From positions 1 to 42,819 of the forward strand of contig JAGCLA010000008.1 in the NCBI GenBank assembly GCA_017647225.1: 42,819 bases of DNA, written 5' to 3'. The first letter of the stretch is position 1. Each line of letters starts with the position of its first letter. Under the pieces are notes generated by a model. It had not been told where the DNA came from. It saw only the letters and a list, made by a program, of their open reading frames with translations, and searched no databases. Shown piece by piece: positions 1 to 42,819 of the stretch. The position numbers and the translations under genes are program-made. This DNA is from Bacteroidaceae bacterium (lineage in GTDB: Bacteria > Bacteroidota > Bacteroidia > Bacteroidales > Bacteroidaceae).

Positions 1-141
1 TCAAGCACCCGTGAGAAAGTGGGGTAATTACCAACCACTTGACGGATATGTTGACACACTAAAATATGGCGAAAGCGTAAATCAAAGATGGCGTTTGCAA
101 GTCGCTCTCAAAGGTAACGAAAAAGAGTATGCCGTTGGCGA
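1..141. repeat. Left copy of 141-bp terminal overlap
   Basis: The first 141 bases are identical to the last 141 bases of the window. The overlap lies inside one open reading frame that is continuous across the join, which shows that the contig is circular or circularly permuted. Exactly 141 bases is a common largest k-mer of short-read assemblers, so this is more likely an assembly overlap than a biological terminal repeat. Confidence 0.97.
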
Positions 142-289
142 CCTTATGTACCTTGATGGAGACAAACCCGATACTACTGTGAAAGGCTATGAATACGGAG
201 ACGGTGCTAATGCCCGTGTAACAGCCGTAAAATTAGGCTACAAGGCTATTCAAGTTGAACTTGAGCAAATTATCGAGAGGAACAACTAA
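1..289 (+). CDS. Head-closure / head-tail joining protein, 3' part
   Basis: This is the 3' portion of a gene whose start (ATG 42611) lies at the other end of the window. Joined across the circle it encodes 118 aa. The protein is small, without membrane segments or cysteine motifs. Its position between a gp6-like connector (42294-42614) and an HK97 gp10-like protein (289-798) is the usual place of the head-closure or stopper protein that plugs the portal after packaging. The stop codon overlaps the ATG of the next gene by one base, so translation is probably coupled. The function is inferred from gene order and size, not from a motif. Confidence 0.75.
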   Translation, partial: QAPVRKWGNYQPLDGYVDTLKYGESVNQRWRLQVALKGNEKEYAVGDLMYLDGDKPDTTVKGYEYGDGANARVTAVKLGYKAIQVELEQIIERNN

Positions 290-798
290 TGGCTTCTACG
301 ATAGATTTAAGCGGTCTTGAGCATTATATGAAAGTAGTTGAGAAGTACGGTCAAATGTTGAAAGATTTTCGTAAGGCTATGATTGAACTTTGCGAAGATG
401 CTAAAACCTATGCGGAAAATCAATACTCTCAATATGGACACTCAAGTATAACAGTAGATTTTGAACCACACGGAACGAGGGCCACTATCTATGCCAAAGG
501 TGATGCAGTTGCTTTCTTTGAGTTTGGTACGGGTGAAGTCGGTAGAGGTACATATCCAAGTGAGTCATATCTTCCATCTTCGGGAGTTCCTATAACAGGT
601 AATTGGGAATACTACTACATAGACGAGGAAAATTCTCGCAAAGACACCGTCAACGGAGTTAAAGGTTGGTGGTGGGGTGCTAAATTCGTTAAAGGTAATA
701 AAGCAGAAGCGGAAATGTGGCGAACTGCGGAATACATACGGAGAAAAGCTCACATAATAATAAGTAAACATTTTCAAAAAGAAAGCGGTGCAGTATGA
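289..798 (+). CDS. HK97 gp10-like neck / tail-completion protein
   Basis: A 169-aa protein whose middle contains an EFGTG motif (FFEFGTGEVGRGTYP, about residues 76-90), typical of HK97 gp10-like minor head-tail proteins, followed by a tryptophan-rich stretch (GWWWG) and a helical C-terminus. In this family the protein sits at the neck and helps join tail to head. The start ATG overlaps the previous stop and the end overlaps the next gene by 4 bp, the tight packing normal for a late structural operon. Assignment rests on the motif plus position between head closure and tail terminator. Confidence 0.8.
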   Translation: MASTIDLSGLEHYMKVVEKYGQMLKDFRKAMIELCEDAKTYAENQYSQYGHSSITVDFEPHGTRATIYAKGDAVAFFEFGTGEVGRGTYPSESYLPSSGVPITGNWEYYYIDEENSRKDTVNGVKGWWWGAKFVKGNKAEAEMWRTAEYIRRKAHIIISKHFQKESGAV

Positions 799-1259
799 AA
801 CAATTTTGGGATGATATAATTGCATATTTGACGGAAAATCTCAATAATGATAGCGATTATGAGAAAGAAGTCAAGGTCGATTATGCCAACAAACAAAGTG
901 TTAAGATAACTCCACCGCACATTTTTGTTCAACCTATGCAAGATACGGATGCCGAGCAGTACGATAGTTTTTACGAAGGTGAAAATATAAGTTATTGCAC
1001 CGTACAAATTTCCCCTTATTGTCAACAGTTGAGAATTAAAGGTGAAATGAAATCGGCACAAGAAACTTCTATGATTTTTGCTGATAAAATATCACGTTTG
1101 TTTGATAAGAGAACGGCATTATCGTGGAATAAAAACATTGTAAGACTCCGCAGAGTTGGAGAAAACTTTGGTATGCCCGTTGAAGAAGGTGCGACCACTT
1201 ACACTTCCCCACTCCGCTATGAATTTTACATACAAAGAAATTATCAAAAAATAAATTAA
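795..1259 (+). CDS. Tail terminator / tail-completion protein
   Basis: A 154-aa mixed alpha/beta protein with no recognised motif. It lies directly between the gp10-like neck gene (4-bp overlap, ATGA) and the major tail protein, the standard slot for the tail-terminator protein that caps the tail tube and sets where the tail joins the head. The N-terminal helix followed by alternating strands fits the tail-terminator fold, but homology is not visible by eye. Function is inferred from synteny. Confidence 0.65.
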   Translation: MKQFWDDIIAYLTENLNNDSDYEKEVKVDYANKQSVKITPPHIFVQPMQDTDAEQYDSFYEGENISYCTVQISPYCQQLRIKGEMKSAQETSMIFADKISRLFDKRTALSWNKNIVRLRRVGENFGMPVEEGATTYTSPLRYEFYIQRNYQKIN

Positions 1260-1270
1260 GGAGATAACCT

Positions 1271-1717
1271 ATGGCTAACGTACTTACAAGTTTGGGTGTT
1301 AAGTTTTACATTGGTGCAAAGGGTTCTGGAACTGCATCCGAGCCTTCGCAACTTATCCCCCAAGTTATAGAGGCAAGTGAGTTTGACCTTGATCCCGATA
1401 CCATTGATACAACCTCGTTTGATAACCTTCGTTACAAGTCGAGCGTTGCAGGTCTTATTGACACAAGCGGTATTCAATCCCTTACTGTTAATGCTACCGA
1501 AGATGAGGCGGCAGAGGGAATTTGGGATGCGCTCGCAGGAGAAGAGGCTTGGTTGAAGGTCGAAATTCCTAACAAGGCCGATCACACCTATATTCCTATT
1601 ATTCCTATCAAGACGGGTGCTTACAACCTTGCCGTAAACGATAGAATTACCATTCGTTTGAAGTACACCATTTCGGGTGATATGAAGTTTGGCGCAACTC
1701 TCGCTAACGCACAGTAA
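1271..1717 (+). CDS. Major tail (tube) protein
   Basis: A 148-aa protein preceded by a GGAGAT ribosome site. The sequence has the pattern of phage tail-tube proteins: an early beta-rich segment, a DPDTIDTTSFD-type motif (about residues 40-50), which is common where inserted elements are described as being for fields or types of tail protein, and a C-terminal strand ending in KYTISGDMKFG. It is followed by the chaperone/frameshift pair and the tape measure, the canonical order of siphovirus tail operons. It should be one of the most abundant virion proteins. Confidence 0.85.
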   Translation: MANVLTSLGVKFYIGAKGSGTASEPSQLIPQVIEASEFDLDPDTIDTTSFDNLRYKSSVAGLIDTSGIQSLTVNATEDEAAEGIWDALAGEEAWLKVEIPNKADHTYIPIIPIKTGAYNLAVNDRITIRLKYTISGDMKFGATLANAQ

Positions 1718-1758
1718 TAAAAATTGAATAAGATAACCTTATAAAAGGAGAAACAATT

Positions 1759-2205
1759 ATGGATTACAGAAAGACAATTAAACTGTATGAGGAAGATGGA
1801 ACAACGGTAATGTGCGACTTTGACATTGTGCTTAATCGAAGCATGGCAGTAGGAGCTTTGAAAGGCTATACCAACCTTGTCGATGTACTTTTCAATGGCG
1901 TAGGATTTGATGTGGAGGACGGAGAGCCTTCGGCGGTAATTATGCAACTTATCGAGGAAGGTAAGGCAGATAGAATGTTTGCGCTTTCCGACGATATGCC
2001 CGATATGCTTAAAAATCTGTTTCCCAAGATGCTTGATGCAGGAGAAATCCGTGTGGGTGACAGAGAGTACATTCTTGAACTTTGCGAGGAGTGCCTTGAA
2101 TACAACGAGGAGTTCCTCAAGGGTATGACAACTTTTTTTATGATGGCATTACGCCAAAACGAAAAGTCCGCACCCAAGCGCAAGGTAAAGTTCACGATGA
2201 ACTAA
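1759..2205 (+). CDS. Tail assembly chaperone, short (G-like) product
   Basis: A 148-aa acidic protein located between the major tail protein and tape measure, with an AGGAG site just upstream. By position and by the overlapping second frame it is the gpG-like tail assembly chaperone that binds the tape measure and recruits tail-tube subunits. The end of the gene carries a seven-T run at 2133-2139, in zero-frame phase T TTT TTT, where ribosomes can slip back by one to make the longer fusion. Confidence 0.85.
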   Translation: MDYRKTIKLYEEDGTTVMCDFDIVLNRSMAVGALKGYTNLVDVLFNGVGFDVEDGEPSAVIMQLIEEGKADRMFALSDDMPDMLKNLFPKMLDAGEIRVGDREYILELCEECLEYNEEFLKGMTTFFMMALRQNEKSAPKRKVKFTMN

Positions 2206-2618
2206 AGCAAAACTCTAATATTCCTAAAAATCGGCAAAGAATAACACTTGATTATTTTTATGACGATTTGCTTGACTACGCACTTGTATTAGGCATGACC
2301 GTCGAACAGTATTGGTATGATAATCCAAGGCTCATTTTGAACTATGAAAAAAAGTATCAAATGGAGAGCGACAAAAAGCGACAAGAAGCGTGGCTAATCG
2401 GTGCGTATGTCAAGTCTGCTCTATCAAGCACAATTCTCGTTGCAGGGTTGGCTGATAAAGATACAGGCAAGAAAATGCCGAAATATGCCGATATGCCAAT
2501 GCCAACTAATGACGAGGGCGAAGTTGAGATGTCGGAAACGGCAAAAGAATTAGAGAGGGAAAGACTTTATCGCTATTTACATAAACTTGCAAAGATAAAT
2601 AACAAGAAAGGAGATTAA
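1759..2618 (+). CDS. Tail assembly chaperone, -1 frameshift (GT-like) product
   Basis: After a -1 slip on the T-run at 2133-2139 the frame stays open to the stop at 2616-2618 and gives a fusion of about 286 aa. The new frame reads FYDGITPKRK and then continues without a stop through the non-coding-looking gap after 2205 into an ORF whose only possible initiation codon is a TTG at 2268 with no good ribosome site. The extension contains a conserved-looking MTVEQYWYDNPRL segment and a charged helix. An overlapping, frameshifted pair between tail tube and tape measure is the hallmark of lambda G/GT-type chaperones. Confidence 0.8.
2133..2139 (+). promoter_or_regulatory. Slippery T7 heptamer for -1 frameshift
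   Basis: Seven consecutive T residues in the phase T TTT TTT allow both tRNAs to re-pair after slipping one base back. This is the only run of its kind in the 3' end of the chaperone gene and lies just before the point where the -1 frame becomes the long open one. Confidence 0.75.
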
Positions 2619-2622
2619 GAGA

Positions 2623-4890
2623 ATGGGTGTTTCAAACGTCATTGATACTTTGGAACTTAACATCATAGTTAATAACAAAGGCACAACGGCAAGAATAAAC
2701 AATACCACAAAGGCTCTTAAAAATCTTCATAAAGTTATTTCTGACATAAATGGCGTAGGCGGTGTTGATGGGGCAGTAAATGGCGGTGGCGTTAGTGGTT
2801 CATCGTCAAGAGGTGGTTCGTCAAGATCAAGAGGATCTAAATCGGCTTCAAGCCTTATAAAAAACCTTAACTTTGGCTCTTTGGTTGCTAAACTGTATTT
2901 TATAAGAAATATAACAAAACAGTTAGGTCAAAACCTGGCTAAAGTGGTTCAGTATGGTATCGACTACGAGGAAACCCTAAACTTGTGGCAAGTTGCTATG
3001 AAAGGAAACACCGCAGAAGCAAGAAAGTTCATAACCGAAATGAATAGAGCCTATGGTATTTCGGAAATTACATTGATGAATTACCAAGCAACATTCAAAA
3101 ATATGCTTTCCTCTTTGGGCGGCATAAATCAAGAAGTGGCTTATGGACTTTCGGAAACCCTTTCGCAAATGGCTCTTGACTATGCTTCGTTGTATAACAC
3201 AAGTATAGAAAGTGCTATGACAAAGTTCCAAGCGGTATTGGCAGGTCAAGTAAGACCTATCCGTTCCGAGAGTGGATATGATATTACCCAAGCAACCTTG
3301 TATGAGGTTTATAAGAGTATTGGCGGTACAAAGTCAGTAAGGCAACTTTCCGAAACTGAAAAGAGATTGCTTCGTATTCTCGCAGTATATCGGCAGATGA
3401 AAGATACCGCCGTTGGAGATTATGCAAAAACAATCACTTCAACCGCTAACCAAATAAGGTATATGTCTGAAACCATAAAGGACATAGCAACTTGGGTAGG
3501 AGTAGGCGCAAATCAATGGTTAAAGCAAAGCAATATCTTAATTAGGATAAATGCTTACCTTATAGCACTTAAAGAACTCGCTAAATCTTTCGCTATCAAT
3601 ATGGGATATGTGGAAGAAAGCGAAGAAAAAGCAAATGACCCTCTTGCTGACATAGAAGATGGCTGGGATGGCATAAACAAGCAAGTTGACGAGTATCAAG
3701 GAAAACTTCTTGGCTTTGATAAGTTCCAAGTTCTTTCTTCGGCTGATACAGGTGATGGTGCTGATATTTCCGCAGAATTGCTAAAAGCTATGCAAGAGTA
3801 TCAGCAAATCCTTTCGCAATCTCAAAACATCGCATTGTTTGGTGATGCAGAAAAGAACATCAAGGGCGCATACGATATTCTCAAAGACTGGGGATATGAG
3901 TACGACGAGCAATCTGGACAATGGTTGAAGGATGGGAAAACGGTAAAGGATAATATCCTTGATATTGCAGAATCTCTATCTGGGATTTTGTTCGTTGCTG
4001 GTCTTTTGATAAGTCCTTGGCTTGCAATATTAGGAGCAATCGAATACTGTTATTGGACAAATGAGGACTTCAAAAAAAGTGTAAACGAAAGTTTTGGGAA
4101 AATTGCTAATAACTGGTTGCCTGTAATTGAAGATGTTGGTGTTTTGTTTTGGGATATAGCCGAACAAATTATGCCAATAATTGCCGATATACTTGAAAAC
4201 TTTGCTGAAAGTAGCGACGAAATTGCGGTTATTTTCGGAGATATAGTGTTTTTGACAGGACAATTAACACCTTCTCTTATTCCAGCTTTAAAAATTATTG
4301 CAAGCATTGTTGAACTTCTTGAGCCTGCGTTGTTTTTATTGAGCCAGTTTGGCAGGTTGATTGCCTCTGGTTTGACTATCGCAACTAACGCAATAAACTT
4401 GACATTAACACCTCTTTTGGCTATTGTAGAGGTCATAACAAAAATGGTCAGAATAATTAAAGAACTTATTGGCGCGATTAGAAGTGGAAATATCTCTTCG
4501 TTCATTGACTTCTTGGATCAAGAACTCCGAAATTGGAATGTTGCCGATTACGTTAAGGGCAATATATCTTCCTCTGTTAACATTTTGGATAGAACCTATT
4601 CAGAATATTTTGGAGAGCCTTTGTTCACAGAAGAAAATGCAAAAAAACTGTTTTATAACGGAAAAGAAACAATCGGATTTTCCAATTACCCAAGTGGCAG
4701 AGGTTCAACCGTTATGAGTGCTGGGCAGATGGAAGATGCCGTTGCGAGAGGCTTTATCCGAGGATTGGCCGCTTCCGATAGTTCTGGAGCAAACAATGGT
4801 TCTGTCGAGATTTATGTTGACGGGCAAAAACTTTTCAACGTACTTCGCAACACGGCCAAAAGAAACGGATATGATTATGTCACGGTATAA
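2623..4890 (+). CDS. Tape measure protein
   Basis: A 755-aa protein and the longest gene in the genome. A short N-terminal region is followed by a Gly/Ser/Arg-rich linker (about residues 43-80), long amphipathic helices, and several strongly hydrophobic segments between about residues 435 and 640 that are typical of tape measure proteins. In siphoviruses it spans the tail tube, sets its length and enters the host membrane at DNA ejection. At 755 aa the expected tail length is modest, roughly 110 nm on the usual 1.5 Å per residue rule. No lysozyme or peptidase domain is evident in it. Confidence 0.9.
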   Translation: MGVSNVIDTLELNIIVNNKGTTARINNTTKALKNLHKVISDINGVGGVDGAVNGGGVSGSSSRGGSSRSRGSKSASSLIKNLNFGSLVAKLYFIRNITKQLGQNLAKVVQYGIDYEETLNLWQVAMKGNTAEARKFITEMNRAYGISEITLMNYQATFKNMLSSLGGINQEVAYGLSETLSQMALDYASLYNTSIESAMTKFQAVLAGQVRPIRSESGYDITQATLYEVYKSIGGTKSVRQLSETEKRLLRILAVYRQMKDTAVGDYAKTITSTANQIRYMSETIKDIATWVGVGANQWLKQSNILIRINAYLIALKELAKSFAINMGYVEESEEKANDPLADIEDGWDGINKQVDEYQGKLLGFDKFQVLSSADTGDGADISAELLKAMQEYQQILSQSQNIALFGDAEKNIKGAYDILKDWGYEYDEQSGQWLKDGKTVKDNILDIAESLSGILFVAGLLISPWLAILGAIEYCYWTNEDFKKSVNESFGKIANNWLPVIEDVGVLFWDIAEQIMPIIADILENFAESSDEIAVIFGDIVFLTGQLTPSLIPALKIIASIVELLEPALFLLSQFGRLIASGLTIATNAINLTLTPLLAIVEVITKMVRIIKELIGAIRSGNISSFIDFLDQELRNWNVADYVKGNISSSVNILDRTYSEYFGEPLFTEENAKKLFYNGKETIGFSNYPSGRGSTVMSAGQMEDAVARGFIRGLAASDSSGANNGSVEIYVDGQKLFNVLRNTAKRNGYDYVTV

Positions 4891-4899
4891 GGAGCAAAT

Positions 4900-5607
4900 A
4901 TGCAATTTTATCCTCACAGAACTGTTGAAGAACAAGAGCAAAGGCTTCCCGAAGCATTTAGGGAGGCCTATGCGAACAGCCATAGTGACCGAATAACCCT
5001 TTTTGACGGAAAATCCGAGATTGAAGTTACTGGCTTTGCCGAGTATTCTTATCTTGAGGAGAAGAGTTATAAGACACAGCCAGTAAGAACCGAGGACGGA
5101 TCTATTTCGGAAATTGAACAGTATGCGACATTTTTGACACCTCGTCTTGTCATAAGGTACAACATGATGGGCATTGATGACTATCGTGCTGTGATGAAGA
5201 TGCTTAAAAACAGAAACGGATACATTGTGAAGTGCTACGACATTGTAGAAGACACGATTGTTCGAAAAGAAATGTACGTTGCCCCCCCAAGTATGCCAAA
5301 GATTTATAAGCAATATCTGTCCTTTATGGGCGTACAAGATTATACGATTGAATTTATTGGAACTGGTTGTCCCATCGGCGGTGAAAACGGAACGCAAAAA
5401 ATAAAATTCTATATCGGTGCTTATTCCATAACTCAATATTCGGCAAATTTTGGAATGACATGGAGAGATTTTGCGAAATCTGGCAACAATGAATTTATTA
5501 TGATGGACAATTCCGTTTATTTGGACGGCAAGGGTTACATTAAAAAAGACAACACTTTAGTTAATCCAGACGATTACATTTATATTGATGCTTATTATGT
5601 GTACTAA
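4900..5607 (+). CDS. Distal tail protein (Dit-like)
   Basis: A 235-aa protein directly after the tape measure, with GGAGC a few bases before the ATG at 4900. The N-terminal half has a beta-rich pattern (for example FLTPRLVIRYNMMG near residues 85-98), and a C-terminal extension follows. Dit proteins form the hexameric hub at the tail tip that joins tube and baseplate. The assignment is from position between tape measure and tail-tip protein and from size. No carbohydrate-binding insertion is apparent. Confidence 0.7.
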   Translation: MQFYPHRTVEEQEQRLPEAFREAYANSHSDRITLFDGKSEIEVTGFAEYSYLEEKSYKTQPVRTEDGSISEIEQYATFLTPRLVIRYNMMGIDDYRAVMKMLKNRNGYIVKCYDIVEDTIVRKEMYVAPPSMPKIYKQYLSFMGVQDYTIEFIGTGCPIGGENGTQKIKFYIGAYSITQYSANFGMTWRDFAKSGNNEFIMMDNSVYLDGKGYIKKDNTLVNPDDYIYIDAYYVY

Positions 5608-5619
5608 AGGAGTCGTTGC

Positions 5620-7200
5620 ATGGCAAACAACAAAAGAATCGTTGCTGAAATAGCACAAGGTGATTCTGTTGTAATGACGATAGATCAAGACTTGATAAGT
5701 GTTGAGTTTGGTTCATTGGACAGGGGAAGCCTCACAAGTGTTGCGGAATGGGGAATATATGCCAACCGCGGGTCTATTACTTTTGTCGACAAAAAAGGCT
5801 TCTTTAACAACGAAACGATAAATAGCACAGGACTTCTTGGATATTATATAAAGTTTTATTTGGCTTATAAAGGCTCAACAAAACTTATTGCCACATTCAA
5901 GATAAAGTCTGCATCTATAAACGAGGACACAAGAGAAGTTTCCGTTGAGTTTTCCAGTAGGCTTGAAGAATTGCAAAAAGTAAATATGAGCCAAGGAATT
6001 TCGTCGTATGAGGAAATGAGTCCAATAGAACTAACACGTGCTATTTCAGACGAACTTGAACAGGACTGGGGAACTCGCATATCGATTGGAGAAGATCTAA
6101 TTGGTTTGCAAAATGTTAGCATATATGCTCCGTATCTTCTAAAGGGCGAGTCTTATTGGAGACAAATAAACAAGATATGTCAAGCATCCATGAGTAGAGT
6201 GTTTGACGATAAATACGGAAATCCTTGCATTACAGGAGAGTATCCAGCTAGAGACCCAATAATAGTTAAGCCTCACAACATAATTGGAATACCCGCTTCG
6301 GGATTTGTTCGCACACCCAACATTTGCATATCTGTTTTCAACACAGAGAAAAGCTCTTGGCCTCACACAGTAGAAGATGCTCACATAGTGATTCCTGTTA
6401 ATGGAGGTGTTGATGCGGACTCTGGTGCTTATGTTGATTCTATTTCAAATTGCAACTACGAAATCCTTTCCATTATGGGAAATTATTATGCCAACATATC
6501 AAAAGATATAGATTCCAAATACTTGATATTAGGAAATCAAGACATCGCGGTAAAAGGCATACGAAGTGTTGATGTTTTTGCAAAAGATTCTAACAACAAA
6601 TGGGCAAAACTTTATGAGGAAAAATATAACGATAATGTAACTATTCGTTCCGAAGAACCTAAATACTCTATAAATTTTAGCAAATCTGTTGTTTTGACGG
6701 GACAAATTCCGTCTGCTGGAACAGAATCTTTTTTTGGTCTTTCTACAAGTTTTTCGTTCGATTTTGAGGCGCAACATTTTATTATTGACGGGTCTGTGGA
6801 TGAAAAAGTTGCTACGAATGAAACGGATGATTTTTTCTATATTCCGTCCAATGAACTAATACAATCTCGGTCTTCTTTTGATCCTCCCACTACACTTGCT
6901 CAAGGAATACTAAACCGTGTTCACAGAAGGTACGGATATGGTATTGAGTGCTTTGAAATCGAATGTTTGTTTAACGATTACTACGATGGTCAAGGAAACA
7001 AAGTGATAGACGGAGAAGACCTGTCAAAACACTTTGAAAAATATGATGTAATAATTCCCTATGTAAAAAAGATGGGTGAAACAGTTCCGTTGAGAAAAAA
7101 CGCCGACGGTACACCGAAGAAATTCCGCATTATTGGCATTTCTTATTCTTACGACGGTCTCTTGAGACAAAAACTGCAAGTGCAAGAGGACAAAGTATAA
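5620..7200 (+). CDS. Baseplate / tail-tip protein (Tal-like)
   Basis: A 526-aa protein, beta-rich throughout, starting with an ATG after AAAGGAG. It follows the Dit-like gene and is the last of the tail operon, the position of the tail-associated hub protein that caps the tube and contacts receptor-binding proteins. No lysozyme, peptidase or pectate-lyase signature is visible, so it may be only structural. Two FG/DG-rich beta segments near residues 270-330 might be carbohydrate-binding, but I cannot assign a family. The stop is 52 bp from the next gene. Confidence 0.65.
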   Translation: MANNKRIVAEIAQGDSVVMTIDQDLISVEFGSLDRGSLTSVAEWGIYANRGSITFVDKKGFFNNETINSTGLLGYYIKFYLAYKGSTKLIATFKIKSASINEDTREVSVEFSSRLEELQKVNMSQGISSYEEMSPIELTRAISDELEQDWGTRISIGEDLIGLQNVSIYAPYLLKGESYWRQINKICQASMSRVFDDKYGNPCITGEYPARDPIIVKPHNIIGIPASGFVRTPNICISVFNTEKSSWPHTVEDAHIVIPVNGGVDADSGAYVDSISNCNYEILSIMGNYYANISKDIDSKYLILGNQDIAVKGIRSVDVFAKDSNNKWAKLYEEKYNDNVTIRSEEPKYSINFSKSVVLTGQIPSAGTESFFGLSTSFSFDFEAQHFIIDGSVDEKVATNETDDFFYIPSNELIQSRSSFDPPTTLAQGILNRVHRRYGYGIECFEIECLFNDYYDGQGNKVIDGEDLSKHFEKYDVIIPYVKKMGETVPLRKNADGTPKKFRIIGISYSYDGLLRQKLQVQEDKV

Positions 7201-7252
7201 CGATGACTAATCCCCTAAAGGGTTTAGAAAATACAGAAAGGAGTACGCACAA

Positions 7253-7702
7253 ATGAATGAGAAGAAGAACCTTGCGAAGAGTGTTTTTGGTTTTCTGCTT
7301 GCGCTGATTGTGATTGCTGGTGCCATGTTTGGCCTGGACATTGATGTTCAAGTGGAAGAAGAAAGCACTACTGCAACCGCTTTGGAGGACACAACTGTTC
7401 CCGAAGAAACCGTTGAGGATTCTATGGTCGAGACTGACGAGGTGGCAGAAACTACTGTTACCGAGCCTGCTGACGAGACCGAGGAAACTGTTGACGAAAC
7501 GGTTGCTGATGAGGTACAGGTTGAGACCACCGAGGAGGAGACTACCGAAAATGTAGTTGATACCGAGGCCGATGTTGTTGAGACCGAGGAAACTCCTGCC
7601 GACTCTACGCCGACAGAAGATACTGACGAGAGCGTAGATGAGTCCGTTGATGCGGTTGTTACAGAGCCTGCGGACGAAACCGATGAAGTTGTAACAGAAT
7701 AA
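7253..7702 (+). CDS. Membrane-anchored acidic Glu/Thr/Val-repeat protein
   Basis: A 149-aa protein with one N-terminal hydrophobic segment (about residues 8-27, after a KK-rich start) and then about 115 residues made almost only of E, T, D, V, A and P. TEPADET occurs twice (about residues 70 and 136), and ETVDE/EETVE-type words recur. It has essentially no lysine or arginine after the membrane segment, so it should be a very acidic disordered tail held at the membrane. Codon choice uses CTG and GAG more than the neighbouring tail genes. It sits where a lysis cassette would be expected. I do not recognise the family, and the function is unknown. Confidence 0.8.
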   Translation: MNEKKNLAKSVFGFLLALIVIAGAMFGLDIDVQVEEESTTATALEDTTVPEETVEDSMVETDEVAETTVTEPADETEETVDETVADEVQVETTEEETTENVVDTEADVVETEETPADSTPTEDTDESVDESVDAVVTEPADETDEVVTE

Positions 7703-7716
7703 GGAGAAATATAACC

Positions 7717-8409
7717 ATGCTTGAATACGCATATACTAATTTCGGCGGCTATTTTTGGATGGTTGGAATTGCATTTCTGACCTACGTCTTCATGGCCGTA
7801 ATTCGCAAGACTTTTACTCCCCTCACAAAGAATATTACTTCCAATGACAAAGAGCGCAGATTTCTGAACCTTTTCATTGGCATTGTAATTTCTGCTTGTG
7901 TTGGTTATGGCATTGGCCAACTTGGTGAGTTCCTGTTTGCCGTTGACATCCACGCAATGTGGTTTATTGGTGGCGGTCTGCTTGCAAACTATGCTAACCT
8001 GGTCATTCGCAAGTACGAGGATGCACACTCTGCCGCATTTGCAAAGGCCTTTATTTCCGCTATGAATGAGAGTAACATGGATGTTACCGAGGCTGACCTG
8101 CCCACTCTGACCGAGCAGATTGGTGTTATCGTTAAGGCTTATGCTGACAACAATGCCAACAGCAGAAAGTCCAAGCTCCGTGGCGTTGCCTCTGGCATTA
8201 CTGGCTCTGTTGAGATTACCGATGACGAGCAGAAGGAACTGGAGAAGCACATTAACGCCATTAAAAGCTCTGGAAAGTTTGACAAAACCGCAATCGACAA
8301 CCTTACCGCGGCTTATGATAAGGCTAAAGCAGATGGTAAGATCACCGTTTCTGAAAAAGCAAATCTTGAAGCGGTTATTCGCGCTATCCATAACGCTACT
8401 AACATCTAA
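7717..8409 (+). CDS. Three-TM membrane protein with helical tail, holin candidate
   Basis: A 230-aa protein with three hydrophobic segments in the first 100 residues (about 12-30, 50-70 and 77-97) and a charged helical C-terminal half. Size, TM number and location right after the tail genes fit a phage holin or holin-associated protein, but no family motif is recognised and no endolysin lies next to it. An AAGGAG site precedes the ATG at 7717, 14 bp after the previous stop, so the two genes are one transcription unit. As in its upstream neighbour, CTG leucine codons are frequent. Confidence 0.6.
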   Translation: MLEYAYTNFGGYFWMVGIAFLTYVFMAVIRKTFTPLTKNITSNDKERRFLNLFIGIVISACVGYGIGQLGEFLFAVDIHAMWFIGGGLLANYANLVIRKYEDAHSAAFAKAFISAMNESNMDVTEADLPTLTEQIGVIVKAYADNNANSRKSKLRGVASGITGSVEITDDEQKELEKHINAIKSSGKFDKTAIDNLTAAYDKAKADGKITVSEKANLEAVIRAIHNATNI

Positions 8410-8483
8410 TGTATGGCTTGGTAGGATTGCTGATATAGCTGATATAGTAGTTGATTTTTTCACGGATAGTGAATAAATAAAAA

Positions 8484-8516
8484 GGTAGGGAGTGGTGAAA
8501 ATCATTCCCTACCGAC
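8484..8516 (+). other. Hairpin between membrane genes
   Basis: An 8-bp perfect inverted repeat, GGTAGGGA at 8484-8491 and TCCCTACC at 8506-8513, encloses a short loop containing GTGGTG. No T-run follows, so it is not a classical terminator. It may be an RNA-processing or translation-control hairpin. Because a GTG at 8492 lies inside the loop, the ATG at 8531 is the better start of the next gene. Confidence 0.5.
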
Positions 8517-8530
8517 AGAAAAGAGAGAGT

Positions 8531-9121
8531 ATGGAAAAACTCGACAAAGAAAGATACTTAAAGCGAGTTATCGTGGTGTGTTGGATAGCACTTGGAATTT
8601 GCTTTGGTATCAAGTTGTTTGGCGGTAATCTGTTTGAGATTATGTGCAACAACGAAAATTTCATCAAAGTCTGCGAATATGCGGATAATAATTGGTGGGC
8701 AAACATTCTAATAAGTTTTATTGTGTGTTTGGCACATTTATACTTTTATGTACTTGCAATTTGTAGACAAGCGCGATTTGATAAAATTCAGTTGTATATC
8801 GTGGTTGCTACGGCTTTTATAGGTACATTTATTAAGGTATTAACCCCTCCAATATTCGGTATAATATTTGATATTTGGCAACTAATGTTAATGCCCTTCT
8901 TATTTCTTGAAAAGGGTTGGAAGTCTGTACTTCGTGTTTTAATAGCAAATGTATTGCTGTTCGGTTTTCAGTTAATATCTATGGTTACTAAAAACATAGG
9001 AGTATCGGTTTTAGGCGAAAGTGTATTAGAGGGTACTATATTTTCATTAGATGTAATACTTATGATAATATTATATTGGGGTTATTCAAATTTTAAAAGA
9101 AAGGAGAAGAACAATGGGTAG
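8531..9121 (+). CDS. Polytopic membrane protein of unknown function
   Basis: A 196-aa protein with about five or six hydrophobic segments and short charged loops. Start chosen at ATG 8531, after a purine-rich AAAAGAGAGAG tract, rather than GTG 8492, which lies in a hairpin loop. Its TAG stop overlaps the start of the 43-aa gene (ATGGGTAG), indicating coupled translation with the following two genes. I do not recognise the family. It could be a transporter or receptor partner of the AgrB-like protein downstream, or part of lysis. Both are inferences from context. Confidence 0.7.
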   Translation: MEKLDKERYLKRVIVVCWIALGICFGIKLFGGNLFEIMCNNENFIKVCEYADNNWWANILISFIVCLAHLYFYVLAICRQARFDKIQLYIVVATAFIGTFIKVLTPPIFGIIFDIWQLMLMPFLFLEKGWKSVLRVLIANVLLFGFQLISMVTKNIGVSVLGESVLEGTIFSLDVILMIILYWGYSNFKRKEKNNG

Positions 9122-9245
9122 ATTTTTTGGTTGGCTTCAATGCGACGATGTTGCAGAACTGAAGAAGATGAGAGAAAAGGCTGAAACCGAAGAGGAGAAG
9201 AAGGCTATTGATGAGAAGATTGCTGAACTTGAGCGCAAAAACTAA
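9114..9245 (+). CDS. 43-aa amphipathic/charged peptide, single Cys
   Basis: The ATG lies 7 bases after an AAGGAG site. The product begins with an aromatic amphipathic stretch (GRFFGWLQC), has one cysteine at residue 10, then a highly charged K/E helix to the end. It overlaps the end of the polytopic membrane gene and the start of the AgrB-like gene, so the three form one coupled unit. The layout (hydrophobic N-terminus, Cys, acidic C-terminus) loosely recalls AgrD peptides, but the Cys is too close to the N-terminus and the tail too long for a standard AgrD. It might equally be a small membrane-surface protein. Confidence 0.7.
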   Translation: MGRFFGWLQCDDVAELKKMREKAETEEEKKAIDEKIAELERKN

Positions 9246-9771
9246 ACTTAATATCAAGTTTTACACTCGCAAGGTGGGTGGCTATTTGGCTTTTTTACTT
9301 ACAGTATTATGTTTTGGTTGGCTATTTGATAGACTACTTGAAACGGTATTTATGTTAGGAGGCTTTATGGCTACCCGCTTTTGTGTTCCAAAGATATATC
9401 ACTTTAACACCACACAGAAGTGCATAAGTGTATCAACCATGACATTCTTATTTGGTCTTGCTATTCTATGTGTTCCCAACAATATTAGTTTCATGTGGAA
9501 CATCGCCGTTGGAGTAGCAATACCGATAATAATGTATATTGAAAGCCTACTTTTTGAACCGCAGACGGAGAAAGACAAGTTAATCGAACTCTGCAAGAAG
9601 TATAACTACAACGAGTTAAAGACGCAGATTGCTATAAAGTTTTTCGTTGACAAAGAGAAACCAAAAGATGTGTGGGTATGGCTTTGTGATGAACAAAACT
9701 ATGACATTGAATGGGATAGTGTTAAAACAATGAAATATCGAATGAAGAAGCAACTGTTTGGAGAAAAATGA
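9211..9771 (+). CDS. AgrB-like membrane protein with C-terminal HTH-like domain
   Basis: A 186-aa protein (ATG 9211; a TTG at 9208 is also possible). The first 110 residues hold about four hydrophobic segments. Between the second and third lies YHFNTTQKCISVS: a His followed seven residues later by a Cys, the exact spacing of the catalytic His/Cys pair of AgrB peptidases that cut AgrD peptides. The last 70 residues are soluble, alpha-helical and end in a basic helix-turn-helix-like pattern (DVWVWLCDEQ...VKTMKYRMKK). It is translated from a frame overlapping the 43-aa gene. The AgrB call is by motif and topology only. It could instead be a phage membrane regulator without peptidase activity. 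Confidence 0.6.
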   Translation: MRRLLNLSAKTKLNIKFYTRKVGGYLAFLLTVLCFGWLFDRLLETVFMLGGFMATRFCVPKIYHFNTTQKCISVSTMTFLFGLAILCVPNNISFMWNIAVGVAIPIIMYIESLLFEPQTEKDKLIELCKKYNYNELKTQIAIKFFVDKEKPKDVWVWLCDEQNYDIEWDSVKTMKYRMKKQLFGEK

Positions 9772-9796
9772 CTAAAAAATTGAATAAAAAAGAGTG

Positions 9797-9834
9797 AAGT
9801 ACACGATTTGTCTATTGCATTTCGTGTACTTTTT
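9797..9834 (+). terminator. Rho-independent terminator
   Basis: A 10-bp perfect stem, AAGTACACGA (9797-9806) with TCGTGTACTT, a 15-nt loop and a T-run at 9831-9834. It ends the membrane-protein operon 26 bp after the AgrB-like gene. Confidence 0.8.
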
Positions 9835-9874
9835 GTTATTATAAGGGCAGAAAATCACTTAAAGGAGAATTGCT

Positions 9875-10375
9875 ATGTATCAAAATCCACCTTATCAACC
9901 TTACACAAGTATGTATCAATCCCCTTACGGACAACAGAACCCTTACTTTAACAATCCCTATGTTAATGTGCCAAACAATCAGCAACCATATCAGCAACAA
10001 CAACCGCAAATGCAAAATCCTCAACCGACAATGCAAATGCAATCTAATATCGAATATGTGAACGGAATAGAGGGAGCAAAAGCCTTTATCTTGCCCCCTA
10101 ACACCCAAAAATTGCTTTTAGACAGCGATAATGCGTTCTTCTATATAAAGACTACCGACACACAAGGAAAACCCTCTGTGCGAAGATTTAGGTACATTGA
10201 CATTGATGCAGAACAACAAGCGCAACCGCAAAAGCAAGAACAACCACAAGTCGATTATGTGACACTTCAACAGTTTACAGACCTTTTGCAAAACTTTGAC
10301 GAACTAAAAAAAGAATTTGAAAAATTAAAGTCTGCTAAACCGCAAAAATCAGAAGAAAAAGAGGTAAAGAAATGA
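9875..10375 (+). CDS. Q/P/N-rich protein with conserved central domain
   Basis: A 166-aa protein with a good AAAGGAG site. The first 55 residues are Q, P, N and Y only and should be disordered. About residues 56-105 form a compact domain (starting YVNGIEGAKAF, with FFYIKTTD near its end), and a Q/K-rich linker leads to a C-terminal coiled coil. I recall similar NGIEGAKA proteins as hypothetical proteins of Bacillota phages, without known role. It opens a six-gene cassette of unusual composition. Overlaps the next gene by 4 bp (ATGA). A virion or scaffold role is possible but unproven. Confidence 0.85.
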   Translation: MYQNPPYQPYTSMYQSPYGQQNPYFNNPYVNVPNNQQPYQQQQPQMQNPQPTMQMQSNIEYVNGIEGAKAFILPPNTQKLLLDSDNAFFYIKTTDTQGKPSVRRFRYIDIDAEQQAQPQKQEQPQVDYVTLQQFTDLLQNFDELKKEFEKLKSAKPQKSEEKEVKK

Positions 10376-10599
10376 TGAACCCTATGCAAATGTTTCAAAT
10401 GCTCCGTGGCTCTCAAAACCCTCAACAAATGTTTCAAAATATGTTAATGCAAAACCCTCAAATGGGTTCGGCTTTATCGCAAATTCAAAATAGCACTCAA
10501 GGGGCAAATCCAAGAGATGTCGCTATGCAACTCGCAAGACAACGCGGTATGTCCGAGCAAGAAGTTATGAATATGTTTAACTCCCTTAACAGAAAGTAA
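10372..10599 (+). CDS. Met/Gln-rich small protein
   Basis: A 75-aa protein with strikingly high methionine and glutamine content in the first 50 residues (repeated MFQ and NPQ words) and a short helical C-terminus. The ATG overlaps the stop of the preceding Q-rich gene, so both are probably made together. It has no cysteine or membrane segment, and no family is recognised. Composition suggests a disordered, self-associating partner of its neighbour. Confidence 0.8.
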   Translation: MMNPMQMFQMLRGSQNPQQMFQNMLMQNPQMGSALSQIQNSTQGANPRDVAMQLARQRGMSEQEVMNMFNSLNRK

Positions 10600-10604
10600 T
10601 ATCA

Positions 10605-10650
10605 AATGGCATAAGTGCGCATAATGTCATTTTATATAATTTTATATTTT
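10605..10650 (+). terminator. Weak hairpin with T/A-rich tail
   Basis: AATGGCAT (10605-10612) pairs with ATGTCATT (10624-10631) with one G-T pair, followed by a TTATATAATTTTATATTTT tract. It may attenuate transcription between the M/Q-rich gene and the next gene, or separate their transcripts. Confidence 0.45.
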
Positions 10651-10667
10651 GAAAGGATTATTTTCCT

Positions 10668-11447
10668 ATGAACGAACAATCTAATGATTTCGGAATTGGC
10701 TACGCAGTAGGTAGAGATACTAACTGTGGCTACGGCGGTGGTTATGGCAACGGTATGTTTGGCGGCGATTGGGCGTGGTGGATTATCATTCTCCTCATCT
10801 TCGGTTGGGGCGGTAATGGCTACGGCTTTGGTGGCGGTTTCGGCGGTTTCGGTGGCGGTCATTGTGCTTCTCCTTGTGCGACACAGGCAGATGTTAGAGC
10901 CGCAGTAGATCAGCAGACTCTCATTTCCAAACTCGACCAACAGACCTATGGACTTGCAGATAGCACATACGCACTCAACAACACTATTACCGCAGGTTTC
11001 CACGGTGTAGATAATGCTTTGTGTAGTCTCGGTTACAACACCCAAGCAGGTTTCAACGGTATTTCTCGCCAAATCGCAGAATGTTGCTGTGACACCCGTG
11101 CGGCAATCGCTGATGTGAAGTATGCAAACGAGAGAAACACTTGCGACATTATTCGCGCAGGTCAGGACAACACCCGTGCTATCCTTGACTTCTTGACACA
11201 GGATAAGATTTCTACCCTCACGGCAGAAAACCAAGCTCTCAAGTTCCAAGCATCGCAGACCGCACAGAACGCATTTATTACCGCAAACCAACAGGCACAG
11301 ACCGCAGAGCTTATTCGCAGACTCGGTGCCGATTGCCCTCAACCTGCATACGTTGTTCAGCCTCCCCAGCCTGTAACTTTTGCTACAAACTGTTCGGGAC
11401 AGGCAACTTTTGGCTTTAACAATGGTTGCGGTTGCGGTTGCAACTAA
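10668..11447 (+). CDS. Gly/Trp/Tyr-rich protein with one membrane segment
   Basis: A 259-aa protein. After about 35 residues rich in GY come a WAWWIIILLIFGWGG hydrophobic segment (about residues 36-52), a second glycine-rich tract (GGFGG repeats to about 68), then a cysteine-bearing start (HCASPCATQADVRAAV) to a long regular helical region (about 75-215) and a Gly/Cys C-terminus. I recall this CATQADVRAAVDQQ family as frequent in gut Clostridia phages, without known function. The glycine-rich membrane segment resembles no holin family I know. Start ATG follows GAAAGGA. Confidence 0.85.
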   Translation: MNEQSNDFGIGYAVGRDTNCGYGGGYGNGMFGGDWAWWIIILLIFGWGGNGYGFGGGFGGFGGGHCASPCATQADVRAAVDQQTLISKLDQQTYGLADSTYALNNTITAGFHGVDNALCSLGYNTQAGFNGISRQIAECCCDTRAAIADVKYANERNTCDIIRAGQDNTRAILDFLTQDKISTLTAENQALKFQASQTAQNAFITANQQAQTAELIRRLGADCPQPAYVVQPPQPVTFATNCSGQATFGFNNGCGCGCN

Positions 11448-11471
11448 TCTTAATTCCTACAAATAAGTAGT

Positions 11472-11519
11472 GAGAAACTAATAATTCGCAAGGGTAATGG
11501 GGTTTCTCGTTGCCCTTGC
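11472..11519 (+). other. Interlocked inverted repeats (candidate RNA pseudoknot)
   Basis: Two perfect 7-bp inverted repeats are interleaved: GAGAAAC (11472-11478) pairs with GTTTCTC (11502-11508), and GCAAGGG (11488-11494) pairs with CCCTTGC (11513-11519). The order 1-2-1'-2' means the RNA can form an H-type pseudoknot or switch between two hairpins. The second stem is followed by TTGATTTT and then by the ribosome site of the Cys-rich gene at 11528-11533, so either transcription or translation of that gene could be controlled. Confidence 0.6.
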
Positions 11520-11542
11520 TTGATTTTAAGGAGAAAGTGAAA

Positions 11543-11971
11543 ATGAGTAATTGTATTAACAACAAATGCCAACTGTGCAGAAATTTGGTAATCTCTACGG
11601 CCGTTACTGTGGTTACTGTTGACGGAACTGATACCCTTGTTATTGACATTCCTGCTGGCTTCTATCCCGATTGCCAAAAGGTATGCCTTGTTATCGCGCA
11701 AACTATACCCACAACGGCTACTATTGCTATGCCTGTTGCAATCTCCATTGGTGGTGATACTACAACAGTATATCCTATTGTGGCTTGTGATTGCGCTCAA
11801 ATTACGGCTTGTGCTATACGAACTCGCAAAAAATATCCGTTGAGAATAAGCACTACACCTACCTCGGCTGTATTCAAGAGCCTTGGCGGTTTGTCTTGTT
11901 CTCCCAACAACAATCTTGCAGTTATCCCTGCTCCTACCGCTCCCGCTGATGGTGGCGGTGCTGGTGCATAA
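11543..11971 (+). CDS. Cys-rich beta protein, unknown function
   Basis: A 142-aa protein starting at ATG 11543, placed by AAGGAG at 11528-11533. It begins with a cysteine cluster (NCINNKCQLCRN) and has further cysteines near residues 46, 51, 84, 86 and 92, mostly in a beta-rich, Thr/Val/Ile-rich body that ends in a Pro/Ala/Gly tail. Could be metal-binding or disulphide-stabilised. No membrane segment. I recall similar CQLCRNLV proteins next to RDYG-repeat proteins in gut phages, all hypothetical. The interlocked inverted repeats lie in its leader. Confidence 0.8.
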   Translation: MSNCINNKCQLCRNLVISTAVTVVTVDGTDTLVIDIPAGFYPDCQKVCLVIAQTIPTTATIAMPVAISIGGDTTTVYPIVACDCAQITACAIRTRKKYPLRISTTPTSAVFKSLGGLSCSPNNNLAVIPAPTAPADGGGAGA

Positions 11972-11986
11972 TAAGGAGGAAGAACT

Positions 11987-12673
11987 ATGAATAAGTTTGT
12001 AAAAGATATGCTTATGTCTCAATCTCGCAGAAGCGGTGATGGCAGAAATCCTTATGGATCGCGTGGCGGTTATGTAACAAGTCGCAGACCCCGCGGCAGA
12101 GATAGAGATATGGACGATTATGGTATGCCTAAAGGCGATTATCGCAGAGGTGGTATGCCCACTATGAGAGATTACGGCGACTACGATATGCGTGGTGATA
12201 TGAGAGGCAGAGACTACGGCGATTACAACCGTGATTACAACCGTGATTATGCTGACTACGAAATGCAAGACATGAGAGGTCGTGATTACGGCGACTATGG
12301 TATGGACTATGGTATGCGTGATTATGGCGAAATGGAATACGGCAAAATGTCGCACAAGGACATCGAGAATTGGAAAAGACATATGAAGAACCAAGACGGA
12401 ACTATGGGTGAACACTTCAAGAAAGAGCAAGTTCATCAAGCGGCTCGTCAAATCGGTGTAAATCCCGAAGAATACGGCAACGAACATATTTTCGGTCTTG
12501 TAATGAATATGATGTATTCTGATTATTGTGCCGTAGCAAAGAAGTTTGGACTTGACCGCCCCGACTTTTATGCAGAACTTGCAAAGGCGTTTCTTAATGA
12601 CAAGGACTTTGAGGGCGAACCCGAAGAAAAAGTTTGGCTCTATTACAAGTGCATCAGCGAGAAATCGGAGTAA
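11987..12673 (+). CDS. RDYG-repeat protein with conserved helical C-terminal domain
   Basis: A 228-aa protein with AAGGAGG before the ATG. Residues 10-125 are an R/G/D/Y/M low-complexity region in which RDYGDY and MRGRDYG words repeat many times. Residues 125-228 form an ordinary helical domain (from MSHKDIENWK to the end). The arginine/tyrosine/glycine spacing is the composition seen in phase-separating or nucleic-acid-binding disordered proteins, but that is inference. The C-terminal domain looks conserved in phage relatives I recall, all hypothetical. Confidence 0.85.
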   Translation: MNKFVKDMLMSQSRRSGDGRNPYGSRGGYVTSRRPRGRDRDMDDYGMPKGDYRRGGMPTMRDYGDYDMRGDMRGRDYGDYNRDYNRDYADYEMQDMRGRDYGDYGMDYGMRDYGEMEYGKMSHKDIENWKRHMKNQDGTMGEHFKKEQVHQAARQIGVNPEEYGNEHIFGLVMNMMYSDYCAVAKKFGLDRPDFYAELAKAFLNDKDFEGEPEEKVWLYYKCISEKSE

Positions 12674-12677
12674 TTAT

Positions 12678-13049
12678 ATGAGTGGTGATTTCGCATATTA
12701 TAACGCAAATGTAGAAAAGGTTGAGGAGTCTGATTGTGTATGTCGAGCAATATCGCTTGGCTTATCACTTCCCTATCGCTCCGTTGAAAAAATGCTTGAT
12801 ATTGTGTCCTTTTATTACGGTTGCGACCCTTTACAGTTGTGTTGCTATCATCACATAATGGAAGATATTTTCGGGTTTCCCGTGAGATATTGTTATGACG
12901 GAGAAACAGTTGGAGAAGTCGCAGAACTATACCCCAACAACAAGGTTATTATTCGCATTGACGGTCACTTGACTTGTTCTGTTCACGGCGTTGTTTATGA
13001 CATTTGGCGGTGCAACGAAAAAGAAGTTGATTGTTATTGGATAATATAA
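12678..13049 (+). CDS. Papain-fold cysteine-peptidase-like phage protein
   Basis: A 123-aa protein from ATG 12678. It carries the pattern of a small papain-like family common in Bacillota phages: Cys in ESDCVCRAISL (about residues 20-22), His in GHLTCSVHG (about residues 99-106) and an Asp/Trp motif VYDIWRC near the C-terminus, consistent with a Cys-His-Asp/Asn triad. No signal peptide or wall-binding domain, so a role as endolysin is not supported. It could process a virion protein or host protein. Last gene before a strong terminator. Confidence 0.65.
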   Translation: MSGDFAYYNANVEKVEESDCVCRAISLGLSLPYRSVEKMLDIVSFYYGCDPLQLCCYHHIMEDIFGFPVRYCYDGETVGEVAELYPNNKVIIRIDGHLTCSVHGVVYDIWRCNEKEVDCYWII

Positions 13050-13050
13050 A

Positions 13051-13100
13051 CGGTGCAAGTTGAGTCACCGCAACCCTGCCTATTGGGAATAAAATAAATG
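13051..13100 (+). ncRNA. Structured 3' RNA element (candidate pseudoknot)
   Basis: Immediately after the papain-like gene, CGGTG (13051-13055) pairs with CACCG (13066-13070), while GTTG in the loop (13059-13062) is complementary to CAAC just after the stem (13071-13074), a compact H-type pseudoknot. A CCC/GGG pair can close downstream. The element leads into the terminator at 13104. It matches no riboswitch class I can name. It could be a 3'-end stabiliser or an independent small RNA. Confidence 0.45.
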
Positions 13101-13103
13101 GGT

Positions 13104-13135
13104 ACAGAGCCGATGAAAATTGGCTCTGTTTTTTT
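13104..13135 (+). terminator. Strong Rho-independent terminator
   Basis: An 8-bp perfect stem, ACAGAGCC (13104-13111) with GGCTCTGT (13122-13129), a 10-nt loop and six further T residues. It ends the low-complexity cassette and insulates it from the early promoter at 13181. Confidence 0.9.
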
Positions 13136-13180
13136 GCTCAAAATTATTCAAAAAATGTGAAAAAATTATTCAAAATGGTA

Positions 13181-13209
13181 TTGACAAGCGAAAAATTGTG
13201 TGATATAAT
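13181..13209 (+). promoter_or_regulatory. Consensus early promoter
   Basis: TTGACA (13181-13186), 17-bp spacer ending in an extended TGA, TATAAT (13204-13209). It drives the recombination/accessory operon starting at 13239. Two copies of an AAATTATTCAAAA-type A/T repeat (about 13141 and 13163) lie just upstream and may be an UP element or operator. Confidence 0.9.
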
Positions 13210-13238
13210 GGTCTTACAAAAGAAAAGGAGGGTGAAAA

Positions 13239-13391
13239 ATGAGGTACATAAGTTCAAGTTCTCCCGAAGAATACTTGGAGTTTGTTCTCAAAAATTGGAA
13301 AAGTTTTAAGGAACACAACGGAGGAATTTGCAAAGCGATTAGAGAATTGCTTGACAAAGTTAATCGGTTGGAAGGAAAGGAGAAAAAATGA
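13239..13391 (+). CDS. 50-aa helical protein
   Basis: The ATG follows an AAGGAGGG site 30 bp from the promoter. The product is basic and helical with no motif. As the first gene after a strong early promoter it is probably an early host-takeover or regulatory protein, but nothing in the sequence identifies it. Its stop overlaps the next ATG (ATGA). Confidence 0.75.
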   Translation: MRYISSSSPEEYLEFVLKNWKSFKEHNGGICKAIRELLDKVNRLEGKEKK

Positions 13392-13543
13392 CAGTAAAAC
13401 AACTTGCAGAAGAATCAAAAGTTACCGAGCGTCGTGTCTATCAAATCGCAAAGCAGTTGGGAAGATTACCTACTGTTGACGAGATCGAGGCGCGAAAAGG
13501 AAAACGAGGCAGACCTAAAAAATATGAATCGGAGGAAGAATAA
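13388..13543 (+). CDS. Small HTH DNA-binding protein
   Basis: A 51-aa protein with a clear helix-turn-helix (VKQLAEESKVTERRVYQIA, about residues 3-21) followed by a basic AT-hook-like KGKRGRPKK (about residues 38-46). It overlaps both neighbours by 1-4 bp. GRPKK binding in the minor groove together with an HTH suggests a small transcription regulator or replication-associated DNA-binding protein of the early operon. Confidence 0.75.
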   Translation: MTVKQLAEESKVTERRVYQIAKQLGRLPTVDEIEARKGKRGRPKKYESEEE

Positions 13544-13986
13544 TGCTTATATGCACCAGTTGCGGTAAGATTTTTGAACAATACTCAACGAAAACATGGG
13601 AAGAAGATAGAGGGGAGTTTTGGGGAGAGCCTTGCTACGAACAAATGTCTGTCTGTCCTTTTTGCGGTGATAACTACACAAACGCGAAACAATGTGTCAT
13701 TTGTGGTAGTTGGATAAAGGAGGAAGATTGGAACATATGCGAGGATTGCTTGAACGAAGAATTTACGATAGATAACTGTTTGGAGATTGGAGAAGAAAAT
13801 CCAGCAGAGATCGAGATTAACGGTTTTCTTGCTTCTTGTTTTACGGCGGAAGAAATTGACAAAATCTTGCTTGAGGCATTGATGAATGATCCCGACAGAG
13901 TGAAAGATGCGATTGAGAAATATGCTGCGGATGATATGTTGTATTTCGCGGAATGGGTTGGTGAAAAATGGAAAAAACAAAGATAG
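13543..13986 (+). CDS. Zinc-ribbon protein
   Basis: A 147-aa acidic protein with several CxxC knuckles in the first 75 residues (CTSC, CPFC, CVIC, CEDC), enough for two zinc sites, and a helical acidic C-terminus. Such zinc-ribbon proteins are common in Bacillota phage early regions. Function is unknown. Terminates with TAG, one of several genes here that use TAG as a normal stop. Confidence 0.7.
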   Translation: MLICTSCGKIFEQYSTKTWEEDRGEFWGEPCYEQMSVCPFCGDNYTNAKQCVICGSWIKEEDWNICEDCLNEEFTIDNCLEIGEENPAEIEINGFLASCFTAEEIDKILLEALMNDPDRVKDAIEKYAADDMLYFAEWVGEKWKKQR

Positions 13987-14315
13987 TTTATTTGAGCGGC
14001 GCAATTACAGGATGCCCCAACTACAAAGAGGTTTTTGAGAGAGCGGAAATGTTTGTGTCCGCGAACATGGGTCATATTGTGATAAACCCCGCAAGACTTG
14101 ACGAGATTTCAAACGAGAACTTGAGTTACGATCAATATATGGCAATCTGTTACCGACTCATTGATATTGCCGATGCAATCTTTATGGTTAGCGGATGGAG
14201 AAACTCAAGGGGTGCTAACGCAGAACTGACATATGCAAAGTCTCTTGGTAAAGAAGTCATTTATCAAGATTACTTTTACCAGTTTAGAAAGGCGCATAAA
14301 GATGTTGAAAGCTGA
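13968..14315 (+). CDS. DUF4406 nucleoside-deoxyribosyltransferase-like protein
   Basis: A 115-aa protein with the DUF4406 pattern: YLSGAITGCPNY at the start, a central NPARL motif (about residues 41-45), YDQYMAICYRLIDIADAIFM (about residues 54-73) and WRNSRGANAEL (about residues 77-87). The family has the Rossmann-like nucleoside 2-deoxyribosyltransferase fold and is frequent in phages. It may work on nucleotides or DNA-modification precursors, but activity is unproven. It overlaps the upstream zinc-ribbon gene by 19 bp and the next gene by 14 bp. Confidence 0.75.
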   Translation: MEKTKIVYLSGAITGCPNYKEVFERAEMFVSANMGHIVINPARLDEISNENLSYDQYMAICYRLIDIADAIFMVSGWRNSRGANAELTYAKSLGKEVIYQDYFYQFRKAHKDVES

Positions 14316-14583
14316 AAAAAGAATTGTAGACCTCCTGTTGCACCACAAGCGAGAATATCTGTCCGCTGATTGGGAAGAAAAGAAGGAAATCAACAAAATT
14401 ACGTCGGGAATTGAAAAGGTGCTTGAGCATCAGACAGGAATTGATTGGATTTCGTGGAGTGATTTGCTGTGGTGTGTCTTGGGTGTCGATGGTTTTATGC
14501 CAAATGCAACAAACGAGGACTTTTATCGGGTTTTGAACTCGCTTAATGTGGAGGTAGTGGATGAAATCGGGAATAGTGATTGA
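14302..14583 (+). CDS. Hypothetical 93-aa protein
   Basis: Start chosen at ATG 14302, after AAAGGCG, giving a helical 93-aa protein with W-rich centre (DWISWSDLLWCVLG). It overlaps DUF4406 upstream and the RecE-like nuclease downstream, so the three are translationally coupled. No motif is recognised. Confidence 0.65.
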   Translation: MLKAEKRIVDLLLHHKREYLSADWEEKKEINKITSGIEKVLEHQTGIDWISWSDLLWCVLGVDGFMPNATNEDFYRVLNSLNVEVVDEIGNSD

Positions 14584-15388
14584 AACAAATGCCGAATATC
14601 ACGGCTACAAAGAGGCAATCTCAAAATCTCGGTTGGCAAATATGTCCGTATGCCCTGCTTACTTTAAGTGGTGCGAAGATAACCCGACAGAGCCGAGTGA
14701 AGATATGGTGCTTGGTAGTGCGTTCCATAAGATAGTGCTTGAACCCGAAACGTTCTATGATGAATTTGCGGTAATGCCGAACGTGGATAGACGAACAACA
14801 CAAGGCAAAATGAAATATGCGGAGTTTATCATCGAAGCGGACGGAAAGACAGTTATCACACAAGAACAGTATGACACGATCTGCGGTATGAGATATAGCA
14901 TTATGTCTAACCCTTATGCGAGAAAGCTGATAAATGGCAATATCGAGCAATCAATGTATTTCACCGATGACCTCACGAAAGTAGAGTGCAAATGCAGACC
15001 CGATGTGTGGCGAAAAGTCGCAGATAGAGTGGTAATCACCGACCTTAAATCCGCAAAATCCGTTATGCCCAATGACTTTATGCGAGATTGTGTCAAATAT
15101 CACTATGACTTGCAAACGGCTATGTATCGTGATGGGGCAAGCAAGGTTCTCGGTGTTCCAAAAGATAACATTGATTTCGTCTTTATCGCAGTTGAGAAAA
15201 AACCACCTTATCTCTTGAACATTATGCAAGCCGACACTTATGTTATCCAAAAAGGCGAAGCGGATTTTAGAGAGTTTATTGGCACTTATGCGGAGTGCAA
15301 AGCCGATGGAGTATTTTACGGACTTAACGGGAAAAATGGCATTATAAACACTTTGAGTTTGCCCGAATATTTGATTAAAAAAGATTGA
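14561..15388 (+). CDS. recE-like: RecE-like PD-(D/E)XK exonuclease
   Basis: A 275-aa protein with the phage exodeoxyribonuclease VIII-like layout: an early SKSRLANMSVCPAYFKW segment (about residues 20-36), GSAFHKIVLEPE (about 49-60), then the catalytic core CRPDV (Asp about residue 147) and VITDLKSAKS (Asp-Leu-Lys about 158-165), which supply the metal-binding D and D-x-K. It makes 3' single-strand tails on DNA ends for RecT, whose gene lies two positions downstream. Together they form a single-strand-annealing recombination system. Confidence 0.85.
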   Translation: MKSGIVIETNAEYHGYKEAISKSRLANMSVCPAYFKWCEDNPTEPSEDMVLGSAFHKIVLEPETFYDEFAVMPNVDRRTTQGKMKYAEFIIEADGKTVITQEQYDTICGMRYSIMSNPYARKLINGNIEQSMYFTDDLTKVECKCRPDVWRKVADRVVITDLKSAKSVMPNDFMRDCVKYHYDLQTAMYRDGASKVLGVPKDNIDFVFIAVEKKPPYLLNIMQADTYVIQKGEADFREFIGTYAECKADGVFYGLNGKNGIINTLSLPEYLIKKD

Positions 15389-15398
15389 GGAGGCAGTT

Positions 15399-15929
15399 AT
15401 GAATAACGGAATGAAAGAAATGATTTATCAAAGCAATTCAACCCAAGAGGTATTGTATAGCGGAAGTTACAAAGACCACAAGTTTGCAATAGTATCTCAA
15501 GGAACACACCCTTGTGCATACATAGAGTGCAAGTTGAAAAGAACATTTGACTATGAAGATAGTTGTTTTTATAGTATTGATGTTCACGGTGGTTTGACTT
15601 TTTGCGATGGTGCTTATTGGGATAAAGAAGATAAGTCTATATATATCGGTTGGGATTATGCTCACTACAATGATTTTCACGGTTCTGCAATGTTCTATGA
15701 TAATTCGTTGAGAAAAGATGGAAGAATGTGGACTACAGCAGAAATTTATAAGAATGTTTGTAGTGCCATTGATGAACTCTTAAAGGTTGAAGAAAACGAT
15801 TGGAAAATGCAGACAAAGAACTTTCAGCAAGTCAAGGACAAAATGTGGGATATTATAAAGTCCGAGAATTTGATAGTAAACAACCAAAACATAGATTATC
15901 TTATTCAAAAAGTTTTTAAGGAGAATTGA
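15399..15929 (+). CDS. Conserved phage hypothetical between RecE and RecT
   Basis: A 176-aa protein with aromatic central motifs (YIGWDYAHYNDFHG, about residues 86-99) and MWTTAEIYKNV (about 113-123), and a helical C-terminus. I recall proteins with the GWDYAHY motif in many Bacillota phage recombination regions, without known function. Its position between the exonuclease and annealase suggests a recombination helper. An AGGAGG site precedes the ATG. Confidence 0.7.
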   Translation: MNNGMKEMIYQSNSTQEVLYSGSYKDHKFAIVSQGTHPCAYIECKLKRTFDYEDSCFYSIDVHGGLTFCDGAYWDKEDKSIYIGWDYAHYNDFHGSAMFYDNSLRKDGRMWTTAEIYKNVCSAIDELLKVEENDWKMQTKNFQQVKDKMWDIIKSENLIVNNQNIDYLIQKVFKEN

Positions 15930-15930
15930 A

Positions 15931-16596
15931 ATGAACGAAGAAAAGATTGAAAATGTGCAGAACGAGGAAAGCACAGAACTGACAGTAGTAGAGCCAAAGG
16001 TTGTACCGCAGGTTGCGAGTATGTGGAACAACACGAAGATGTTTAATATGTCCTATAAGATGGCTGGATTCCTTGCACAGAGTGACCTTATCCCTCAAGC
16101 ATACAAGGGAAACATTGGCAACTGTTTGATCGCCATTGACATTAGTAACCGCATGGGATTGTCCCCTATGGTTGTCATGCAGAATAGTCAAGTTGTTCGC
16201 GGAAAGTTCTCTTGGACAGGTAGTGCTTGCAAGGCTATGATTGACGGTTGCGGAAGATTTAGAAAGCCGACAGTTTATCGTGAGGTTGGCGAGAGAGGAA
16301 CAGATAGTTGGGGATTTTACCTTGAGGGAGAGGACAGATATGGAAACGTAGTCAAGGGAGTTACTGTAAATGTCGCCATGAGCAAGGCAGAAGGTTGGTA
16401 CAATCAAAATCCCAAGTGGAAGAGCATGACAGAACTTATGCTGAAATACCGCGCATCCGCTTTCTTTATGAGAACAGAGTGCGCCGCGCTTGCCATGGGA
16501 TTCTTGACGAGCGAGGAAAACGAGGATATTGCCTACGCGGATAAGACGAGTGGTGCGACTTTAAGTGAAATGTTGGATAAGGAAGGTGCAAACTGA
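15931..16596 (+). CDS. recT: RecT-family single-strand annealing protein
   Basis: A 221-aa protein with typical RecT features: NCLIAIDISNRMGLSPMVVM (about residues 65-84), an SWTGSACKAMI segment and the C-terminal NPKWKSMTELMLKYRASAFF (about residues 165-184), matching the PxW.-MpeLmlrYRAaafF motif of the family. It anneals complementary single strands produced by the RecE-like nuclease. Followed directly by an SSB-like gene, its usual partner. Confidence 0.88.
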   Translation: MNEEKIENVQNEESTELTVVEPKVVPQVASMWNNTKMFNMSYKMAGFLAQSDLIPQAYKGNIGNCLIAIDISNRMGLSPMVVMQNSQVVRGKFSWTGSACKAMIDGCGRFRKPTVYREVGERGTDSWGFYLEGEDRYGNVVKGVTVNVAMSKAEGWYNQNPKWKSMTELMLKYRASAFFMRTECAALAMGFLTSEENEDIAYADKTSGATLSEMLDKEGAN

Positions 16597-16985
16597 TGGG
16601 GTTCAGCGTTGGAAATTACTGTAAAATCAAAGAAGTAGTGGAAAAGCAACCTAATTACACGGTATGCAAAGTAACGATTACGAAGAAGAACAAGTTGACG
16701 AATGAATATGAGTTGCAGTTTTCGGCACATTGTCGGTTTGTAGGAAATGCACATAAGTCCGTACCGCTGAAAGACCAACGAATTAAAATCACCTCGTGCG
16801 ATGTCACCAACTGTTACAAGGATAAAGACGGAAATTTGCAGTTCACTAAAAATCCGCAGTATGTTGTGTTCGGTTATGAGTTGCAAGGAAGTCAAGGTGC
16901 TTCTGCTCCACAGTTCCACAACCCTTATGACAATGGCGTGAATTTTGAGGATTTGTCTAACTCGGAGGACTCGTTGCCTTTCTAA
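16596..16985 (+). CDS. ssb-like: Single-stranded DNA-binding protein
   Basis: A 129-aa beta-rich protein ending in an acidic tail with the tip SEDSLPF, the pattern SSB proteins use to bind partner enzymes. The body has an OB-fold-like strand pattern. The ATG overlaps the RecT stop, so RecT and SSB are coupled. It should coat single strands in replication and recombination. The OB fold is inferred from strand spacing, and the tail is seen directly. Confidence 0.75.
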   Translation: MGFSVGNYCKIKEVVEKQPNYTVCKVTITKKNKLTNEYELQFSAHCRFVGNAHKSVPLKDQRIKITSCDVTNCYKDKDGNLQFTKNPQYVVFGYELQGSQGASAPQFHNPYDNGVNFEDLSNSEDSLPF

Positions 16986-17013
16986 AAATTTAACAAAAAC
17001 TTTCAAGAAATCC

Positions 17014-17042
17014 TTGACAATCTCGAATAACTATGGTATAAT
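17014..17042 (+). promoter_or_regulatory. Consensus promoter for HNH endonuclease
   Basis: TTGACA (17014-17019), 17-bp spacer ending TGG, TATAAT (17037-17042). It lies right after the SSB gene and 31 bp before the homing-endonuclease start, giving that gene its own transcript. Confidence 0.9.
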
Positions 17043-17073
17043 AAATAAAAATAAACAAAAAGGAGATTATGCT

Positions 17074-17991
17074 ATGGATTATTCGGGATTTGTCTTTGGA
17101 GATATTAAGGTTCTCAAAAGAGCAGACGGAGATTTGGAAAAGTGCAGAAAATCAAGGTTGGAAAAAGGACGAACAACTAACCCAATTTACACTTGCGAAT
17201 GTTTGCTTTGCGGAACTATATTTGATCGTGATATTTATGCGGTTAAGAAGAACAAATTTCAAAACTGCGGTTGTCAGACCTTGCAATACGATTTGAAAGG
17301 AAAGAAGTTCGGAAAACTAACTGCTATCGAACCTCTTGGTCTTAACAAACACAAGGAAATGACTTGGAGATGTGTATGTGATTGTGGTAATGAGCACATT
17401 ACAACAAGTTATAATTTAAGAAAAGAAATATCTACACAATGTTTGGAATGCTCTTTCAAGCAATGTGCAGAAAAAAACAGGAAATATTATTTAACTCACG
17501 AAAGACCCGAACCATCAAATAAAGTTATAAATAGCACAAAATATCCTCTTATTACAAAAAGATTAAGAGAAACACATATAAATATGAAAACAAGGTGCTA
17601 TAATCCAAACTCATTGTCTTATTATAGATATGGTGGCAGAGGTATAAAAATTTGCGATGAGTGGAAGGATAACTTTCTTGCTTTTGCTCTTTGGGCATTA
17701 GATAACGGTTATAGAGACGATTTAACCATTGATAGAATTGATAATGATGGTGATTATGAACCAAGCAACTGTCATTTTGTAACCTATACCGAACAAGCAA
17801 ACAACAGAATAACAAGCACTCGTTTGGAGTACAACGGAGAGGTTGATACAATGGCAAATTGGTCGAGAAGATTAAATATTCCTTATCACTTTATTCAGTA
17901 CAGAAAAGACAAAGGGATATGTATGGAGGATATAGTCAATGAGTTTAATAATGGTGCAAGATGCGAGAGAAAAAAAATCGAAACACAATAA
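17074..17991 (+). CDS. HNH homing endonuclease with zinc ribbons and AP2-like repeats
   Basis: A 305-aa protein, start chosen at ATG 17074 after AAGGAG at 17060-17065. N-terminal CECLLCGTIF...NCGC knuckle (about residues 43-70), an AP2-like DNA-binding repeat (GKKFGKLTAIEPLG and W-C-CDCGN, about 76-110), a third Cys pair, then an HNH core (RCYNPN...YGGRGI...TIDRIDNDGDYEPSNCHFVT, about 170-245). Such free-standing endonucleases cut near their insertion site and spread between phages. It has its own promoter and overlaps the ERCC4-nuclease gene by 53 bp, consistent with insertion upstream of it. Confidence 0.8.
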   Translation: MDYSGFVFGDIKVLKRADGDLEKCRKSRLEKGRTTNPIYTCECLLCGTIFDRDIYAVKKNKFQNCGCQTLQYDLKGKKFGKLTAIEPLGLNKHKEMTWRCVCDCGNEHITTSYNLRKEISTQCLECSFKQCAEKNRKYYLTHERPEPSNKVINSTKYPLITKRLRETHINMKTRCYNPNSLSYYRYGGRGIKICDEWKDNFLAFALWALDNGYRDDLTIDRIDNDGDYEPSNCHFVTYTEQANNRITSTRLEYNGEVDTMANWSRRLNIPYHFIQYRKDKGICMEDIVNEFNNGARCERKKIETQ

Positions 17992-18424
17992 CATCGAGGA
18001 CTATTGCCGAGAACACAACATACCCATTGTGAGAAAAATGCTTGAGGTTGGAGATTACAGACTTGCTACCATAAACAACAAGGGGCAGATAGAGTACATA
18101 AACAACAGAGCACTTGACACCAAGGCTCTCGGCGTTCTTGAGCTTGCAAAGGACTTGTACCAAGACAAGAAATCGTTCAACAAGAAGTACCGCAAATGCT
18201 ACCAGCAAGGCATAGAACTTTATGTGTTAGTGGAGCAAGAGATAAAGTCGCTAACTGACATATTATCGTGGAGTTCACCGCATAGCAAGATAAGTGGCAA
18301 GATGTTGTATGATATGATTGACCGAGTGCGAAAGAGTTACGGAGTGAAATTCGTGTTCTGTCGCAAAGAAAACGTGGCACAGACGATTATCAATATTTTA
18401 TGTGAAAGTGAGAAAGTGAGATGA
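17939..18424 (+). CDS. ERCC4-type nuclease domain protein
   Basis: A 161-aa protein from ATG 17939, preceded by GGAGG at 17925-17929. The N-terminus has VQDAREKK (about residues 6-13) and the EVGDYRLA motif (about 36-43), the first acidic positions of an ERCC4/XPF-type nuclease, followed by KALGVLELAKDLYQDKKSF and a helical C-terminus. Likely to act on branched or flapped DNA in phage recombination. Its reading frame begins inside the HNH gene. Confidence 0.65.
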   Translation: MSLIMVQDAREKKSKHNNIEDYCREHNIPIVRKMLEVGDYRLATINNKGQIEYINNRALDTKALGVLELAKDLYQDKKSFNKKYRKCYQQGIELYVLVEQEIKSLTDILSWSSPHSKISGKMLYDMIDRVRKSYGVKFVFCRKENVAQTIINILCESEKVR

Positions 18425-18690
18425 CATACGAAGAAGCATTAGATTGGTGCGAACAGTTTATAGACAACCTTGTTTCAGCAAATGTTGACACTAAAAGGAG
18501 AACACTTGGACTTCAAGCAATGAAAAAATGCAAACAAGCCATTGAAAAGCAAATGCGCCGAAAGCCGATATATTGGAATAACAAAATGTATATATGTCCT
18601 AATTGCCACCGAGCAGAGTACATAAAGCAGAGAGATGGTCTTGATGTTTACTGTGGCGGTTGCGGTCAGTTGATAGATTGGAGCGAATAA
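18421..18690 (+). CDS. Zinc-ribbon protein
   Basis: An 89-aa protein with ATGA overlap to the previous stop. A helical N-terminal half is followed by CPNC and CGGC knuckles (about residues 59-62 and 78-81), the single zinc ribbon common in phage accessory genes. Function unknown. Confidence 0.7.
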   Translation: MTYEEALDWCEQFIDNLVSANVDTKRRTLGLQAMKKCKQAIEKQMRRKPIYWNNKMYICPNCHRAEYIKQRDGLDVYCGGCGQLIDWSE

Positions 18691-18847
18691 CACTCTCTCG
18701 CCTTCAACAACCCCCTTAAAATCGCATTAGAGGGTATAGGCGGTGTAGTTGTAGGGTAGGAAACAAATCGCCTTAAAACGAGTTTTTGGGGCATTTCCAA
18801 GCGCGTCTGATTTTTTCAAATATTTTCAACTTTTTTACTAAAACCTA
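18691..18847 (+). other. Non-coding spacer with short inverted repeats
   Basis: I see no gene here. CGCC/GGCG and CAAC/GTTG short complements and a CCCTT/GAGGG pair are scattered, but no strong terminator with a T-run is evident before the next promoter at 18848. Confidence 0.5.
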
Positions 18848-18876
18848 TTGACTTTATCCAAAAGGTGTGGTAGAAT
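18848..18876 (+). promoter_or_regulatory. Promoter of the replication operon / small RNA
   Basis: TTGACT (18848-18853), 17-bp spacer ending TGG, TAGAAT (18871-18876). Transcription should begin near 18883 and run through the folded element at 18896-18985 toward the replication genes. Confidence 0.85.
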
Positions 18877-18882
18877 AGGTAT

Positions 18883-18990
18883 GGTCGATATAGTATGACG
18901 GTGCTATCTCGGCATTAACTGAATATTATATTGACCAAGGGCGTATTGTATGCGAGTGCCGTCACACTCCGTACAGTACGCTTTTCAATT
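18883..18990 (+). ncRNA. Folded leader or small RNA with loop pseudoknot and terminator-like hairpin
   Basis: The segment downstream of the promoter holds a strong hairpin: 18941-18952 pairs with 18970-18981 (12 pairs, two G-T), a one-base bulge, then GAGTG (18954-18958) with CACTC (18965-18969), leaving the loop CCGTCA (18959-18964). TTTT follows at 18982-18985. The loop is perfectly complementary to TGACGG at 18896-18901, and the pairing extends to nine bases if the upper stem opens (18896-18904 with 18956-18964). The element can thus form a loop pseudoknot or an alternative antiterminator-like helix. It is either a leader controlling the replication operon or a terminated small RNA of about 100 nt. 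No RNA class is recognised. Confidence 0.65.
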
Positions 18991-19057
18991 TCAAAGAACA
19001 GAAAATGAAAAATAAGAAGAAAAACAAATTTAGGTTTTATGAAAAGGAGTTTCACTA

Positions 19058-19759
19058 ATGGCAGATAGAAGAATGTTTACTAAAAAGGTTTCCGATAGTG
19101 ATGCCTTCATTGAAATGTCCTCGGCGGCACAAGCGTTATATTTTCACTTAAACCAAGGTGCAGACGATGACGGGTTTAATAACCAAATACAGATCGCTAT
19201 GTTAAAAGCTCACGCAAGTCTTGACGATTTGAAAGTGCTTATGATGAAGAACTTTATTATTCGTTTTGACAGTGGAGTTATAGTTATTAAACATTGGAGA
19301 ATGCACAACACATTGAGAAAAGACCGATATACACCGACAAATTTCCAAGAAGAATTAAGCCTTTTGGGTATCAAGGAAAATGGTTCATATACGCTTGGTT
19401 GCCAAATGGTTGCCAATCGGTTGCCACAGGATAGTATAGGTAAGGATAGTATAGTAAAGGATAATAAAGAAAAAGAAAATAAAAAAGAAAAAACGCCGAG
19501 AGCAAAAAAAGAATTTGTACCGCCTACCTACGAAGAAGTGCTTGTATATGCGAAAAGCAGAGGTCGAGAGGATTTGGCACGAAAGTTTTTTGATTACTTT
19601 GATACAGGAGAATGGATAGACTCAAAGGGCAACAATGTGCGAAATTGGAAACAGAAGTTTATCACTTGGGAAAGCAACAATGAGAAAGGAGCAAACAATG
19701 GAGAAGTTAATGGCACTAATCAAACAGACAAAACCGAACTTATTGGAGAATATTGGTGA
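19058..19759 (+). CDS. Replisome organizer / DnaD-like replication initiator
   Basis: A 233-aa protein with AAAGGAG before the ATG. The N-terminal 110 residues have the winged-helix pattern of phage replisome organizers (DRRMFTKKVSDSDAFIEM, then SSAAQALYFHLNQGADDDGF, about residues 20-45). A lysine-rich linker follows, and the C-terminal region (VPPTYEEVLVYAKSRG, about 155-205) resembles DnaD/DnaB-like tails. It should bind the phage origin and, with the DnaC-like loader encoded next, bring the host helicase. The two genes overlap by 62 bp. Confidence 0.8.
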   Translation: MADRRMFTKKVSDSDAFIEMSSAAQALYFHLNQGADDDGFNNQIQIAMLKAHASLDDLKVLMMKNFIIRFDSGVIVIKHWRMHNTLRKDRYTPTNFQEELSLLGIKENGSYTLGCQMVANRLPQDSIGKDSIVKDNKEKENKKEKTPRAKKEFVPPTYEEVLVYAKSRGREDLARKFFDYFDTGEWIDSKGNNVRNWKQKFITWESNNEKGANNGEVNGTNQTDKTELIGEYW

Positions 19760-20504
19760 GTATAACCACGAAAAGTTCTTGCAAGACCAAGCAGACCGAG
19801 AAAATGCGGAAGAAGGAAACCTCAAGGGGATAGATTGTCCGAAGTGCAAAAATAGGGGTCATATATCCATTGTTAAAGACGGAGAGTTAATGTGGAAAAT
19901 GTGCGAATGTATGGGCGCGAGAAAATCACTTGAGCAGATCGAAAAGAGTGGACTTAAATCCTTGCTTGATGAATGTACCTTTGAGAATTACGAAGCAACG
20001 GAACAATGGCAGAAACACGCATTATCGTTGGCACAAAACTATCTTGAATATGGCGAGAATATGTGGCTTTTTTTCGGAGGACAAAGCGGAGCAGGCAAGA
20101 CTTTTCTATGTACCGCAGTTGCAGGTGAATTGCTAAAGCGAAATAATGCCGTTAAGTATATGATGTGGGATAGCGAAAGTAAGGCACTAAAGTCACTTGT
20201 CAACGATGCTTACGAATATCAACGCAGAATGGACGAATTAAAGTCAGTTAAAGTCCTTTACATTGACGATTTCCTCAAGGTGCAACGAGGTCAGCAACCG
20301 ACACCTGCCGACATTAACTTGGCTTTTGAGATTATCAACCATCGTGATGTCAAAAACTTACGCACTATCATTTCAACAGAACGAAGCATTGATGATATTA
20401 TTTCGCTTGACGAAGCTCTTGGCGGTAGAATTAACAGAAGGTCGAGAGGGTATCAAATGAATATCGCTTATGACAAAAACAAGAATTTTAGATTGAGAAA
20501 GTAG
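19698..20504 (+). CDS. dnaC-like: DnaC-like AAA+ helicase loader
   Basis: A 268-aa protein from ATG 19698 (AAGGAG at 19686-19691). A CPKCKNRG...CEC zinc knuckle (about residues 38-60) precedes the AAA+ core: Walker A GGQSGAGKTF (about 130-139), Walker B VLYIDDF (about 185-191) and a sensor segment near residues 220-250. It loads the host replicative helicase at sites set by the replisome organizer. Ends in TAG. Confidence 0.85.
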   Translation: MEKLMALIKQTKPNLLENIGEYNHEKFLQDQADRENAEEGNLKGIDCPKCKNRGHISIVKDGELMWKMCECMGARKSLEQIEKSGLKSLLDECTFENYEATEQWQKHALSLAQNYLEYGENMWLFFGGQSGAGKTFLCTAVAGELLKRNNAVKYMMWDSESKALKSLVNDAYEYQRRMDELKSVKVLYIDDFLKVQRGQQPTPADINLAFEIINHRDVKNLRTIISTERSIDDIISLDEALGGRINRRSRGYQMNIAYDKNKNFRLRK

Positions 20505-20511
20505 GAGAGAT

Positions 20512-21111
20512 ATGGAGCAGATAGATATATTGGATGAAACTATATGGAAACCTATTGTTGACTATGAGGGGTTATATGTAGTCAACAGATGCGGAGATGT
20601 TTATTCTATACCGAGAAAAATATGGAACGGAAAGTCATTTTTTAATTACAAAGGCAAGAAAATTCATTGTGTCCTAAACCACAAAGGTTATCCTTGCGTT
20701 TACTTATATAAAAACGGAAAAGACCACTATTGTTCAGTACACAGATTGGTTGCTATGGCTTTTATTCCAAACCCAAACAATTATCTTCAAGTTAATCACA
20801 TAAACGGCATAAAGACAGACAACAGAGTTGAAAACTTGGAGTGGTGTACCAACCAACAAAACCAAATACACGCTTGGAAAATGGGGTTGCAAAAAGTGAG
20901 TGGCAAAGCGGGCAGACCTAAAAGGGCGGTATTGCAAATAGAACCAAAAACAAAAAATATTATAGCAGAATACCCTTCAATAAGTCTTGCTGCACAAAAT
21001 GTTGGGTGCAAATCTCCAAGTCTTATAAGTGAATGTTGTAAAAAAAAATACGGAAGAAAAACAATAAAAGGTTATGAATGGAAATATAAGGAGGTGATAG
21101 CAAATGAATAG
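20512..21111 (+). CDS. NUMOD4 / HNH homing endonuclease
   Basis: A 199-aa protein with NUMOD4 (WKPIVDYEGLYVV, about residues 12-24), an HNH core (HRLVAMAFIPN...VNHINGIKTDNRVENLEWCT, about 78-112) and a NUMOD1-like tail (ISLAAQNVGC, about 156-165). It is a mobile endonuclease. It ends TAG, overlapping the first codons of the methyltransferase (ATGAATAG), and so sits exactly at the 5' end of that gene. Confidence 0.85.
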   Translation: MEQIDILDETIWKPIVDYEGLYVVNRCGDVYSIPRKIWNGKSFFNYKGKKIHCVLNHKGYPCVYLYKNGKDHYCSVHRLVAMAFIPNPNNYLQVNHINGIKTDNRVENLEWCTNQQNQIHAWKMGLQKVSGKAGRPKRAVLQIEPKTKNIIAEYPSISLAAQNVGCKSPSLISECCKKKYGRKTIKGYEWKYKEVIANE

Positions 21112-22780
21112 TCAGATCAGTATTTTTGACGGCTCAATGAAGTATGTAAATGACAAGCCTTTAAGATTGATTGAGCTATTCGGTTAGGGCGGCTATGGTT
21201 CACAAGCTCTTGCCCTAAAGTATATGGGTTATCCATTTGAGCATTGGAAATTAGCAGAATGGGCGGTCAAGAGCATACAAGCCTACAAGGATATGCACTT
21301 TCCCAATGATAACACAGATTACAGTTATGGAATGTCATTTGATAATGTGATTGACTACCTATTTGAACGTGGAATTTCGGCAGACTACAACAAACCTATG
21401 ACGAGAGAACAGATAAAGAGAATGGGTGAGATCAAGTGCCGTACAGTTTACAACAACATCAAAGCGACACACAACCTTGTTTCAGTTTGTAATGTCAAAG
21501 CAAAGGACTTGCATATAACCCATACTGACCGATTTACTTACTTGCTTACTTACTCGTTCCCTTGTCAAGACCTTTCAAGTGCGGGATTGTCAAAGGGTAT
21601 GGCTAAAGGCAGCGGAACACGAAGCGGTTTGTTGTGGGAGATAGAAAGAATACTTAAAGAGTGTGATGAACTTCCGCAAGTGCTTTTAATGGAGAATGTT
21701 CCCGAAGTCATAGGGCAAAAAAATAAAGACTCATTTGGGGATTGGATTGCTTTTCTTGATAGTATGGGTTACAAGTCAAAGTGGGAGATATTGAACGGAA
21801 CAGACTTTGAGATACCGCAGAACCGAAAGAGATGTTTTATGGTTAGTGTTCTTGGAGATTACTATTATGATTTTCCGCAGAAACTTGGCTGCACATTAAG
21901 ACTTAAAGATTTGCTTGAAAAGAATGTATCTGAAGAATACTATTTGAGCGATAATATCTTAAATTACTTTATTAAGCACACAAAAGAGAGCGAAGAAAAA
22001 GGCAACGGATTTAGATTTGAACCGACAAACTGGGATTGCATCGCAAAGTGTGTTACAACAAGAGCAGGCGGTAGAATGGACGATAACTTTATTGATGATA
22101 AGGTACATTCAGTTGTGAAACTGCCGCACGGATATTTCCCTGGCAGTATAGAAAGAAACGCTGAAGCATCTCCCACAATAGACACGGGAGTTGGAAATTG
22201 GCACACTCTTATTGGGGAAGAAACAATATCACATTGTGAACAGTTAGGCTACATAGAAAAAGACGGATTTAACGAAATGACCGGAAGAGTCTATGGCACT
22301 AACGGAGCAAGTCCCACGGTGCGAACATTCTGCGGTGGCGGTCAAGAAGATAACTCTATAAAAATGTTTCAATATCCAAGAGGGGCAAACAAGGGTGGAA
22401 TCCGTGATGTAGAGGCTTGTCCAACGATAACAACTTGCTCTTGGGAAAATAACTGTATGTTGGTAGAACCCCTTGCACTTAACGATACAGACCATCTGCG
22501 AGTATTTGATGCTTACCATGGAAGAGAAATAGACAATTCAAAATGTGGAACTATATGCACAAATTCTGGGTATAGACAAGCTGGGGTTTTTTGGGTTCAA
22601 AATAGTGATATGAGAGTTCGCAAACTTACCCCAAGAGAATGTTTTAGACTTATGGGAGTCAAAGACGAGGACTACGAAAGAGTTGCACATAATCAATCAA
22701 AGTCAAGCCTCTATCATTGTGCGGGCGATAGTATCGTGGTTAATGTGCTAATGGCGATATTCAAAGAATTATTTATGTAA
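21104..22780 (+). pseudogene. C5-cytosine DNA methyltransferase interrupted by TAG
   Basis: From ATG 21104 (AAGGAGG 12 bp upstream) the frame is open except for codon 28, a TAG at 21185-21187 inside the SAM-binding motif I (ELFG-stop-GGYGSQALAL). The rest, about 530 residues in the same frame, has the family motifs: PCQ near residue 152, ENVPEV near 196, IPQNRKRCF near 237, a variable target-recognition part, RKLTPRECFRLMG near 505 and AGDSIVV near 540. Initiation at the downstream ATG 21224 would omit motif I and be inactive. Other genes here use TAG as a plain stop, so it is probably a broken, toxic-mutation or variable gene. Suppression is less likely. Confidence 0.85.
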
Positions 22781-22792
22781 AGGAGAAATAAA

Positions 22793-23182
22793 ATGCAAAC
22801 CGAAAAGCAGAGGGAAAGATTGGTGGGGTTGTTGAAAGAAACTTTTGAATACACAAGGGGAACTTGCATAGACTTTGACGAAGCCGCAGAGATAAATGCC
22901 GACTACCTAATGTCAAACAATGTCGTGGTGTTGCCGTGTAAGGTGGGTCATACAGTATATTCATTTAGTACGGATTTTGGAGTAGTTTTGCCCTATCTTG
23001 TAGGAACTCTTAATATTGGCTATATGGGTAAAAGCGGAGTGTATTACAGTTACGAAGCGAATTGTAGCGATCCCGAAACAGATGAACTTTTGGACGAGAT
23101 TGACTTTGAAAGTGAGGATATTGGCAAAACCGTGTTCCTGTCGAGAGAAGAAGCCGAGAATGCGCTAAAGGAGAGAAAGTAA
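22793..23182 (+). CDS. Conserved phage hypothetical, 129 aa
   Basis: A 129-aa acidic protein. A helical start (TEKQRERLVGLLKE) is followed by a beta-rich part with LPCKVGHTVYSF (about residues 47-58) and a C-terminus (DIGKTVFLSREEAENAL, about 109-125). I recall this VGDTVY...IGKTVFLTREEAE pattern in many Bacillota phage proteins, all hypothetical. It follows the methyltransferase with a good ribosome site. Confidence 0.7.
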   Translation: MQTEKQRERLVGLLKETFEYTRGTCIDFDEAAEINADYLMSNNVVVLPCKVGHTVYSFSTDFGVVLPYLVGTLNIGYMGKSGVYYSYEANCSDPETDELLDEIDFESEDIGKTVFLSREEAENALKERK

Positions 23183-23184
23183 AA

Positions 23185-23442
23185 ATGAGTTATATTATTG
23201 CACAAAAAGAAGTAGTAACGAGAAAAGAACAAAAGTGTTTTGGGTGTGCGAGAACTTTTCCAAGAAATACGAAAATGCTCCGTGAAGCCGTAAAAGACGA
23301 TATTATATTTACTGCTTATATTTGCAAGACTTGTCAAGAAGTTATGAATGAAAGAAGCGGTGATGAGTTCTGTGAGGGCGATTTGTACGAATTAGCCGTT
23401 GAATATGAAAACGATTTAATGGAGAAAGCAAATGGAACTTAA
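23185..23442 (+). CDS. Small zinc-finger protein
   Basis: An 85-aa protein with CFGC and CKTC knuckles (about residues 18-21 and 48-51), a four-cysteine zinc site like those of phage recombination or transcription accessory proteins, and an acidic helical tail. Function unknown. Overlaps the next gene by 11 bp. Confidence 0.7.
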   Translation: MSYIIAQKEVVTRKEQKCFGCARTFPRNTKMLREAVKDDIIFTAYICKTCQEVMNERSGDEFCEGDLYELAVEYENDLMEKANGT

Positions 23443-23644
23443 AGTGATAACCTACGAAGAAAGCCGTTTGAGGTATTTTAAGTCGCAAAGAGACAGACAA
23501 GTGTCACGATATGAGCGCATCAAAAATTCAAGGGCGTTTAAGGAGTTGCCACCTTTTGAACAGAACTTGATGTTGAGCGAGATCGGTGAAAGAATTAGTT
23601 TTTGTAATGATGTTGTTGAAATGTTGGAGGATAAAGCGAAATGA
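23432..23644 (+). CDS. 70-aa helical protein
   Basis: Almost entirely charged helix with no motif. The start overlaps the zinc-finger gene and the stop overlaps the ASCH gene by 4 bp (ATGA), which supports it as a real coupled gene. Function unknown. Confidence 0.6.
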   Translation: MELKVITYEESRLRYFKSQRDRQVSRYERIKNSRAFKELPPFEQNLMLSEIGERISFCNDVVEMLEDKAK

Positions 23645-24249
23645 AATGTGTAATGCTATCAATAAGACCTAAATACTGTGAACTCATAGCGAATGGAAAA
23701 AAGACCGTAGAAGTCCGCAAAACAAAGCCAAAGATTGATGTGCCGTTTAAGTGCTATATTTACTGCACTACGGATAAAAGGCTTTTGAGAAAGTTTGACA
23801 AAGGGGAACGGATAGACGATGAACACTTTTTTGATGAACACGTTTTTGTGCGGCAAAACACTTGGATAAGAGGGCATTTTAATCCCAATAAAAAAGTCAT
23901 AGGCGAGTTTGTGTGCGATGCTATCTTCCCAATGTCAGTATGGTATTCAAATCCGAATGACAGATTGAGCCATAGAGAATATCCGTTTACTTGTTTGACA
24001 GATAAAGAGATTATGGATTATCTCGGCAACGGTGTAGAGGGTTACGGCTGGCACATCTCCGAACTTAAAATCTACGACAATCCGAAGAAGTTGAGCGAGT
24101 TTTTCTCGGTAAAAGAAGCAGGTGGATATGAGGAGTTCAAAGTAATAAATAGACCTCCACAATCGTGGTTATACTGTGAAAAGATAGATGCAAAGCCTTT
24201 GGTAGAGGGCAAGACAATAACAATTCCAAAGTGGGAGTACAAAGAATGA
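23641..24249 (+). CDS. ASCH / PUA-like domain protein
   Basis: A 202-aa protein with the ASCH start CVMLSIRPKYCELIANGKKT (about residues 3-22) and KTVEVRKTKP (about 21-30), the conserved patch of this nucleic-acid-binding PUA-like fold. The middle (GEFVCDAIFP) and WHISELKIYD fit the rest of the domain. ASCH domains bind RNA or modified nucleotides. In phages the role is unknown. Confidence 0.8.
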   Translation: MKCVMLSIRPKYCELIANGKKTVEVRKTKPKIDVPFKCYIYCTTDKRLLRKFDKGERIDDEHFFDEHVFVRQNTWIRGHFNPNKKVIGEFVCDAIFPMSVWYSNPNDRLSHREYPFTCLTDKEIMDYLGNGVEGYGWHISELKIYDNPKKLSEFFSVKEAGGYEEFKVINRPPQSWLYCEKIDAKPLVEGKTITIPKWEYKE

Positions 24250-24377
24250 GATACAATATGCCATTTGACTTATACGAAGATTGGAAACAGTTGTATTTTG
24301 AAAAAGAGTTGCTTGAAAACATAGTAAAGGAATTAAAGGAAAAACCGAATGAAAATCACACAGTGCGAAATGATTGA
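24246..24377 (+). CDS. 43-aa hypothetical protein
   Basis: Starts on an ATGA overlap with the ASCH stop and encodes a helical, charged 43-aa protein. It overlaps the next gene by 29 bp in another frame. No motif, and kept with modest confidence because the coupling is typical of this operon. Confidence 0.45.
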   Translation: MRYNMPFDLYEDWKQLYFEKELLENIVKELKEKPNENHTVRND

Positions 24378-24618
24378 GGACTACATTAACGAATATGGTT
24401 CAATAAGTGCGCTTGAGGCATTAAGGGATTTGGGCGTGTACCGCTTGGCGAACCGAATTTGTCAGTTAAAGAAGCAAGGCTACAAAATCAAAAGCGAAAT
24501 GGTATCGGTTGCAACTCGGAATGGTGGCAGAACACATATTGCGAGGTATAGTTGGGCAGACGATAATGTGAAATTTGACAGAAAGGAATGTGAGGGAGTA
24601 TGTCTTGCGAACACATAA
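24349..24618 (+). CDS. Winged-HTH DNA-binding protein
   Basis: An 89-aa protein with a phage winged-helix pattern: EMIEDYINEYGSISALEALR (about residues 7-26) as helices one and two, a recognition helix DLGVYRLANRICQLKKQG (about 27-44) and a wing ending GRTHIARYSW (about 59-68). It is probably an operon regulator or DNA-organising protein. Overlaps the next gene by 19 bp. Confidence 0.75.
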   Translation: MKITQCEMIEDYINEYGSISALEALRDLGVYRLANRICQLKKQGYKIKSEMVSVATRNGGRTHIARYSWADDNVKFDRKECEGVCLANT

Positions 24619-24875
24619 TAGGTTTGATATACAAGACGGATTGTACTGAATTTGTTACCCTCGATGGACTTAAAAAGCATATTGCTGAACAAAAGGAACT
24701 CAAAGAGGAATTTGCAAAAGACGAGGTATATAGCCAATTTAACTTTAGGATTTCGGTATGGGAACTTTCGGAGTATGGAGATAGAAGAAAAACAACAGAC
24801 TTACACCGCTTCAACCATTGTTGCGATTGTGGTGCAAGGATAGATTGGAAAGGGATAAAGGATGGAAAATATTGA
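24600..24875 (+). CDS. 91-aa protein with CxCG zinc-binding end
   Basis: A helical/charged protein that begins MSCEH and ends with HCCDCGARIDWKG (about residues 72-84), a half zinc-knuckle like that of the zinc-ribbon proteins at 18421 and 13543. Overlaps both neighbours. Function unknown. Confidence 0.65.
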   Translation: MSCEHIIGLIYKTDCTEFVTLDGLKKHIAEQKELKEEFAKDEVYSQFNFRISVWELSEYGDRRKTTDLHRFNHCCDCGARIDWKGIKDGKY

Positions 24876-25533
24876 AACATTAGTATTTGCCGAGAACGGA
24901 TTTCCTCTTGAGGATAGGCTTGGCAAGGTTATGGAAACTCTTGGCGCGAAATTTTACGAACTGAACGATAGATACTTGGCAGAATACAACACGATGATTG
25001 AAAAAGGCGCAAAGAAACCAGTTCTCAAGACGATTCAGCCATATACAATCAAATGCGAACTCTACAAGGCATTGTCACGGTTTAAGTCGATTGACAACTC
25101 GGTAGCAAACAACTTGACAGAAGAACAGATCATGGCGATTTTTTCTGACTTCCTTGAACTTGTATCGTGGCTAAATGAATATGGCACGTTTATTCCCTCA
25201 AAGCAGATTTTTTCCGCATTTTCGGGAATCACGCCCACCGCCTACACATATCTTATGACAGACGGTGATAGTGAGCAGAAAGAGGCAATTTTAGCCGTTG
25301 AGAACTTCCTTGTCGATATGAATATGGAAGCCGCATCACAAGGTATGGCAAAAGAGCGCACAACAGAATTTCGTATGAAAGCAAGAGGTAGCGCAGGTCA
25401 CGGCATTAGAACCGCCACAATAGTTGATGATGTTGTCGATAGCGCAAAAGATGTTATGTCGCAAGCCGATTACAACAGAATGTTAGTTGGCATTGTTGAA
25501 AAAGATTTGATCGAAGCAAGTAAGGGGAATTGA
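24862..25533 (+). CDS. Putative small-terminase-like protein
   Basis: A 223-aa mostly helical protein. Its middle and C-terminal parts (IFSAFSGITPTAYTYLM...EAASQGMAKERTTEFRMKA, about residues 115-175) resemble the HTH-plus-helical layout of phage small terminases, which choose the DNA to be packaged. It is far from the large terminase at 36940, so this is tentative. It could also be another DNA-binding early protein. Confidence 0.35.
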   Translation: MENIETLVFAENGFPLEDRLGKVMETLGAKFYELNDRYLAEYNTMIEKGAKKPVLKTIQPYTIKCELYKALSRFKSIDNSVANNLTEEQIMAIFSDFLELVSWLNEYGTFIPSKQIFSAFSGITPTAYTYLMTDGDSEQKEAILAVENFLVDMNMEAASQGMAKERTTEFRMKARGSAGHGIRTATIVDDVVDSAKDVMSQADYNRMLVGIVEKDLIEASKGN

Positions 25534-25536
25534 TAT

Positions 25537-25728
25537 ATGACAATAAACACACATAACTACGATAAGTTAAAAAGAGATACGCTTGATAGAGTTGAAGAAA
25601 TTTTGGAACTTGGAAGAATGTCAAAAGGAGTAGATATTGAAATTCACTTGGCGTTAGAAGAAGTACCCTATGTATCATACACAATAACCGAAGCAACGAT
25701 ATTTGAAAAAGAGGAGAAGAAAGGATAA
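25537..25728 (+). CDS. 63-aa hypothetical protein
   Basis: A charged helical N-terminus and a beta-strand-like C-terminus (YVSYTITEATIF). No motif. Just after the small-terminase-like gene with 3 bp between. Function unknown. Confidence 0.6.
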   Translation: MTINTHNYDKLKRDTLDRVEEILELGRMSKGVDIEIHLALEEVPYVSYTITEATIFEKEEKKG

Positions 25729-25736
25729 GTGAGATT

Positions 25737-26018
25737 ATGGCAGAATATAACAGGATTGAGGATATTGTCAAAAAACAAGCAAACGATTACATTCAAAGAA
25801 TACTTATTGAGATCAACCGATTTCAAGTTCACGGAGAAACCAAAACCCCCAATATTGTTATGTCAAAAGACGTGTTCAATGTTCTACAAGCAGGTTTGGA
25901 AGGGGCATTGTATGTAAACTACGAATATCGAACAGTTTGTGGTTGCGAGGTTGACATCATTTCGGGAAATAAAAAACTTTATGTTGGATTTAATTTGTTG
26001 GAAGGAGAAACAGAATGA
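25737..26018 (+). CDS. 93-aa conserved phage hypothetical
   Basis: ATG 25737. A helical start and a beta-rich core with NIVMSKDVFNVLQ (about residues 39-51) and a single CGCEV motif near 69. Its stop overlaps the next ATG by 4 bp (ATGA). No recognised function. Confidence 0.65.
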   Translation: MAEYNRIEDIVKKQANDYIQRILIEINRFQVHGETKTPNIVMSKDVFNVLQAGLEGALYVNYEYRTVCGCEVDIISGNKKLYVGFNLLEGETE

Positions 26019-26179
26019 GCAAAGCCGCGCAGGAACGATACGATAGGGAGAATACGGTATTCGTAGGACTTAAACTCAACAGAAAGACAGATGCCGACAT
26101 TATCGCACTTTTGCAGAAATCCGATAACAAGCAAGGTACGATAAAAAATATTTTGAGAAACTTTTTGAAAAACACTTGA
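26015..26179 (+). CDS. 54-aa ribbon-helix-helix-like protein
   Basis: A small basic protein (ERYDRENTVFVGLKLNRKTD, then DIIALLQKSDNKQGTIKNIL) with the strand-helix-helix pattern of small phage DNA-binding proteins of the Arc/MetJ type, which I recall in this YD.EN.VFVGLKLN form. The -35 box of the next promoter overlaps its stop codon. Confidence 0.65.
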   Translation: MSKAAQERYDRENTVFVGLKLNRKTDADIIALLQKSDNKQGTIKNILRNFLKNT

Positions 26180-26204
26180 CAATATGTTAAACCTATGATA
26201 TAAT
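26176..26204 (+). promoter_or_regulatory. Consensus promoter
   Basis: TTGACA (26176-26181), 17-bp spacer ending TGA, TATAAT (26199-26204). It gives a transcript beginning near 26211 for the resolvase operon. Confidence 0.9.
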
Positions 26205-26210
26205 GAGTAC

Positions 26211-26354
26211 AACAAAGGTGCTACGAAGTCGAGGCTATGAGGCAAGGACTATCAAGAATGGTTGATTAAGTAATAGCTTTTGAAAAATTGCGAGGCAGTA
26301 GTTAAATGGAGTTTGAAGAACAGCCTTAAATCATTATGTTTTAGGAGGCAGATG
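26211..26354 (+). other. Leader before resolvase operon, with 10-codon ORF
   Basis: About 140 nt between the promoter and the first gene. A tiny ORF (26237-26269, 10 codons) is partly enclosed by AGGCTAT (26232-26238) and ATAGCTT (26273-26279), followed by TTTTG, so it could act as an attenuator. The ORF has no strong ribosome site, and its role is speculative. Confidence 0.35.
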
Positions 26355-26543
26355 ATGTATATACTTTATTACAAGCAGTTGCATATAGTTAAAGAGCCTA
26401 TGCGACAGAATTGCACTTGTCAATCTTATCGAAATAAACAAATCGCTATGTGCGAGGAAGAAAAACCTTTGCAAGATTATATTGATAAGCAAAAAGATAA
26501 GAGCCGTTGGTTCATTGAAAAACAACCGAGCAAGGAGGCATAA
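26355..26543 (+). CDS. 62-aa basic hypothetical protein
   Basis: ATG 26355 lies six bases after AGGAGG (an ATG at 26352 is too close). The product is basic, with C-x-C (residues about 18-20), and a charged C-terminus. No motif. It is followed immediately by the resolvase (26545). Confidence 0.55.
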   Translation: MYILYYKQLHIVKEPMRQNCTCQSYRNKQIAMCEEEKPLQDYIDKQKDKSRWFIEKQPSKEA

Positions 26544-26544
26544 T

Positions 26545-27141
26545 ATGTATTACATCTATCAACGAGTATCTTGCGACAAGCAAAGTCTAATTCGTCAAGA
26601 GGGTGCTATTGGAGATTACTGCAAAGCAAACAACATTGAAGTTCCCGAAGAAAACATTTTTAGTGATGTGATTACGGGTAAGACTATCAAGCGAGAGAAC
26701 TATCAGCAGATGAAAGCAAAGTTGCAAAAAGAAGATGTCCTCATTATGCTTGACCTTGACAGACTTGGAAGAAATTGGGATTTAATTAAGAAAGAGTGGA
26801 AAGAACTCACAGACAAAGGTGTTTACATAATCATCGTAAATTGCCCTTTGATAAATGTTATGCCCGACAGTAATGGCACAGTATCTATTGACAAGCGACT
26901 TATTCAAGAAATGATGTTTACTCTGCTCTGCTATGTATCGCAACGAGAGGTGGAGAAAATAAGCACGAGAACAAAGGAAAGTTTGAAAGCAAAGCGTGAA
27001 CAAGGTATTCGTCTTGGAAAGCCACCAAAGCTCTCCCCCGAACAAAGAGCCGAGATAAAGTCCTTAAAAGGCATCAAGAGTTGCAAGGAATTGGGCGAGA
27101 TGTACGGAGTCAATGCGAGTACGATTTCAAGGATAAAGTGA
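26545..27141 (+). CDS. Small serine recombinase (resolvase/invertase type)
   Basis: A 198-aa protein from ATG 26545 (AGGAGG upstream). N-terminal catalytic domain: YQRVSCDKQ with the nucleophile Ser at residue 9, LIRQEGAIGDYCKANN, and MLDLDRLGRN (about residues 68-77) with the catalytic Arg. The C-terminus (SPEQRAEIKSLKGIKSCKEL then YGVNASTISRI, about 165-197) is an HTH. It is far too short for a large serine integrase, so it is a resolvase, invertase or transposon-type recombinase. No inverted segment is evident nearby, so its target is unknown. Confidence 0.85.
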   Translation: MYYIYQRVSCDKQSLIRQEGAIGDYCKANNIEVPEENIFSDVITGKTIKRENYQQMKAKLQKEDVLIMLDLDRLGRNWDLIKKEWKELTDKGVYIIIVNCPLINVMPDSNGTVSIDKRLIQEMMFTLLCYVSQREVEKISTRTKESLKAKREQGIRLGKPPKLSPEQRAEIKSLKGIKSCKELGEMYGVNASTISRIK

Positions 27142-27158
27142 GAAAGTGAGGTTGTGAT

Positions 27159-27434
27159 ATGCAAAAATGTGTGAACGATGAGTGCGAATATTTTAAGCAA
27201 TACGGAGAATGTTCATCTGTTTGTGTGAAAAATGGATTTAACAAGATTATCACCAACTTTGACCGAATAAAGAATATGACTATCGAGGAAATGGCAGAAA
27301 AAGCCGTGTATGAACTTCGCATTTTTATAATGGCAGAACCGTCTTATATGAGTTTGATTGATGGAACTTGCTATTCAACCAAAGAATTGGCAATTACTCA
27401 CAATAAAGAGTTTCTTGGAGCAGAGGTGAAATAA
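27159..27434 (+). CDS. Cys-rich 91-aa phage hypothetical
   Basis: The N-terminus has four cysteines (CVNDEC and CSSVC, about residues 4-9 and 18-22), perhaps a metal site. A NFDRIKNMTIEEMAEKAVYE segment (about 33-52) is a motif I recall in Bacillota phage hypothetical proteins. The stop overlaps the next ATG. Confidence 0.65.
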   Translation: MQKCVNDECEYFKQYGECSSVCVKNGFNKIITNFDRIKNMTIEEMAEKAVYELRIFIMAEPSYMSLIDGTCYSTKELAITHNKEFLGAEVK

Positions 27435-27895
27435 TGGCACGAACACCAACGATAATACCGCAAGAAGTCAAAGAGCAAATGTGCCGAGATTACAAGAGAG
27501 GATTGTCCTTGAGGGAGTTGAGCGCGGTTTATGGCAGTAGTGTTTCAATGGTACACAGCATCGTGCGAAACAGTTGCGAGAAAAAGCGAGGGCGACCTTG
27601 TGGCACAGATAAGCGAGTAGTCGAAGCTATGGTGATTGACTATCAAAACGGACTTTCGGTTAAGCGGTTGTCGAAAAAATATCACTTTGCAGAAAATTCG
27701 GTTTACATCGTGTTGCGAAAAAATGGCGATGTGGTAAAGCAAAATTCGAGGGAACTCATAAAGCAAATTCAAGCCGATCTAAAATGCGGAGAATTATCAC
27801 AAAGCGATATTGCAAAAAAATATGGCGTTTCAAGACAGTATATTTTTCAAGTTAAGCAGAAAATGGGAGGATATCACGATGAAGGAACACATTGA
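27434..27895 (+). CDS. Three-HTH repeat DNA-binding protein
   Basis: A 153-aa basic protein containing three similar helix-turn-helix units: about residues 10-45 (LRELSAVYGSSVSMVHSIV), 62-95 (LSVKRLSKKYHFAENSVYIV) and 112-140 (SQSDIAKKYGVSRQYIFQV). Each has the resolvase/homeodomain-like A-x3-YGVS pattern, so it may bind an extended repeated site. Basic linkers (KKRGRPCG) lie between. Might organise DNA or regulate the early genes. Overlaps the next gene by 17 bp. Confidence 0.75.
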   Translation: MARTPTIIPQEVKEQMCRDYKRGLSLRELSAVYGSSVSMVHSIVRNSCEKKRGRPCGTDKRVVEAMVIDYQNGLSVKRLSKKYHFAENSVYIVLRKNGDVVKQNSRELIKQIQADLKCGELSQSDIAKKYGVSRQYIFQVKQKMGGYHDEGTH

Positions 27896-28178
27896 CGAAA
27901 TGACGAAAGTCTTGGTTGACTACACGGAGAAAAATCACATTATGGCAAGCCACGTTATTTTGGAGGACTATGCCGAGCAACTTTACAACGCAGGCTACCG
28001 CAAGCAAGAGTGGATCAGCGTGGAGGAGAGGTTGCCCGAACAACATGGACGATACATGGCATACCGCGCTGATGGTTCTGTCTGTTTTGTCTTTTTCGCG
28101 GGCATTAGGTTTCCGCCCTATGTAACCCATTGGATGCCCCTGCCCGAAGCTCCTAAAATGAAAGGCGGTGCGGAATGA
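27879..28178 (+). CDS. DUF551-containing protein
   Basis: A 99-aa protein from ATG 27879 (GGGAGG upstream). A helical N-terminus is followed by the DUF551 pattern: WISVEERLPEQ (about residues 48-58), YMAYRADGSV and THWMPLPEAP (about 85-94). Very common in phages, and function is unknown. Confidence 0.8.
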   Translation: MKEHIDEMTKVLVDYTEKNHIMASHVILEDYAEQLYNAGYRKQEWISVEERLPEQHGRYMAYRADGSVCFVFFAGIRFPPYVTHWMPLPEAPKMKGGAE

Positions 28179-28483
28179 AAATTCTCAAACAATGTCGCGG
28201 CGATTGCCTTGAAGGAATGGGCATTAAGAATCCACATTGGCTTGTGGCTGACCACGATATAAATCCAAGAGTAGGCGACTTAGTCCATTGCGTAAGGGAT
28301 CAAAACTTTCTTGATCAGTATGTGAAAGTCGTGTTGTCATACGATGAAGAAACGGGAAAATATACCGTAGGAAGTAGATATGCAGACCCGTCAAGAGATT
28401 TTACGTTTGTTGCCGAAAAGATATTCGGGGTGGTCATATTGATGTTTGACGGCGATAAAAGACAGATTTACGAAAGGCTGTGA
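28175..28483 (+). CDS. 102-aa hypothetical protein
   Basis: A beta-rich protein with PHWLVADHDINPRVGDLVHC (about residues 20-39), a region reminiscent of the shared fold of LexA-type S24 and head-tail-adapter proteins, but without a visible catalytic dyad. It overlaps the DUF551 stop by 4 bp. Function unknown. Confidence 0.6.
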   Translation: MKILKQCRGDCLEGMGIKNPHWLVADHDINPRVGDLVHCVRDQNFLDQYVKVVLSYDEETGKYTVGSRYADPSRDFTFVAEKIFGVVILMFDGDKRQIYERL

Positions 28484-28488
28484 GTGAT

Positions 28489-28809
28489 ATGACAAAGAAT
28501 GAAGTGTACGCACTTGAAACCGAAGTCTGCAAAAATATCGAGCGCATCAAGCGAGAACAGGCCGAGTATGTCAAGGGAGTTGAGGCTGGAATCGAGTTGA
28601 TGGCCAAGGCGGTTCGCGCACACCTTGCAAAAGAGGAAGAAACCGCAGCAAAGAAAGAAAAAGAGATAAAAAACTGTAAAAACTGCAGACACGTTTGCAA
28701 AAAAGACGGTGCTTGTAAAGAATGTATAGCCTCATACGATATAAGGACGAACACGACCAGTACGCCCTCGAATTGGGAACCCATTCCCGAACCGCCGAAA
28801 GGAGAATGA
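28489..28809 (+). CDS. Helical protein with zinc knuckle
   Basis: From ATG 28489 (a GTG at 28480 is an alternative) the product has a long charged helix (about residues 1-65), then CKNCRHVCKKDGACKEC (about 65-80), a cysteine-rich zinc-like motif, and a proline-rich tail. No function is recognised. Confidence 0.6.
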   Translation: MTKNEVYALETEVCKNIERIKREQAEYVKGVEAGIELMAKAVRAHLAKEEETAAKKEKEIKNCKNCRHVCKKDGACKECIASYDIRTNTTSTPSNWEPIPEPPKGE

Positions 28810-28810
28810 T

Positions 28811-29524
28811 ATGCCACGATATATTGATGCGGATAAAATTCACAAACTTGTTGATGAAAAGGTAGCGGAGGGCAAAGACGGTTGGGCAAAAGGAGTACCT
28901 TATGAATGGGGGTATGCTTTAACTGTGATTGATATGCAACCCACCGCCGATGTCGTACCGAGGGCGGAGGTTGCAAATGTAAAAGCATGGATTTTTGAAA
29001 ATTCACCGTTTGAAATGCTTGATATAGCATTTAAGAGATTGTTCCCGAAGGTAAAATACACGGCATTTTTTGAGCCGAATATAAGGGACGGTGAACACGG
29101 AGAAAAGGTGTGCGGATTGACCGACTTTGACGATGAAGGAAATATAACTATTTTTGTTGATACAGATTTAAGCATAAATGATGCCACAGAAATCTTTGCA
29201 CACGAATTGGCTCATGCTGGTGTTGGTGTGGAACATGGGCATGATGAAATGTGGGAAAAAGCCTTTGATGATTTGTTTAATGAATATAATCGAGTCGGTG
29301 AGGAAATGTTTGGAAGTAATATTGATGCTCCAAAAGGAGATAGTTATTCAAACGCACTTTCCGAGATCGACAAAATCAAATGCAATTTTGCGAGGGAGAT
29401 TTTTGATGAGATTGAAAGCAAAAAGATGTTCCTTATAGACCACGCAGGCAATATGGGTGTTGTTGTATTATTCAAATATATTGCCGAACTCAAAAAGAAA
29501 TACACGGAGGATAAAAACGGATGA
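28811..29524 (+). CDS. Phage protein with inserted zincin metallopeptidase domain
   Basis: A 237-aa protein in three parts. Residues 1-58 (MPRYIDADKIHKLV...PTADVVPRAEV) and about 185-237 (ending ELKKKYTE) match the two ends of a widespread small phage family. Between them lies a domain with the metallopeptidase motif EIFAHELAHAGVGVEHGHDE (about residues 130-149), which holds HExxH and a third His. It looks as if a zincin domain was inserted into the phage protein. A substrate is not predictable. Confidence 0.7.
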   Translation: MPRYIDADKIHKLVDEKVAEGKDGWAKGVPYEWGYALTVIDMQPTADVVPRAEVANVKAWIFENSPFEMLDIAFKRLFPKVKYTAFFEPNIRDGEHGEKVCGLTDFDDEGNITIFVDTDLSINDATEIFAHELAHAGVGVEHGHDEMWEKAFDDLFNEYNRVGEEMFGSNIDAPKGDSYSNALSEIDKIKCNFAREIFDEIESKKMFLIDHAGNMGVVVLFKYIAELKKKYTEDKNG

Positions 29525-29613
29525 AGTCTATTTTGCCCAAATCGTGGTACTCTCTTCCAAAGCGGCAAAAGAACCCATGTAGAAAACAAAAAAATCACTT
29601 GACAATGTATTGA
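29521..29613 (+). CDS. Short ILPKSWYSLPKR peptide, possibly truncated
   Basis: A 30-aa ORF overlapping the previous stop (ATGA). It starts KSILPKSWYSLPKRQK, a start I recall for a longer family of phage hypothetical proteins, and then ends early, so it may be a remnant. It overlaps the downstream promoter. Confidence 0.4.
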   Translation: MKSILPKSWYSLPKRQKNPCRKQKNHLTMY

Positions 29614-29627
29614 GAATGTGATAAACT
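29599..29627 (+). promoter_or_regulatory. Promoter for small membrane protein
   Basis: TTGACA (29599-29604), 17-bp spacer ending TGA, TAAACT (29622-29627). The gene at 29668 follows 40 bp later. Confidence 0.75.
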
Positions 29628-29667
29628 ATATGTGGTATGAAATAAAATCACATTAGAGAGGTATAAT

Positions 29668-29814
29668 ATGTTTCGCAAAATCATAAATACTATATTTAAA
29701 ACTATATTTAAAATAGTGTTTGGCGTTATCAAGAACATACTATTGATCGCATTAGCTTTTATTGTCGCACTTCTCATATTGTGGCTTTTGACAGAAAGTG
29801 GTTCAATGATATAA
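29668..29814 (+). CDS. 48-aa single-pass membrane peptide
   Basis: Basic and hydrophobic N-terminus (FRKIINTIFKTIFK) then a membrane segment (about residues 24-42). AGAGAGG lies 8 bases before the ATG. A monocistronic unit with its own promoter, so it may be an early toxic or superinfection-exclusion peptide, but this is inference. Confidence 0.7.
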   Translation: MFRKIINTIFKTIFKIVFGVIKNILLIALAFIVALLILWLLTESGSMI

Positions 29815-30133
29815 TTTCACATTAGCATTAGGGCATTATGTAGTATTTCTATATAGTGTCCTTTTTCTTTGCAACAGTTCAAAGTGCCGACATACCCCCT
29901 ATGGCTACAACAGATTGGATATGACACACACCCCTTGCCGTGATACTTTTTCACATTAGTCTGCAACAGTTCGCACCCGACACACACCCCCAAACCCTGC
30001 AACAGTTTCACATAGGCACACCCCCCCTTATAGAGAAACCCCGAAAAAGAAGCCGACACTTTTAATTTGTGAAATTTTTAACAATGGCCAAAAATCCCGA
30101 CTTTGTTAAAAAAATGTCAAAGTATGGCAAATT
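29815..30133 (+). repeat. Non-coding repeat block (candidate iterons)
   Basis: No gene is seen here. CAACAG words start at 29872, 29908, 29964 and 30000 (spacings 36, 56 and 36), and each is followed after 8-11 bases by GACAtACCCCC, GACACACACCCC, GACACACACCCCC or GCACACCCCCCC. A second repeat, TTTCACATTAG or near, is at 29815, 29949 and 30006, with a variant at 29647. The plus strand is C-rich. The array could be a replication origin, a packaging site or an operator cluster. Confidence 0.55.
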
Positions 30134-30427
30134 ATGGTAAAAAAGGGGTATGCCGTTTTAAGGCGAAATAAACCCCCTACAAGGCGCGGAAAAATTGACC
30201 CTACACTTATACCAAAAAACAAAGAAAACGCAACACGGACAGTTTATGGGCATTGTAGAGCATTTAAAAAACAAAAAGCAACACGCAAACCGCAACGACT
30301 AACCGAAAACACCCACGGAGAGCCGCCAAAAACGCCACAGAACGCGCGAAAACGAAAACCGCATACAAGAACACACCCACAAAAAGAAAACGCCCCACAG
30401 AGCGCAAAAACGCCCTGCAAGGCATAA
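30134..30427 (+). CDS. Possible 97-aa basic K/R/P/T-rich protein
   Basis: An open frame without a ribosome site, in A/C-rich DNA, encoding a disordered, strongly basic product rich in K, R, P, T and N. It lies just left of the bidirectional terminator. Composition is as expected for any frame in such DNA, so it may not be a gene. Listed because no other gene covers 29815-30464. Confidence 0.25.
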   Translation: MVKKGYAVLRRNKPPTRRGKIDPTLIPKNKENATRTVYGHCRAFKKQKATRKPQRLTENTHGEPPKTPQNARKRKPHTRTHPQKENAPQSAKTPCKA

Positions 30428-30432
30428 AGAAA

Positions 30433-30467
30433 GCCGCCCGAGAAAATCCCGAACGGCTGTATTTTTA
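30433..30467. terminator. Bidirectional terminator
   Basis: GCCGCCCGAG (30433-30442) pairs with CCCGAACGGC (30448-30457), ten pairs including G-T, with loop AAAAT. The plus strand continues TGTATTTTT, and the minus strand continues TTTCTTT. It should end both the plus-strand transcript from the left and the minus-strand cassette from the right. Confidence 0.85.
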
Positions 30468-30644
30468 ATTTGGGAAAAAACTATAAAAATCCGCGTCCCC
30501 CTTTCTTAATATTTGCGTCCTGTTGAATATTTCCGCGTCGGTGAGTCTTGTTGCATTGTGCGCCCACTCAAGCAACGCCGCGCGACTTGTAAAGATCAAG
30601 TACTGATTGTGTTTGTTTTCGGTATCAAAAATATATAAATTCAT
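30465..30644 (-). CDS. 59-aa hypothetical, end of reverse cassette
   Basis: Start ATG at 30644, after GGGGGGA. A small alpha/beta protein (MNLYIFDTENKHNQYLIF...). No motif. Last gene of the reverse-strand cassette, directly followed by the terminator. Confidence 0.6.
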   Translation of the reverse strand: MNLYIFDTENKHNQYLIFTSRAALLEWAHNATRLTDAEIFNRTQILRKGDADFYSFFPN

Positions 30645-30656
30645 TTTATCCCCCCT

Positions 30657-30713
30657 TTAGTTATTTTTCAGTAGCTTCCCGAAAAAGATCAACGCTATAA
30701 TTATTAAAATCAC
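30657..30713 (-). CDS. 18-aa hydrophobic peptide
   Basis: GTG start overlapping the TGA of the previous gene (GTGA), as in the gene pair before it. A GGGAGGG ribosome-site-like tract lies ahead. The product is a short hydrophobic segment with two basic residues near the end (MILIIIALIFFGKLLKNN). It could be a small membrane peptide or a coincidence. Confidence 0.35.
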   Translation of the reverse strand: MILIIIALIFFGKLLKNN

Positions 30714-30961
30714 GATATAACGCCCTCCCGGATCTCGCCGCTTTCGGTTACGGTGCAACAAGTGAATTTGTCCGTTTTGTAATCCTCCATAACTTTTAAT
30801 AGTTTTGTTAGGCTCGCTTTAGCCTGCCCGATTGTATTAAAAATCGCTTTTTCTATGTGCTTTTCGTCCGTCCAAAAGGTTTTATTTTTGTTCCATCCGT
30901 TGACCAAATAATAAACGCCTTCAGCGCTTTCGCTCTTGATTGTATAGCCTTTAATTTTCAC
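30710..30961 (-). CDS. 83-aa hypothetical
   Basis: Start placed at GTG 30961 because AAGGAGG lies 8 bp upstream and the GTG overlaps the previous TGA by GTGA. The product is alpha/beta with no motif (KIKGYTIKSESAEGVYYLV...). An upstream ATG at 30991 would bypass the ribosome site. Confidence 0.65.
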   Translation of the reverse strand: MKIKGYTIKSESAEGVYYLVNGWNKNKTFWTDEKHIEKAIFNTIGQAKASLTKLLKVMEDYKTDKFTCCTVTESGEIREGVIS

Positions 30962-31170
30962 GTCCGCGCCTCCTTTATAAGCTCCGCGCAAGCCGCGAAT
31001 CCTGCTTTTTCCCTGCCGTAAAAATTGCCGTACTTGTTAGGCGGTTTCCGCCCGATCTTTTTAAATTCATATTTAGCCGCGCTCACATCGCCCCACACTG
31101 AAAAAGACCCGTCGGAAAACTCGTCAATGGTAAAAGAACCGTGCTGGTTTGTGAAATTGTGTCGCCTCAT
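30958..31170 (-). CDS. 70-aa hypothetical
   Basis: Good AAGGAGG before ATG 31170. Beta-rich start (FTNQHGSFTIDEFSDGSFSVW) and helical end. No motif. Translationally coupled to the gene that follows on the minus strand. Confidence 0.65.
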   Translation of the reverse strand: MRRHNFTNQHGSFTIDEFSDGSFSVWGDVSAAKYEFKKIGRKPPNKYGNFYGREKAGFAACAELIKEART

Positions 31171-31182
31171 TTTTCGCCCTCC

Positions 31183-31320
31183 TTAATTCCCGAAACGGTC
31201 GCGGCCTTGACCCTCACGCGATAAAAGCCCCTGTTCGATCATTTCCTTTTCGATCTCGCTACCCTTGACGCCCAAACAAAACGCCAAAATGTCAATAAAC
31301 TTCTTTATGAATTTTTTCAT
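31183..31320 (-). CDS. 45-aa basic amphipathic protein
   Basis: ATG 31320 overlaps the stop of the acidic 128-aa gene (AATGA). Basic N-terminus (MKKFIKKFIDILAF) and charged C-terminus. Possibly membrane-associated. Function unknown. Confidence 0.6.
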   Translation of the reverse strand: MKKFIKKFIDILAFCLGVKGSEIEKEMIEQGLLSREGQGRDRFGN

Positions 31321-31703
31321 TTTTTCAAGTCCTCCAAAACTTCATTAATCACGCCGCCGAGAATGTAACATCTAATCGTAACATCGAAATACTCCCACTC
31401 TTCCGAAAGGAATTTTTCCGCTATTGTATCACCGTCAACACAAAACTCCTCTAATGCATCCCTCAACAAGTCCGCATTCTCCGAATCACTCAAAATATAA
31501 TCTTTTGCCGTCGCTCTGCTAAAAGTATAAGAGCCAGAGCCGTTACCCGTTACGCTGTCAACTGTCCATAAATTGTCGTTAAGCTCTTCCGAAAAACCAT
31601 CAAAATCAAGCATTTTTTCGTTAAGCTCTTCCGCCGTGTAGTTTTCCGCTATGTAGTTTTTAATATCTTCCTTCATAGCATCGAAATAATCGTAAATTTC
31701 CAT
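31317..31703 (-). CDS. Acidic conserved mobile-element protein
   Basis: A 128-aa strongly acidic protein with AGGAGG before ATG 31703. Carries VTGNGSGSYTF (about residues 52-62) and EYFDVTIRCYILGGV (about 104-118), motifs I recall in a common family of Bacillota phage and plasmid proteins. The negative charge suits a DNA mimic such as an anti-restriction protein, but this is speculation. Confidence 0.7.
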   Translation of the reverse strand: MEIYDYFDAMKEDIKNYIAENYTAEELNEKMLDFDGFSEELNDNLWTVDSVTGNGSGSYTFSRATAKDYILSDSENADLLRDALEEFCVDGDTIAEKFLSEEWEYFDVTIRCYILGGVINEVLEDLKK

Positions 31704-31730
31704 TTTTTAGCCTCCTAAAGTTTATTTGAT

Positions 31731-31919
31731 TTAATCTAAACATTGCCAAATATCACCGATCCCCGCGACGGTGTATCCGTTTTCAACGCAAATCGCGCGC
31801 GCCTCTTCCAGCGTGAAAAGTTGACCAGGGAAAACGTGGAAAAAGCAGTTGCCGCGCCTAATCATGACTTGATATTTTTTGCTTGTTCTCAATTCCTTGT
31901 CGATAATAAATACGATCAT
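31731..31919 (-). CDS. 62-aa hypothetical
   Basis: ATG 31919 after an AGGGGGG tract. Alpha/beta with FTLEEARAICVENGYTVAG (about residues 35-53). No known family. Second gene of the reverse cassette. Confidence 0.6.
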   Translation of the reverse strand: MIVFIIDKELRTSKKYQVMIRRGNCFFHVFPGQLFTLEEARAICVENGYTVAGIGDIWQCLD

Positions 31920-31993
31920 TTTACCCCCCTAAAGCTTTATTTTTTTGTTTGGCGGATATTGTCAGCCGTCCGCCGTCGGCGTTTGCGTTTGGA

Positions 31994-32158
31994 TTACAGA
32001 CCGAAAACCGCCTTATAATTTTCTTTTTCGCTGTCGCACGAAAACACGACTTTATGGTTTCCGTCTTGCTGCGTTGCGTATCCGTAAAAATAAATCCCTT
32101 TGTTATTCATTTGTCGGACACACTCCCAAACCGCTAAAAATCTTTTGTACTCTTCCAT
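31994..32158 (-). CDS. 54-aa hypothetical, first gene of reverse cassette
   Basis: ATG 32158 with AGGAGG 9 bp upstream, 30 bp downstream of a perfect promoter. The product (MEEYKRFLAVWECVRQM...) has an aromatic start and a beta-rich middle, no motif. First gene read from that promoter. Confidence 0.7.
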   Translation of the reverse strand: MEEYKRFLAVWECVRQMNNKGIYFYGYATQQDGNHKVVFSCDSEKENYKAVFGL

Positions 32159-32190
32159 TGTTTTGCGCCTCCTGTTTTTTGAGATACCCT

Positions 32191-32219
32191 ATTATACCAC
32201 ATTATTTATCGCTTGTCAA
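32191..32219 (-). promoter_or_regulatory. Perfect reverse-strand promoter
   Basis: Read on the minus strand: TTGACA (32219 to 32214), 17-bp spacer ending TGG, TATAAT (32196 to 32191). It drives the reverse cassette from 32158 to 30465. It uses the same extended -10 form as the plus-strand promoters. Confidence 0.93.
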
Positions 32220-33175
32220 GTGTTTATATAAAAAAGTTTTGAATATTTTTTTAGCAAATCACTTTTGTCACATTAGAACGGCCGCAAAAGTCGCATGAAT
32301 GTACAGCCGCATAATATGACCGTATCGAATCACACACACGCGCATATAATAATATAATATCATAGTCAAGCAGTATCGCATAATATAATATCTCTATAAT
32401 TGCATATAATCGCATTAAAGCATATAACCATAGTATACCATAGTATAATATCACATAAGGGCATAAATATATAATTGTATAGTGGTATATATATAATATA
32501 ATACAGCGAGCAACTGCAGATTGATTTTGCATAATTATTCATAAAAACTGCATAAATATTCATTTTGTGGCGTTTGTCTGTCTGCATTGGTCTTTCCCTC
32601 TCTCGCTCTCGTTGTGGGAAGATGTCAAAAAGTGGCAGATTGATATATTTTTAACAATCCAAGTCAATGACGGTCGTTTATTCAAATATGCGACTATATC
32701 AGAGCCGCCGAAAGTCCTATATATAAAGCCTTTTGGAGCTTATGCGCGTTTAGATCGCTTTCGCTGTCCTCTGTTCGTCTGTCTGTCCGTCCGTCTGTCC
32801 GTGTGCCGTACCCCACGGGGGAAAGCCTCCCCGCGCGCGCCCACGCCAATTACCTTATACTGCTATCGAAGTATTTAATTATGGTTTATATACCCCTATC
32901 TGCTATCGCTATATTGAAATTGCATAGTGTATTTATATATTATACTTTTCCACAAGCACTATATTATGCGCTATCTCTAAAGTGCCATACTATCGCGCTA
33001 TGTACTTTGCGAAAACTGATATAGAATCTACCGAAAGTGCGAAAGTTTTGTCTTGAAAATGCGAATACTTCGTGAAAAAGCGAAATAAATCCGCAAAAGA
33101 TTGTAAGTATAGTGATAATAAAATGCAAAAATAATTCAAAATCGAGTTGTTTTCTTCAAAAGTAAAAAAATGGGG
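32220..33175. other. Repeat-rich non-coding region, candidate origin
   Basis: No supported gene for about 950 bp. 32330-32520 is AT-rich with many GCATAATAT/GCATATAAT words and a perfect tandem CCATAGTATA at 32428-32447. 32777-32800 is a GTCT/GTCC tetranucleotide tract (six units). A GC-rich spot (about 32806-32846, CCCCACGGGGG...) follows, then CTATC words (near 32864, 32902, 32970, 32986) and several GCGAAA words (33009-33090). The layout of AT-rich repeats, GC block and repeated short words is like an origin with an unwinding element, but no initiator boxes are proven. Confidence 0.45.
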
Positions 33176-33204
33176 TTGACAAATAAGGTAAAATATGGTA
33201 ATAT
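33176..33204 (+). promoter_or_regulatory. Promoter upstream of membrane-protein/tRNA unit
   Basis: TTGACA (33176-33181), 17-bp spacer ending TGG, TAATAT (33199-33204). A gene starts at 33234. Confidence 0.85.
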
Positions 33205-33233
33205 GGGGATAAAGAGTGCATAGGAGGTGCGGA

Positions 33234-33665
33234 ATGGCACTATATGATTGTGATGACCTTGTTAGCCTCGATATTGACGATGAGAGCGAAGAGGGGCGCG
33301 AAATGGAAATGGAAGAGGTACTCAATTTTGGGCAAGATGTTTGCGAAGACACAAAGTGCGAAGAAGAAGTTAGAAAAGAAGAAGCAAAAAAAGAGAGCAA
33401 AACAAACAAGGAAAATGCTCTTGAGTGCTTTGGCCTTGACGAGACAAAGTCCGAGAAATGGATGATTAAATTCGGCAAGTTTTGGTACGATGTACTTTCA
33501 TTTGTTTGGCTTGTGTTTGGCGCGTTTACATTTTCTTTTGTCATATTTATAAGTCAGAAAATAGACGTGTTGTTCAATAACAAGAAGAGGTCTATTTTGT
33601 TTGCCATTGGCGCATACTGTGCTATTTTGGCACTTGTTGTATTGCTAATATTTATTAGAAAGTGA
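33234..33665 (+). CDS. Acidic two-TM membrane protein
   Basis: Start ATG 33234, six bases after AGGAGG at 33222-33227. A strongly acidic 60-residue N-terminus with a K/E-rich helix is followed by two hydrophobic segments (about residues 85-107 and 122-141) ending FIRK. Neither a holin nor a known exclusion protein by motif. Expressed from its own promoter just before the tRNA cluster. Function unknown. Confidence 0.7.
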   Translation: MALYDCDDLVSLDIDDESEEGREMEMEEVLNFGQDVCEDTKCEEEVRKEEAKKESKTNKENALECFGLDETKSEKWMIKFGKFWYDVLSFVWLVFGAFTFSFVIFISQKIDVLFNNKKRSILFAIGAYCAILALVVLLIFIRK

Positions 33666-33760
33666 TATTTCCTTAAATTTGCATAAGTCGTGAGTTTTTT
33701 GCCTCCCTCCGTTTTTGCTCACCGTGGATGAAACAACCTGCGAAAGTGGTTTATTACTAT
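33666..33760 (+). other. Spacer before tRNA cluster
   Basis: 95 bp without a gene. GTGAG (33691-33695) can pair with CTCAC (33718-33722) around a pyrimidine-rich loop, and GCGAAAGTG (33740-33748) recurs before the second tRNA. No promoter is clear, so the tRNAs are probably transcribed from 33176. Confidence 0.35.
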
Positions 33761-33836
33761 GTGCCATTAACTCAACAGGTAGAGTCTCCAGCTCATAACT
33801 GGATAGTCCAAGGTTCGACTCCTTGATGGCGCACCA
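33761..33836 (+). tRNA. tRNA-Met or tRNA-Ile2 (anticodon CAT)
   Basis: Acceptor GTGCCAT pairs with ATGGCGC, the anticodon stem CCAG/CTGG encloses CTCATAA, the T arm contains TTCGACT and CCA is encoded. CAT may be elongator Met or, if lysidine-modified, Ile2. The pairing at the acceptor end does not show the initiator mismatch. Confidence 0.9.
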
Positions 33837-33915
33837 CGTTGCTTCGGACGGCGACGACACTCCAATTTCTTTTCTTTACGGTTTCGGCATTGCGAAAGTG
33901 ATGTCGAGATCGCAT
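33837..33915 (+). other. Spacer between first and second tRNA
   Basis: 79 bp with no gene. GCGAAAGTG occurs at 33891, about 25 bp before the Lys tRNA, and the same nine bases lie about 30 bp before the Met tRNA at 33739. CGTTGC (33837-33842) pairs with GCGACG (33851-33856). The elements may help processing of the tRNA transcript. Confidence 0.35.
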
Positions 33916-33991
33916 GAGCGGATAGTTCAGATGGTAGAACAGTAGACTTTTAATCTACTTGTCGGGGGTTCGATTCCCTTTTCGCTCACCA
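33916..33991 (+). tRNA. tRNA-Lys (anticodon TTT)
   Basis: Acceptor GAGCGGA with TTCGCTC, anticodon arm GTAGA-CTTTTAA-TCTAC, T arm with TTCGATT, and encoded CCA. 76 nt. Confidence 0.93.
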
Positions 33992-33995
33992 ATAA

Positions 33996-34072
33996 GGCAC
34001 TATCGTCTAACAGGTTAGGACGCGACCCTTTCAAGGTTGAAACCGCGAGTTCAATTCTCCGTAGTGCTACCA
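33996..34072 (+). tRNA. tRNA-Glu (anticodon TTC)
   Basis: Acceptor GGCACTA with TAGTGCT, anticodon loop CTTTCAA between GACC and GGTT, T arm with TTCAATT, and encoded CCA. 77 nt. Confidence 0.92.
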
Positions 34073-34076
34073 AAAT

Positions 34077-34151
34077 GCAGAAGTGGCTCAATGGCAGAGC
34101 AAATGACTTGTAATCATTCGGTTGTAGGTTCGACTCCTATCTTCTGCTCCA
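34077..34151 (+). tRNA. tRNA-Thr (anticodon TGT)
   Basis: Acceptor GCAGAAG with CTTCTGC, anticodon arm AATGA-CTTGTAA-TCATT, T arm with TTCGACT, and encoded CCA. 75 nt. Confidence 0.92.
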
Positions 34152-34154
34152 TAA

Positions 34155-34229
34155 TGGGGTATGGCCAAGCGGCAAGGCACAGGACTTTGACTCCTGTATT
34201 CGGTGGTTCAAATCCACCTACCCCAGCCA
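34155..34229 (+). tRNA. tRNA-Gln (anticodon TTG)
   Basis: Acceptor TGGGGTA with TACCCCA, anticodon arm CAGGA-CTTTGAC-TCCTG, T arm GGTGG-TTCAAAT-CCACC, discriminator G and encoded CCA. 75 nt, last of the five-tRNA cluster, 20 bp before the baseplate gene. Confidence 0.92.
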
Positions 34230-34248
34230 AATAAAAAGGGGGGATATT

Positions 34249-34578
34249 ATGAGAACTTTGTCATTTAATGTCAAGAATCAAATAATCGAGAAAGACCCAA
34301 TGTGCGATTTTAGCGGTCTTGTTGCTGGCACAAGTGGATATATTTATGCCAAATTTAGCTTTTCTGCTGATTGGGATGGATGTACCAAAGTTGTCGGCTT
34401 TTTTTCAAAAGATGGCCGCGAATTTGAGCCTTGTGTCTTGTATGAAGAGAACACTTGCCAAATCCCACGCGAAGCACTTGAGCAACATGAGTTTAAAATC
34501 CAAGTATTTGGAAAGAAAAATGGGTGCTTTATTACTACAAGACCTATTTCTGTAAAACAATATGGAGGTGTACAATGA
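34249..34578 (+). CDS. Structural protein upstream of fibre
   Basis: A 109-aa beta-rich protein (LSFNVKNQIIEKDP...FSGLVAGTSGYIYAKF, about residues 4-39). I recall this form as a small tail or baseplate-associated protein next to fibre genes of Bacillota phages. GGGGGG lies before the ATG. Its end overlaps the fibre start. Confidence 0.6.
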   Translation: MRTLSFNVKNQIIEKDPMCDFSGLVAGTSGYIYAKFSFSADWDGCTKVVGFFSKDGREFEPCVLYEENTCQIPREALEQHEFKIQVFGKKNGCFITTRPISVKQYGGVQ

Positions 34579-36716
34579 GCCTTGCTGAAAATTTGCTGAA
34601 TGACTTGCCCGAAACTGAACAAAACATTGAGAAACTGTCCGCAGAAGAGCCTCACATCATAGTGGGCGCAGACAGAAGGATTACAGTTCCTCAAGAGTTG
34701 AAAGAAATCGCGGTTACTGGCGATAAAAACATTGAGACCGTAACCTTTGATTGCGTGAGATATTGGGACGGAAATGACCTGTCCACTTTTGCTATTTATC
34801 TAAATTATACTCTTCCAGACGGAACAGAAGAAACGTATATTCCTACTTCCATATATCGCTCGGATGAATATTACACCTTTGATTGGACTCTCGATTCTAA
34901 CATGACAGAGATTGAAGGAAATTTGAAAATCTCCATCGTGGCGGTGTTGACAGACGAGAGCGGAAACAAGACAAAGCAATGGGGGTCTTATCCTAATAGT
35001 GATTTGACAATCGTTAAAGGCCTTGATATTGCAAATGTACCCGATGTAGCAGAACACCCCGACCTTTTGTCACAAATTTTGTCCGAGTTGAACGAAAAGG
35101 TGTCCGTCGAAGAGATGGAAAATTATGAATCGTCTATTGTTAAAAAAGGAGAAGCTGAAAATAGCGCGGTTCTTGACGGAGAGTACCAAGGATATTCAAA
35201 CGATGCAATCAGCCAGGCCTCTCTTGCCCTTGGCGCGGCAAATGTAGGCGGTCTCAAGGGATGGTATTATAAATACGTAGATTATACAAATAAGCAAATT
35301 TATTTGAGTGCCACGCAACCAACAATTCAAAATATACTAAAGCCAAGTGCTGATTCTTCTTTTGAAAGCGGATATGATGTAGGGGACTTGATTTCCTTTG
35401 TTTCAGGGTCGAGTTTTGAGAACACTTCCAAAATTACGGCAATTAACGGTAATGAGATAACTGTTGATTTTCTTCCCTTTACAAGCACTCCTGTTACAAG
35501 TGTTGGCTCTCCTTTGGAATATTCTTTGTATTGTGTTGAGAAGTACAATGTTGGAGGTTGCGACCTTGGTCAAGGTGCATTTGCCGAAGGTGTTCTTACA
35601 AGAGCAAATAATGTTGGCGCACATTCCGAGGGTATCAAAACCGTGTCTTATGGACAGGCGTCTCACACAGAAGGATTTGAAACCGAGGCTGGCAATTCTG
35701 CTCACGCCGAAGGCCGTAATACAAAGGCTCACGCGCAAAGTTCTCACGCCGAAGGATATTCAACAGAGTCTACTGGCGTAAGTTCCCATGCAGAGGGAGA
35801 AGGAACAAAGTCCGAAGGACAGGCTTCTCATGCGGAGGGCGTTAATACCGAAGCAAAGCAAATTGGAACTCATGCAGAGGGCGGTTTGACGGTTGCTGAA
35901 AAAGAGTGGTCTCATGCAGAGGGTTATAATACACGGGCAGATGCAGTTTGTGGCCATGCCGAGGGTAATGGAACAAACGCACGGGGAACAAATTCCCACG
36001 CGGAAGGAAATGCAACCGTCGCTTCGGGAGAAGCCTCCCATGCGGAAGGAACTGGAACGGTCGCCACGATGGCGAACGCACATTCCGAGGGAAAGTCGAC
36101 ACAAGCCGTTGGCAATTCCTCTCATGCAGAGGGTTTTGGATCATCTTCTATTGGATTCGGGTCACACGCCGAAGGAGGTCAAACAAAAGCCACCCGTGAA
36201 TGGTCTCATGCAGAGGGTTACAATACTATTGCCGACGAGGTTTGCGCTCATGCGGAAGGAAACGGCACAGTTGCTAAAGGAACAAATTCCCATGCCGAAG
36301 GAACAAGCACGGAGGCCAATCAAGTGGGTTCTCATGCAGAGGGAGGTCTAACCAAGGCAAACAAGGAATGGTCTCACGCCGAGGGGTATAGTACAACGGC
36401 TGACGGTGTTTGTGCCCATGCGGAGGGTAATGGTACGAGCGCACTCTCGGAAAACTCTCACGCCGAGGGTATGCGAACAACAGCAATGGGCGAAGCACAA
36501 CACGTCCAGGGAAAATACAATGTTGCAGATGCAAGATTTGCTCACATTGTAGGAAATGGAACGGAAGGAAACCCAAGCAACTGCCATGTTCTCGATTGGG
36601 ACGGAAACGCATGGTTTTCGGGAGGCATTGTTCTTAACTCCCCTAACGGAACAAGATATAGAATTACTGTTACCGACAATGGTGAACTTTCCGTATCTCC
36701 TTTTGAGTTTGCATAA
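34575..36716 (+). CDS. Tail fibre / receptor-binding protein with SHAEG head repeats
   Basis: A 713-aa protein, start chosen at ATG 34575 after GGAGG. The N-terminal 230 residues look like a baseplate-attachment part. About residues 335-640 hold 21 copies of a 14-residue repeat with core S/A-H-A-EG (for example SHAEGYNT, AHAEGNGT), the left-handed beta-roll repeat of YadA-type trimeric adhesin heads. A unique tip of about 70 residues follows (from QHVQGKYN to VSPFEFA). It should form a trimeric fibre that binds the host surface. Confidence 0.88.
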   Translation: MSLAENLLNDLPETEQNIEKLSAEEPHIIVGADRRITVPQELKEIAVTGDKNIETVTFDCVRYWDGNDLSTFAIYLNYTLPDGTEETYIPTSIYRSDEYYTFDWTLDSNMTEIEGNLKISIVAVLTDESGNKTKQWGSYPNSDLTIVKGLDIANVPDVAEHPDLLSQILSELNEKVSVEEMENYESSIVKKGEAENSAVLDGEYQGYSNDAISQASLALGAANVGGLKGWYYKYVDYTNKQIYLSATQPTIQNILKPSADSSFESGYDVGDLISFVSGSSFENTSKITAINGNEITVDFLPFTSTPVTSVGSPLEYSLYCVEKYNVGGCDLGQGAFAEGVLTRANNVGAHSEGIKTVSYGQASHTEGFETEAGNSAHAEGRNTKAHAQSSHAEGYSTESTGVSSHAEGEGTKSEGQASHAEGVNTEAKQIGTHAEGGLTVAEKEWSHAEGYNTRADAVCGHAEGNGTNARGTNSHAEGNATVASGEASHAEGTGTVATMANAHSEGKSTQAVGNSSHAEGFGSSSIGFGSHAEGGQTKATREWSHAEGYNTIADEVCAHAEGNGTVAKGTNSHAEGTSTEANQVGSHAEGGLTKANKEWSHAEGYSTTADGVCAHAEGNGTSALSENSHAEGMRTTAMGEAQHVQGKYNVADARFAHIVGNGTEGNPSNCHVLDWDGNAWFSGGIVLNSPNGTRYRITVTDNGELSVSPFEFA

Positions 36717-36719
36717 GTG

Positions 36720-36950
36720 ATGAAAAGCAATAGGGTGTTTTATTCCAGATCATATTGGGAAAATTATATAAATTCCATTATAGAATCTGTGAAAGAGGAT
36801 GAAGATACAATAATAGACTTGTTAATGTATGGGTGCGCGGAAAAAGCGGAGATAATCATGAGAATATCGGGCGATTCTGCTCCAAGTTATCAAGTCAAGA
36901 TAGACAAGATGGCTGAAAAGTCACCTTTTGGAGAAGAAGATGGCGAGTAA
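36720..36950 (+). CDS. Small acidic protein before terminase
   Basis: A 76-aa acidic helical protein (start ATG 36720; a GTG at 36717 is just ahead). Overlaps the terminase start. Position just before the large terminase could fit a packaging helper, but no HTH is visible. Confidence 0.55.
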   Translation: MKSNRVFYSRSYWENYINSIIESVKEDEDTIIDLLMYGCAEKAEIIMRISGDSAPSYQVKIDKMAEKSPFGEEDGE

Positions 36951-38853
36951 CGAAGATTACAGCAAGATTTTGCGAGATTTCACCTTGACACTTGATAAAT
37001 TTCGCAAAGTCAAAAAAGAAAAGGTCAATGGTACAACGATAGTTTATGACATTAACAATGATAATGCGATTATAAAGTTGTTATCTGCTATGTCGGAGAT
37101 GTATCGGTATCAAATTCACGAATATTTAGTTCCGCAAGAGTCAGTAAGTGGCGAAAAACAGATTAGGCAGTATGTTAAGGACATTATCTGCGACATATTG
37201 CCTATCGTGGAAACAAAAATCCGTGTAATTTCACAAAAACTTGGAACTCTTGGGGGGTTGTCAAGCGTTAAAAGGGCAGAAAAACAAGGTGAAATAAATT
37301 CACTTGAGGAAAATCGCAAGAAATATCTCATTTTGCTTGATGATTTTTATGCACTTGCTTCTTTTAGATCGCTTAAACATTTCGCTTTGTATTCGGAATT
37401 TGACAAACCCGATAGCCAAAAGGTGTGGAAACACGCTATGAATTGCTTTGAGAGTTTCTTCTTTTATGCCAATTCTATGGTTCTTGACGGAAAGGTGAAC
37501 AGAATTACCAAATCTTTCCCGACGGGGTACGGGAAGTCGTATAGCGACGTTGAATTTATGGCATTTGCTTACGGTCAAAGTATAGACAATGACATAATCA
37601 AAACAGTTGGAAACAACAAACTCATAAGCGATATTGTAAATGGTGTTATGAGAATGATGTTAAGTCCGTGGTATGCTAAAGTGTTCCCTTATTTTGCACA
37701 ATTTAACGGAAACAAGGACTTGATGTTTGATGTCGGCAAAGCATCCGAGGGTGAGTTGCATATTAGCGGTTCTATAAGACCTAAATCTCTACTTGTAACC
37801 GCAAAAGATACTTCCATTGACGGAACAAGAGCGAAGTTTAGGATTTATGACGATATAACAAGGTCAAAAGACAAAGAGAATGTTCCCGAACACGAAAAGG
37901 ATTGGTCGAAATATACAGACCAATGGGTTAAACGAGGATATGACGAATATGCCGACTTTGAGATTGCAGGTGGCACAAGGTATCATACCGAGGACTTTTT
38001 GAGCCGTTATCGCGAGTATTATGGCGAAGAAAATGCAGTTCCCGATAAGAAGTTCAAATACACAAAGATAAACGAAAAGACGAAATTTGTCATTATTAGT
38101 GTTCCCAAGTTGGACTATGATACTGACGAGAGTACATATCCAAAGAAGTATTCAACCGAAAAGGCAAGAATGGAACGAAATCGTGATCCACGAACATTTG
38201 CCGCTATGGAGCAACAGCAACCCGAAACACCGCTTAACTCTCCGTTCTATTGGGATAATCTGCAAACATACACTTCGCTTCCCTTGAAAAAGTCGGAAGG
38301 TGGCAATCGCGAGGACACTTGTATGGCTTCGCTTGACTTGCCGAGAACGGGTGCTAACAATATATCACTTGGTATTTATAGCAAATGTGAAAATCTATAC
38401 TATTTGATAGACACATACTATGAGAAAAAGCCACTTGATTACATTATGTCCGACGGTCGCACCGAGCTGGATTGGGTTTGCGATATGCTGATAAGGCACA
38501 ATGTCACGGAGTTGGTAGTGGAAATTAACACTTGCTCCGACATTAAGAAGCAAATTATGGATAAACTGTTGGCGAGAGGGTATGCAAATTGCAAGGTAAT
38601 TGAAAAGTATAGTGTGGAGAAAAAAGAGGTAAAGATTATGACTTGTTGGACTCCCATTATCAACACGATTGTATTTCCTGCACGAAAGGTATTCTTTTTG
38701 AGCAGTATGACGGGTAGATTTATGCAAGACATTATTGCTTGGAACGATAAGGCAAAAATTGACGATAGCATTGACTCCGTTTGTATGTTCGTACAAGAGT
38801 TTATCACCAAAAATTCGATGTCAGTTGGCAAAGTTTCAACTTTTAGGCGATAA
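36940..38853 (+). CDS. terL: Large terminase subunit
   Basis: A 637-aa protein from ATG 36940 (a TTG at 36928 is upstream in frame). The ATPase motif SFPTGYGKS (about residues 190-198) is a Walker A, and FRIYDDITR (about 304-312) is likely the Walker B region. The nuclease-like C-terminal half has MASLDLPRTG (about 462-471), LVVEINTC (about 525-532) and KIDDSIDSVC (about 606-615), placing the three acidic clusters. It cuts and packages phage DNA into the procapsid. It is followed by a zinc-finger gene and the portal. Confidence 0.87.
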   Translation: MASNEDYSKILRDFTLTLDKFRKVKKEKVNGTTIVYDINNDNAIIKLLSAMSEMYRYQIHEYLVPQESVSGEKQIRQYVKDIICDILPIVETKIRVISQKLGTLGGLSSVKRAEKQGEINSLEENRKKYLILLDDFYALASFRSLKHFALYSEFDKPDSQKVWKHAMNCFESFFFYANSMVLDGKVNRITKSFPTGYGKSYSDVEFMAFAYGQSIDNDIIKTVGNNKLISDIVNGVMRMMLSPWYAKVFPYFAQFNGNKDLMFDVGKASEGELHISGSIRPKSLLVTAKDTSIDGTRAKFRIYDDITRSKDKENVPEHEKDWSKYTDQWVKRGYDEYADFEIAGGTRYHTEDFLSRYREYYGEENAVPDKKFKYTKINEKTKFVIISVPKLDYDTDESTYPKKYSTEKARMERNRDPRTFAAMEQQQPETPLNSPFYWDNLQTYTSLPLKKSEGGNREDTCMASLDLPRTGANNISLGIYSKCENLYYLIDTYYEKKPLDYIMSDGRTELDWVCDMLIRHNVTELVVEINTCSDIKKQIMDKLLARGYANCKVIEKYSVEKKEVKIMTCWTPIINTIVFPARKVFFLSSMTGRFMQDIIAWNDKAKIDDSIDSVCMFVQEFITKNSMSVGKVSTFRR

Positions 38854-38868
38854 TTTTTCAAAAAGGTA

Positions 38869-38897
38869 TTGACAAAATTGGAAAATTGTGGTAATGT
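38869..38897 (+). promoter_or_regulatory. Promoter after terminase
   Basis: TTGACA (38869-38874), 17-bp spacer ending TGG, TAATGT (38892-38897). A TATAAT is also at 38898-38903 but at a spacing of 23. A transcript would lead into the Com-like zinc-finger gene and toward the portal. Confidence 0.65.
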
Positions 38898-38925
38898 ATA
38901 ATAAAATAGACAAAATAGGTGGAAT

Positions 38926-39102
38926 ATGAGACGAGTAAAATGTCCTATATGTTCTAAATCGTTTATCATGGTTAGCGACGATATATATATTGATTTCGAT
39001 TTGCGATATGCAAACAAAAAGGTTTTTTGCGATAATTGCAAGAGACGAATAAGATTCAGCGAAAAAAAGAGAAGTTCTGCTCATAATACGGAGTTCAATT
39101 AA
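38926..39102 (+). CDS. Com-like zinc-finger protein
   Basis: A 58-aa basic protein with CPIC (about residues 6-9) and CDNC (about residues 36-39), a single zinc site like phage Mu Com. Com activates translation of a modification gene. Here it lies between terminase and portal, with its own promoter. Function unknown. Confidence 0.65.
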   Translation: MRRVKCPICSKSFIMVSDDIYIDFDLRYANKKVFCDNCKRRIRFSEKKRSSAHNTEFN

Positions 39103-39131
39103 GAGAGTGTGTAAACACATGATTTGTTAAG

Positions 39132-39170
39132 GTGCGTAGATACCATTTAAGCGGTATTTATGCACTTTTT
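39132..39170 (+). terminator. Strong terminator just before portal
   Basis: GTGCGTAGATACC (39132-39144) pairs with GGTATTTATGCAC (39153-39165), 13 pairs including two G-T, loop ATTTAAGC, and TTTTT at 39166-39170. It ends the transcript from 38898 just 13 bp before the portal ribosome site, so portal needs read-through, antitermination or an internal promoter. Confidence 0.85.
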
Positions 39171-39188
39171 CATTTTTAAGGAGAGAAT

Positions 39189-40631
39189 ATGTCAATAGGC
39201 GTAAAAAAGATTAAGATACCTATTAGGGCAGATGAACTTACACTTGACACAGTAAGACCTTATCTGCAATATATCTTAACTGAATTTGAGAAAAATAAGT
39301 CGAAAATCACGAAGAATTACGAGACATATCTTGGAAAGCACGATGTGTTGAACAAAGTAAGGCCTTATGAAAGCGACCTTATAAATCACAGAGTTGTAGA
39401 ACCGCACCTTTACGATATGGTAAACTTCAAGTGTGGATATTCGCTTGGTAACCCCAAAGAGTACACACAACGCGAGGGATTTGATGGAGATGATATAATC
39501 TACCTCAACAAGTATTGGAAAGATGCAAAGGGTAGAACGGTTGATGATGAAGTAGCAAAGTGGGTTTACGCCACGGGCGTTGGATATTATTTCATTCAGC
39601 CAAAGCGAAAAATTGTCGATGCCGAGAACAAAGCTCCCTTTGAACTGTTCTGTCAACCCTCTAACACTTGTGCAAAGATTTATTCGTCTTATATTGGTGA
39701 AGAGCCTTTGTGCGACCTTATCTGCACCACTATCAAGGAAATTAAAGACGGCAAGGAAAACGAATACACCGTTATGTCGCTTTATCTTCCCGATGTTTAT
39801 GCAGAGTACAAGTGCGAAAATCTCATAAGTAACCGATTTGAACTTATCAAGACCGAGAGCAGACCGCTTTACAAAATGCTCCCCCTTGTTGAGAAGTATT
39901 CAAATAGCGATAGACTTGGTATTGTCGAGGTTGGAAAGACACTTCAAGATTCCATTGACAATCTCGCAAGTTCCTCTCTTGATAACATAGACGATGTGGT
40001 AAATCTGCTTTACATTTTTGTTAATGTGTCGCTTGGTGGCACACCCGAAGAAAAGGCAGAAAACTTCCGTCTCTTGAAACAAAATGGTGTGGTCGAATTG
40101 CTCCCTTCTAATCCGCAGTTCCCTGCCGATCTAAAAACACTTGCTATAAACCTCAATCACACCGATGTGCAGACGGTTTACAAGCAACTCAAAGAAGCAC
40201 TTTATGATTGTGTTGGTGTTCCTCTTCCTACCGCATCTGTTGGTAGTGGCAACAATGCCGCCGCCGAAGCAGGTGCAGGTTGGGCGAATGCTTACACAGT
40301 AATGCTTAAAGACATTAACTCGCTTCTTGAGGGTGATATTGACTTGCTTGAGCATATCTTGTTCATCTGCAAAGAAAGTTTAGGCTCAAAGGTCAAGAAC
40401 ATCTCCACGACCGATATTGATGTCAAGTACAACATAAATCGTAGCGAAAATCTGCTCATTAAGGCTCAAGCATGGGATTACTTCAAAGATGTTCCTCCTG
40501 TGTTGAGAGCAAAGTGGGTAGGCATTACAAACGAACCCGATGCGGCTGGCAAGGCTATTGAGGAATACAAGAAGCAACTTGCAATGCAAAATCAAATAAA
40601 CACAACTCCCAAAACCGATATTCAAGAGTGA
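39189..40631 (+). CDS. Portal protein (SPP1-type)
   Basis: A 480-aa protein with the SPP1 gp6 order: MSIGVKKIKIPIRADEL..., a helical region and beta core including NFKCGYSLGNPKEYT (about residues 78-92) and later VPLPTASVGSGNNAAAEAGAG (about 340-360). Portals form the dodecamer through which DNA enters. It follows terminase and precedes scaffold, the standard order. AAGGAGA precedes the ATG. Confidence 0.88.
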   Translation: MSIGVKKIKIPIRADELTLDTVRPYLQYILTEFEKNKSKITKNYETYLGKHDVLNKVRPYESDLINHRVVEPHLYDMVNFKCGYSLGNPKEYTQREGFDGDDIIYLNKYWKDAKGRTVDDEVAKWVYATGVGYYFIQPKRKIVDAENKAPFELFCQPSNTCAKIYSSYIGEEPLCDLICTTIKEIKDGKENEYTVMSLYLPDVYAEYKCENLISNRFELIKTESRPLYKMLPLVEKYSNSDRLGIVEVGKTLQDSIDNLASSSLDNIDDVVNLLYIFVNVSLGGTPEEKAENFRLLKQNGVVELLPSNPQFPADLKTLAINLNHTDVQTVYKQLKEALYDCVGVPLPTASVGSGNNAAAEAGAGWANAYTVMLKDINSLLEGDIDLLEHILFICKESLGSKVKNISTTDIDVKYNINRSENLLIKAQAWDYFKDVPPVLRAKWVGITNEPDAAGKAIEEYKKQLAMQNQINTTPKTDIQE

Positions 40632-40741
40632 AAGCTCTTAATATAAATATTTTGCCGAGCATAAGGCATTTAAACTATGCTACACCAAATCGTAGAGCCG
40701 ACTACGGATTTATAAATTAAGGCAGGTGTAAAGGAGAATCT
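40632..40741 (+). other. Portal-scaffold spacer with two hairpins
   Basis: 110 bp, no gene. AGCATA (40660-40665) pairs with TATGCT (40676-40681), and CGTAG (40691-40695) pairs with CTACG (40702-40706) within AAATC/GATTT flanks. No T-run, so they may be RNA-processing signals rather than terminators. Confidence 0.4.
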
Positions 40742-41305
40742 ATGGCAACACTTAAAGAGTTGATTGGTGAGGGTTATAATGAAAATCTCTCTCACGCAGA
40801 AATCGACGCACTTCTCAAGGACAGAAAATTTGCTGACTTGGCTACTGGAAATTATGTAGCACTTGGCAAGTACAAGGCTCTTGAGGACGAAAAGAACGAA
40901 CTGAACACGAAGTATCTCGCAAAACTCACCGATGAGGAAAAGCGAGAGGCAGAAATCGCAGAAAGAGAAAAGTATTTTAAGCAACTTGAGAGAAAGAACA
41001 ACATCAACGAGTATGCCAAGAAACTTTCTCGCATTACTGACGAAAAAACAAGGCTTGAGATCGCTGAACTCCTTTCCGATGGTAAGAACTTTGAGGCTAT
41101 GGAAAAGCAGAATGAATATCAAGCAAATTACGAAGCACAACTCCGTGAAACTATCAAGCAAGAGTTGTTGTCAAGCAATCCTACACCGCCCCCCGTTAAT
41201 AATACGGGAACTATTACCAAGGAGCAATTTGCTCAAATGGGGTACAGAGAAAAGGTTGAACTTTATCAAAAAGACCCCGACACATACAATCAACTAAATT
41301 CATAA
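40742..41305 (+). CDS. Scaffolding protein
   Basis: A 187-aa charged, coiled-coil-forming protein (about residues 40-120) with a proline-rich linker and a short C-terminal helix (GYREKVELYQKDPD). It lies between portal and major capsid protein, the standard scaffold location. Size and composition fit phage scaffolds of this type (DUF4355-like). Confidence 0.82.
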   Translation: MATLKELIGEGYNENLSHAEIDALLKDRKFADLATGNYVALGKYKALEDEKNELNTKYLAKLTDEEKREAEIAEREKYFKQLERKNNINEYAKKLSRITDEKTRLEIAELLSDGKNFEAMEKQNEYQANYEAQLRETIKQELLSSNPTPPPVNNTGTITKEQFAQMGYREKVELYQKDPDTYNQLNS

Positions 41306-41323
41306 CACAAAGGAGATTAGATT

Positions 41324-42118
41324 ATGCCCGCAAGTGCAAATGCAACTAAAATTGCTGATTTGATTAACCCCCAAGTTCTTGCAGATATGATTTCCGCAGA
41401 ACTTCCTAATGCTATTACCTTCGCACCTCTTGCCGTTGTTGGAACGAGACTTGAGGGCAGAGCAGGTAATACTCTGACTCTCCCCAAGTTTGGCTATATT
41501 GGCGATGCCGCTGATGTTGCCGAGGGTGAGGACATTCCGATTGCAAAGATGACCACCTCCGAGACCGAGGTAACTATTAAGAAGGCAGGTAAGGGTGTTG
41601 AACTTACTGATGAGGCTGTTCTGAATGGCTACGGCGATAACGTAGGTGAGGCAAAGGCGCAGATCGTTATGTCTCTTGCAAACAAGATTGACAACGATAT
41701 GCTTGCTTCTCTCAAGACCGCATCCCTTACTTCCTCTGCTTCTATGACCGCAACGGGTCTTATTACCGCAAAGGCAAAGTTTGGCGAGAAGGTAAATCAG
41801 CCTTCCGTTCTCGTTGTAAACTCCGCTAACTATGTAAAGATTGCCGCAGACATCGTTTCCCTTGAGAATACCGACAAGGTTCTTATGGATGGCGTCGTTG
41901 GTAAGGTAGCAGGTATGCAGGTCGCTATTTCCGACAAACTTGCTAATACCGAGGCTTACATTGTAGCCGCAGGCGCACTTGGACTTGAGTACAAGCGCAG
42001 AGTAATGGTAGAGACAGACCGTGACATTATCTCCAAGACTAATGTAATCACAGGTGATGTTCACTACGCAACCTATCTCCGTGACGAGAGCAAGGCGATC
42101 AAGGTAACTATTTCCTAA
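41324..42118 (+). CDS. Major capsid protein
   Basis: A 264-aa protein with the layout of small phage coat proteins: an N-terminal helix, a FAPLAVVGTRLEG motif (about residues 34-46), GNTLTLPKFGYIGDA (about 49-63), conserved GKGVELTDEAVLN (about 90-102), and a C-terminal GDVHYATYLRDESKAI. It is the capsid subunit, immediately after scaffold. GGAGAT precedes the ATG. Codons differ from neighbours (CTT/CTC, GAG), as expected for high expression. Confidence 0.87.
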   Translation: MPASANATKIADLINPQVLADMISAELPNAITFAPLAVVGTRLEGRAGNTLTLPKFGYIGDAADVAEGEDIPIAKMTTSETEVTIKKAGKGVELTDEAVLNGYGDNVGEAKAQIVMSLANKIDNDMLASLKTASLTSSASMTATGLITAKAKFGEKVNQPSVLVVNSANYVKIAADIVSLENTDKVLMDGVVGKVAGMQVAISDKLANTEAYIVAAGALGLEYKRRVMVETDRDIISKTNVITGDVHYATYLRDESKAIKVTIS

Positions 42119-42130
42119 TGAGGTGAAACT

Positions 42131-42280
42131 ATGGGAATGATGTTGAGACGGCGCGACCGAAAGGCTGACCACAATCCCACAGTAAACGGAAAGCCTGTAA
42201 AGCAAGAGCCGAAGAAGAAGTCTTTGACCGAAAAGCAAGAGGCTGAAAACAAAGCAAGACCTCCGCAGTACAGAAATTAA
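42131..42280 (+). CDS. 49-aa basic protein after capsid
   Basis: ATG 42131 with GAGGTG upstream. Basic, disordered (MLRRRDRKADHNPTVNGK...). No motif. Could be a minor capsid-associated or head-decoration peptide. Position between coat and connector. Confidence 0.6.
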   Translation: MGMMLRRRDRKADHNPTVNGKPVKQEPKKKSLTEKQEAENKARPPQYRN

Positions 42281-42293
42281 ATGAGGTAAAGTT

Positions 42294-42614
42294 ATGGACT
42301 ATGTTGAGAGAATATTGAGAAAATATCCGTGGCTATCGCAGTTGGATGCTAACGAGATAATTGCTAAAGCGAAAATGTTTTATTACGGCATAGTCTATAA
42401 GTCCGATATGTCTTTCTACGATGAAGATGACATTGAAACACCGAGAAAAAGTGCTTGGCTGTTGGCTTGTTGTGATGAGATCGTGGAGAGAGCAGGTTGC
42501 TCAAGTGCTACCGCATACCGAGAGAACGGCTTGCAAATCAATTTCGACCATTCGCAGATTTCGCTTGGGTTGATAAATATGCTTTCCCCCGTTGTTGGAG
42601 TGATTAAGAGATGA
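42294..42614 (+). CDS. Head-tail connector (gp6-like)
   Basis: A 106-aa helical protein (MDYVERILRKYPWLSQLD...), the first connector after the capsid, in the place of HK97 gp6/SPP1 gp15-like adaptors that sit under the portal. Overlaps the next gene's ATG by 4 bp (ATGA). Confidence 0.75.
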   Translation: MDYVERILRKYPWLSQLDANEIIAKAKMFYYGIVYKSDMSFYDEDDIETPRKSAWLLACCDEIVERAGCSSATAYRENGLQINFDHSQISLGLINMLSPVVGVIKR

Positions 42615-42819
42615 TTGCTTATAAAGAGTTTTATCATTGTAAGAGAATCCCCAATGACGAGGAGTCCATTGTTGAGTATCAAGCACCCGTGAGAAAGTGG
42701 GGTAATTACCAACCACTTGACGGATATGTTGACACACTAAAATATGGCGAAAGCGTAAATCAAAGATGGCGTTTGCAAGTCGCTCTCAAAGGTAACGAAA
42801 AAGAGTATGCCGTTGGCGA
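42611..42819 (+). CDS. Head-closure protein, 5' part
   Basis: ATG 42611 overlaps the previous stop. The first 22 residues (MIAYKEFYHCKRIPNDEESI) lie only here. The rest repeats the start of the window and is completed at 1-289. See the entry at position 1. Confidence 0.8.
   Translation, partial: MIAYKEFYHCKRIPNDEESIVEYQAPVRKWGNYQPLDGYVDTLKYGESVNQRWRLQVALKGNEKEYAVG
42679..42819. repeat. Right copy of 141-bp terminal overlap
   Basis: This is a perfect copy of positions 1-141. The unique circular genome is therefore 42678 bp. The reading frame that starts at 42611 runs through this copy and continues in phase from position 2 to the stop at 287-289. Confidence 0.97.

Follow-up and report, generated by a model that had tools for sequence, protein, structure and literature searches.

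A predicted two-hairpin RNA with a promoter-like start ahead of the replication genes of a phage

Introduction

The OOP RNA of phage lambda lies beside gene O. Morons are accessory cassettes with their own promoter and terminator, missing where relatives keep the flanking gene, and in the layout of the ZTP riboswitch the loop of a 3′ hairpin pairs back with an internal part of the 5′ hairpin. Phage small RNAs have many functions according to the available part of a review (PMC12197685), in which pO, the promoter of OOP, is described as important for phage DNA replication. HK022 put, in the accessible portion of another account (PMC9378689), consists of two stem-loops directly after an early promoter and acts in cis on phage transcription. 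A put-type antiterminator is further marked by contact with the beta′ zinc-binding domain.

The element described here, at 18883–18990 of the window (the whole stretch of 42,819 nucleotides that was analysed), resembles phage-encoded small RNAs such as lambda OOP and PreS in being a predicted short RNA in the early/replication region. However, OOP is antisense to cII, whereas the present element is co-directional with a replication gene, and a search of the phage for an antisense target gave none. It shares with HK022 put, as far as the partial source describes it, two predicted stem-loops just after a promoter-like site, but is about 105 nt long, has a T-rich tail after hairpin 2 and is followed by no listed plus-strand terminator before 29830; the two are likened by layout only. 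The loop of the 3′ hairpin could pair back into the 5′ hairpin, as in transcriptional riboswitches with a pseudoknot at a terminator (ZTP, fluoride); unlike in those RNAs, the pairing loop is the terminator's own, there is no Rfam match and no alternative nested fold has a similar energy. GP20-a, a structured phage RNA, has a match in the same genome (RF02991; 40650–40740, 49.1 bits, just 3′ of the portal gene), while the element fits no family. With its strong fold and promoter-like start beside replication genes, the element is a concrete candidate for control of phage replication by RNA; the phage itself is represented here solely by a metagenome-type bin.

Results

The element is predicted to fold as two hairpins on the plus strand

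The element comprises the following features.

18848–18876, plus strand: sigma-A type promoter-like site TTGACT-17-TAGAAT with TG ahead of the −10 hexamer (10/12 consensus match)
18883–18936, plus strand: hairpin 1, with a 14-bp outer stem GGTC...GACC (12 Watson-Crick and 2 G.U pairs) and a weak inner stem; −19.6 kcal/mol alone
18896–18901, plus strand: TGACGG, complement of the hairpin-2 loop in the sequence, in the upper part of hairpin 1
18937–18985, plus strand: hairpin 2, terminator-like, with a 17-bp core (18941–18981) with one bulge, extended by AAGG/TTTT; −27.3 kcal/mol alone
18959–18964, plus strand: loop CCGTCA of hairpin 2, unpaired in the fold prediction
18982–18991, plus strand: T-rich tail TTTTCAATTT, tail score 3.44

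The predicted fold of 18883–18990 has an energy of −49.2 kcal/mol (z −7.08), equalled by none of 200 shuffles, and the z-score was −6.41 when 181 nt were folded. After correction for G+C composition, its energy was the lowest among 8543 folding windows, each 113 nt long and drawn from both strands (8542 spaced on a 10-base grid and one set on the element itself). The raw energy is not unique, as a window of −53.2 kcal/mol (55% G+C, coding-like) lies within 400 nt upstream of the gene at one relative locus (L032). The stretch upstream of the promoter, 18691–18850, gave no fold signal (z 0.14). The first-pass annotation had described a 17-bp hairpin with a T-tail, which is borne out by hairpin 2 with its single bulged C at 18953, but had overlooked hairpin 1.

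G.U pairs make up 8 of the 42 pairs in the whole fold and, the bulge aside, all four non-Watson-Crick paired positions of the main stems are G.U on the plus strand (hairpin 1 and the hairpin-2 core have two each). The plus strand folds to about −49 kcal/mol and the complementary strand, where G.U become A.C, to only −28.0 kcal/mol. This pattern speaks for selection on a plus-strand RNA. The G.U positions are as expected for RNA rather than DNA as the folding molecule. No family of Rfam 15 matched the element at the gathering threshold, nor at E up to 5 over 18700–19100. Together with the promoter-like site and the fold, this supports the earlier proposal of a structured RNA of no recognised class ahead of the replication genes.

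Promoter-like site and T-rich tail

From the promoter-like site, a transcript start is predicted at about 18883, which coincides with the first base pair of the two-hairpin fold. By eye, the site looks like the 12-of-12 phage promoters at 13181, 17014, 26176 and 32219 (minus strand), and single-gene promoters are found elsewhere in the phage, for example at 17014 ahead of the HNH gene. The site had been annotated as a strong promoter; both hexamers, the 17-base spacing and the TG are present, but sites of this pattern class are no more frequent than expected by chance (8 against 8.3 expected in 17500–20500, and equally frequent in shuffled sequence). An own promoter directly before a structured RNA, as looked for in a small-RNA gene, is present as a sequence match only, from which we infer promoter function at 18848–18876.

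The tail score of 3.44 exceeds that of 99.4% of plus-strand positions. Six other hairpin tails picked from the phage scored 2.61–4.40, three of them higher than the tail of hairpin 2, in which the longest T run is four, giving a strong hairpin with a moderate tail. Hairpin 2 was not listed by the terminator pattern scan, which requires an uninterrupted stem and a loop of 3–8. The pattern scan gave no plus-strand promoter-like site between 18990 and 19058, so transcripts of the replication genes, whether from the element's own or from an upstream promoter, probably pass hairpin 2. A leaky terminator at hairpin 2 would fit both this passage and a tail score in the middle of the range of phage tails; a strong one, in a block of genes that all run one way, would come at a cost to the phage, which was counted against a terminator. 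A terminated product of about 100 nt from this unit is plausible.

The hairpin-2 loop matches the upper part of hairpin 1

The perfect complementarity between the loop CCGTCA and an upstream TGACGG, reported in the first-pass annotation, is confirmed at 18959–18964 and 18896–18901. The two lie 57 nt apart (63 start to start) and not 40 bases as given there, and the suggested extension to nine bases can be formed, although with two G.U wobbles among the pairs. A random loop of equal composition would have a perfect 6-nt complement with a probability of 0.015 over 18883–18939 and 0.0055 over 18896–18923, and shuffling both partners gave a 6-nt complement in 132 of 20000 trials (0.0066); these figures are suggestive only, because the match was picked after the fact. 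Across the whole genome, the plus strand has TGACGG at 22 places and CCGTCA at 4.

A nested antiterminator helix reached −22.2 kcal/mol against −49.2 kcal/mol for the two hairpins, a cost of 27 kcal/mol in a calculation over nested folds. Folding of growing 5′ prefixes predicted a different, transient hairpin at 18920 and a complete hairpin 1 by 18936, retained in all longer prefixes tried, so that hairpin 1 is predicted to be fully formed before the loop of hairpin 2 exists. The nested antiterminator is not favoured and was rejected for its cost and this predicted order of folding. The two-state switch that had been proposed is unsupported, as no competing nested fold is of comparable stability. 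A kissing contact between hairpins 1 and 2 is possible and compatible with the energies; unpairing both TGACGG and the loop costs 4.8 kcal/mol and the bare 6-bp duplex contributes −7.8 kcal/mol before any loop penalty.

Neighbouring genes and the same locus in relatives

The element is flanked by the following genes and sites.

14561, upstream: RecE-like exonuclease
About 17068 (start by eye), upstream: HNH
17939, upstream: ERCC4-type nuclease (phrog_3490, E 2e-21; slightly below the Pfam cut-off)
18421–18690, upstream neighbour: Zn-ribbon-like protein (below the Pfam cut-off)
19045–19049, plus strand: ribosome site AGGAG of the DnaD-like gene, from the sequence
19058–19759, plus strand: DnaD-like helicase loader / replisome organiser, first gene downstream (phrog_5708, E 2e-51; phrog_8489, E 3.3e-51)
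Further downstream: DnaC/IstB-like ATPase, HNH and C5 methylase

The gap upstream of the DnaD-like gene is 367 nt here and −55 to 99 nt in 63 of 63 distinct relative loci, measured to the nearest upstream frame of at least 40 codons with chance frames included, so that some true gaps may be longer. These loci were the best 80 of 115, less three with under 400 nt upstream and 14 duplicates. None of the 63 has space for a promoter-RNA block before the DnaD-like gene. As the gap is far shorter in all of them, the block looks inserted, an addition that sets this phage apart from the others in the comparison. The upstream neighbour of the gene varies among the relatives looked at, and an exact empty site was seen in none.

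A 15-nt inverted repeat (87%; 18833–18847 and 19031–19045) flanks the promoter-RNA unit (18833–19045). It was considered as a pair of insertion-sequence-like ends and rejected, being taken as probably chance in A+T-rich DNA; visual inspection showed no target duplication. Tandem direct repeats around GGTTGCCA (three, at 19397, 19408 and 19419) and AGGATAGTATAG (two) lie within 19396–19457, inside the DnaD-like gene. By analogy with the Tuc2009 record, in which the homologous rep gene is annotated as containing the origin, these repeats are a likely replication origin, about 400 nt past the RNA.

Phage genome and host

The first 141 bases of the window (1–42819) are identical to the last 141, forming a terminal direct repeat, and genes for terminase, portal and tail-length proteins are present. 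In all likelihood the window is thus an entire phage genome of about 42.7 kb, either circular or assembled as a circle. It equals one contig of the bin. The bin is Bacteroidota-like, with 13 SusC/RagA matches, 8 of them over the cut-off (1 of 14 control genomes was over it). Shine-Dalgarno-like motifs stand at 33 of 45 hand-picked phage gene starts (mean 3.1 and maximum 10 at random positions), TTGACA-TATAAT promoters matching at 12 of 12 positions occur in the phage, and tblastn with the DnaD-like protein found matches in 129 phage records, of which 60 are named after Streptococcus, 39 after Lactococcus and 3 after Flavobacterium. Shine-Dalgarno use, sigma-A promoters and the DnaD-like relatives suggest a Firmicutes-type host and a phage that is probably misbinned. 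Against such a host, a DnaD-like match is present in 2 of 43 other genomes of the bin's genus (43% and 36% identity), and the terminase points to Porphyromonas and Rhizobium phages (21–22% identity). Viral contigs hold a single close relative of the terminase (88%, on a 12.8-kb contig, L105), whereas genome contigs hold none; the phage is rare in the searched collections.

Search for relatives of the RNA

By blastn, no stretch similar to the element was present in phage records at E up to 1, plasmids gave only three matches of 21–25 bases (E 1–3), and in its own genome the element is single copy. Among 101 related genomes, 69 gave matches with E up to 1; the window itself excepted, these were only pieces of at most about 42 bases (best E 0.0026). 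At 100 loci, apart from the own copy, blastn pieces were no longer than 28 bases and nhmmer gave E 0.26 or worse. Exact-pattern searches returned 0, 4 and 0 stretches from viral contigs and 9 from genome contigs, none titled as a Firmicutes organism.

A covariance model (R1) was built from the window and its own copy (L001), i.e. from one sequence. On the pattern loci its best match was 11.3 bits over 19 positions. With neighbouring proteins as bait, the ERCC4-like protein gave 0 relatives, HNH 7 and terminase 1 (viral contigs) or 0 (genome contigs), with no R1 match there, the 12.8-kb contig included. At E up to 1, R1 matched 0 of the other 200 genomes of a family sample, 0 of the other 392 of an order sample and 2 of the other 394 of a class sample (E 0.13 and 0.84 per genome), the three samples partly overlapping. 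The two class-sample matches were taken as chance, as both fall inside long reading frames and one is on the opposite strand. These genome searches say little, having covered the kin of the Bacteroidota-like bin, probably an unsuitable lineage. R1 found no match in 37 virus records (hand-picked from 81 viral-contig loci, mostly longer contigs), a result that is no proof as there was no positive control, only two weak, near-identical matches at E 2.1 in 84 loci, and none in four named phages. General literature searches, not specific to this phage, gave no report of this RNA among the matches listed. The absence of relatives is weak evidence, because the phage is rare and the searched genomes are kin of the Bacteroidota-like bin. 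While it remains a single copy, the element is a well-supported orphan that belongs to no class.

Discussion

The reading that we prefer, and to which we give an even chance of being correct, is an accessory, moron-like cassette of promoter, RNA and leaky terminator, yielding an RNA of about 100 nt and read-through into the replication genes. Seated between the Zn-ribbon-like gene (ending at 18690) and the DnaD-like gene (starting at 19058), the cassette would be transcribed by host RNA polymerase from about 18883 to give a two-hairpin RNA of about 100–110 nt. Hairpin 2 and its T-rich tail would serve as a leaky intrinsic terminator, with many transcripts stopping near 18985–18992 and the remainder continuing into the replication genes. 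The match between the loop and the 5′ part, if used, would be a kissing contact that packs hairpin 2 on hairpin 1, with no antiterminator. In a search for trans targets at 45 phage gene starts, 38% of 100 shuffled queries did as well as the best duplex of loop 2 and 4% as well as that of the upper part of hairpin 1, and sites off gene starts paired better (to −26.6 kcal/mol, against −23.2 and −23.4). A trans target within the phage was rejected, the duplexes at gene starts being unconvincing beside shuffles and other sites.

Other functions can be proposed for the same fold. The location before a replication gene and a 6-nt loop complement at 0.5–1.5% chance would suit a regulated attenuator, in which the contact between loop and 5′ part, strengthened or prevented by some protein or ligand, sets read-through past hairpin 2; fluoride and ZTP riboswitches are known to have a pseudoknot next to the terminator. 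We regard it as unlikely, since no competing nested fold comes near the minimum (−22.2 against −49.2 kcal/mol), no Rfam family matched at E up to 5 over 18700–19100 and no relative was found in the searched sets. It is also quite improbable that the element is a phage leader RNA of a new class, whose terminator loop kisses the preceding hairpin in a contact tuned by a phage or host factor such as a replication protein; were this true, the contact would govern how much replication protein is made and so give the phage a kind of copy-number control. The element might also be nothing more than a structured leader at the 5′ end of the replication mRNA, which would protect or process the transcript with neither a stable small RNA nor a switch. 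This has parallels in the phage hairpins at 11488–11519 and 39129–39168, just before ribosome sites and with T-rich tails running into AAGGAG. At the present locus, however, the ribosome site (19045) lies about 60 nt past the stem, the folding energy is lower relative to base composition and there is an own promoter-like site, and this reading, too, appears rather doubtful.

As another possibility, the element would act as a processive antiterminator in the manner of HK022 put, EAR or conAn2, its hairpins binding their own polymerase and suppressing later termination. There are precedents: HK022 put is about 70 nt with two stem-loops, putL lying just past the early promoter (available part of PMC9378689), and RNA antiterminators exist in Gram-positive elements, as the accessible portions of PMC8955417 and PMC11658703 state. 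The T-rich tail after hairpin 2 argues against this, as does a scan of 19000–30000 that lists no plus-strand terminator-like site before 29830, although the scan misses bulged stems, and we hold it to be very unlikely. Least probable, and hardly to be expected, is a DNA element (protein-binding palindromes or origin-related) or the remains of a coding gene. The stems are palindromic, iteron-like direct repeats lie about 400 nt downstream within the DnaD-like gene, and an open frame of 54 codons (18894–19057) ends in TAATG overlapping the next start; yet the non-Watson-Crick positions of the main stems are all G.U on the plus strand, as for RNA. A coding gene at 18894–19057 was rejected, the frame lacking both a usual start and any counterpart among phages, PHROGs or viral contigs.

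Beyond the preferred cassette, the phage carries further elements. A second promoter-hairpin-T-tail unit, counted in favour of the cassette, lies at 29788–29870, where a 12-of-12 promoter is followed by a 14-bp hairpin, with a possible terminated RNA of about 45–50 nt. At 26176–26354, a 12-of-12 promoter stands about 130 nt before AGGAGG (26343) and ATG (26352), leaving a long leader or RNA for which Rfam gave nothing at E up to 1. The hairpins at 11488–11519 and 39129–39168 are attenuator- or stabiliser-like, and a cluster of five tRNAs (Met, Lys, Glu, Thr and Gln) is found at 33761–34229.
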